Assembly (NCBI RefSeq): GCF_963678975.1
Contig: NC_089274.1
Coordinates: forward strand, 7,118,001-7,182,000
Origin: Dysidea avara
Taxonomy: Eukaryota > Porifera > Demospongiae > Dictyoceratida > Dysideidae
Length of the DNA stretch: 64,000 nucleotides
Direction of reading: 5' to 3'
A model generated the notes under the pieces. That model saw only the letters and a program-made list of their open reading frames with translations, did not search any database and was not told the origin of the DNA. Position 1 is the stretch's first letter. Each line of letters begins with the position of its first letter. Positions 1 to 64,000 of this stretch are shown one piece after another. The position numbers were made by a program, and so were the translations under genes.

Positions 1-800
1 TACCTTCATAACTACTAATACCTAAATACCTCCCAACCCTAGCTTCATGACACATTTTAGCTGCATTATTGTGTATATAATAATTGGAATTATAAAGCAG
101 GGTAGAAAATATTAGGAGCTAGGAAATGTTTATGTGTAACATGTGAATTTATTTGTCGTAACATGAGGGAATACCTGTACATGTAGTTTGTTCCATTCTG
201 TAAAAGTGGCTCTTTTGGTATTTGATGGTACTGGTTGTTGGCAGTACAAATCTGAGTGGATGGTATTGCATGTACCATAGCTATGACTATTGCTATCTAT
301 ATTTGAATTATGAATGCGAATCTGAAAAGCATTTTGCTGAACCTGACAACATAATTAAATGCTAGTTAGACATTGAGCAGGTTCTTAACTTTCTTTGTCA
401 CTTTGTGAATCCAAGAGCTATGGTAGTAATATGCTGTTGCCATAATATAAAATGGCCTGACCCTAACCCAGCCATCCCTAGCACTAACTGAGGTTTGCTT
501 GTTAGTATAACGATATTGATATCTTTCATTGTCTCTTCGTTAAACTTATCTTCATACAACTGGCCCGTTTGATAGTTTGGGTGTGAAATAGCCACCTAGC
601 TTGTAAACTGGTACCAGCACAATATCTACTTCGTAAAAAATCAAGCTAAAATCTTGTTATAAACTCTGAGCACATGCACTTCCAATGCATTGTTCACATA
701 TCTTCAAGACCATGCCCCTTACTTGTATTTTTGTTATTTCTGCACTCGCTTTGTGCTAATTTCTCCTTCTAGTATTTTTTTATTTATACATCAACTTACT
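1..800. other. no gene seen
   Basis: Only short, unconvincing open frames occur here on both strands. The composition is AT-rich, with no domain, splice pattern or repeat that I can name. Confidence 0.5.
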
Positions 801-818
801 GACCTTATAGTTTTGTAG

Positions 819-986
819 ATTTTGCCAATGAAACAACAGCTAATCAAGTTGAAGACCAAATATCTACAGTATTGCTCCAAAAGTTTGCTTCTGTGGATAA
901 AGCATGCAGACAGTACAGAGGAAACTATTGTGAATCAAGACACACGGTAGTGTGTCGTGCGGCCCAAGAAGCTGGCGTGCCACACC
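819..986 (+). other. exon-like open segment, probably repeat-borne
   Basis: An open frame of about 56 codons is bounded by an acceptor-like TTTTGTAG and a donor-like GTGAGT. On its own it looks like an internal exon. However, its middle (GCTAATCAAGTTG and following) recurs near 20,700, and its end (TCAAGACACA.GGTAGTGTGTC) recurs at about 3,400, each in a repeat context. I therefore favour a dispersed repeat that happens to be open over a host exon. No protein family recognised. Confidence 0.3.
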
Positions 987-1790
987 GTGAGTATATTAAC
1001 AGGAAGAAAGAAAATGTAATTTTCACACCTATGTAGCTCTGTGATCCCTAATCCGATTGGAACCAAATTTGCTACAGAAGTGCCGGCCAGTTAGGGGAGT
1101 CTACATGCCAAATTTGAAGAAAATCGCTCCAGCCATTTCCGAGATACAAGCAAACAAAGTTTCGTTTTAATTTCTTCGTTTTTTTCTTCTTCATCATCTT
1201 CATTTCGCACACTTCATGCAAAATCTGCCATAAAACACGACTGCATGCTTGGATCGGGCTGAAATTTGGCACACTTAAAGGGCTCATTCAGGCAGATCTC
1301 TGTACCAACTTTGGTAGGAATCCGACGAACATTCACGGAGTTATGACCGATTATTTGCGTAAAATAAGATCGAAGGTCTGTCACACCTACAGGGTAAACC
1401 CCTTGGAGGAATGAGTTGAAAATTGATATGTAGATGGAGTAACCATTGTAGGAGTGCCTTTTTGTGGTTTGAAAGGAATCGAGATAAAGACCATGGAGTT
1501 ATGACACAAAACCCAACCTGTGTCAAAATTACTCGAACGATTTTTATGAATAAAAAAGCTATTAGTTTTCACGTCTACCAGGCAGACCGCCTAGAGCAAT
1601 GAGCTGAAAATCAGTATGTAACTGGAATAATCATCATAGAAAGTCCTTGCAGTAGTACAGAAGAATCAGAGTACAAACCACTGAGTTATGATTCGAAATG
1701 CAACTACATGTAGCACATGGGAGATCGAGGTACTCTAATAGAACAGTTACCCTAATAAAGCATTCAGCTACGTTTATAACTTACTCCATT
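925..1790. repeat. dispersed repeat, family R1, copy 1
   Basis: This stretch aligns by eye with 3,400-4,060 in the same order. Shared landmarks are the GTAGTGTGTC..GC block, the poly-T/TTCTTC tract, GCACACT.TGCAAAA, GGAGTTATGA and CTACAGGGTAAACC. It ends with the TACTCTAATAGAACAGT motif found throughout the window. Copies differ at many positions, so they are old. Confidence 0.7.
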
Positions 1791-1849
1791 ATAGAATTGT
1801 ATTACATTGCAAGTTATTCTGTGGGGAATTCAGCTACAAACAGTTAATC

Positions 1850-2545
1850 TGATGGACAATTCAGCTACAGGCAAGTCACCCTGTAGAGAGTTCATCTTGA
1901 AACAAATCACCCTGTAGAGAGATCAGCTAGAAGAAGTCACCTTGTGGAGAGTTCAGCTACAAAGAAACCATCATGTAGAGAGTTCAGCTGCAAACAAATC
2001 ACCTGTAGAGAGTTCAGCTACGAACAGATCACCCTGTAGAGAGTTCAGCTACAAATAAATCACCTTGTAGAGAGATCAGCTAGAAGAAGTTACCTTGTAG
2101 AGATAGTTCAGCTACCAAGAAGCTACCATGTAGAGAATTCAGTTACAAACAAATCACCCTGTAGAGAGTTCAGCTACTAACAGATCACCCTGTAGAGAGT
2201 TCAGCTAGAAACAAGTCATCCTGTAGAGAGTTCAGTTACAAAGAAACCACCATGTAGAGAGTTCAGCTGCAAACAAATCACCCTGTAGAGAGATCAGTTA
2301 GAAGAAGCCACTTTGTAGAGAGTTCAGCTACAAAGAAACAATCATGTAGAGAGTTCAGCTGCAAAAAAAATCAATCACCCTGTAGAGAGTTCAGCTACGA
2401 AAATATCACCCTGTAGGGAGTTCAGCTAAAAGAAGTCACCTTGTAGAGAGAATCCTGTAGAGAGTTCATCTACAAGCAAATCACCCTGTATAGAGTTCAG
2501 CTACATTTCAAGTTACCCAGTAGAGAGAGCAGCTGCAAACAAGTT
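1850..2545. repeat. minisatellite, ~30-31 bp unit
   Basis: About two dozen imperfect tandem units follow the pattern TGTAGAGAGTTCAGCTACAA then A.AAATCACCC. Units fall into recognisable types that recur in nearly the same order: AGATCAGCTAGAAGAAGTCACC, then TACAAAGAAACCATCATG, then TGCAAACAAATCACC. This gives a higher-order period of roughly four to five units. No open frame runs through the array. Confidence 0.9.
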
Positions 2546-2723
2546 ATCCGTAGGAAATAATTGACATGTAATAACTGTATGTATTATATATATATAATTT
2601 GTACATTTACTGATAAAATCTGAATTAGTTAAAGTATTTCATCTTTTTCTTCTTCCTGTGGTAAAGAAAAAAGATAAGTTAAAAAAGCCCCAAAGCCAGC
2701 ATACAAATACAAAAAGAAGTGAA

Positions 2724-3048
2724 ATCTAATCCAAAACAGCCAAGCTGTAAAAAAAGAGTGCAGCCCTCAGAAAGGCTATGGTGAAAAAAGATGTGAAATC
2801 TAAGGTGGCGGCCAAGAAATGGCTGTGATGGTAGGTTAATGGTAAAAATTTTAATAACGACAATTCAGGTGAATTTTGTGCCAAGATCAAGTGGCACCAA
2901 ATTCACCTGAATTGTCGTTATTAAAATTTTTACCATTAGCCTACCATCACTGCCATTTCTTGGCCATCACCTTGGATTTCACATCTTTTTTCACTATAGT
3001 CTTTCTGAAGGCCGCACTTTTTTTTTACAGCTTGGCTGTTTTGGATTA
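2724..3048. mobile_element. foldback element, family F1, copy 1
   Basis: Two arms of about 155 bp are near-perfect inverted copies around a short loop at about 2,881-2,892. The arm tips read TCTAATCCAAAACAGCCAAG. It has no coding capacity. The tip motif ACAGCCAAGCTGT is shared with elements at 4,494, 17,370, 40,870 and 50,130. A non-autonomous foldback DNA transposon (MITE) is the simplest reading; I could not fix a target-site duplication. Confidence 0.85.
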
Positions 3049-3089
3049 GATATGATTAAGAAGACAATAAAGAAAAGAGAAATTTTTAA

Positions 3090-3190
3090 ACTAGGACCAG
3101 TCTATTATGCTATGCTTACTGCGCTTAATAATTCAACTCACAATTTATTTAAAAATATTTATGCCTCAGTTTCCATGCTTAACAAACAGT
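3090..3190. repeat. TATTATGC-type dispersed repeat
   Basis: The block starting CTATTATGCTATGCTTACTG and ending TATGCCTCAGTTTCCATGC matches the arrangement at 20,830-20,960 and resembles shorter blocks at 17,495, 22,262 and 23,785. It is a degenerate dispersed repeat of unknown class. Confidence 0.5.
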
Positions 3191-3394
3191 TTGACTGCTC
3201 TATTAGCGTTACCGACTGTTCTAATAAATTATATATGTCAATCCTGATATGAATTTTAGCAAGCAAAGATCTATAGTATAGCACAAATTATTCTTCCTAT
3301 TGAGCTAGCAGTAATGTAATGCTTCAGGCAGCAACAAATTTAATAGCCTTGATTTAATGTACATTACTCTTACAGTAACTAGCCTTAATTTATT

Positions 3395-4060
3395 GTACAT
3401 CAAGACACATGGTAGTGTGTCATGCAACCAAGAAAGCCGGCAACCACACTGTTAGTATATTAACAGGAAGAAATAAAACAGCTTTTTCATGTGTGAATAA
3501 CTCCTTGGCCCCTTCTCCAAAGCACACCATTTTTGCATTATAGCTGTCCCCTGGTAGGGTACGCCACACAGCAAATTTGATTAAATTCGCAACAGCTATT
3601 TGCAAGATATGGGCATTCAAAGTTTTATTTTAATTTCTTTATTGTTTTCTTCTTCTTATGCCGTATGGGGACTACGGGGGCTTCGATTTCTTTTTGCACA
3701 CTCTGCAAAAATTGCTATAAAATGCAAATGTGCAACTCGATTGCCTCGATTTTTGGCACAAATGAAGAGCGTGTAATGGTGGATTCATGTACCAAGTTTG
3801 TTGTGAATCTGAGGAATATTCAAGGAGTTATGAGCATTTATTCACATAAAAAAAATCAAACTTCTGTCATGGCTACAGGGTAAACCAAGTATAGAAATAA
3901 CTTGAAAATGGGCGTGTAGGTAGGCTGATCATCATAGCAGTGCCTTTTGATAGTTTGAATAGCAATAGAGTTACAGCAACAAAGTTATAAAGCAAAAACC
4001 AAGCAAGTGAATTGAGATACTCTAATAGAGCAGTCACCGCAGAGTAAAAAGGTGTGTAAA
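3395..4060. repeat. dispersed repeat, family R1, copy 2
   Basis: Second copy of the repeat at 925-1,790, with the same succession of landmarks and again ending in a GATACTCTAATAGAGCAGTCA motif. In this copy a tRNA-like promoter head follows directly at 4,080-4,150, so read on the minus strand the repeat has the layout of a tRNA-derived SINE: head, then body. Confidence 0.65.
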
Positions 4061-4079
4061 AAATGTCGAAAAAACTTAC

Positions 4080-4150
4080 CAAAGTTCGAACCAGGGATCT
4101 CCATACCTAACAACTGCATCCTTAGCCACTGAACCACTGCTACCTTAGCT
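4080..4150 (-). repeat. tRNA-like SINE head (A and B boxes)
   Basis: On the minus strand an A-box-like AGTGGTTCAGTGG (4,127-4,139) is followed about 35 bases on by a perfect B-box core GGTTCGAAC (4,084-4,092). The segment is not a good cloverleaf and lacks a clean acceptor stem, so I call it a tRNA-derived RNA polymerase III promoter and not a functional tRNA gene. It heads repeat R1 copy 2. Confidence 0.55.
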
Positions 4151-4493
4151 GATCACCTCACTTAATTTCTGCTTTATAAATGAAATTTCTAGTTGAAATC
4201 TGTTTATATTAATCAAACGTTTGTAATTTCATAAATCTACCAATAGAAGTACTAGATTGTTCTAGAACATTCTATGTATGTTCTATTAGAAGTCCTCAAA
4301 AAAATGTGCACTCTATTAGAGTATTACAATAATATCAAATATTGAATTAAATCATACAATGATGAAATACATTTATAAGTCTGTCTTCAATAATCATCAT
4401 TGTATCTACATATAAAAGAAGAACGTGAGTAAAAAAACCTCAAAGTCAGCCATAGGCTGGTTTTGGGACCTTATAAAGTACAAAAAGAAGTGA

Positions 4494-4772
4494 AATCCAC
4501 ACAAAAACAGCCAAGCTGTGAAAAAGTGGTGCAGCCTTAAAAAGCCTGGGTGAAAATAGTTGTGAAATCAAAGGTGGTGGCCAAGAAATGGCTGCAATGA
4601 TTTTAATGCTAAAAAGTTTTAATAAAGGCTGTGTGCATTGTTAACATTTATTAGCATTAACATCATTGCAGCCATTTCTTGGCTGCCACCTTTGATTTCA
4701 CAATGGCTTTTTTCACCCAGGCTTTTTAAGGCCGCACCATTTTTTCACAGCTTGGCTGTTTTTGTGTGGATT
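4494..4772. mobile_element. foldback element, family F1, copy 2
   Basis: Arms beginning AATCCACACAAAAACAGCC and ending GGCTGTTTTTGTGTGGATT are inverted copies, each about 130 bp. They carry internal ACAGCCAAGCTGTG and CAAGAAATGGCTGCAATGAT motifs. It abuts the PIPOX exon-6 remnant at 4,781, so it probably inserted into, or deleted into, the decaying gene copy. Confidence 0.85.
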
Positions 4773-4780
4773 ACACTTAC

Positions 4781-4920
4781 AGTAACTATACAGGTTCCAC
4801 TATGCTAGGAGTGGTGCTGATCCCAGCACAATATGAATTACTTTTTTATCTCTATCCCGTCTCGAGTAACTTAATTAGCATCTCTTGCATCAGGGTCCAC
4901 CTCAACCCCATACTTTGATA
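4781..4920 (-). pseudogene. PIPOX exon 6 remnant
   Basis: Read on the minus strand this is a diverged copy of exon 6 of the intact oxidase gene (21,160-21,315). The block coding for YGVEVDPDARDA is nearly identical, and the donor-like ACTGTAAGT is kept. It then carries small insertions and a deletion that break the frame with stops, and the acceptor side no longer fits. It belongs with the exon 5 and exon 4 copies further right, in the same order and orientation, as one decayed gene copy. Confidence 0.85.
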
Positions 4921-5139
4921 TCTAAAGTAATAAAACATGAGACTCATTTCACTATAAAATAGGGCAGTTGCAGCAGCAACAGTTGTAATCTCTAAAGCTG
5001 AAATTTCTGTGTGACCTGTTCATCTGTCTATCATGCTGCTCACTTGCCAATCTCTGGGCGTGTCTACACGGCTCAAAATGATCGATCAAAACTCATCATC
5101 TGGTTCCTTTTTTATTCTGTGAATGCTATCCCACTAGAT

Positions 5140-5640
5140 ATTTGTGAGAAGGCTTAAACCCTATGAATACAGGGAGTTATTGTGCTCTTCTGTTTGTCAA
5201 GAGCCCATAAGTGTAACAAGGCACTGCATTTGTTCATTACACAGTGCTGAAGGCCATGCATGGTATAGAGAAAACTACTTGGTCATGGGTTTAAATCTAG
5301 CTGTTGCCACAATTTTTTTCTTTCTATTCTAGTAGAGGACATTGTTTGGACTTGTGTGATAAACATATATAACACTACAGTTGTCCTACATGCAGCTCTG
5401 CTGTTTAAGTCACCTGCATGTATACTCACATCATTTCAGCATACCTTGCAAGATAGGATAAGGCTCATGTGCTTTAAAGTGGCATCACAGGTCACAGGTC
5501 ATGCTACATACATAAATGGCAATGATGCTTAATACTTACATGGTTCCATTACGTAACTTATGAATTTTAGTTAATGTGGAGATGGTTCTACATGTATGGC
5601 ACCAATGTTAGTAGAGTATTAAAGCTTCAATAAGGGCACA
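5140..5640. other. no gene seen
   Basis: AT-rich sequence with one 62-codon open frame (5,144-5,332) that resembles nothing and has no splice or homology support. Confidence 0.4.
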
Positions 5641-5745
5641 CACAGATACACACTACACACAGAGACAAACACACACACACACACTAAACATGCATGCATG
5701 CACGCACGCACCACACACACACGCACGCACGCACGCATGATCCTG
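5634..5745. repeat. CA-rich low-complexity tract
   Basis: Interrupted CACACA / GCACGCACGCAC runs. Open frames on both strands here are artefacts of the repeat. Confidence 0.85.
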
Positions 5746-6035
5746 ATCCTGATCACATGTTTCTCCCCAATTGGGGAGCAAAAGCACTTAACATGGATTG
5801 CACAATCTACTGTGGACAGCGAGGCCTCAGTGTTCTTGAACCAACGTTGACAGTGTTCACATTGCACTGCTCCACATTGCAGCACCTCTCTGATCATCTT
5901 TCCTCTGACTTGCCACCTCAACAGCACCTTCAGTGTCCATCATTGAATGTACGTTCCAGAAGCTAGCTGTTAAAATAGCTGGGTTTTTTTTTGCTCTTTG
6001 TGCAAAGTTAGGTACCCTGAGAGGCTCGCAACACC

Positions 6036-6449
6036 TCAGCAGGGGTACAAGCCTGGCACTAGTTCTTGAGCTTTCTTACAAATCATTGAGATGGTAAGAC
6101 GCTGCTTCTTTGCATATTGTTTCAGCACCCAGTTACGCAGTTTCATATCCAACTCTTTGCCGTACTTCACAGGTCTACCACTATTGGGGTTGTTTCGCCT
6201 ACGATCTTCCCTAGGAGAGTCCAAGTCAATCTTCATCCAGTACACTAGTGAAGAATCTGAGATGCCCAAATCCCTTGCATCTGGTTGCAGTCCTTTTTCT
6301 TTGGCCAGCTCAACTACAAATTTCTTAAACTGCACTGATCGGTTACTGGAGTATGGACCACGAGCTCCTTTACCATGATCACCAGATTTGCAGTCACCAT
6401 CAGCATCAAGATCAGTCTCACTAAGCCTTATCTTCTTCCTGGCCTTTAC
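6036..6449 (-). pseudogene. CENP-B/Tc5-like HTH transposase N-terminus fragment
   Basis: The open frame (stop at 6,036) reads back to an acceptor-like TTAATCAG at 6,450. It encodes a basic leader, a GRP linker, and then a segment of the form Y.KELD..LRNWVL....K..LTISMICKKAQEL. This resembles the second helix-turn-helix (HTH_Tnp_Tc5/CENP-B) of pogo/Tigger-type transposases. The frame stops before the FxxSxGWxxRF part of that domain, and no DDE catalytic domain is visible nearby. Either a transposon remnant or a captured exon; I prefer remnant. Its partner in opposite orientation is at 7,780. Confidence 0.5.
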
Positions 6450-7619
6450 CTGATTAACAAACAAAAACAATATTTCACAAGTGCTGCAGTGACTACAACT
6501 GCTTCAGCTTGCACACACAGAGTTGAAATAATTCATGAGGAAATATGTACAAGTGTGGTGGAAGTGCAACACAATCCATTCTTGTGATTCTAAGTTGTGC
6601 AGCCAACACTAGCACTGGAATGACGGTCATTGGATTCATCTCTGTAACCTTTTTTGGTGGCAAGCTATTGTGTTTATCATTTGTTACCATATACCTGGAA
6701 ATTTCTGCGGTACATATATTTCATGGTAGTACACTTTGTCAAGATTTTCGTGTTTTAAATTCATCTTAGCCCACATTTTAAAATTCACGTAAAAATCATA
6801 GATCACTGTTGCTCAATTCCAAGATTGTCATTCTCAACTATGAAGGGTATTGAATGATTTTTACTTCATTAGTTCAAGTGTCATAGCAATTGCTAAAGCA
6901 TGTCTGAACCAAGTAGCACAGCAGCGGCAATCCCTGTGCAAGGCATAGTCTACCAGCTTCTTTCATGAGCCATGCCAACTTTAATATCGGAAATGTGTGA
7001 TACTGTTTGTAAGTATACGTGGAGCCATGGTAATTTATCAGTAAGGTGAGTTGAAAGTTTGTAGGTATGCATGAAGCTATATCTTCTTACAGGAAAGTAT
7101 CATGCTGTCTTTAAACCGGGAATGATGATCGAGGCAGAAAATGCGAGAGGTGATTATCAAAGTGACTGATACTGAGAAAGCCAAATCTGCTAGTATCAAG
7201 ACTAAACGTTACGGTGATGTCTTCGCTGCACATGCTGACATGCACAATTTTCACATGACAAAACGTCACGATACAGCAAAAAACAGTGAAGATTATGTAC
7301 CACATAAATTTCCAGGCATACAGTAGCTACTTCTCACCAGCAAGGGATTCTCACATGGCTTTATAGTCTCATGTGTTCTACATAAGTGCACAAAACTGCT
7401 GTCCTTGCATATAAAAATTCAGAGATCTCGTAAGTTTCTTGTAGTTTGTTAACAGGTTGCAGTTGACTGTCAACACATCAACAGGATTAAGCAGACCAAG
7501 TTGTCACAATGAAAATAAACAAATGATGAAATAATTGTTTGTTGACTAGGCTGTTTACTGCATTAGAGGATGACATCATAATGTAGTATCAGGGTCATGT
7601 GAAACTTGTACAGTAGATT

Positions 7620-7690
7620 CCAGGTTGCTTGCGAATGCATTTGAACAATTCGCACACAAGATATTTAAATGTGATCATGTGAATGCCTAC
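7620..7690. repeat. short duplicated block (partner 8,565-8,635)
   Basis: The block CAGGTTGCTTGCGAATGCAT followed by TTGAACAATTCGCA recurs almost unchanged at 8,568-8,605. It is a direct local duplication or two copies of a small repeat flanking the plus-strand HTH fragment. Confidence 0.65.
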
Positions 7691-7779
7691 ATGCAGTGTT
7701 TTAATGTGTTGAATAACCACCTCAGTATGCTTCTGGCATTGTCTAACAATCTAAGAAGACAAATAATACTCCAGCAGTG

Positions 7780-7990
7780 TCAGCATATTCTGAGGAGCAT
7801 GATGTGATGTTGAGAGATTGGGTTTTGTTGGAACAAGCTCAGTACAAGTTTATTAGCACAAAGATGCTACAGGAACAAGCCTCTCTGTTGATTCAGCTGC
7901 AGTATCCAGACTTTACTCCTTGGATGCATCAGCTCCTACTACAAAATGGGCTCTCCCTACAACTGAGTATCCCAAGCGAGTCATTTTTCA
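7780..7990 (+). pseudogene. CENP-B/Tc5-like HTH fragment, opposite strand
   Basis: The frame has YSEEHDVMLRDWVLLEQAQ followed by ISTKMLQEQASLL and FTPWMHQLLLQNGLSL. This matches the order of a Tc5/CENP-B helix-turn-helix: L..WV, then a helix with ..A..L, then a F..S..W..R..LS tail. Compared with 6,036-6,449 it has the same Y.xExDxxLRxWVL start. It runs into a CA repeat at about 8,055. An exon-like segment follows at 8,198-8,322. Confidence 0.5.
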
Positions 7991-8197
7991 CTCATATAGG
8001 CACTGTGTACAGTACAGCAAAGACACATACATACACACATGAATGCATCCCCCCCCCCACACACACACACACACATGCACACAAATGTACAGACATATGC
8101 ATATGCATGCTGCTGCACTTGCACCTATGGATGTCAGGTGGAGTATCGATGTTGACATCACTGTACACACAATACCCACATTGATTCCTGCTCACAG

Positions 8198-8322
8198 ATG
8201 GATCATACTTAGAGGTGATAGCTGAAATCAGTAGCAGAGACACTGTGAGTGGTGAAGAAGTGGAGTGTTCAGAAATGGTAGATGATCAAGCTAAAAGAAA
8301 ACATGTCTACCCCTCAGCAATG
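8198..8322 (+). other. exon-like segment downstream of HTH fragment
   Basis: An open segment of 41 codons lies between an acceptor-like CTCACAG and a donor-like GTGAGT. It is acidic (EVIAEISSRDTVSGEEVECS), then basic, with no recognised family. It may be the next exon of the plus-strand HTH gene or remnant starting at 7,780; I found no convincing third exon. Confidence 0.3.
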
Positions 8323-8862
8323 GTGAGTGAAATCGAATGGGAGATTTATTGGTAACATATTTTTTTGATACTGTCAAAGTATCTTTTTTCTAATGCTCAC
8401 GTACATGTGTTGTTAGACACTAATGCTTGACATTATGGGTTCTAATAGTTTTTGTGCAGCAAATGTAAAACAGAAGTCACATGTAGTTATTTTGGTTTAA
8501 ACTTCAAAAAAGAAGGTATTTGCTCATGACTTCTGCTTGTACACAAGAACCTCTGTACAGCCGATTTCAGGTTGCTTGCAAATGCATTTGAACAATTCGC
8601 AAACACGATTGTGTGAACACGTGAACTGTTTTCTTTTAACCAAGCTCCTTTTACACTCTCTTGCATCCAACTACACACCACTTCTGTTGATAGTCCAAAC
8701 AGTTGACAAATGGCATCTAAGTTTTGACGCCATCAGATGATGTCCTGGGCTTGACACAGAATCCCAAACTCACAAGCTTAGTCAGTTTATCCAGTAAAAA
8801 CACTGTTGCCTGGGGTTTTCCGCACGGAGGCACGCACACGCATACACACACACAATAAACAT

Positions 8863-8934
<72 letters not shown>
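8863..8934. repeat. (AC)n microsatellite
   Basis: Uninterrupted AC dinucleotide run of about 72 bp, with CA-rich degenerate flanks from 8,820 to 8,990. Confidence 0.97.
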
Positions 8935-8936
<2 letters not shown>

Positions 8937-8993
8937 ACTAAACATGCATGCACACGTGCACGCACACACACATACATACACACACACAACACA

Positions 8994-9176
8994 CGCCTTC
9001 AGGGTACTCATGGTCTGGAATCACCCATGTCCTCGCCATTAGAAATGGTGATAAGTTTAAAATTTCTTCTGTGCATGCTGTTATCAAGTAGTGGATCAGC
9101 TTCTTAAAACAAATTTTCACTACTCACAGTTCTTAATGGAAGTCCAACCCAAGTGGTATCAGAAATTTCTTCACCT
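8994..9176 (-). pseudogene. PIPOX exon 5 remnant
   Basis: On the minus strand this aligns with exon 5 of the intact oxidase (23,916-24,115). It keeps recognisable blocks (the RNFN.I region and PxHEYP near the 3' end) but has lost bases and acquired in-frame stops. The flanking intron sequence (CTCTTCAGTAGAACATACAC..., TTTGAACATTTCC.AAGAGCCC) also matches the sequence beyond exon 5 in the intact gene, so this is a genomic duplication and not a processed copy. Confidence 0.85.
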
Positions 9177-9869
9177 ATTTATTTAACATGAAAAACTCTT
9201 CAGTAGAACATACACTGTTAGACAGTTACAACATGATCATGAGGGTGTGGTTGAAGCATTTGAACATTTCCAAGAGCCCAGCAATGGTATATGTAATAAC
9301 ATTCTGGTCATACTACGTATTGCTTTTAAATAAAGCCGTGGGCTATGTACAATGAAAAATGTTACAGTCTCACCATTTAAGATCATCTATTTTATTGTTT
9401 AGGGATCCACAAGAGGCTGAAAGGCTATGCAGCTGAAAGTCATAATCTTGGATGTGAAAAATCTTTGTGTGTGCTTGCTAAGCTACCCTAAAACTAACAA
9501 CCATCCAAGAGCAATGCTATCTTCCTTAAGTTACAATGAAACAAGTCTGGTATGATTTCATCAATGCTATCATTACCACATGGATAATTACACATTACAT
9601 TATGTAATTAGTTAATTTGGTATTTGGATAATTCCCTACTGTTATGTCATACCCACACTGTTAAGACTTCTGGTAAGCCTATTTTTGACTGTTCATCAAA
9701 TTTCTGTTGTAAACTGTAACATCAACTATTACCAGTAATTCCTCCCACATGTTGATCACACTGGGATGCCTAGAGTTATCCCCAAATAAGCACATATCCA
9801 CCAAAACATGACAACTATTATGAATACTATCTGTGCATAAGTTTCTCAAAGTACACAGTCACAGCCTAC

Positions 9870-10002
9870 CTACTATGATAACAACTTTCTCAGCTCTGAC
9901 ATCTTCCTTGGTGCTGCTTTTCAGTATGACAATGTCTGCAGCAACAATCTCAGTTATTGGGTAGCAGTCAGGTAATTTTCCTTCATTCTTGATAAACACA
10001 TT
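9870..10002 (-). pseudogene. PIPOX exon 4 copy, still open
   Basis: This 133-nt segment is exactly the length of exon 4 in the intact gene (28,110-28,242). It is flanked by a proper acceptor (TTTTGCCAG) and donor (GTAGGC) and encodes an uninterrupted protein segment with NVFIK, DCYPITE and VILKSSTKE. Differences from the parent include replacement of the VVPG turn by IVAA and of KSG by KNE. Its neighbours exons 5 and 6 are broken and exons 1-3 are absent, so it is most likely a well-preserved relic. Confidence 0.8.
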
Positions 10003-10149
10003 CTGGCAAAACAAGCAAATAAGAAAGCAAGTATTAGATGGACACAGGTCTGCTATAGCAACAAATCTACAGTAATTTAAGGTTGCAATGGTACCACTCA
10101 ACAAATTCAGCAAAGTAATGCACAACAGAAAAAACTCCATAATAAGTCA

Positions 10150-11600
10150 ACAGGTCTGACTCCATACATTATTACCTCTAAAAGAGGAAAACCTCTAACT
10201 TCTATAATATAGCAAACATAGGTCCAAAATTCTGTGTCCAAAAGTGAGAACTATTTTCCACTGTACAATGTACAATACAGACCAGCAATACCACGTTTTC
10301 ACAAATATGACCATATAAAAGAATCTATTAAAAGTACAGTTTAATTTTTGGTCATATAACTGATATAGCTACGCATATTAAAGATCTATTATTTCTCATT
10401 CATATGATTAATGAGTATAAGGAAAAATTAGAAATTTTATACATTCAAATGGGGATCATAAAAAGTGATGAAACATGTGAGGTTGTCAACACCTGCAGCT
10501 ATACTATTGAACATATAGTTCCTACTTCAGTCAATAGTATAGCCATGACTGAAGTGTAGGGATTAAATGGCCACTAGTGTTCCTTGTTTTATTGCTTTTT
10601 ATTTCTATGATCCCTACTTGAATGTAAAATTTTCCTTATAGCTACTGGCAATTGTTTGTTTACTTTTTTGTAACATGATTTATGACTGATGAACCAGCAC
10701 ATACCACATCAATAGCTAGCACCAGACAAATTAATTGCACAACAGAATTTGTGCCCCGTATGAGAAGCACCTCTAAAATCAATCCACTCACTATGGAAAT
10801 CGCAGACGATTCTTGTGATAGCCAGTACTGAAGTACCTGTGAATCAATACCTATGTGGTATATAGTGGAGAAGGAAATGGGGGGCACAGAGGAGGACAAA
10901 GGTAAGTCCTTGATATATGCATTATAGATGCTGCAATTGGCCAAAAGGCATGTCTTGGGCCTAAGTATATAATGAGTGGAGAAATCAAACCCATAGCCTT
11001 AACCACAGCTTGCCTGCAGGTATCGGTTAGTCAGTTAGTTATTAGAAAAATTTTTTAAAAAGTTGTAATCCATAGAAGCTTAAATATTTATGGTCACTCT
11101 GAAGGCATGTTAGAGTTTGATCATGCCTTAATCACCAAAGCTGGTTTTGGATGATACTTTTGCGCAGGAAAACCCAAATGTTCATGACCCCTACTATACA
11201 GTACTGTACACAGGGAATAAGTGTATATCTCATAGCCTGGAATACATATGTGACCTAATGCATATGTATTCCATTGGAAATTGAGACATTCAACACCAAT
11301 CAACAGTTGCAGGCAACATTGTAGATGAAACAGGATAAGCAATTGTCAAGGCATTGTTGGGCAGTGTCTAGTGTACGGTTCTGCAGCTAATGGAGAACAA
11401 GAAATGGAGTATCTATAATAGTTAAATCGTCATGGTGTCCAGTGGACACTTGAGTAGGCTGCTTATAATGTGCTTGTACACTGAGTTGCATGTTGTACAC
11501 TGCATGAGATGCTTTACAAATTAATTGGTAGAATTAACTGGTAGACCTATTGTTTATCAGCCGTGAAAACATTGTAATACAACAAGCAAACATACAAAAT
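10150..11600. other. no gene seen; spacer after decayed oxidase copy
   Basis: AT-rich sequence with no open frame that I can tie to a family. By position it should hold exons 1-3 of the decayed PIPOX copy, but I could not find them. A 26-bp hairpin-like pair (GAACTATA..TATAGTTC region, 10,505-10,550) is the only structure noticed. Confidence 0.4.
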
Positions 11601-11645
11601 GGTAAGAAAGTCGTTTTAATTATTGTTCATGTATATTGGAGTCAT

Positions 11646-14600
11646 CTACAACAGTTTTATGCCCTTTTGTGTAATCAAGGCACACAAGTTTTTGTGTCCA
11701 GTGTGTTCTGTCTCTTCCTTTAGTGCTTGTAAAAACTTCAGCACTGTACCATCATCTTTGCTGTCCAAAATTTGTAAAAGCTTAGTTATTTTGTCATACG
11801 GTGATTTTGAGGAATCTGTGAAAAAGAACCTTTCGTCTCTGGTCAGAATTTTGTGCCGGTTTAAGTAAGGAAACAGACAATTCAATTTGATGTATCTGAT
11901 CATTTCTGGGTGTAACTGCCATAGTGTATCCATTATTGTGCTCCCATCACAGTTTGCACATGAATATGTTGCACCAAGATCACCTACAGAAAACGACAAA
12001 TCAAACATCCATGATTTGACTTTATCTGTACTTACTTTCACAGTATGAGGCTCTACACAATAAAATGTAGGCTTCTTTTGGAATCGGTTGGTTGTGGTTT
12101 GGTCTACACAGAACCTCATCAGTGTCATTAATTTGATCAAGCTGGATATGAGGAGGATAGTTAGGCTCATGAATCAATGGACATTCTATGTAAGCAATTG
12201 GTTTTTCAGCAGATGGTATGCAAGAGTTGTGTACTTCATTGACACAGCATTTTAACTGAGTGACAAGTTCTTGGCGATGTTTCAACATTTCTTGTAGATG
12301 AGATTCACTGGTTTCCCGCTTCTGGTCAATGGTTATGATACATTTTATTGAAAATGTTGTTGAACATTGTTGCAATCTGAAGTACTGTCTTCTGTCTTTA
12401 AAATCAAAATGGCCACTTCCCTGGTACATTCTGCAACAAAAACACACATCACAATTCTGCTAGCTACATATCAACTCTTTATCTTACCCTCGAATTTCAT
12501 GGTCATTTTTGTAACACCAAACCACAGTCTTTACTAGCACACGATTGAAAAATGTTTCTGGCAGAAACTTGTCAGGGAAGTGAAATTGGATTACAACATC
12601 CCCCTCATTTTTGTGGTAGATTTTCTTTTCATTGTAAGTGAGCATGGATGGAATTAGAAAAACTCTACCCGATGTTGGAGTGGAATATGACTGATCTTCA
12701 TCAATGAACCTTGTATTGTTGGGAATAGTCACTGCAAGATCGAACATCTCTAGCAGACCAAGTAGGATACTTTTCTTATGTGCACAATTATGTGCCTCCA
12801 ACATGTGATCAAGAAGTGCTTCCTCAAGTATCCCATATGTCTCATATCGGTTACAGGACTTTTGTAGTTTAGCTGAAGTTGGTTCACAATTGTGGGTACT
12901 GATCACAGTGGAAACATTATCAGACACTTCCTGGGGGGATATGAATACTATATTTTGTAATGACTTTACTTGTGCATAGTACTGTAAGATCCCCTTTTGG
13001 TGGAAGTGATGCAAAATCAACTCAACATCCTCTTGCAAATTGGACTTTTTAGCAATTGCTGTAGCCTCTTCTTTAGTAATACTGGTTTTGGTTATGGAAG
13101 TCTTGAGAATTTCTGACTCAAACTGTAGATATGGTATGGGGCACTTCTTTTTTATAACACAATTTGCAGCTGCCATTACAACTTCTTTTAGATGCTCGAA
13201 TGCTTCTGGATCTCTGACAAAATTGTCAATGAAGTGGATTGCATCATTTTTAGACTTTGGTAAGTGATCCATAAAGGGTCTTCCTGAAAATTTCTCATAA
13301 ATTTTGTCTGTCATTTCTTCTCTCTGGTCACCTGTGAGACCTTTAGCATGAGTTGCTATCATGAAAACTATTGGAGTGCGATTAGAAGTAGACTGGATTT
13401 TATCGTCATTTGAATTGCTGTACACAGAATTTAAAGCCATTTCAATAGCCTCAAGATTGGTTTGGGTACCTTTTGCTTCAACCTTCTTCTTAAACCTAGT
13501 CCAACGTTGTCTAGTTTCTACCTGTCCGTCTAGTCCAATGGAGGCATTAAATACTACAAATACAATGTCTTCTGATGCAAGAAAAAAGCAACGTATTACT
13601 TGATAAATCTCTTGGCCTCCTATATCATATATAATGATTTTTATGTTACGACTTCCACCCACTGTTTTACTTTTAATAACTTTCTTTGCTTGAGAAACAA
13701 ATGATGCACAGTTTTGTGGAATACTATTTTTGGCTTTAGCTAGAACAGTGATATCTGATTTCCGAGACATCTGACTCATGCAAAGTTTCATTTCACTACT
13801 GTACTGTTTAGGCAGCTCTTCTATATGATCTTTTAGATTAGATTCTTGCCATTTAGAAACAAGTATACGGTCAACTGTGCATTTGTTTAACTTAGCACCA
13901 ACAGTAGTAGATTGATTTGGTTGAAACATTTTTCCTAGGAGGGCATCAATAGTACTGGTTTTACCTGCACCCTCCGGTCCTATTACAACAATTTTGAACT
14001 GGTTTGCAGTACGTACACCACTTTTTAGTGCTTGTTGAAATGATAATGCTGCCTTTCTGTCAAACTCTTCATGGCTCATTTTCGAATAGAAACCTGAATA
14101 TAAACAACATGATAACAAATTACTGTATGCTATACAACTCCATGTAAACATACTTTTCTCTATATCAAGTGCTGGCATAATGCTTAAACCATCTTCCTTT
14201 GGATTTGCATTCCATTTCGCTGACAGTTGCATCATTATTCTGTCAATCATTAGTTGTTGGTGCTACATATACATAATGAATGTGGGTCATGTATACTCTA
14301 TGCCTTTCTACTGTCATTGCACATTGTTATGTTGATAACAAGTAGATTATGTCAGTGTAATCTCACACAATGTACAATCACATACAGGATAAAATAATGG
14401 CCTACTACAACAACCGGGTACAACAACACTAATAGAACAACTCTATCATTACAATTATGCATGCATACAATTACACTGGAACTTACCACATCTCAATACA
14501 TCACACTCATGTTGTTACTTACCTCATCTAATAGACTAGCATCAATTTCAGCTCCATCAATAAAATATTTCACAATTTCAGTGTTCCTTTGCTCTAGTGC

Positions 14601-16566
14601 CAACTGCAGTGGTGTTTTCCCATCCTGCTCATTGAAAGTATATTCACATTGTGTGCGCATAGTGAAAGTGTCTATGTATGCGTGTACAGCTACATGTTTA
14701 GCGTACGTATATACTAATGGCTTAATTTTTGCACAGTATATAATTACACTTACATTACACACAAAGGTCTTTGTAATTCCATACCTTATCAATAGCATCA
14801 AGATTAGCACCGGCTTCCACTAGTAGTTTAACTATAACATATTTGTCGTGATAAGAAGCTGCATGAAGTGGTGTCCAATGTCTTGTCTTCAAAACATCAC
14901 AGTATATATGATACAGATAAAACAGCTGTAATGTTTACCATTTCAGGTATTTCAAGGTCAGCTCCAAAGCTGATCAGTTCTTTAGTAATGTCAACATGAC
15001 CAGTACGAGCGGCCCAGTACAAAGGTGTCTGATGGCCCTGTGAAGTAACGTGGATATACCAAACTAGTTGTATATGTTGGTGTGCCCTACATAGTCACTT
15101 TGACTTACCCAGTCTACAGTATCATAGTCAGCTCCAGCTTCTAACAGGACCTTGAGCACATCACATCGGCCATGGTATGCTGCCACATTTAGTGGTGTAC
15201 TATGAATCTATATATGTACACACATCAGTACATGCATAGCAGATTACATTGTAATGACATACTGAACTTAAAGCATCAATTTCTGCATCCAGCTCTAAAA
15301 GAGTTCTCACTACATCAACGTGACCTCCCCATGATGATATATGCAAAGGAGTTTGATTAAACTAGAGGCAAAGTAAACATACATGTAACTGCATAAAATA
15401 GCATGTTATCATGCATGCAATTCTAAATCATAATTAATGTGTTACGTTGGCGAGAACTAGACTTTTATATGCTGCATATAGCTATAATACATGTAAAGTA
15501 GCTAATTTTATGGATGACTATAATGTGTATTTATAAGCTGCAGATACAGTGTGTTCATATAGTATCATATCAATAACTCACCCATTGTTTAAAACGGACA
15601 TTGACAATGTCTACATCTTCATCCCATAATTTCTGCAGTACAGTTAGATTACCTTTTTGAGATGCTAAGAAAATCCGTCTGATCTCTTTCTGTAATGAAG
15701 TACATACAGTATGTATGATGTAATAATTGTGGTTGTCATGCAACCACACACTATAGCTATAGGGTATTTTATGTGAATGATGCAATGTGTTTATCAACAT
15801 CAATATGATCCCATTGATTATATTCCCATAAATGGGATAACCAATTAATTAACTTATTAGCTGTACAAACCACAATGTCATGTGCTGTTTCAGCTGTATA
15901 TGCCAGATATTGAGTATGATGTAATAGGCTAATATTGTACCCACCCGAGTACCCAACGGCCTACAGAACCTACACTTGTGTCAGTCAGAGCTAACTATAC
16001 TGGTAGACTATAGCTACAACCTGCATGTAGCTACCGAACATTTAGCTATATGTCTGCATGTGTGCCGTCAATAAATACAGACACTATAATATCTACGCTT
16101 ATAAATAGCTATACCCAGTTCGCAAGTATAGATACCGTAGCTACCCCCTCGAGCTACACAGTCCCAAATCTAGTAGCTACTACAGCTACCTGCGATTTCT
16201 GCCTGCCGGCCGGGGGCGGCTTCGCTAGAGAGAAAAACCATCATTGAAATGCTTTAAACACGCACGACTACAAAAACAGCTTTTCGCCAAAAACATCAGT
16301 CCCTCGGAACATCCGCTAGTCTTTCATGGTGGTATATCGTAACCTGTACCGGCTTCAGTTGGGTAAACACCAGGTAGCTATAGAGTAGTGCTTCCGCATC
16401 CTTTTTTGTAAAGTGACAAAGTTCAGCACTAATTATAATACATCCGTTAATGTGATCCAAGATGTGATCATAATTGACCTAACTATATAGCTACTTTAGC
16501 TGTGACTTTTCTTCTCACCTTATTAGCACTCTTGGCCTTTGGAAAAAGTAGTTCCAAATCAGCCAT
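11646..16566 (-). CDS. ANK-Roc-COR-CARD protein (ROCO family), copy 1
   Basis: Eleven exons join in frame to about 1,034 aa: 16519-16566, 15582-15689, 15263-15361, 15109-15207, 14939-15037, 14785-14886, 14523-14624, 14154-14262, 12488-14093, 12036-12430, 11646-11983. Exons 3-7 each encode one ankyrin repeat (TPLH/TPLY-type, 33-34 codons). Exon 9 holds a Roc GTPase (P-loop GPEGAGKTS near residue 294, switch II DIGGQE near 413, ATHAKGL at the G4 position) and most of a COR-like region. Exon 10 continues it, and exon 11 is a CARD-like death-fold. ROCO proteins are dimeric GTPase switches; a CARD would recruit other CARD proteins, so a cytosolic immune or death-signalling role is inferred. There is an unusually long stretch (~110 aa) between P-loop and switch II. 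The G4 THxD motif lacks its Asp. ATTAAA occurs 26 nt past the stop. Confidence 0.88.
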
Positions 16567-16859
16567 TAAGTAATCCCTCCACCATACATGTACACTATAC
16601 GAGATAAATACAATATAAAATAATCAACTTAAGTGTTCGATATATAGACGCCTATAGCTCTATGACGTAGCGGATGATTAAATATAATTGACACACGTGC
16701 GCACTCACGGATGACCTAATCGGGAGCACCTATCGCACTCATAATAGCTAGCTATAGTGATGGCAATTAACGACAATGCAAGTGAATTTCCTCCTATCAC
16801 AAAATTTTTTCCATTACTGAACCTACGAGGATTATAGCTTTACAGTGGCGGATCCAAGG

Positions 16860-17340
16860 GAAGCACGTGCCCCCCTCCCCCAAATCAAATATCAAGATAC
16901 TCTATATAATAGAGCAGTAAGTCAAATACTCCAATAGAACAGTCACCACATATAACACTCATGAGAATCATCCATAGAGTCGTTGAGTATACGAAAAACT
17001 AGCATCTGCAGCCCTATATTATATATATTATTACATAATATTATTATGCACTTACATGACCTTTTTTTTGTACATTAGTGTTATACCCTTGATGGGTTTT
17101 GCTAATCAATAAATAAATACATATAGGTCCATATATCTATAGCCAGCTGAACTACTCATTATCCCCATACAACTCTTGATCACATAGATATAGATATTAA
17201 TTTTGTGCATAAAACTTTACCACTCTACATCAAAATTTTTACTCCTGAAACATGTAAAATAGCTTTTACAGCCCCCCCCCCCCAGTCTCTACCCTGGTCT
17301 GGTGCAACCCCCATTGCCAAACCCTGGATCAGCCCATGGC
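16860..17340. repeat. dispersed repeat, family R2, copy 1
   Basis: The order of landmarks matches 41,870-42,300: AGATACTCTA..AATAG, then AATACTC.AATAGAACAGTCA, ACTC..GAG.ATC, AGCTGAACTA, TCTTGATCA, ACATG.AAATAGCTT, ACCCTGGT. A C-rich tract (CCCCCCTCCCCC) lies at one end. Class unknown. Confidence 0.7.
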
Positions 17341-17369
17341 TATGCATCAGAGATAATAGCCCCATGCAA

Positions 17370-17480
17370 CCATTTCTTGGCTGCACCTTGATAATTTCAC
17401 AACTTTTCACCCTGGCGACCCTGCATGTGCAGCTGGCCTTTTGGGGGGACACACCACAGCTTGGCTGTTCTAGTATAGAC
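17370..17480. mobile_element. half copy of foldback element F1
   Basis: Contains CAACCATTTCTTGGCTGCACC and then ACAGCTTGGCTGTTCTAG, the same order as the right arm of the elements at 2,724 and 4,494; the left arm is missing. Confidence 0.7.
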
Positions 17481-17494
17481 ATTAAGCACCAGCC

Positions 17495-17595
17495 TATTAT
17501 GCTTTTAATTTTTCCTATTATGCTATGCTGCAGTGCTCAAAATTTTTGCCTATTAGCACTATGTGCTCAAAATTATGCTCAAATTTTTTGCCATA
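17495..17595. repeat. TATTATGC-type dispersed repeat
   Basis: CCTATTATGCTTTTAATTTT and CCTATTATGCTATGCTGC followed by TGCTCAAAATT blocks; related to 3,090, 20,830 and 22,262. Confidence 0.5.
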
Positions 17596-18665
17596 AACTT
17601 TGAACATCTGGTTAAATGTAAACAGTACTCATTGTGCATTAAGAATTTGGCTGCATTGTAAACTATAATAACAGTGGTGTCATCAGTAGCATCAACTGTT
17701 CTATTATTGTAAGCAAGAGTAAATAACTCTTCCATTATTTACTCTTGATATAACCATATCTCACAGAAAGATTTATGTGTAAAAGTAAAACCAAACACGA
17801 GGCGACAAACTTGTCACTTTGAATTCCTACTTTGTAATCTGTATAAGTGTTTGCACTGCCCAGCAATGTTCCATAAAGGAACACATGTTGCAATTATTGA
17901 CTGTGTAGGGGAATGAGCACCTGATTGAGTCCTTATAAACAATGAGCAAGCTGTTAGTATGTTAAACAAGTACCTGGTTGGTTGTCAAATGTTTCCACAT
18001 AATAATATAGCGGATGGTTTTACAGGAACTAAAAACCTCACAACCAATACAACTCTACATGATGAAACATGTTCCAAATTATTTTAACGAATGAATATAA
18101 ATCATATAATATAGCAGTTCAAGCCATAGAATCATGCAAGTGACTTTTTATAGTGCAATTGTAAACTGTAAGTGTTCGTGGGTGGGGAGATTGGTGTGTT
18201 TGGGTTGGAATCTCCCAATTTTTGCTCACTAGATAATTTTGGCATCAGTTTCTTTTTCTTTGTGCAGTTGATTTGTACCCAGTTTCTTATCAGAACACTT
18301 GGTAAATAATCAATGGTAACTACATAGCTACAGTATTGCATTGCAATTGTTGAAAAGCATAGCACATTGAATTTTATACAGCTAGTGATCATGATTATGT
18401 TAACCACACTTCTATCTCTAAACAAGGCAGGATATTAATTACACTTTTGAAGTAATGGCTATTTCTGTGACATAGCCTGATCAAACAACCTGTACTGATA
18501 CTAAATAAATATATGGGATATCAGATTTAAATAATCAGATGTGGTATCAGTACAGGGCTAAATCATTAATACACAGATATGCGCGATTCACAATTGCACT
18601 CAAATAATTAGAAAAAAATTCACAATTTTATGCATTTTATGCAACTTTTACACTTCACAATTTCA

Positions 18666-30595
<11,930 letters not shown>

Positions 30596-30671
30596 CGCGT
30601 GCAAGCGCTGGCGCTAAAATTAGAACCGTTTTCAGTACTGTGCCTGTGGACTATATATCACGTGTGTTTCG

Positions 30672-30725
30672 CCATAGATACTATTAGATAGTATATTCTC
30701 CGGAGAATATACTAACTATCTATGG
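30672..30725. repeat. short palindrome upstream of PIPOX
   Basis: CCATAGATA at the left and TATCTATGG at the right, with arms meeting at TATATTCTCCGGAGAATATA; a near-perfect inverted repeat of 54 bp, 77 bp upstream of the PIPOX start codon. It could be a tiny foldback element or a promoter-proximal site. Confidence 0.75.
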
Positions 30726-30798
30726 TTTCACTCAGTACGATTGGTAAAAATATGTCAAACATACATCATAAGGCCTGATAAAAGTGTAGCTATTCATG

Positions 30799-31569
30799 AG
30801 AATCACCCGTAAACACAATCCAATCACCTACAACTACACCATTAATGACATCTCTATCAAAGAAGTTTCATCTACATATTTAGGAGTTACAATCACCAAT
30901 GATTTGTCATGGTCCACACACATTACTAACATCACTTGCAGTCAAAGCATTCCTAAAGAGAAATCTTAAGTCCTTCCCAACTCAAATTAAATTGAAATGT
31001 TATAATACCATGATAAGACCAATCTTAGAATACGCCAACCCTGTCTGGTCCCCTCACATCAGAAGAGACATTGATAAACTTGAACAATTAAGTACAGAGG
31101 CAATCTGCCAGATTCATTATGGCTAGTGACTTGAAGTGACTTCGCGCATTTCAGCAGCGTAACCAACATGCTCATTGACCTTAACATTCCCAGTTTAGAA
31201 CACCGCAGACAAGTATCCATCCTCTACAAAATTGTTCATAATCTCATTGATATATCTCCTGTTGATTTAATCCCTGTCACTTCTAACACCAGAGGACACG
31301 ACCAAATATTTTATCATATCTATGCAAGGACCAATCAGTACAGTAACTCGTTCTTCCCTAGATCAATAAGACTGTGGAATTCACTCCCACCTGACCTAAT
31401 CCAACAACAATCATTACAAATTTTTAAGCACCAACTGAAACTATTATTACTTTCCCTACCAACCAGTAATCCCATAATCAATCATATTGTAAAACATTTT
31501 GTATGCATGTTTCATATGTGCGTTAATCCTCAAACTGAGGTTGCACATTTTTGGAAAATAAATACATAA
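30799..31569 (+). mobile_element. LINE ORF2 C-terminal remnant
   Basis: Three frames in succession give STYLGVTITNDLSW, then KCYNTMIRPILEYANPVWSP with LEQL after it, then FFPRSIRLWNSLPPDL. These are the standard order of motifs at the end of a non-LTR retrotransposon reverse transcriptase (thumb, connection, C-terminal WNSLP). Frameshifts near 30,930 and 31,125 and the lack of the RT core show it is dead. It separates PIPOX from the second ROCO gene. Confidence 0.9.
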
Positions 31570-31617
31570 ATTAGCCCCTCATGTATATTGGATAGATGAG
31601 CCCAGTCTATGATAACT

Positions 31618-34600
31618 TTATACTCGGCCCCTCCGTTGTGCTAGTAAAGAATAAAGTTTCATATGTCCAGTATGTTCTGTCTCTTCCTTTAAAGCTCGTA
31701 TAAACTTCAGCACAGTACCACTATCTTTACCATCCAAAACTTGTAAGAGATAAGCTATCTTTTCATTTTGAGATTTAGAAGAATTGTTAAAACAGAACCT
31801 TTCAGATCTGGTTAGAACTTTGTGTCGGTTTAAATAAGGAAGTAGACAGTCTAAATTGATGTACTTATTCATCTCTGGGTTGAGTTCCCATAGCAGTTCC
31901 ATTACTGTATCATCATCAAAATCTGCACAGTCTGAATATGGCATATCGGGATCAGCTGTAACATATAACAACACGACTTCACTTAGATACCACACTCCTT
32001 AGCTACAACTTACTTTCACAGTATGAGACTCTGCATAGTAAAATGTAAGCTTCTTTAGGAATTGGTTGATTGTTGCTTGGCCGACACAGAACCTCATCAG
32101 TGTCATTAATTTGATCAAGCTGGATATGAGGAGGATAGTCAGGCTCGTGGATCAATGGACACTCTAAGTAAGCAATTGGTTTTTCAGCTGATGGAATACA
32201 AGAGTGGTGTACTTCACTGACACAGCATTGTAAATGAGCAACAAGTTCATTGCGATGCTTCAACATTTCTTGTAGCTGAAATTCATTGGTTGCTCGTTGC
32301 TGGTCAACAGTTATAAAGCACTTTATTGAAAATGTTGTTGAACACTGCTGCAATCTGAAGCATTGTTTCCTGTCTTTAAAATCAAAATGGCCACTACCAT
32401 GGTAGATTCTGCAAAAAAAAGAGAGAAAACTTGACAAACAGTATAGCCTTCTGTACAGTCTTACCCTCTAATTTCATGGTCATTTTTATTACACCAAACC
32501 ACAGTTTTTACCAGCACTCGATTAAAAATTGTTTCTGGTAGAAATTTGTCAGGGAAGTGGAACTGGATTACAATATCCCCATCTTTTTTGTGATAGATTT
32601 TCTTTTCGTTGTAAGTAAGCATGGATGGTATTAAGAAAACTCTACCTGATACTGGAGTGGAATATGACTGATCCTCATCAATGAACCTTGTATCTTTATG
32701 AAGAACTACGGCAAGATTGAACATCTCCAACAGACCGAGTAGGATATTTTTCTTGTGAGTACGATTACATGCCTCCAACATGTGATCAAGAAGTGCTTCC
32801 TCAAGTATCCCATAAGTTTCATATCGGTTACAGGACTTCTGTAGTCTTGCTGAATTTGGTTCACAATTGTGTGTACTGATTACAGTGGAAACATTATCTG
32901 AAACTTCTTGTGGTGATATGAACACCTCATTTTGTAGTGATTTCACTCTTGAGTAATATTGTAAGATTCCTTTTTGGTGGAAGTGATGCAATACAAACTC
33001 TATGTCATCTTGCAAATTTGACTTTATAGCAATTTCTGAAGCTTCCTGTTTAGTAATAGTGGTTTTGGTCAAGGATACATTAAGAATTTCTGACTCAAAT
33101 TTTAGATATGGTATAGGGCATTTCTTTTTGATTACACAGTCTGCAGCTGCCAAAACTACTTCTTTAAGGTGCTCAAACACTTTCATATCTCTGACTGCAT
33201 TGTCAATGAAATGAATGGCGTCATCTTTAGATTTCGGCAAGTGGTCCATAAAGGGTCTACCTGAAAACTTTTCATATATTGTGTCTTTCATTTCTTCTTT
33301 TTGTTCACTGGTGAGATCTTTGGCATGGGTTGCTATCAAAACAATTACTGGTGTACGATTGGAAGTAGAGCCTGCACTTTTGATACTACATTGACTATAA
33401 ACAGAATTTAAAAGCATTTCAATAGCTTCGAGATTGGTTTGGGTCCCCTTGGCTTCAACTTTTCTTTTAAATCTTGTCCAACGTTGTCTATTTTTCACAT
33501 GTCCGTCAAGTCCAATGGATGCATCAAAAACTACAAATGCAATGTCTTCAGAAGCAAGGAATAGGCAACGCAGTACCTGATAAATTTCTTGACCTCCAAG
33601 GTCATATATTATAATTTTTACATCACTGCTTCCACCAAATGGTTTGCTTTCAATGACCACTTTAGCTTCTGCAAAGGTGGCTTGGCTATAAGTAAATTTG
33701 AAGGTACCTTTGCTTAAATGCTCTTCCACTGGTTTTCGGGACACTTTATTCATGCAGGACTTCATTTCACACCTGTACTGTTTGACTACATCTTGCATGT
33801 GATCCTTTACTTCAGTTTGTTTCCATTTACTGACAAGAATTCGATCCACAGTACACTTGTTTAAATCAGCACCAATGGTAGATGCCTGGTCAGGGTTAAA
33901 TGGTTTATTTAAAAGTGAATCAACTGTGCTGGTTTTTCCAGCACCCTCAACTCCAAGCAAAATCAACTTAAACTGGTTGGAGGCACGCGTACCAATCTTT
34001 AAAGCCTCTTGGTAGGAGATGGCTGTCTTTCTCTTAAATCCTTCATTCCCTCTATTAGAATACAGACCTATATAGCATAATGATGGCTTAGCAGAAGGTC
34101 ACAAACTCAATACATACTCGTTTCAATAGCAAGGGCTGGTATAATACTACTAGCACACTGTCTGGTATCCATTTTCATCATCAAACTATCAATCATTAGT
34201 TGCTGATGCTATGAAAAAAATACATACTGTACGCTATTATCAAAGTAACTAAGTTGAGTACTTCATCAAGCTGGGTAGCTTCCATTTTGGTATCTTCAAC
34301 AAAATACTGCACAACTTCAGTATGTTTCTGCTGTAAAGCCAACTGCAGTGGTGTATTACCATCCTATCAATTACTGACTTTAATCAATAGCTCTCACATA
34401 AGCACACACACAAACTCACCTTGTCTGTGGCATCAAAGTCAGCTCCAGCATCTACCAGCAACTTCACTATATCAAGATTACCGTGATAGGAGGCTGCATG
34501 TAAAGGTGTCCAGTGTCTTGACTTTGATTAGAGCAACCACTATAACGACCACTTGAATACACACACATAACTTACCATCTCAGGCTTTTCAAGATCAGCA

Positions 34601-35641
34601 TTAGCCAGGATAAGCCTGTCAGTAATGTCAGTATGACCACGACGGGCAGCCCAGTACAATGGTGTGTGATGACCCTAGTATAGAATTAAATTAGACCAAC
34701 AACTTATATATACTACTTACACTATAACACTTACCCAATCTGTACTGTCACATTTAGCCCCTGATTTCAAAAGTAGGTTTAGCATGTCACACTGCCCATG
34801 ATAGGCAGCCACATTTAAAGGAGTACTATTTACCTATCAGCATAAGTAGAAAGGACAAGCACAGTCAAACAGACTATTAGGATAACATGCATGTGATCCA
34901 AAGAGTAAATAAACATTTAGTTTAGTATGGTTTCAGTGTAAAAGTATAATCCCATCACAATAATCACATGTTTCCAATTATGAAGTGATGAATTGACATC
35001 AAGAGCTTACCGAGCTCAGTGCTTCAACTTCAGCTCCTTGCTCTATGAGTGAAGTGGCTACATCAATGTGACCACCCCATGCTGACAAGTGTAACGGTGT
35101 CTGGTTGTACTACATAAACACAAAACTCTTGATACCAATTTAAGCAGTACAATATACTAACCCAATTCTCAAAATGAGTATTTGCAATGTCCACGCCTTT
35201 CCCAATAAGCTTCTGTATCGCACTATTGTCACCATCCCTGGATGCTGACATAATCTGGCAGTATTCTTCCTAATGAGAGAAAGTCTATAAATAGACCATA
35301 CTTACACCCACAATCACTGTACATATATCTATGCATGTAACTAGTACGAGAATTGAAATACTGACTGGAATAAAAGATTGACAGCAAAAATGGGGTAGGT
35401 AAAAACAGTGGACCCGGGGACCAAGGACCCAGGACCAGGGGACTTTACTTTACTTGGAATTTTATACCCTTCACAATATTCTATACTTATACTAGGTACC
35501 TCTGCAAGCAGTCTTGCATGGCCAATCCACTTTTTCCCATGTCACGGTGTCTCACACTATGTTTAAACTAATTAGAAATTATAAGCGCCTCTGAAAAAGT
35601 GTCTGAAGCTGTAGGCCACTCACCTGCTGCATAATGTGCAT
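31618..35641 (-). CDS. ANK-Roc-COR-CARD protein (ROCO family), copy 2
   Basis: Paralogue of the gene at 11,646-16,566. Firm exons: 35162-35269, 35011-35109, 34735-34833, 34576-34674, 34420-34521, 34262-34363, 34118-34208, 32465-34067, 32014-32408, 31618-31955. Lengths equal those of copy 1 for all but the linker exon (91 versus 109) and the Roc exon (1,603 versus 1,606). Domains are the same: five ankyrin-repeat exons, Roc with GVEGAGKTS and DLGGQE, COR, and a CARD-like end. The G4 position reads ATHAKDL. The first exon is uncertain: a six-codon MHIMQQ exon at 35624-35641 followed by GTGAGT fits the phase, but it is weak and unlike exon 1 of copy 1. The ankyrin exon at 34,262 uses a less usual donor GTACTC. 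About 1,017 aa; function inferred as for copy 1. Confidence 0.87.
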
Positions 35642-35649
35642 ACTGGTCT

Positions 35650-37050
35650 ATTATTTCAACTCATTAGAAACATTTTGCAAACAAATATTCATGGGATAGT
35701 GATTACTAGCTATGCAAGTTTCAGTCCAGCGGCTCAACATTCAACCAGATTTCACACATCGCGGTGCATTTGCACAATGTTTCTAAATTTTATTAGCAAG
35801 TCAACATAATAGACTAGTATGCTCATTGTGTAGCAGGCAAGTGGCCTAAAAATGCAGTCAGCTTCAGACAAGTAATCAACAGCCCACACACAAGCATTAC
35901 AGTTATATGTCGTGTTGATGAATATGTTGAATGTGGTTTTATCTGAATGTGTTTACAGGAGATTTGACCAAACCTCAAAAATACCCTAAGTCATGTGACT
36001 ATATATAAATGATGCAATCCTTATACAAATATGACATAAACAATTATTAGTTTTCCATTTATGGTAAACGTATATTTATAGTGTCAGTTACAAGCACCAT
36101 GATAACTATGCAACCCTTAGATATGTTATAATGAACATGTAGCTATACACAGTATGTGCTTTGCACATAATAACCAATGCCATGTAGATTCTCTCTACTT
36201 TTAGCTATAGTTACCATTTTAAAAACTTACAGGTACGCATTAACTCTGATCAGTCAAATTCCTGTCCTGTGATACTTTTTGTTGAACTCCTAAGCTATAA
36301 GTAGGAGCTGATATTAAATTCTTTTGGTCATGCAGTATTCTATTTATAGCATTATTTTATTATATGGAATCTCAAGCACATATCATGTGTCTTGTACATT
36401 TGCATTACAATGTACAAATATGGTCAATTTGTGATAACCCATGTTGCATAGCCATGCAATAAAGTTATTGCACAATATAATTTTTTTTCAAAACAATTAT
36501 GCTCATCAGAGTACAAACAATCATGTCAAGATAGTATTGTGTTTCCTTCGAACATGTATGCATGCACATTTCTTGCATAGTATAACTCAAGAACAGTTAC
36601 CAAGTTTCCTTCCGGCATGCACATTAAATTTTAAAGCATCATACCAAATATTTTAATAGCACATGCAATCATGTATGCAGGGGCATAGCTATACAATGGA
36701 AACTATTCAGTCATGTCCCTGATAACCATATTATGAAGCTATAGAACCTTAAATAAATGATCCGCATTTTCAAGAATGGTACAGCGTGCACATTACCATG
36801 CACTCTTGCTAGTTATAAGGCCATGTATCATAGCACTTCAACTTGATTAGTATAGTTTCGAGGGAATAAGGTTGGTACATATCTGTGTTTAATCATTCAT
36901 GAGTACACTGGGTTTAACATGAATTAAAAAAAAATTTTTTTTCAATCTTCAGCCCATGAAACAACTAAGTTGACACTATGATAGAAAGCAGTCACTTGTG
37001 ACCTGGTCCTATTTTCTGTTTCCAAGCCTATCTCTGACCTATGCTGTGTG
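35650..37050. other. no gene seen
   Basis: AT-rich intergenic sequence upstream of the second ROCO gene, with no supported exon or named repeat. Any promoter for that gene would be here or within its first intron. Confidence 0.45.
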
Positions 37051-37065
37051 CCATAGTCACAGCCA

Positions 37066-37577
37066 GTGCCATCCAACTATACTCTGGTAATCATACACTG
37101 TAGCCGGTCCATGCAGTCTGCTAGCTCATGCAGACCCGGAGGGCTAACTGAACAGTCGAGTAAATTTACAACGAACGATACAAGCAGTCATGCATGCACA
37201 AATTTCCTGACCTTGCTGGCATCTCTTGTGGCATTAATAGCCATCGAGAGAGCTATCGTTCTCTCCATCATGGATAGTCGAGAGGATAGTCTTTACCAAT
37301 ATACGAGTCGAACCCTTAAGAGCTTATAATTTCAGTCATACTGACCAGAGAAGTGCCGCGCCGCGGACCGACAAACTGAGTTAATTCCCACACGAACCGT
37401 CACGGCTGGCAAGAGACTACGAAGCGCCGGACTCGGTAGAAGCACTGGCGAAGAAATTCTAGTTCAACACGACGCCACCGACTCAGGAATCGAAAGAATC
37501 ACAGAGATCAAATACTGTCAAACACAAACCAGTACACAACTTACGTATGATATTTCAGGATATTACGACGTAAACTA
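37066..37577 (+). other. possible exon(s), CpG-richer island
   Basis: An 87-codon frame starts at 37,066. Just beyond it, in another frame, an uninterrupted stretch of about 78 codons (roughly 37,342-37,577) has no start codon. The latter is GC-richer than its surroundings, with many CpG, and its product is polar (LIPTRTVTAGKRLRSAGL then GRSTGEEILVQHDA). I recognise no family. It could be a 5' exon of an unrecognised gene or an old element; splice ends are not clear. Confidence 0.25.
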
Positions 37578-37634
37578 ACGTTGTTTTGAGGTGTAGTTCG
37601 AGGTGTATCTCAGGTGTGGCTGGACGGATATCAG

Positions 37635-37720
37635 TAGTCTCGCGTGCCAGACGGTTTGTGTGGGGGCGGCAAATAAACCTATTTACCGCCCCCACACAAA
37701 CCGTCTGGCACGCGAGACTA
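37635..37720. mobile_element. 86-bp perfect foldback, 9-bp TSD family, copy 2
   Basis: Begins TAGTCTCGCG and ends CGCGAGACTA; two arms of about 41 bp with one mismatch meet at a 4-base loop. It is flanked by the perfect 9-bp direct repeat GGATATCAG (37,626-37,634 and 37,721-37,729). Same terminal motif and duplication length as the elements at 24,176 and 45,143, reduced to the termini alone. The near-identity of the arms suggests it is young. Confidence 0.95.
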
Positions 37721-38559
37721 GGATATCAGTGGCACAAAATTACCCATCCCTTTCCATCTGTGAGTGTATGAAACTCCAAACTTTAAATAATCGATATGAA
37801 AAGTAACCTCTAGCAGGAAGATCAAAGTTTGGCGAATTTGACTAGTGGCCGGGGGATATTTTGGGACCGTAAGTGCTCAGATTGAGGTGCATGTCCTCAT
37901 TTTCAATTGCAAGTGTCCCAATTAACAGGCATAATGTCGAATTGTTGCTGTTTACTGAGTGGATTCCCTGTGTAAATATTACAACTGTAGTATTAGAACA
38001 GAATTTTTGAGCTGGGCCGGTTAGGGTGGCACCAAAAGGCATAGTAAGCCTGTGCAAGGGTGCTTCCCTCAACATAAAATCTACAATACAAAAACAAAAG
38101 AGTTATTCTGTACTGAACTAAGATAGTAAGAATGAATGCATTGAGTGGCTGCTAAAATAGCCTGGACTAGACGTCAAAGTGGAGATTTGAATGTGATACT
38201 ATGACTTACATTTTTCGTACTCAATAGTTCTAACCCTTATAGTCAGTAGAATCATGTGATATTCATATATTCAGTTAAAGCAAATGGATATATTTGAGCA
38301 TATTGATTGTTTATTCAGTTGGACAAAGCCACTCTTCCCTGCCAGAGCCGGGGGCACACATACATATACAGCAACCTAAAGTACAGACAGAGAGATACTA
38401 CAAAGACAATAAACACAGCAAACAGATAACTAGCTACAACACATAATTATTACAAACCATTAAGAATTCAGTAAATCATTTGCTTCTTACAAGTAAAGCC
38501 ATGCATAATAACTATTCAGCTGCATAAATATAAAAGACAGTTAATTGTTCCACCAGTAG

Positions 38560-38970
38560 ATACCTTTAGAACGAAACAATTTCTGTGTAAATGAGAGCTT
38601 AAATTGACGTGGGACAACAAAATGAGGGGCGGTTCTGGTATCATAGTGCGATTGTCTGCCAAATTGAATTGGTGGATAGTATTTTCCGTGTCACTATATA
38701 TGATAATGGCGATATGACATAAGCAGACAATGGTGTTGGATCACTGATTGGACAGAAAATCATCCAAGCCTCCTCCGGAGAGCACTAACATGGTAAAATT
38801 TCCTCAATCCACAGACCACCCTAACAGCACGATTGAACATCTTCTCTAATCTGGACTGCAGATCATGACTCAAAGATGGCTCCCAGACTGACACAGCATA
38901 ACATATATAGGTGGGATAGTGCAAGAGACTGTATAAGAAGTGTCAGAATAGCCACAGGTAGCTAGATTCC
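38560..38970 (-). mobile_element. LINE C-terminal remnant
   Basis: The minus strand reads YVMLCQSGSHLSHDLQSRLE with RAVRVVCGL after it, and further on GRQSHYDTRTAPHFVVPRQF and KGIYWWN. This is the order expected at the end of a non-LTR reverse transcriptase ORF. Frame is broken between blocks. Confidence 0.75.
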
Positions 38971-38989
38971 TCTAATGGCAACCAATTAA

Positions 38990-39150
38990 GTACAATAATG
39001 TGCCATTTTCTTGCAAAGAGTTGAAATGTGAGATCCACCAGTTCTGTCGGTTAGATGGCTCTCCACTAACAAAGGTTGTTACTCATAAGTACTTGGGTGT
39101 TGTAATTGACAATGACCTTTATTGGACTTCTGCCTCGATAGATCTCTGAC
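38990..39150 (+). mobile_element. LINE fragment, plus strand
   Basis: Encodes LTKVVTHKYLGVVIDNDLYW, the YLGV.ID..L.W block that follows the reverse transcriptase palm. It is in opposite orientation to the LINE pieces on either side, so the locus was rearranged or hit by separate insertions. Confidence 0.75.
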
Positions 39151-39189
39151 TGAGACCAAACATTAAACCACATCAATTCAATTTCTTAA

Positions 39190-39650
39190 AACTCATTCAG
39201 TGGTCTCTGACCCATGAATGTAGCAAGCATAAATCCTCACAAAGCATTTGAGATACAGAGGAAAGGTCATCTCCACAACAGATTAAACAGGTGTCATCAG
39301 TAAACTGAACAAAGACTCCTTGTAAGAGCATATCATTCAAAATAAAAGGGGTTCCAGTTCTCTGCCTTGGGAATGCCACCCAACATAGTTCCCCAATTAG
39401 AGTACGAGTCACCTAGAAATGCCACACAAACTGTAGATTCCCTATCAAGAGCACAAGTGGCAATGTCTGTAACAAATAGAAGAATATGATTTGGCGAACA
39501 TCCACAACAGTAAGCTCCCTGATGATCATGATCATGAAGCAGACCATGATCCTCAAGATAACCCACACTGAGTTGGATGGTAACATGGTAGTGAGGCACT
39601 AATTTGCTTTTACTGTGTAATAATAGACACCAGTCATTATTATGCTGCAT
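39190..39650 (-). mobile_element. LINE reverse transcriptase core remnant
   Basis: Contains GGIPKAENWNPFYFE (the G.PQG..L.P..F box) and, one frame over, VQFTDDTCLI (the F/YADD box with Thr for Ala), preceded by DRESTVCVAFL. A frameshift separates the boxes. Same strand and likely same element as 38,560-38,970. Confidence 0.75.
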
Positions 39651-40839
39651 GCAGACCCCAATTTTTGCTTATAAATTTGAATGGATTTTAGCTTGAGGTC
39701 GAGTGTAAAGAGTTGTTACCCATGTAAAAGATAGCATGTCAATGACTGTCCCTTTAGAACATGTGACGCTTCTCCATCACTCCATGATATGCATTTTCAT
39801 GGACCATGCCAGCAGGACTTGCTGTATGACATACGCATTAGTACTCAGACTATTATAATAATTGATCAAGCAAAATTATGCCACCACAATAGATTATATA
39901 GTGCCTACATTTGATCCTGAAATGTAAAACTAAAATATCTGAGTAGTTATGGTGTGCAAGAACATTCACAGTTCAGCATGTTATAGGCTTGCTCACTATA
40001 GGAAATTTGTAATAGAATTCACTTATAGAAATATTAACTTTCGACTGTTCTATTAGAATATCTTATATTGAAAATATTACTATGGGGTGAGTCCCCGCAC
40101 TAAAGCTAATAAGTTATTGTCAATGTGATGTGAAACATGCAGTGCAATTGTGTTGTAAGTTAGAGGACAAGGAGAAAGGAACATGTTATTTCTAAGTTTA
40201 CAGCAGGAAAAATGTAGCTGCAACATTTAAAATATTCACAGATGCAGTGCAACACAACAATTTAACATGAAAAGTAAGTCGCATTCATTCCTCAAGGAAG
40301 GATAGTTTCCTACAAGTAAATCTTGTGAACAATCAAGATACTCTAGAGAACAGTTAATTATTTACTTCCTAACTCATTAATACACAAGATGTTAACTTGG
40401 CTCATTTGTAGTACTACGTACTAAATTATTTTATTTAAATGTCCACTATGTTTTATGGTTCATTATTTTTGCCATACAGAAAAGTCATACAAATGCACAG
40501 TTTGGTACAGGGTTTTCCCTGCCAGTAATACAGCCAAAACACACATGTCTGTTCTTCTAGTTCAATTATTTAATAGACTTAATGTTACCTACTTGTCTCC
40601 TGTAAAAAAATGTTTTCTCAGGTATCAATTCAACATGAACACTCTATAGATTGCATGGGGTATAGGCTTTATTTGTTTATTTATTTATTGCTTCTGTATG
40701 TGTGTTTTCAGATGTATCTTTGATAGCTGCACCCCCAGACTCTTGTACCAGTAACTCGGGAATCTTGGCTATACTCCTGACAGGACTACATATACAATCT
40801 ATCAAAGATCAAAGTTATTAACCATAGGCTGGCTGTGGG

Positions 40840-41050
40840 ACTTGCAATTACAAAAGAAATGATATCCTTACCAAAACAGCCAAGCTGTCGGGTGCAGCCC
40901 TCAGAGTGAAAAGGTTAAGAAATCAAAAGGTGCAATGATGCTATATAATGCCAATCATTTTAATGATTATGATGATCATAACTTTTTTTACCCTGGCCTT
41001 TTTGGAAGGGTGTACTCTCTTTTCACAGCTTGGCTGTTTTCAAGCGGTAA
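40840..41050. mobile_element. foldback element F1, copy 3, degenerate
   Basis: Left CCAAAACAGCCAAGCTGTCG and right TTTTCACAGCTTGGCTGTTT, with inner GGTGCAATGATG and CCTGGCCTTTTTGGAAGG in the expected order. The centre is shortened. The upstream CCATAGGCTGGCTGTGGGAC also matches sequence before the copy at 4,494, so the full element is longer than its hairpin. Confidence 0.8.
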
Positions 41051-41299
41051 GGTTTATATACATGCATGTTTTGCATGTCACAGCACAAATCTAACAATGC
41101 TGGAGGTAATGATGTATAACAAATTTTCAAACATGAAATCTGATGTACAAATGTGCAATCAGCTGAGGTGATCAGTGAAACTTACTGTAGCCCACTGTAA
41201 CATCAATGGTTACCTGATATTAACTGGGGAAGCAAATGTCAACTGTCCATATATATGTCTCATACAGCAGGTGAAAGTCCAGGTGGGACTTAGGGTGCC

Positions 41300-41480
41300 C
41301 ACACCTTCACCTGTGGACATAGCACAATCTTATGCGGGTTATTAGTCTTGCCCCAGGAGGAAGTGCCTGCACTGACTCCTTGTACGTACCTGAGTAACAC
41401 ACAGTGTCCCAGTGCTGGTTCACTGGCTAGCCGTGACCATGCTAACACGGTGCAGCTGAAGGCTTCGTGTTTTGTGTGTA
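41300..41480. other. unassigned open segment
   Basis: On the minus strand this GC-richer part is open and would encode LRYVQGVSAGTSSWGKTN and a short tail, but it opens from a CA repeat. I recognise no family. Probably an old repeat. Confidence 0.2.
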
Positions 41481-41604
41481 TGTCTATGCGTGCGTGCGTG
41501 TGTGCATGTATGTGTGTGCATGTGTGTGTTCTAGTGTAGCAGCCAAATATACTGTAGTGCATGCACACAGCAGTTAAAGGTTTAACTGCATGCCTTAGAG
41601 TGTT

Positions 41605-41605
41605 G

Positions 41606-41680
<75 letters not shown>
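41605..41680. repeat. (TG)n microsatellite
   Basis: About 75 bp of TG with one early GC interruption. Confidence 0.97.
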
Positions 41681-41682
<2 letters not shown>

Positions 41683-41869
41683 ACACTTGTGTGTACTGTT
41701 ATCCAGCACACTATACAACACTTTCCAAAACAGCCATCAAATCAGTATCTGAGCCTGAAATAACACTGATTTCACAACTTGGCTGTAACCAATACAGTAG
41801 GACTATCACAACTCTTGTATCTCAATTATGCTGGTGACATTTGATATACTATTGCATTGTGGATATTAT

Positions 41870-42300
41870 CAGTGACATCCCCCCTTCCTATATATATATA
41901 CAAGATTGAGATACTCTAATAGCCAGTCAGTCAATTACTCTAATAGAACAGTCAACACATGACACTATTGAGTATTGAGAATACAGAGTATGAAAACGTA
42001 TATCCTATGCATGGGTACACTGAACATAATTATTGCAAATGAAATGCACATGGTCCTATGCATGTCATTCTTTAGGTTCATTGCTAGCTGAACTATACTC
42101 ACGACTGTCACTCAACCCTATAATAGCTCTTGATCAATAAGTCCACTTAGAAAGCAGCATGATTTAGATATTTTGGGCATATATATATAAATTTCTTCTG
42201 CATTTAAAATTTGTCTGAAACATATGAAATATGAAATAGCTTCAGACCATATACTACCCTGGTGCCCCCCTCCCCCCCTTGCCAAAGTGATTTGCCCCTA
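41870..42300. repeat. dispersed repeat, family R2, copy 2
   Basis: Same landmark order as 16,860-17,340, including the paired TACTCTAATAG motifs at the left end and CCCCCCTCCCCCCC at the right end. Confidence 0.7.
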
Positions 42301-43189
42301 ACTATGCTGCAAATAATCTTGGGTGAGCTTGTGACCGATAACCACATGATAATTAAATTTTGATGTCACACACCTGTTTATGTCTATAACAGGATTTACT
42401 ACTGTGCTTATTATGCTGAATGCTTCAGGTCAAAAAAATTATAATAAAGCATTCAGTAACCCTAATAGAGCAGTCAAGCAGTTTCTTGACATGCATGACT
42501 CCTTATTGATGATCTCTCTCACAAATCCAAAACTTTGAAATTCTATTATCACTTATCAGAGAGTACAAATTTGTAGGATAAATGGTTCAGGACTAGTAGT
42601 GAGAGCATTGTCAACAGGAAGGAGTAAAATAGTGCAAGGTGGAGTTAACCACACTATTTCCTTCCTGTTTAACTATTAATCCCGAATACCACAGCCATCC
42701 GTCCAGACCATCCTATTTAAATTACTCTGACAACCCATAGCAACTGTTACTAAACAACAGAAATTCAAAAAATAAGCACTGTAAAAGACCTAGCTATATA
42801 TCACACTTAGCAACCATTGCTATGGGGGATCTATCACTATATATGGTAACACTAGTTGTCAAGTCGGACGTGTACTTACAATAGAACACTATCAGTTTAA
42901 TCAATCACATTATAGTACTGCAGATTTTTGTCAAGGGACCTAGACAAACAAGTGTAATACTAATTCTATTGGCTAATTGCTTGACGTAACAAAATAATAT
43001 GCAAGGTGTATTGAGAGTATAACCATAGATAATATATATATATGGTATAACCCAATCACTTGTTGGACTAGATATCAAAACATGAATAATGCACCTAATA
43101 GTGAGCATAGGTTGAGCATTGCAGCATGACAATTTGAAGAGTTCTCTCTATAATTATAATATGGATTGCATTTGTGGGCCCCTAAATAA

Positions 43190-43330
43190 ACAGTAGGGTG
43201 GTAAGATGTACAGTGAAACTTGTCTAAGTTGGTCACCTTCGGGCCAAAATTTCTTGTTGATAGGTACTAGGTAGTTAGTGTATAGTTGGCCTAAATAGGT
43301 AGGTGGCTGCTAAGCCACTGTACATCTAAA
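43190..43330. repeat. ACAGTGRAACTTGTCTAAG repeat, copy 1
   Basis: TACAGTGAAACTTGTCTAAG followed by GGTCACC and GGCCAAAATTTCT matches 44,112-44,240 (TACAGTGGAACTTGTCTAAG). The CAGTG.AAC start is typical of the ends of small DNA transposons. Confidence 0.65.
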
Positions 43331-43793
43331 TTATGTTAAAACGAGACCATCATGTGAGACTATATTATACAACAGTAGCCATGCTATAGAATCAGTAATA
43401 CTGGAGTACTTGGGACAAAATAATATTATAATTTGAAAACAGCCACATAATTATGCTCATAAAACAGTTTGCTCACATCCTATAACTGATTGTAACAACT
43501 TGAATTTCCTTATACCCAGTCACCTTGGATTTAGTCAATTTCATTATGACAAAACAGCTGATGTTAATGAATACAATTAACTGAACAGAAAATTCCTTTA
43601 ACACATACATACACAACATTGTCATTCTGTAAGTGCTAAAATTGTACAAGTTCTGTTGTCATGTGCTAGCACTGCCATATATGGTACAAAACATTACAAA
43701 CACAAGGGACACATTAAAACACAATGATTTTGTTGGATATTACAAGTGCATACAGTGTGCTATACATGTATTATATAAATACTATTTACTTAA

Positions 43794-44996
43794 TTAGCTT
43801 TTGCTAAATATGGTATCATAGTCAGTCAGAAATGCTTCCATTACTCGACTCTGAATTGGCATCAAAGCAGCGATGGCTAGCGAGTCTCCCTCGTTACGCA
43901 TGATCGTTGGACCGAAGACGATGGCCAAATTCGTGCTCTGCATCTTGTTCACAGTACTGAATTCCATCACCCTGGACAATGTAATGGATTTAGAGACATA
44001 TTTTACATCCATTCAAATATTAACACACTGTAAAAGTTATATGTGGCTCTCAACATTACTGTTTATAATGCACTGTGACATCTTACACATTACAATTTTA
44101 CTTTTAAAGTAACTACAGTGGAACTTGTCTAAGCTGGTTACACACTGGCCAAAATTTCTGGCCTTAGTAAGCAGGTGGACAGATGAATTACTGTATAAAC
44201 TTATCAGTTGGAACATCTTAAGTTGGCCATTTATTAGAAAGGTGACCATTCTATATTACAGGTTTCACAATATCAATATGCATATAGAGCTGTATGGTAC
44301 ATCAACTTACTTTCTCAAATGATCACTCAAAAGTTTTAATGTTGCATAGTTTGCCTTGGGTAGCTCCTTAACGCATGACTTTAACATTGTTATCTTCTTA
44401 ACATTGTTATCTTCTGAGGTGAAGCTTGCTCTACACAAAACGTACACAAATCAATCATCAAACAAAACAGCTCTAATATAACACACACGACACTCACTTC
44501 CAGCATCTATAAACTTATTGTACAAGCTGTATGGGATCAGTGGGTCAGGCAATTCCCTTAGAAACAGTTTCAGTGCTCCTGATATAATATTGATATCCTC
44601 CCATTCTTCATCGCCAAAGTTGACAGGCAGATCTGTGAAAATCGTGCACTTTAAATGAATTCATTGACATTATGTTCTATGACTGTTTTTTGAACATGAT
44701 TTCATTAATAAATTAATAAGGGCCACATAAGGCATACCTCTCCCATAATATAAGTTAATAGTACATTAATTTCACACACCAAAAAGTGTTCGTTTAACAT
44801 TCAAGAAGAAAAAAAAAAGTCTCATTTGACTTCGACAAGTATTTTGCATGTACGTACCTTGATCTGTTCTGTGTCGAAGTTTCTGGACCTGTGCAGCATT
44901 GCCAGACAGACGGTAGATACCGATGACCTCTAAGCCTGTGAATGGTAGCAAAAAAAATATCAGTAGTGAGGTACTGTGCTTTGAATATTACAAAAA

Positions 44997-45084
<88 letters not shown>

Positions 45085-48000
45085 CTTTAGCACGTTGTAT
45101 CCCTAAATCACACCTAACAATAGGGAGGGCAATACAAATGGGTAGTCTCGTGCCCAGATCCCACCCACTATATTAGGTAGGGTCTGGTGACTTGCACTAC
45201 ATTATTGGGCCATCCACCATAATATTGTTTATGTATGAGTATCTATGGTTTCAATTGGCCATCTTCATTGTTCAAGCCTATCAAATCGTGTTGTAGCTGA
45301 ATCGGAGCATCTGATTGGTCAGAAAATGCTCAAAACTTCAGCATTGTCATTAGACCCTACCTAATGCAGTGGGTGGGGTCTGGACACGAGACTAACAAAT
45401 GGGAGGCTTAACAGTCATTTTAATGGTGAAATATTATCTAAATCATACAGACTATAGAAGCTAATCTATGCACATGATAATACCATACCTCTCTTCTCAA
45501 TGTCTTCCATACATCTGACGAGAAATTTTGGTACAGTGGTACCTTCTACATCCACTAGCTTAGACAAATCACAGCCAAACACATTATCTGTGTGCAAAGA
45601 GAATAATACTAATTGAGTTATGCACCAGGACTGGTTATACATCTACTGTAGCATGTAGAGTATAGTATGCTGGGCCAATGATGAGCATTATGTAGAATAT
45701 GCAGGTAAACATTTTGCAATTCGCCTAACATCTTCATCCACACATGAACTCCCCAATGACTAAACAACTAGTAAATCTACTTGAGGCAAGAAGGGTGGGC
45801 ATTGTGGGAGCCAGCTATATCCCTGAGTTGTAGGAGGCTTTCCTCTAACAACATTAGCCCATGTATGCTTCTTACATAAAATTGTAAATGTCTCATTTCA
45901 GATACAGTATACCCAAATGAAGCAACTGGGTTTGTGCTTAGTAATTCAAATTAAAATTCCCTAACACAATTACTCTTGCAAAATTCATACAGCTTCTTAA
46001 CACAAACAAGGATTCATTTTGGGAGGAGATTCTTTTACATTGTTACCATGTATTGATACACACTGGAACATAATCACGTTACACTTGCAGGCTTACCAAG
46101 TATGATGCCTTGATTCCTTAGGGTTTCTGCTTGAGGTCTCTTGGCAATTAGCCTTCGAAGTCTGCTCCTGATTCGAACTACAGGCATGACAAACACACAA
46201 CCATATAACATGCAATGATGGTATTTAGAAACATTAGAACTAAGGAAGTAAGTGCAGTTTACAGGGTTCAGCTTGTAGGATGTGCTATTTGTCAATTAGT
46301 AACTCAAAGCAGATATCATATAGCAGATAGTTATTGAGACTGACTGGATGTGTACACAAAAGCCACTTCACTTGTTAAACAGAACACATAATACCTTGTG
46401 TTATTAGCATAAATTAAACAAGATTATCATATGTGTATTGCATTATGGGAGGTGGGTGTATTGTGTCTGACTGTTTGCTTGGATGTATGGGTGTGTGTGC
46501 ATGCGCGTGCGTGCATGAGTGTGTGCGTGTGTCCATGTGCGTGTTGTGAGATGTGCTTGCACACATGTCATACTCACCACTCTTTTCTGTTCCAGAGCTA
46601 CTGTCAATTGCTTCGGCATCTACTTCTTCGTCAGAGTCAGAACCACCTACTAGAACAACACAGCAACACACCATCACACAAAATATACCAATACACAATC
46701 TGTGCAAGACATTTGTACAAACTACACACAAGAATTGATATGTCAACTATCTCTGATGTACCCTATAGCAACTGTGCATTTTAACATCTTTATTCATTAC
46801 ATGTTTAATCAACCCCAGTACCTATTGAAATAAAATACTAGGTCTCAAAGTCTTCACTGTGGATTCATCTAAACACGATAGCATTGATGAAACAAGGAAA
46901 GATGACAGCAACATTTTATTACTAAACATAATTTATATAATAGAAAAATTTGTTTCAATAAAATGAAGCAGTTTTGTTCACATTCAGTTGCAGGTTGCAT
47001 TTCTGATACCAACAGTTCTATAGCACAAATGTCCTTACTTTGAAGACTTATTAGATACCTTGTTTTATATGTGTATAGACAAATTTTACAAGACAAAATG
47101 TACTTTGCTCCAAAATACTGTACAACAACAAAATGTAGGGGAGACCCCTATAACTTCACTAGACTATAACTGGTCACCACATAAAAAAACAGGTGGAGAT
47201 GGTACAATAGCTACATGCCATCTACCAAAATACACATTTAGTCTAGACTATATACTTTACATCACAAAATTATGGGAGTTTTTCTTTTTAGGACGATGAA
47301 GCATGAGAATGTACTTATTAGGATGGATATAGTAGATTTTTTAATCTTTTTGTTTATAAATACATGTGTGTTAATGCTGTGAAACCTTACTGGATAACTG
47401 ATTAACCAGCCAATCATCAGTTATTATTTTCACTAAACCGAACTCTTTAAAAATATGTGTTTTGGGTACTTTTCTCATGCTTTTTTTAACATTGCTATCA
47501 TACTTGTAGCTATAGGTATATAATCACTTGGTGCCTATAACTTTGGCCACTATGACAATCTGACAAAATGTTTACACTACAAATTTAAGGGTACGTAGCT
47601 TACATGCACAGAAATGTCAGTCATTTCAGATAACTGGGATAACTGACAGTTATAATTTGCTTGATAACTGGTTATGATATTCTGTCCAGTTTCACAGCTT
47701 TGATGCGCGTGGATTTAAAAACGGTTGTGCAAGCTGGGTGATGTTTCTGGTGAGGCCTTTAACAGTGTAGAGTTCTGCTGTGATGATTCTATACTACACT
47801 CTATAGCACTGCATGAATTGTATTCAACCGTGGCACTTGAAAAATCTACGGATGTGTATTAAAAATGGCCCGTGATGTACAACTACAGGTAATTCATGTT
47901 GGAATGACAAAGAAATAAAAAATTCCCTGTCTACAAGCATACATGTATGGCAGTAAAGCCATACACTGCACTACAACTACAAAGAAGGCACCACAGAAGC

Positions 48001-51000
48001 TGGTACATGCACACACATACAATGATGTAGTGTTTGATCAACACAAGACAAGACAAGACTGAGACACAGCACACACACCTAGGCTCTGCCCCTTGTTATG
48101 TCTCTGTTGCAGTGAAGGAGAATAATCAACTACATCTGTACCAGATCCTTTCTCATCTTGCTATAGATGGAAGGCAAAACAACAGATAAATGAAAATAAA
48201 CGTTATCCTTCCTTTGACAAAAACAAACAGTATTACAACTACAGAGGTACTTTATCAAATGGTAAAATTTCCCAGTCATCGGCACAATTTAGTAAATACA
48301 AACCACAGGTGCATGTATATACATGTTGGGTGGATTAATTGGAAGCAATAATGGAAATACCTGAAGACTAGTTATACCTGCTGAAGATACATTATCCATG
48401 TGGGTTGTACCATTGATGTAAAGGATATTACAGGATTGTATGAAACATAATCTACTGTAACACTATACTAAATAAGCAGTGACTTGATAACTCTGGTAGA
48501 AACATATAATAAATACAAACACACACGATTAATATCACAATGATGTAGGTATTATTCTATTAGGAGCCTATCATACATGTACTATGTGCAAGACACTAGG
48601 CCCAATATAACACAAAGTATACATACATACATACATACACATGGGAAGGTTTTGTTACTGCTTTTCATTATACATACAGTGGAACCGGTATTTGACACCA
48701 GGACACTGCCTGTTTAATACACAGGTTTCACTGTATTTAAACTGTCTATTGAAGTACTCACAATTTTCTTGATGCTGGCCTGCAGACTGCTGTACCAGTC
48801 GTTCATCATTTGTAGAGTGTCTGCTTGTAAGTAGAACTGCTCACCAAATGATGAGCTAACCTGATGGAGTGATACATGTAAGTGCTATAAGTGGTCATTA
48901 AAATGTTTACAATAAACAACATGACGACATAATGACACACTATCTACATACTGTACACATCAATTTACTGTATATACGCAACATATTGTACCTGAAACAC
49001 ATTTTTTCTCTTAACATAAGTGGATGGTAGGCTGACTGAACTGTACAACAGTGAAAACTGTGATTGTGGTTTAGCACCAGGCTATAGCAAAAACATAAAG
49101 ACACATAACACTGCACATATATAACCACACAAGATACACACCACAAAACTACACACTATATTATGGAGTCCAAAGTAAATTCATTCAAACACAACACAAC
49201 ACAACACAATACACACAGATTTTATACACAAATTGTTCTGATAGTTTACCTGGAACAATAAACCTAAAGTAAGGCTGCGTGAATGCAGATGGTTTACCGT
49301 TTCACGAGCGGATTTTATGTCTTTGTAAAATGACATCATCCCATCTTGTAGGATCACATAATGTTGATTCCAGTTACGGTTCACCCTGAGGAGATGTGCA
49401 ATTCAAACCATATAATATTAATATACTTACTTCTTGCCATTACTGTCAAACATTTTCTTCCTATGCAAATATCCATGACGATTCTGTAGAAGACAGAAAA
49501 GTTGTGTTATAATGCATACCGCTACATTGTACATATCTTGTGTGTGTGCGTGTGTGTGTGCGTGTGTGTGTGTGTGCGTGTGTGTGTGCGTGTGTGTATG
49601 CACGCGTACATCCATAGAGCATGAGAGACAAAGTGATACATAGTATGTACAGCGTACACATGTGTGCAATGTCATAGTTGTGTAGTACATAGGTTCTAAT
49701 TTTTATGACAACCTATCAAGGAAAAATTGATATTTTGAAAGTCATACGTGGGATGTGAGTAAAATGAAATACAATACAATGACAATTATTCACTTACTAC
49801 AATGACAATTATTCACTTACAACAATGCCACTGGATAGCTGTGAAGCATAAGACATGTTTGGTTGGCTGGGTGTCGTCGTTGTCGTGGTAACAGTGGCAG
49901 GTGGAGGTTGAGGGGTGGAATCACTTCTAGCAGCACGGGCAGTCACAGGGGAATCAGAACCAGTAGGTGGTCCAGTAACAGAGGTCTGCAGAAATAAGCA
50001 ACATTTTAAATGAGGTGTGGTACCCCAAGTTCTCCTAATGACCACACCCAACAAGGCCATCATACATTTGCTCAACAAACATCCAATACCCATGTAAACA
50101 GCTGAATGATGTATGCAAATTTCTTATTTCACAGCTTGGCTGTTTTGTGTGGATGTATCCTATACACCAAAGCTAAAACAGTGGAAATTTCATGGTTTAA
50201 GGATAAAAGTAACATTCAAGGAAACAGCAATAGTTGGGCTTTACTGAGTCTGCAATTACCAGGTACACTCATATACACTCATGCATGCATGCACACCATA
50301 TCACATCAGGAAGTTCCTCAATGACTGCATATCATTTTCCCAACAAACACCATACATCTCTTCCAGACATATACACTGTAGCCTTTCAAGGACCACCACT
50401 GAATGTGGAAAAAGCAACTCCATAACTACAAATATATAGAACACCTACAGTTTCACTTGTCACCAATAGTGATTCTATTTGATGTACTTGGGCTCTGCTC
50501 TGTTGGTGCCATTACTTTCAGCACCAGAATGTGATAATGACTGGTGTTCTTAAACACAGTGGTCAAACATCTAGCAAACATTTATACACAATAGGCAAAT
50601 AGCCTACGTTTGATGGATGCTAGAGCTATGCAAGGCTGACCTACTAAATGCAGTTACCAGTGGTAAGTAGTTCAGAATTTTTAGCCAATACCTATGTAGT
50701 TACCCACCCTCCAATATTAGAGTGGGTATATATTACCAGGCTTTGATGTAAGGAAACTGCATGAAACGTAGTACGTACGTACCAATCTATTGAATCCTGC
50801 TATAGCTTGAATCCTGCTATAGCCTAGAATCCTGTTACAGCCTAGATGTTTATGTATTTCTCACTATAGATTTCGTGAAAGCATTACACACATACTAAAG
50901 GATTGTTTGAAAAGAAACACGGTGTCTCCATTTAAACTGGTTAATAGTTCAATAGAACATCTATTCTTCAACGATGTATGGAACTAAAAATGCAGTCTCC

Positions 51001-54000
51001 ATTCAGCTACAGGTGCCAATGTACGTATTATATGTATACAGAGATTCACTATACCACAGTATCATATATAGATGTCTGAATGCAACGTACTTTATACCAT
51101 ACAACTTTAGTGAATTCCTAACCTGTCTTTAGAATAAATATACTTTACATTGCACCTGTACTATAAAAAATACTTATGTGTTAGTTCTAACATGGTATGG
51201 CTTTGTACTGCATTAAATAAAGATGGCCTCATTGAAAGGCTGCTTCTAAAAATAGTCTGGTACTGGTACACACACACACTGTATGTGTAATATAATATCA
51301 GTATAATGTTCATTTCCGTATTTCACAGTGAGTTACACGCACAAATGTGTCTTTACTTCTCAAACAGTGTAGTAAGCCCAGCACAACACTACAAACACGT
51401 CCCTGGTGGTACTGTAAGAAACTGTCCACACAGACTCAAGTTCTTGAATGGCACACAGGTACACCAGTGGTGGTTCACTGGGTGGCAATAACTATATTTT
51501 GCATGGCTTCCAAAGGCTTTACATTGCTTTGTAGGTGTGCCACACACAAGTCAATAAACTTCATGCTATATCTCCCTCCCCTCCTGTAGTAGCAAAACAA
51601 ATCAAATTAGAAGTGATCAAATCACAAGAGTTCTTTTTATAAAATTTTACTTGTGGGCAAGAAAGGACATGGACAATTAACCCCTTGGCCCCGAACGCCA
51701 CTATAGTGGCTTTGGTTTTTAAAAACGAAACTTGTTTTACGTAAACTACTTGTTTTGACATACAAAACTTGGGCTCCTGTTACTCTGTGCCTATTCCTTC
51801 GTGGTTTGCATTAAACTACTTACAAAGGATAGATCTACAACATCATATAACTATTACTGACCTTCTTTATTCCATCTCTCCTTTGTGACAGGTAGCATCG
51901 TCATAATTATCGTCATAATTATCATCTTAGAAATAGCGAAAATTCTTTCAAATGCAGATTCGTCTTATATCACGCTCGATCATGCTACAATGCTTGGATA
52001 AAGCTTAGGATAATATCCGTTAACTGCAGAGTAGCATGGTTCAAACCGTATATTCATAGGATATTTCGCTTATGAGATATGTGCGATTGAACGTATGCAA
52101 GTAATGAGAGCCACTATAGCGGCGTTCGCGTTTAACAGAACACCTTGTTGTTAATTTTGCTTGCATAATACTAACTGCAATGAAGTTATTACTCGGCAAA
52201 GTCTAAACATTGGTGAAAACCAGCCCAAACAAACAACGGAATTCCAACTATCTACAAAGGTGCCTTATACTCCAAAGAACTATTCTGTACAGTTTACTTA
52301 CAGTGCGATCCATTCCACAGCTGGTTCCTTCGTGATTTGTCCCATTTTTGCTGCTGCGCATGCATATCTGCACTTGTGACCACCATGCCACATCTGGGAT
52401 AAAGCAGCCAACTATTGACTTTACCTGTCTCCATCGATGTATAACACTTACTTTGTTATTAACAACTTGTTTTTAACTCAAAGAATGATTTAATTCGCCT
52501 ACGTATTATGAAAGGCTACACTTTATTATATAGTTATACAACGGCCACGAGTGCTCTGCCTGATATAAACGCACGAGCCTGAGGGCCGTTAGGCCCGAAG
52601 GCAAGTGCGTTTATACAGGCAGAGCACGAGTGTACGTTGTATAACTGTTATGTACCACTCACCTAATAGGTGGGGAGAGTCTCACAAGACAGTTGTAACA
52701 CTTATAAAGGCCAGGTTTCTAACATCGATTGTGGGTAACCAAGCTGGACATTGCGATGACATTCCCCCTGCAGTACTGCAGCCGCCCGAGATATTGAAAG
52801 TTAGTACGCTATGGGTTACATCACTAACCTGCATTCGCTGTTCGACTCTCATCATGTAGTGCTCAGCATGCCAGCGTGCCATATAGACTAAGCACCAGAC
52901 TAATCGCCATAGTGATTCTCTTGAGCGAAAAAAGCAGCTAAATAGACGGTTTAAGTAAACAAAACCTAACTACTAAACGATACTAGTCTAATTCTTACTA
53001 TTCACACTGGCTAAACTCGAATCTGGTGGCATGACAAAACTGGTTACCACAATCGAACGTAAAGGTTAGTATTATTTAGAATATATTTGTTTTATTGAGT
53101 CATTGTCGAAGTGAACTACAGTTTAATCTGGACTAAGATAGCACCAGACTAGTAAGGTGTATAAGTACGTTTATATATATGTAGACTAGAGTTGTGGCCA
53201 CCCGCGTTGGCTTTTTCGATCGCCATTGGCTGCCTGTAAACATTATACGTATTGGTGACGTTATGGCCCACAATCGACCTTTACATGTCAGGCTATAAAG
53301 AATTCGAGTGATCTGTGAAGTGCCTTTCCACCTATTAGGTGAGGTGTCGTAGTGGTTTTCGCCACCGGCACTTGTGCTATGCTGCACAAAACCGCAGCCA
53401 GTGCAATATCTGTATATTGCACTGCGGTCGGTGCATTATAACTTATAATGCACTCGTTGTGGTCTACAAAACCACAATCAGTGCGTTATAATGCACTCCC
53501 TGCGGTCTGCAGTAGTGCAATATACAAATTATGGCACTATCGGTGCCTTTGAACTACCCACGCAGAGTGGTACATATGCTATTACATAACAAATGCACAC
53601 TAGTCCGGGAAGGATCCGGTTATCCCAGAAATGGGACCCCCTATGGGCGTGTCCACTTTAGCACTAGCGCATCTTACTATTACACGCACTAAACAGTTTA
53701 TAGCGAAGCTAGAATTTATTTCCTGCGTAATTTATAATGCCATGATGCCATATGGCGACTACCACCATTAATTGGTTAACTTTGGGGCCAAAGGGTTAAT
53801 TAAACAAATTTAGAACACATCCTCAGCACAATAATCAACACTGCCACTATAACGCTGTATCCATGGTGTGCAATATGGTAACCATGTAAGTTTTGTTATA
53901 CTTGATGCACTGTAAGCATAGTATAGTTCATTACTACATGTTAATAGAGATATTAATAGCAAAAAAAAGGCTGATTACACAGTGATGTGATGTGCCATGT

Positions 54001-57000
54001 TAGGACTTAATACTGCATTAATGGTATAACAAAGCAGTGTAGCTGTTGAGCAAAATTGAGGAAAAATTATAATTTACAGCTTCTCAGAACCCCCAACATC
54101 CCAAGCACAGTTTAAGGAAGACAACATGACTGCCATGCACATTCACACACTACACTGCACGCACACGCACACGCACACACACACACTACACAAACACATC
54201 TCAAGTAATCTCAACTACTTGACCACATGATACAGCTGGTCAATTGACAATTTGCTGACCAATAATTGATCACCTGTTCAATTATTGCTGTTTGATATTT
54301 GCTCAACCCCCTAGTCTGCTTTTAGCAGCTACTTGTGTTTCACGTATATGGTGTCCTCATTGGGCCCTTCTACAGTATGTAAGTAATGTAATAATTGTGG
54401 GTGAAATGAAATTGATGTGCAGTGTATGTTACTGTATGTTCACAGACTGTACTACACTCTGTATAGTGTGCACATATGTATGTACAGTGAAGGGGGAAAG
54501 CCTTTTAACTTCATGTGTATGTGTAAGGCAACAATTACAGGAAGGAATACTGTCTAAGTGATTTTCAAAACTCATTATTGTATTCATTACAACACTGTTA
54601 TGACATGGGCACTCTCTACACATGTACTTCACCATGTTGCCTGTGAAATGACTGTATCTACACAAAACACAGTTTTCTACACAAAACACAGTTTTCTACA
54701 CACACTACACACACTACACACCCATACTCTTGTGGTCACCACATTATGAATATCCTGTTGACCATGGTCTACTTGTGGGAAGCCATACAGGATATGACTT
54801 AGTTACCAACACCATATATGGTCACAGTGTACACAGCATCATTACCTCATCTGGAGTGAGTGTGGTATGGGATGGTCCTACATCATTCACTGTTCCATTG
54901 TTAGTGGGCTCAACCTACAGTTAGACAGATGTATAGTATATATTCCCTCTCTGAGAAATGACATATCAACCTCCCAATAGTGTGTGTGTTCATTTTAGAG
55001 TGTTGCATGGAAGAATTAACAAAGAGGTTTATAAAAGGATTAAATGAACAGGTGTTTTGGTTAACCTTTATGGAGCAGCAATTATAGCATTTACAGTTGG
55101 GAGAAATTCAGAATAACGAGGCACTGATAAGAGATTTGCTGACAACTGCTTTGTTTTCAGGGCAAATGAAATAGTATCAACAAATAACGTACAAAATATC
55201 TGCCAATAAAGCTGATACTGCTGATACAACTCATCTGTGCCAAAATAGTGTCCCTTCATTGTTTTGTTCCACGGCTTGCCTCACCAATAATTGGGTAAAA
55301 ATTCACAGGGGTTTTAGTTGTGCCAAAATATGCAAATTTACAGTAATGTACTGAAAAAGTGCTGGTTGCCCAATACTCAAATTCCGGTTTATGTGCCAGC
55401 TACTACTTACATAACCACACATTTCAGTTATCAATCAATCAATCAAAGTACTGACAGTATACAGAACCCTATACAAATATACTTGCTTTCTGAAGTGACC
55501 CCCATGGACTGGCATTACAAAACTGTATACAATACTTCTCATACGGATGGGTCAAGTGATAAAGGTTGTTACTCCTACCCCTCTGCTGCATCATGTGCTC
55601 TTAGCACAGATAGTAGCACCTAAGGGACCTTTTGGAAAAAAAAGGCAGACCGTGTAATATTGAGATAGAACTCTCAAAAAAGAGAAATAGACATTATTTT
55701 GATAACTGGGACACTCATCCAGTCCTAGTGTATTTAATTATGACACCTCTCAAACACTTCAGCTAAAGACTGTCAGAATATATGAGGATACAAGAGAAAG
55801 AAGACGTACAGTACACTATAGAGAAAAAAGAACACATGTCAGGAATGAGTGTGCTTGACCATATTTCATGGACTGAATTCTGGTTCAACTCAATTTTTTA
55901 CATGGTTCCCTAAAATATCTTTGCCAGGATTATCCTATCACCTTCAATTTCTGATTGGTGTTGAGTAACTGTACAAGAGGTGAAGATTAATTCATTTACA
56001 TCACAAATTAAAGCACCGATTTTTGGTGCCTTGATTTATGGCTGCTCAACCTAGCTTCATGTTCACAATGTAACTATTGCTCCTGGGTATAATAAGTAGT
56101 GTTGCACCAATATGAGATTTTGCTGATATTCCGATAACCGATATTGGATAACATTTTCAAGCCGAAAAACGTAGCTGATCCAATATAGCACAGCATGTAG
56201 CAATTTTTACTAGAAATTTGATTATGAAGGACCAATTTGGCTTGTTCATAGTGGCAGTATTGCTACAACAACAGCTGACAGTACACTAACAACATTGTAA
56301 TGCTGGAAAATGTAACACAATCATTTGTAAACATCATTTGGTACATATGAGCATGTATTTCTAAATAAAAAAATATCTGTATCTGCTGGTTTTTTTCATC
56401 GTGGCGCCGATCCATGTATTTCTAAATAAAAAAAATATCTGTATCTGCTGGTTTTTTTCATCGTGGCGCCGATCCGATACTGATACACAAAATTACAGTG
56501 GATATACGGTTTTTCCAATAACCGATCTGATTATCAGTGCAACACTAATAATAAGCATCTGAGGTTGGGTGTTTGCGTACAACTAGTATACCACAATATT
56601 GGTAGAGCAATAAACCAGCAAACCATATACACATTGGGTAAAGTACTCAGATACAAACAATGCTGGATAATCAAGACGGTTGTGACAGTGCATCTTTATG
56701 GTATAGCAAATGGCAGATACATAAATCACAGTCAATTTTGACTTGATTATCAAAATGTCAAGATAGAGAGGTCCACTGCACCTATCTGGCATTGTCTATT
56801 TACATTACTATGTAAACTACAGGAAGCCCGCCGCACATACAAATTACATGTATTTGAATTTTGCACATGTCAGCACGTACCCTGGGAGATGTTGGCATGC
56901 AAAAAAAGGAAAACTAGAACCCATATAAGGCCTGGCCACTCAATTATATAGCAAAACTGGCTCCACCACAAATATGTTATCAAAACACAAAAAAGGTGAG

Positions 57001-60000
57001 TACTTATGTGTTTTTGTGTGTTCTACAGCTATACCTGCAATCCTGCACAAGTTCATTAGATGATTTGGCAATTATTCAACTTGACATTCAAAAGTACATA
57101 TAATGGTTACTAGTAGTGCTTGTCACTTTTGAAGCCAACAAACGTGGCTTAATAGAGGCTACAAAGCTCCAGTAATACGAAAAGCAGTTTTACTGACAAG
57201 GTACTGTACACAAACGAGAGTCAAGTAAAAGTCGTATCACTCCAGGCTAGATTTGAAAGCCATTGTACAGTCAGTATAATAACACACTGGGTTTTGTTAA
57301 TTGTGTGCGTGTCATCCATAACTCACATAATCTGGTATCTCTGGTAGTTCAAATGCAATCTGGCTGGGGTTGGTTGTGTTGTAATAGTAGGTCTTGCCAG
57401 CATCACCTTTCCCAAACCCCCACTAGAGAGGAACAACAAATCACATAAGCTAACAATCATAAAGACAATACAGTAGAGTTCATTAAGAAGTGTAGGAGAG
57501 TGCCAAAAATCAACTGCTTGTACAACAGATGCTAATAACAGGACCTGGGTTTGTGTAAAATAATAATAGCCCAAATCTATATGTACAGACCCATCAGCCA
57601 TAGGTATGACTAATTATTTTTCTAGCATTTTCCAGTAACTAAATCTGTGTTTGATGACCTACCTTTTGCACTGTTATTGCCATTCCTAATGCATGCCTCT
57701 CAAATTAGTATCTCTGCTGCTAATAGAATACTACTGTTCTAGGGCTAAACTATTGTATTCTACAGAATGAACAACTGTGGTGCTAATGGTCTGCTTGGTG
57801 TGGTGTGTTTGCTCTAGTTAGACAATCTCACGCACTGCTAATAAACTCCAGGTACAAGTCAACAGCCTAAACAAACTGTATTTCCCTTAGCAACAACAGG
57901 TATGTAGAATGAGCTACAAAGATTTAGCAGGGCTACATTCACCTATATACTAAGTATGGTTGTTTGTTCCTGTGGCCTTTCAGCTATCTAAATCCAGTGA
58001 TCATGACTGATCAGATGGCTTTCCCTAATTCATAGGGCATGAAGTACTCTAGGGAATTTTCAAGCAGTGTTGCTGTGAGGGTGGCTTCATTACATTCAAC
58101 TATTTTAGGAGCATCACTACAAACATGACTGGAGCCACATGATCTCTACTTCCTTCATCTACGGAAGTTCAAAATTTACAAGGAAAATGAACAGTCACTA
58201 GAATAAACAGTGATATAAAACAGGGGGTGTGATAATTGTGGATATTTACATGTAAGTACTCTAAACTCCCACGTACTTACAAGCACATTTTACGACTCAT
58301 AACGACTAACAATACCGATGACATATCACACATAAACATTACCCTTTCGTTTGTCTTCAGGTTAAGATATAAAGGCAGTCCAAAGGGAGTTGTTTCCTTT
58401 TTCCAGCCAGGAGGTATTATAGTTTTCTATTAAAAAAACAATAACAGTTTGTAACAAGAACAAAACCAGAGTACCAAACACATTGCATGTATAATAAACA
58501 AGTCAGTACTGTATAAAACACATCTGTTATTCACTAAAAAAAAGAAAAGAAGTAAACCTGGGGTTTAGGGGCGGCCGGTCTTTTCCAAGACGAATCCCTA
58601 GTTTTTTCATTGTAGTAATATGGAGTACCATCAGGAGTGCGATATTGTTTCCAGCCTTCTGGTAAAGGCTCCTCTTCTTCTTCGCTGCTACTGATACTTG
58701 ACAGCTTGCCTGTTTTGTTGTTAGCCACAGGAGCTTGTTGCAATGGTGACGTGGGGCTGGTTGCAAGTGTATTATGTCGCTGAGTAAAGCCATTGGAAAA
58801 AGTACTGGTTGCTGGTGTTGGCTGAAACAAAAAAGAAATTATTTCACAATGAATGGGCACCATAATTAGTAAAAAAAATTGACTCAACAGAGAAACAGGA
58901 AGCTGGTCCCACCTCAGCAGTTGATAGGTTGCCTTTAAACAGACCAAGTTACCAAATTTAGAACCCCCACAAACCATAAAGAAACTAAAAATCTTGGAAA
59001 ACATCAACTTACCTACTTTTCTATTTATGTGTAGAATGGTCTAATATCAGGACCAATCAATTGTACACCACAAAATAAACTGACAAAGTTGTTAATTCAA
59101 AAAGATCTGCTTAATTGTCCATACGTGGGTCCCAATTACACATAAAGTTCTTGTACTACACATGTTGGAAAGCAATTACTAAACCTATCCTGAGCATAAG
59201 CCCTACAAAAATATTAAATTTAATAGGCTTCAATACATTTCTAATTAATGACCCCCATGCTGAAGTCATGCATACCTCTTCAGAAATGCCCCTCTCTGTT
59301 CTTGGCTTTGGTGTTGGTAAACTGTTTTGGCCAGAAGGAACTGATTTTGAGAGACTGAAAGTACTAATTTCAGGATCATCCAAACCACTCACGTAACTTG
59401 CTCTCTTTTGATACGACTTTGAACCATGATGTTCTTCCATACTACTTGTTCTTCTTTGCACTGGCTTTGTTGTTGTTGGTGGTAAGTGTTTGTCAGGAAA
59501 TCTGTCAGAACTAGTAGTCCTGTTTACTGGTTTCGGTGGAACAAAAGGTGGTGATGGTGTATTTCTAAGTGGTGACAATAATGGAGGGCTGGCTGGGTTA
59601 TCAGGAAACTCATTTGGAGAAATTGCCATCCCAAATGTACTACCACTGCCTCGTGGCAAAGTGATACTCTTTTCCACTGGACTTTTGACTTTATCTTCTT
59701 TTGGTTGTGGGGGTGGCGGGGCAGGTCTCATAATAGGTCTTACATGTACATTCTGATAAATATTTTCACCATGTCCATCATTATCATCCATTTTAATTAA
59801 CTCCATTTTCTGCAGTGAAGATTTTGTTGTCATCCTTCTGTCCAGGGATTTAGTCTTGCTGTTTTGAACCACAGCAGCAGCGGGTTCAGTCACTTCTTCA
59901 ACATACAAAACCGGCACGTAGATTTCTTCAACGTCACCACTGACGTTGGACCTTTTGACATGCCACCAGTCATTGTTCACCTTGTTTATTAAAGAAAAAC

Positions 60001-60079
60001 GGTCGCCTATCTTAAATGATACGGTCTTTCCACCATGTGTATACGAGTAGTCAAATTTGGCTAGCACAACAGCGGCCAT
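43794..60079 (-). CDS. ARHGAP12/27-like: SH3-WW-PH-RhoGAP protein
   Basis: GTPase-activating protein for Rho-family GTPases, family of ARHGAP9/12/15/27. Seventeen exons splice in frame to 860 aa: 59276-60079, 58558-58821, 58343-58426, 57327-57422, 49821-49985, 49431-49483, 49298-49385, 48992-49081, 48762-48860, 48079-48160, 46578-46646, 46097-46177, 45489-45587, 44858-44935, 44498-44632, 44311-44428, 43794-43971. Exon 1 carries an N-terminal SH3 (ALYDY-like AKFDYSY, NDWWHV) and a proline-rich linker with PAPPPPQP. Exons 2-4 hold WW-type modules ([25 protein letters not shown]). Exons 6-9 form a PH domain. Exons 12-17 form RhoGAP, with the arginine finger in GIYRLSGN and [17 protein letters not shown] chose MAAVVLAKF as start; an upstream in-frame ATG at 60,094 is possible. 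Length and order match the family. Intron 4 (7.3 kb) is a transposon nest. Confidence 0.95.
44112..44240. repeat. ACAGTGRAACTTGTCTAAG repeat, copy 2
   Basis: Partner of 43,190-43,330, here inside an intron of the RhoGAP gene. The AAGTTGGCC block follows in both copies. Confidence 0.65.
44998..45085. repeat. (AC)n microsatellite
   Basis: About 80 bp of pure AC, then one GC interruption, in an intron of the RhoGAP gene. Confidence 0.97.
45143..45394. mobile_element. 9-bp TSD DNA transposon family, copy 3
   Basis: Begins TAGTCTCGTG and ends CACGAGACTA, with inverted termini of about 45 bp (CCCACCCACT...AGGTAGGGTCTGG). It is flanked by the perfect 9-bp direct repeat ACAAATGGG at 45,134-45,142 and 45,395-45,403. 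It has no coding capacity and sits in a RhoGAP intron. Confidence 0.95.
46480..46560. repeat. GT/GC-rich low-complexity tract
   Basis: Degenerate TGTG/GCGTGC run directly beyond the donor side of RhoGAP exon 11. Confidence 0.8.
48675..48737. mobile_element. tiny inverted-repeat element
   Basis: ATACAGTGGAACCGGTAT at the left and ACAGGTTTCACTGTAT at the right are inverted copies of CAGTGRAACC ends around a short core. The same terminal motif starts the repeats at 43,190 and 44,112, so it is likely the smallest member of that family. Confidence 0.55.
49534..49604. repeat. TG/CG-rich microsatellite
   Basis: Interrupted (TG)n with CG steps, in a RhoGAP intron next to exon 6. Confidence 0.9.
50100..51670. 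other. RhoGAP intron 4, near exon 5: repeat debris
   Basis: Includes a half tip of foldback F1 (CACAGCTTGGCTGTTTTGTG at 50,131-50,150). The rest is AT-rich with no supported exon. Confidence 0.6.
52533..52645. mobile_element. foldback element inside the piggyBac-like element
   Basis: GTTATACAACG at the left and CGTTGTATAAC at the right, with inner GAGTGCTCTGCCTG / CAGGCAGAGCACGAGTG and AAACGCAC / GTGCGTTT, around a CpG-rich loop. No clear target duplication. Confidence 0.8.
53385..53560. repeat. cluster of small hairpins
   Basis: Successive palindromes GTGCAATATCTGTATATTGCAC, GTGCATTATAACTTATAATGCAC, TGTGGTCTACAAAACCACA and AGTGCGTTATAATGCACT share a GTGCAxTATA core. They occupy about 175 bp near the right end of the piggyBac-like element. 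Confidence 0.8.
54140..54195. repeat. CA-rich tract
   Basis: CACACGCACACGCACACAC run; no coding signal. Confidence 0.85.
54730..54924 (+). pseudogene. possible von Willebrand D-type fragment
   Basis: The frame contains [20 protein letters not shown], which resembles the strand pair of a VWD domain (V.V.WDG...V.V.L), and ends in a stop where the usual CGLCG would follow. It lies antisense in intron 4 of the RhoGAP gene, with no neighbouring exon that I can join. Probably a fragment or a chance likeness. Confidence 0.25.
54930..56085. other. RhoGAP intron 4: no gene seen
   Basis: AT-rich. A 101-codon plus-strand frame at 55,318-55,623 shows no family features. Confidence 0.5.
56097..56547. 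mobile_element. hAT-like MITE
   Basis: Ends TAGTGTTGCAC and GTGCAACACTA, each followed inwards by CCGATAACCGAT-type sequence. It is flanked by the perfect 8-bp direct repeat ATAATAAG at 56,089-56,096 and 56,548-56,555. Eight-base duplications and this terminus fit hAT transposons. Inside, about 63 bp starting CATGTATTTCTAAATAAAA and ending GGCGCCGATC are tandemly duplicated (56,350-56,475). No transposase. Confidence 0.92.
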
Positions 60080-60532
60080 AACGACCTTATACAATAATAC
60101 AACAAATTGACCGAAAAATTCTTCGCTACAGTAAGATGCTAACGTATAAGCCTAAGAAAGAGAAGTAGATATAAATCCAACCTGAATATGAGTGTTTATA
60201 ACACTTGTGACAGATATAAAACTGTCTCATTACTGAACAAGCTTGCAACACGTTTTGACAAACGAGCAGCTCACCTGTTGTAGTTACTTAATTCGCTAAT
60301 CAACCAATCAACCTCACCTAATGTCTTTGACTAATATTGTAACATTGAAAACACTCACGTACACTCCGTAGATAAATGCAAATGTTGCTCACGATTTTAA
60401 GGCTAATCCGAGGGCTAATTAAGCACGTATACTTCAGTGTTACGGATGTTACTTTTAAAAAATCCAATTTCCTGTGACGTATGTAATAGATGTTCCGTCA
60501 ATTTCCGGAACGGTGAATAAAATTTTTACACG
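60080..60532. promoter_or_regulatory. intergenic spacer between calpain-7 end and RhoGAP start
   Basis: Only about 450 bp separate the calpain-7 stop from the RhoGAP start codon, both on the minus strand. The RhoGAP promoter should lie here or overlap the calpain-7 3' end. No clear TATA box was seen. No polyadenylation AATAAA in sense orientation was found close to the calpain stop. Confidence 0.4.
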
Positions 60533-63500
60533 TCAAGACATTACACAATCTGTAAACACAGTTAAAATAAATGGACCCTCTTGTCCAGGATAGAAAGTAC
60601 TTGGAGATATTGTATATGATCCACCAGCAAGGTTAGGTAGCTCCAAGACAACATAACCAGGTCTAAAAAACAAATTAACAAAATACGTGTGAGTACATGT
60701 GCACATAGATATATTAGACAACCTATAAACTCCAGAATCCATCATCTTTGACCCACTAGGATTGTCAGTAGCTTGACAGGTTATTCCAACATTAAATTGC
60801 CTGAAAATAAAAGACAAAAGTGATGATTGGTAGCTAATCTACGTAGATAATTCTTTATACTTTGGTGCTTTTAGCTTGATCAATACTTGACACTGGTTGG
60901 CAAAAGTTGGATGAAAGGTAAAGGTGTATTTTGGGTTGTTGTTATGAGTGGAAGGATAGTTTAAACAGCCTCCAGCTGTGACTCCTTTCCATTCACCAGT
61001 AATCTGCAAAAAATACATGATGTACTGAATGCATGTGAAACAGATAAGTATTAAGGCGTAAGCATCTACGTAGATTACCTTGGTCTAAGCCAGTATATAG
61101 TAAGTGGATGCATTACACTGTACATTCAAGTTGGACATTGCTTTTGTTTGGAAGTTCAAAACATCTGAACCATTTAAACTTCAATCCTTCATAACCCATC
61201 TGCCTGGCATTGGGCTGCAATATTCAATGGTAAGTCTGTGGTGAAATAGCTATCTATTGCTGCAGCTATAGATAATTCATTCATTCCGTTTTTGTCCAAA
61301 AATTGTGCACAGTTAATAATGCATATATACCTGCAGTCATGTTGTATACACACAATAGTACTATATTCCAGGATGTTGATTTGTAGATTAGTGAACAGCC
61401 AAAACACTTCAATACACTATGGCATCAGTAATTATTAGCCTTTTCTAGTGATTCTACATATCGATGCAAGAATTAATATGCACAGTAGTGGTTAAATAAT
61501 ATTTAAGATTAGGTACTGGGCAGTCAGCTCAGCTGTATGGTGAGCTGTTCCTGGACAAGTACAATTACTATGACATAAAGTTTGATGTGTGGGGTTCTTA
61601 CTAGGGACACAACATGCAACATTAATATATTGCAACACAAACAATATGGCTATTGCTGTATTGCAATATATCGTAGGGTTGTGGCTTGTGGATAATTGCT
61701 CAGCATTAAAATCCACCAGAAAGTAACATATCAAAACATATGTATGGGATTTGTCAAATCTAGCATTTTTAGGTGGTCAACACTAAAAGTTTTCAAAACA
61801 CTAGGTTAAACCCTTAAAATTTAAGAATTATGCATTTAATATCTTTTTTGAAACCTCAGCTTGGTAAAACAGGCTGATTATAAAATCTCATCATTCCTTG
61901 TCAGTCGTTGTCCGATGCAAAATACATGTATTTTACACTACATACAAAAACACAAATTTACAACCTTTAACTCACAAAATCTCTACAGCACACCATACAA
62001 TAAAAGAAAGCCCTTGAATTTCTCTATACAATGCTGACTGTACAAATGGGAAAATGTTGTCATAGCGACGGTTATTTATTGCTGATGATGACATAATACA
62101 CACTCCATACATTAATCTATTGGAAAATTTAATTATCTCAGCGGGAAAATCCCAATTTACAAGTTGTTATGCTCAACCAAATTCGCTAAATTTGGTATCA
62201 TTCTACGCAGCGAAGGATGCTTAATAAGACTCTAACCGTACAAATTGTTAAACAGGTTAGTTTACAGAAATAAGCGTTTTTACAGGAATTCTGAACACGT
62301 AAATTTCATGGTACAAGGCTCCTTTTTAGCTTCCCCTTCATTACTACACAAAGAACTTACACATGAATCGATTCACCTTTCATAGAGGAATCTGATAAAC
62401 CAAACTTCGTGTCTGTCAACCAGAGTACGCAGAAGTTATGGTGCCTTGTTTAGAAGATGGTGTTATTTTATACAAAATGGGCGTAACCTATTTGAAAATC
62501 CGGAATATCTTACACAAGAGCTATAGCTACTTGTAGCCTATACTTGTAATGTATTTGATAATGGTTGGCTTGTCTTGTGGGTACACGAGTTGCTTACACA
62601 AGTACATACAACATTCACTTGCAACATCACCAAAGGTCTGCTAAACAATATTGCAATGCATTTTTAAAGACAATACGAAATATGGTGTTTACCCGTATTG
62701 TTGCATCTCTTACCACACGTGGTGCAGTGCTAAAGGCACAATTATGCATTGAACACGATTAACAATAACACATTAAAAATCAATAACCCATGTAGATACA
62801 AGTTTAAAAGTCGCATGTAAAATAATACCTTTATACACATGTACAGTATATGCATTGCATAATCTTTACCAACCTCCTTTTGATGATTATAAGGATCGCG
62901 TATTTTAGTAAGGCTGAATTCTACAGTGGAGTAAACCTATTATATATAACATGAAGTCTAACACTCACTATTAAGAGCCTTGCTGTACCTTTAGTGTGTA
63001 ATGTATTGTAACATTTTCAAATTGGGCCACGATGAGTGTGTATGAGTGAGTGCCTTTAGAGATGTCATGTAGTTTAGACAAGTAGTGTGGTGTGTTGATC
63101 TTGATGCCTTCATTGAGGTAGTTACCTGTACGTGGAAAATATGGACAAGAGTAAAGCAAAGATAGTCAGTGTGCGCACACTAGTAAAACATCCACAATAA
63201 AGTACAGTCTGTACATCTCTACATCTACTGTAGCCTCTACTGAAATGTGATTATGTGTGTACACACGAAGAGTTATCCACTTTGTGGTTGACATAAATAT
63301 TGTTGTCCCTTCCCTCTCTCAAGTGTACACAAGAAAGATTTACAACAGTGTATGTACTATACAGCATGTTACTCACCAGGGTAATATACTCTTTTCCCAT
63401 TGCTTTCAACAACATGTATTGTGATGAACTTCTCATTGTGGGCAAAGTCATTCTGTACAGCACTATATCAGTAGTGTCTCACACATGATACATTACCTTC

Positions 63501-64000
63501 TCGGTGATGTGTCTACTCAGCAGTATCCATACTGTAGCCTTTTGTGGGGCCCTCACCTCCAATCTGTACTGTGGATTAGTGTCTGTGAATAACAAATACA
63601 TAATAATGATGGTCTTTGCTGGTATGTACGCACTTATACATATGTACTACAGTAGTTAATAAGATGTATGTACATTATGTGTAACAGAAAGTTGAAGGAT
63701 TAAATCCCAGGAATGATAACTGTATGCATGCACGTAAATACATGCATGTACCAATAGACATGTCATAGAAGACCTGTGGACATAACTCAAATGGTAAGAT
63801 ATAATATAGAGCAGCTATTTATGGTCTGAGAGTATGTATTACCACTATGATAACCATGAATTTTTCATAGGGTGTTTGAAATGTTATATTGTTCAGATAT
63901 TCAAGAGCTAACATAACAGCAGCAAACAAGGAAAAGAATGAACATAGCATTATTGTAGTACAAATAAATTTGTAACTCACTTACCTACTGAGAAAAGGTC
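60533..64000 (-). CDS. CAPN7: calpain-7, C-terminal part (runs off right edge)
   Basis: Cysteine-protease family member; in animals calpain-7 has N-terminal MIT domains that bind ESCRT-III-related proteins, a protease core, and two C-terminal C2-like beta sandwiches. Only the C-terminal part is in the window. Exons: 63985-64000 (partial), 63497-63582, 63377-63452, 62989-63125, 62874-62936, 60861-61003, 60723-60800, 60533-60662, all joining in frame. Recognised blocks: NPQYRLEVRAPQKATVW, NGKRVYYP, GIKINTPHYLSKL, GEWKGVTAGGCLNYPSTHNN, and STFYPGQEGPFILTVF at the end. The catalytic Cys, His and Asn lie outside. Intron 61,004-62,873 is the longest. Identification is firm because several consecutive exons match the family's C-terminal order. 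Confidence 0.93.
61004..62873. other. calpain-7 intron, no gene seen
   Basis: AT-rich intron. The open frames (for example 61,492-61,734 and 62,565-62,762) lack domain or splice support. Confidence 0.6.

Follow-up and report, generated by a model that had tools for sequence, protein, structure and literature searches.

The window, a stretch of 64,000 nucleotides (C3:7118001-7182000) from the 550.8 Mb, 108-contig genome of Dysidea avara, contains two minus-strand genes that we call A and B. We derived both gene models from the genomic sequence, reading the splice sites by eye and then splicing by script. In the resulting models, all introns are GT-AG and both reading frames are free of stops, which bears out the claim of the first-pass annotation that both genes splice in frame. 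Gene A (16566..11646) has 11 exons and encodes 1034 amino acids, including a short candidate first exon (MADLELLFPKAKSANK; 16519..16566), the sole listed ATG exon with an in-phase GT(A/G)AG donor in 15690-19000. According to the gene model, the ankyrin region starts in exon 2 (15582..15689). It continues through exons 3-7 (14523..15361) with one repeat per exon (15361-15263, 15207-15109, 15037-14939, 14886-14785 and 14624-14523), and Pfam Ank matches five stretches in this region (2.4e-35). A linker exon in the model (exon 8; 14154..14262) is followed by exon 9 (12488..14093), for which Pfam and the gene model agree on a Roc GTPase, with its P-loop and DIGGQE motif, and COR-A. Exon 10 (12036..12430) shows no Pfam model above cut-off; matches in relatives assign it to the remaining COR, in the position of COR-B. 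Exon 11 (11646..11983) carries the CARD, as identified by Pfam and by a PDB profile search, and the stop codon.

Gene B (35269..31618, also on the minus strand) repeats this layout. It has 10 exons and 1011 amino acids, not counting its candidate first exon (MHIMQQ; 35624..35641), which is weak and one of four weak candidates. The outer end of that candidate exon, 35641, is also the end of the interval given in the first-pass annotation. The first settled exon of the gene model (35162..35269) starts the ankyrin region and precedes the ankyrin exons identified by model and Pfam (34262..35109; 35109-35011, 34833-34735, 34674-34576, 34521-34420 and 34363-34262), and the model then places a linker exon (34118..34208). 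The Roc GTPase and COR-A again share one exon (32465..34067; Pfam and gene model), the remaining COR lies at 32014..32408 by the gene model and by matches in relatives, and the last exon (31618..31955) holds the CARD, with a Pfam score below cut-off and 60% identity to the CARD exon of gene A, and the stop. The interval 11646..35641 does hold two genes, as had been proposed, but they are separate, with sarcosine-oxidase-like exons in between. The spacing of A and B is about 20 kb, and because sarcosine-oxidase-like exons lie beside each gene, the block seems duplicated, such that A and B seem to be tandem paralogs that arose by block duplication.

Across 1010 aligned codons the two proteins share 70.4% identity, with a dN of 0.183, a dS of 1.034 and a dN/dS of 0.18, and by this sequence measure both genes are under purifying selection. 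We can therefore rule out that they are chance or decayed copies, given the intact frames, the GT-AG introns and the low dN/dS. Divergence is uneven along the genes. Measured over 100-codon windows, the first of which yielded no value, synonymous divergence was 1.2-2.3 over the ankyrin repeats and early Roc, 0.9-1.1 over late Roc, 0.43-0.70 over COR (windows spanning codons 584 to 963) and 1.05-1.25 at the end that carries the CARD. The low values across COR are what a gene-conversion tract there would leave, with the sensor and output ends diverging on either side of it.

Pfam recovers the same domain order, Ank, Roc, COR-A and CARD, in both spliced proteins (A: Ank 2.4e-35, Roc 6.9e-13, COR-A 8.2e-14 and CARD 8e-7; B: Ank_2 1.5e-34, Roc 6.8e-14, COR-A 1.7e-11 and CARD 6.6e-4), with Roc and COR-A above the Pfam cut-offs in each. 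The P-loop (GPEGAGKT in A, GVEGAGKT in B) and the DxxGQ motif (DIGGQE in A, DLGGQE in B) are intact. Thus, the ankyrin repeats, the Roc with its P-loop and DxxGQE, and the COR that the first-pass annotation had read from motifs are all present. The glycines and the lysine of the P-loop (G, G and K), together with the DxGGQE residues, are invariant in all 21 aligned Roc-COR exons. In A, 94 residues separate the TTVGA motif from DIGGQE, a spacing that exceeds that of small GTPases by roughly 70 residues, and this long stretch splits the Pfam Roc match in two. In both proteins COR directly follows Roc by Pfam, the arrangement that defines ROCO proteins, and a Roc-COR profile matches LRRK2 over COR. 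The best matches of this profile in the PDB include LRRK2 and bacterial chains, which we take to be Roco proteins, as well as Rab GTPases for the P-loop part. Pfam finds no kinase domain in either spliced protein, modeled from a candidate first exon in A and from the first settled exon in B, and no match in two minus-strand open reading frames upstream of B. NACHT, LRR and WD40 likewise have no Pfam match in A or B, nor does Pfam reveal any enzymatic domain other than the GTPase.

The last exon is what sets these proteins apart, and by profile it is of the CARD class, clearly in A and marginally in B. Against a curated Pfam cut-off of 23.9 bits, the CARD of A scores 29.4 bits in the spliced protein and up to 30.2 bits in the open frame of the exon (E 4.8e-7), and that of B scores 20.1 bits in the spliced protein and 22.6 and 23.1 bits when the last exon is scored by itself. 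The 149 Pfam CARD matches listed for the whole genome include that of A and not that of B. We built a CARD profile (A1) of 26 rows, consisting of the last exons of A and B and 24 other exons from the genome (the 28 loci L011-L038 minus L017, L030, L032 and L034). Some circularity is built into this profile, its rows having been collected by likeness to the exon of A. At E values up to 1 it finds 58 matches in the PDB, 50 of which come from CARD proteins, among them CARD11 (4.1e-7), CARD9, APAF1, RAIDD, BinCARD, ICEBERG (2.3e-5), BCL10, CARD8, NOD1, CED-3, and caspases 1 and 9. One weak match within these 50, the ASC fusion 5gpq (0.033), has a title silent on which ASC domain it contains; the remaining eight of the 58 are unrelated chains or designs, with a designed protein in the lead (3.4e-5). 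Searched alone against the PDB with phmmer, the CARD exon of A yields no significant hit: its best match is an unrelated chain (0.18), and the best CARD, that of CARD11 (0.61), ranks behind three unrelated chains. The Pfam Death model matches neither A nor B at E values up to 0.01, and A1 does not match an alignment of death domains (A3; probability 1.2%, 20 aligned columns). On the latter result and the matches of A1 to CARD proteins, we reject a death, DED or pyrin domain. The CARD motifs quoted in the first-pass annotation do lie in the last exons of both genes, and its CARD assignment holds for A, on the Pfam score and the PDB profile, and marginally for B, whose score is below cut-off; to the same degree in each, sequence profiles place the last ~110 residues, 923-1034 in A, in no other fold class.

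The genome contains a large family of related Roc-COR exons. The Roc-COR exon of A has 83 matches, and of the 29 rows next after A, 28 align over almost the entire exon at 38-74% identity. We typed 80 of the matches, leaving out three fragment rows; fragments and copies with stops are still among the 80. A detected CARD exon lies within 20 kb downstream of just two of these, A and B themselves. Because an exon-by-exon search of the genome scored 150 of 331 CARD candidates (and 150 of 653 Death and 150 of 713 Roc candidates), weak CARD exons could be missing from this count. Similarly, none of the 150 Roc exons scored from the 713 candidates of the Roc family, a list that does not contain A and B, has a CARD exon within 15 kb downstream. 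Death domains are found in this position instead: a Pfam Death exon lies within 15 kb downstream of at least five of the 80 typed matches, counted with the 150 Death candidates scored, and by eye we recognized a death-like exon behind COR at 12 of the 28 loci L041-L068 (L041-L050, L056 and L068). Nine terminal regions from eight loci gave four Pfam Death scores above cut-off, three below and two without a match (L051 and L065), and an alignment of nine death-like regions matched the death domains of RIPK1 (1.2e-4), FADD and PIDD in the PDB. The terminal region typified by L051 matches no Pfam family even at an E value of 1, and the PDB offers no convincing match to it; in the stretches examined for L057-L064, L066 and L067 a terminal domain was not seen.

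These death-domain relatives resemble A and B in several respects. Their Roc-COR exons are 44-51% identical to that of A, and Roc and COR-A mostly share one exon. As in A and B, the terminal exon is entered in phase 1, which we read by eye in all 11 loci that show the acceptor of the death exon; the donor, visible in five of these 11, agrees with A and B as well. Ankyrin repeats in front of death-type relatives are clear in L048, the Roc-COR exon of which has a stop, and weak ankyrin matches (E 5e-4 to 0.003) precede three of four further places (L069, L071 and L072, not L070). The difference lies at the C-terminus, which in the relatives is formed by a death domain, or sometimes two as read by eye, and in A and B by a CARD.

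The arrangement in the relatives also bears on whether the CARD exon belongs to the ROCO gene at all. Because our gene models were spliced by script from genomic sequence alone, at sites read by eye, one might suspect that the CARD exon is part of another gene or a read-in artefact and that the true ROCO proteins stop after COR. We consider this highly improbable. The intron between the COR exon and the CARD exon is 52 bases long in A and 58 bases in B, and the CARD exon has the same phase and the same length of 338 bases in both copies despite a dS between them of about 1. Within this exon, dN/dS is about 0.25. Moreover, the death-domain exon of the relatives occupies the place behind COR and shares its entry phase with the CARD exon of A and B.

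To place A and B among their relatives we used a Roc-COR alignment (A2; the 28 loci L041-L068 minus L045, L048, L053-L055, L060, L064, L065 and L068) and added L045, L053-L055, L060 and L064 to obtain a tree of 27 rows, rooted at the midpoint. A and B form one clade with full support (100/100), set off from 14 neighboring rows with support of 98/90; the fork at which the long row L067 separates from A, B and these 14 rows has weak support (83/51). Nine death-type rows fall in the clade neighboring A and B and one (L056) in a deeper clade. Five rows are of the L051 type with an unrecognized terminal domain, and ten have no known terminal domain. A single replacement of death by CARD fits this tree, and the simplest reading would be that the death domain is ancestral and the CARD was gained once, which the unlabelled rows could overturn. 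Since several of their nearest relatives carry death domains, A and B are best regarded as a branch with a swapped domain within a DAPK1-like Roc-COR-Death family.

A source for the incoming exon may have been at hand. At least 149 exons in the genome score above the Pfam CARD cut-off, among the 150 of 331 candidates scored, and the CARD exon of A has 108 matches, itself and that of B included. The nearest CARD exons other than these two are 51-52% identical and are located on C12 and, at a distance of about 785 kb, on C3. A loose scan for acceptors at 17 other CARD loci gave candidates in 11 and none in six; each of the 11 includes a candidate in phase 1 and nine have only phase 1, which, as far as so loose a scan goes, fits exon shuffling. 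We also looked for possible partners of the CARD by comparing 48 of 89 caspase rows and four of 105 NACHT rows with 206 CARD places merged by hand. On C13, near C13:9739242, a caspase exon among the 48 compared lies 2.6 kb downstream of a Pfam CARD exon, and on C10, at C10:3520525, a single open frame of 1118 residues, among the four NACHT rows compared, combines NACHT with a CARD-like stretch that is 25% identical to the CARD of A (E 4.8e-5) and is not among the Pfam CARD matches listed. Both the CARD-caspase pair and the CARD-NACHT frame are possible candidate partners of the CARDs of A and B.

Among known proteins, DAPK1, a metazoan ROCO protein with a death domain and no LRR, shares with A and B the order of ankyrin repeats, Roc-COR and C-terminal death fold (PMC4917528, PMC6337361), and a ROCO review groups the death-domain ROCO proteins with it (PMC6337361). 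By contrast, A and B, as modeled here, show neither the kinase nor the calmodulin-binding part of DAPK1, carry a CARD where DAPK1 has its death domain, and have about six ankyrin repeats by exon count rather than 10. LRRK1, LRRK2 and MFHAS1 have the Roc-COR core in common with A and B, in which LRR, kinase and WD40 have no match. The NLRC receptors (CARD-NACHT-LRR) share the logic of a CARD output, a nucleotide-binding switch and a repeat sensor; in A and B, however, a Roc GTPase stands in for NACHT, ankyrin repeats stand in for LRR, and the CARD is C-terminal rather than N-terminal. The lack of a NACHT or LRR match in Pfam rules out A and B as members of the NLR family. The labels 'NLR-like sensor' and 'immune or death switch' that the first-pass annotation gave them are plausible inferences.

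A CARD on a ROCO protein has a precedent, so that the novelty suggested in the first-pass annotation was overstated. A 2014 review credits the placozoan Trichoplax adhaerens with at least 17 ROCO genes whose accessory parts include CARD, death, TPR, LRR and AAA (PMC4104024), and the CARD and death statement is repeated in a 2024 article (PMC11378527). The joining of Roc-COR to a CARD in an early animal is therefore not new as a combination. What does differ is the ankyrin repeats of A and B, which are absent from the list in the review's figure legend (PMC4104024). ROCO genes of sea anemones and of Aplysia likewise shuffle Roc-COR with immune signaling domains, including TIR, death and kinase domains (PMC5094078, PMC9334734); the additions named in the relevant passages, which extend to SH3, MBT and EF-hand, do not include a link of CARD to Roc-COR. 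In the text of the open-licence literature, figures excepted, we found neither the order Ank-Roc-COR-CARD nor an exchange of death for CARD exons inside one ROCO family. The same literature turned up ANK-ROCO for algae, and COR-CARD only in unrelated senses. A survey of NLRs in Dysidea avara covered 24 Pfam domains related to immunity; neither Roc nor COR appears in the table that we consulted (PMC12909245).

Taken together, these observations lead us to a reading that we hold to be probable, if well short of certain: A and B are tandem, kinase-less, DAPK1-like ROCO proteins in which a CARD exon replaced the death exon at the same phase-1 intron in their common ancestor, and which likely serve as an immune or cell-death trigger. 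The architecture, the intact GTPase motifs, the purifying selection, the death domains of several close relatives and the shared intron phase can be read from the sequence; that a death domain preceded the CARD in this family, we infer. The proposed mode of action follows DAPK1, whose ROC-COR unit binds and hydrolyses GTP and relays its state to a different region of the protein, and whose ankyrin repeats and death domain serve for contacts (PMC4917528). If A and B work in a similar way, their ankyrin repeats would be the sensor, Roc-COR the switch and the CARD the signaling output. The ankyrin repeats would bind a ligand or partner and thus form the sensing end; GTP-dependent opening or dimerization of Roc-COR would expose or cluster the CARD; and the CARD would in turn recruit CARD-bearing effectors by like-with-like contact, making A and B putative intracellular triggers of immunity or cell death. 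In a bolder and more tentative version, possible rather than probable, the expanded Roc-COR family with its exchangeable death-fold outputs would be a ROCO-based parallel to the NLR system, with A and B as its CARD-wired branch, a GTP-gated, inflammasome-like CARD platform.

The CARDs of A and B could also act as a brake: as decoys, they would tie up CARD effectors and dampen death or inflammatory signaling, with the ROCO part regulating their availability. CARD-only inhibitors such as ICEBERG and COP exist, contacts between like CARDs can be inhibitory as well as activating, ICEBERG itself is among the matches of the A1 profile (2.3e-5), and Pfam sees no enzymatic domain but the GTPase in A or B. 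Yet ankyrin repeats and a GTPase in front of the CARD resemble a regulated scaffold, and the sister genes carry death domains, which are usually recruiters, so we regard a braking role as unlikely. Alternatively, A and B could be regulators of the cytoskeleton, trafficking or autophagy in the manner of DAPK and LRRK, in which the CARD only dimerizes or localizes the protein and immunity or death plays no part. CARD and death domains are mainly modules of signaling assembly, and a swap from one class to the other fits a changed signaling partner, which makes this alternative quite unlikely. In its favor, a cytoskeleton-binding region of DAPK1 overlaps with ROC-COR, and the ankyrin repeats influence where the protein sits on actin filaments (PMC4917528); such roles are also known for ROCO proteins of slime moulds and people (PMC4104024).

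If the death-to-CARD replacement proposed here is true, the signaling output was exchanged on an otherwise unchanged GTPase switch by the replacement of a single phase-1 exon. Because the CARD seems to replace the death domain of several sister genes, one type of switch may be rewired to a different downstream pathway. The family would then be a natural experiment on how Roc-COR acts upon the domain behind it, and would bear on the transfer of state in DAPK1 and LRRK-type proteins. It would also mean that the immune repertoire of an early animal includes a candidate receptor built on ROCO and not on NACHT.

Sarcosine oxidase-like exons adjoin each of the two tandem paralogous ROCO genes, A and B, in the window, all of them on the minus strand. 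They lie at 9859-10146, 21112-21315 (assigned by eye only), 28099-28305 and 28449-29102, the last matching a PDB entry over 28452-29102 (1.2e-8), and the segments 9859-10009 and 28099-28249 are 82% identical to each other. A Pfam search with three of these sarcosine oxidase-like pieces gave no match at E ≤ 0.01. Because such exons stand beside both copies, A and B probably arose by tandem duplication of one block that comprised a ROCO gene and an oxidase.

Divergence between the two copies is uneven. Over the COR part (approximately 12036-13107 in A and 32014-33084 in B), synonymous divergence falls to about one third of its value across the ankyrin repeats and Roc, and in the CARD exon it climbs again. 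This drop and recovery point to probable gene conversion between A and B over COR.

Three further features were observed in the window. On the minus strand, WW and SH3 domain exons, in an order that we take to be GAS7-like, adjoin calpain domain III exons at 58534-61084, and a remnant of a Tc5-type transposase DNA-binding domain at 6036-6503 scores 18.4 bits, below the cut-off of 22.2. On the plus strand, an open frame at 30884-31569 looks retrotransposon-like by eye.

Elsewhere in the D. avara genome, near-identical Roc-COR copies (L051-L055, contig C4, 47.68-48.78 Mb) are interspersed with copies bearing 8-14 stops, in an array that includes decayed members. For the terminal exon of L051-type copies, no known domain emerged from Pfam at E up to 1, nor any convincing match from the PDB. 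On contig C9 (3.10-3.50 Mb), caspase-family exons form a dense tandem array, all except one on the minus strand.

Among CARD relatives, L015 (C7:12064449-12067724) carries a CARD exon akin to that of A with two ubiquitin-like exons immediately upstream, and L018 (C12:4399574-4402840) a CARD exon immediately preceded by an immunoglobulin-like exon, both upstream assignments being made by eye. Genome-wide, with 150 of 331 candidates scored exon by exon, at least 149 CARD exons exceed the Pfam cut-off, as against 39 CARD genes in the published account of D. avara (PMC12909245). This disparity suggests that many CARD exons may be absent from the D. avara gene models.
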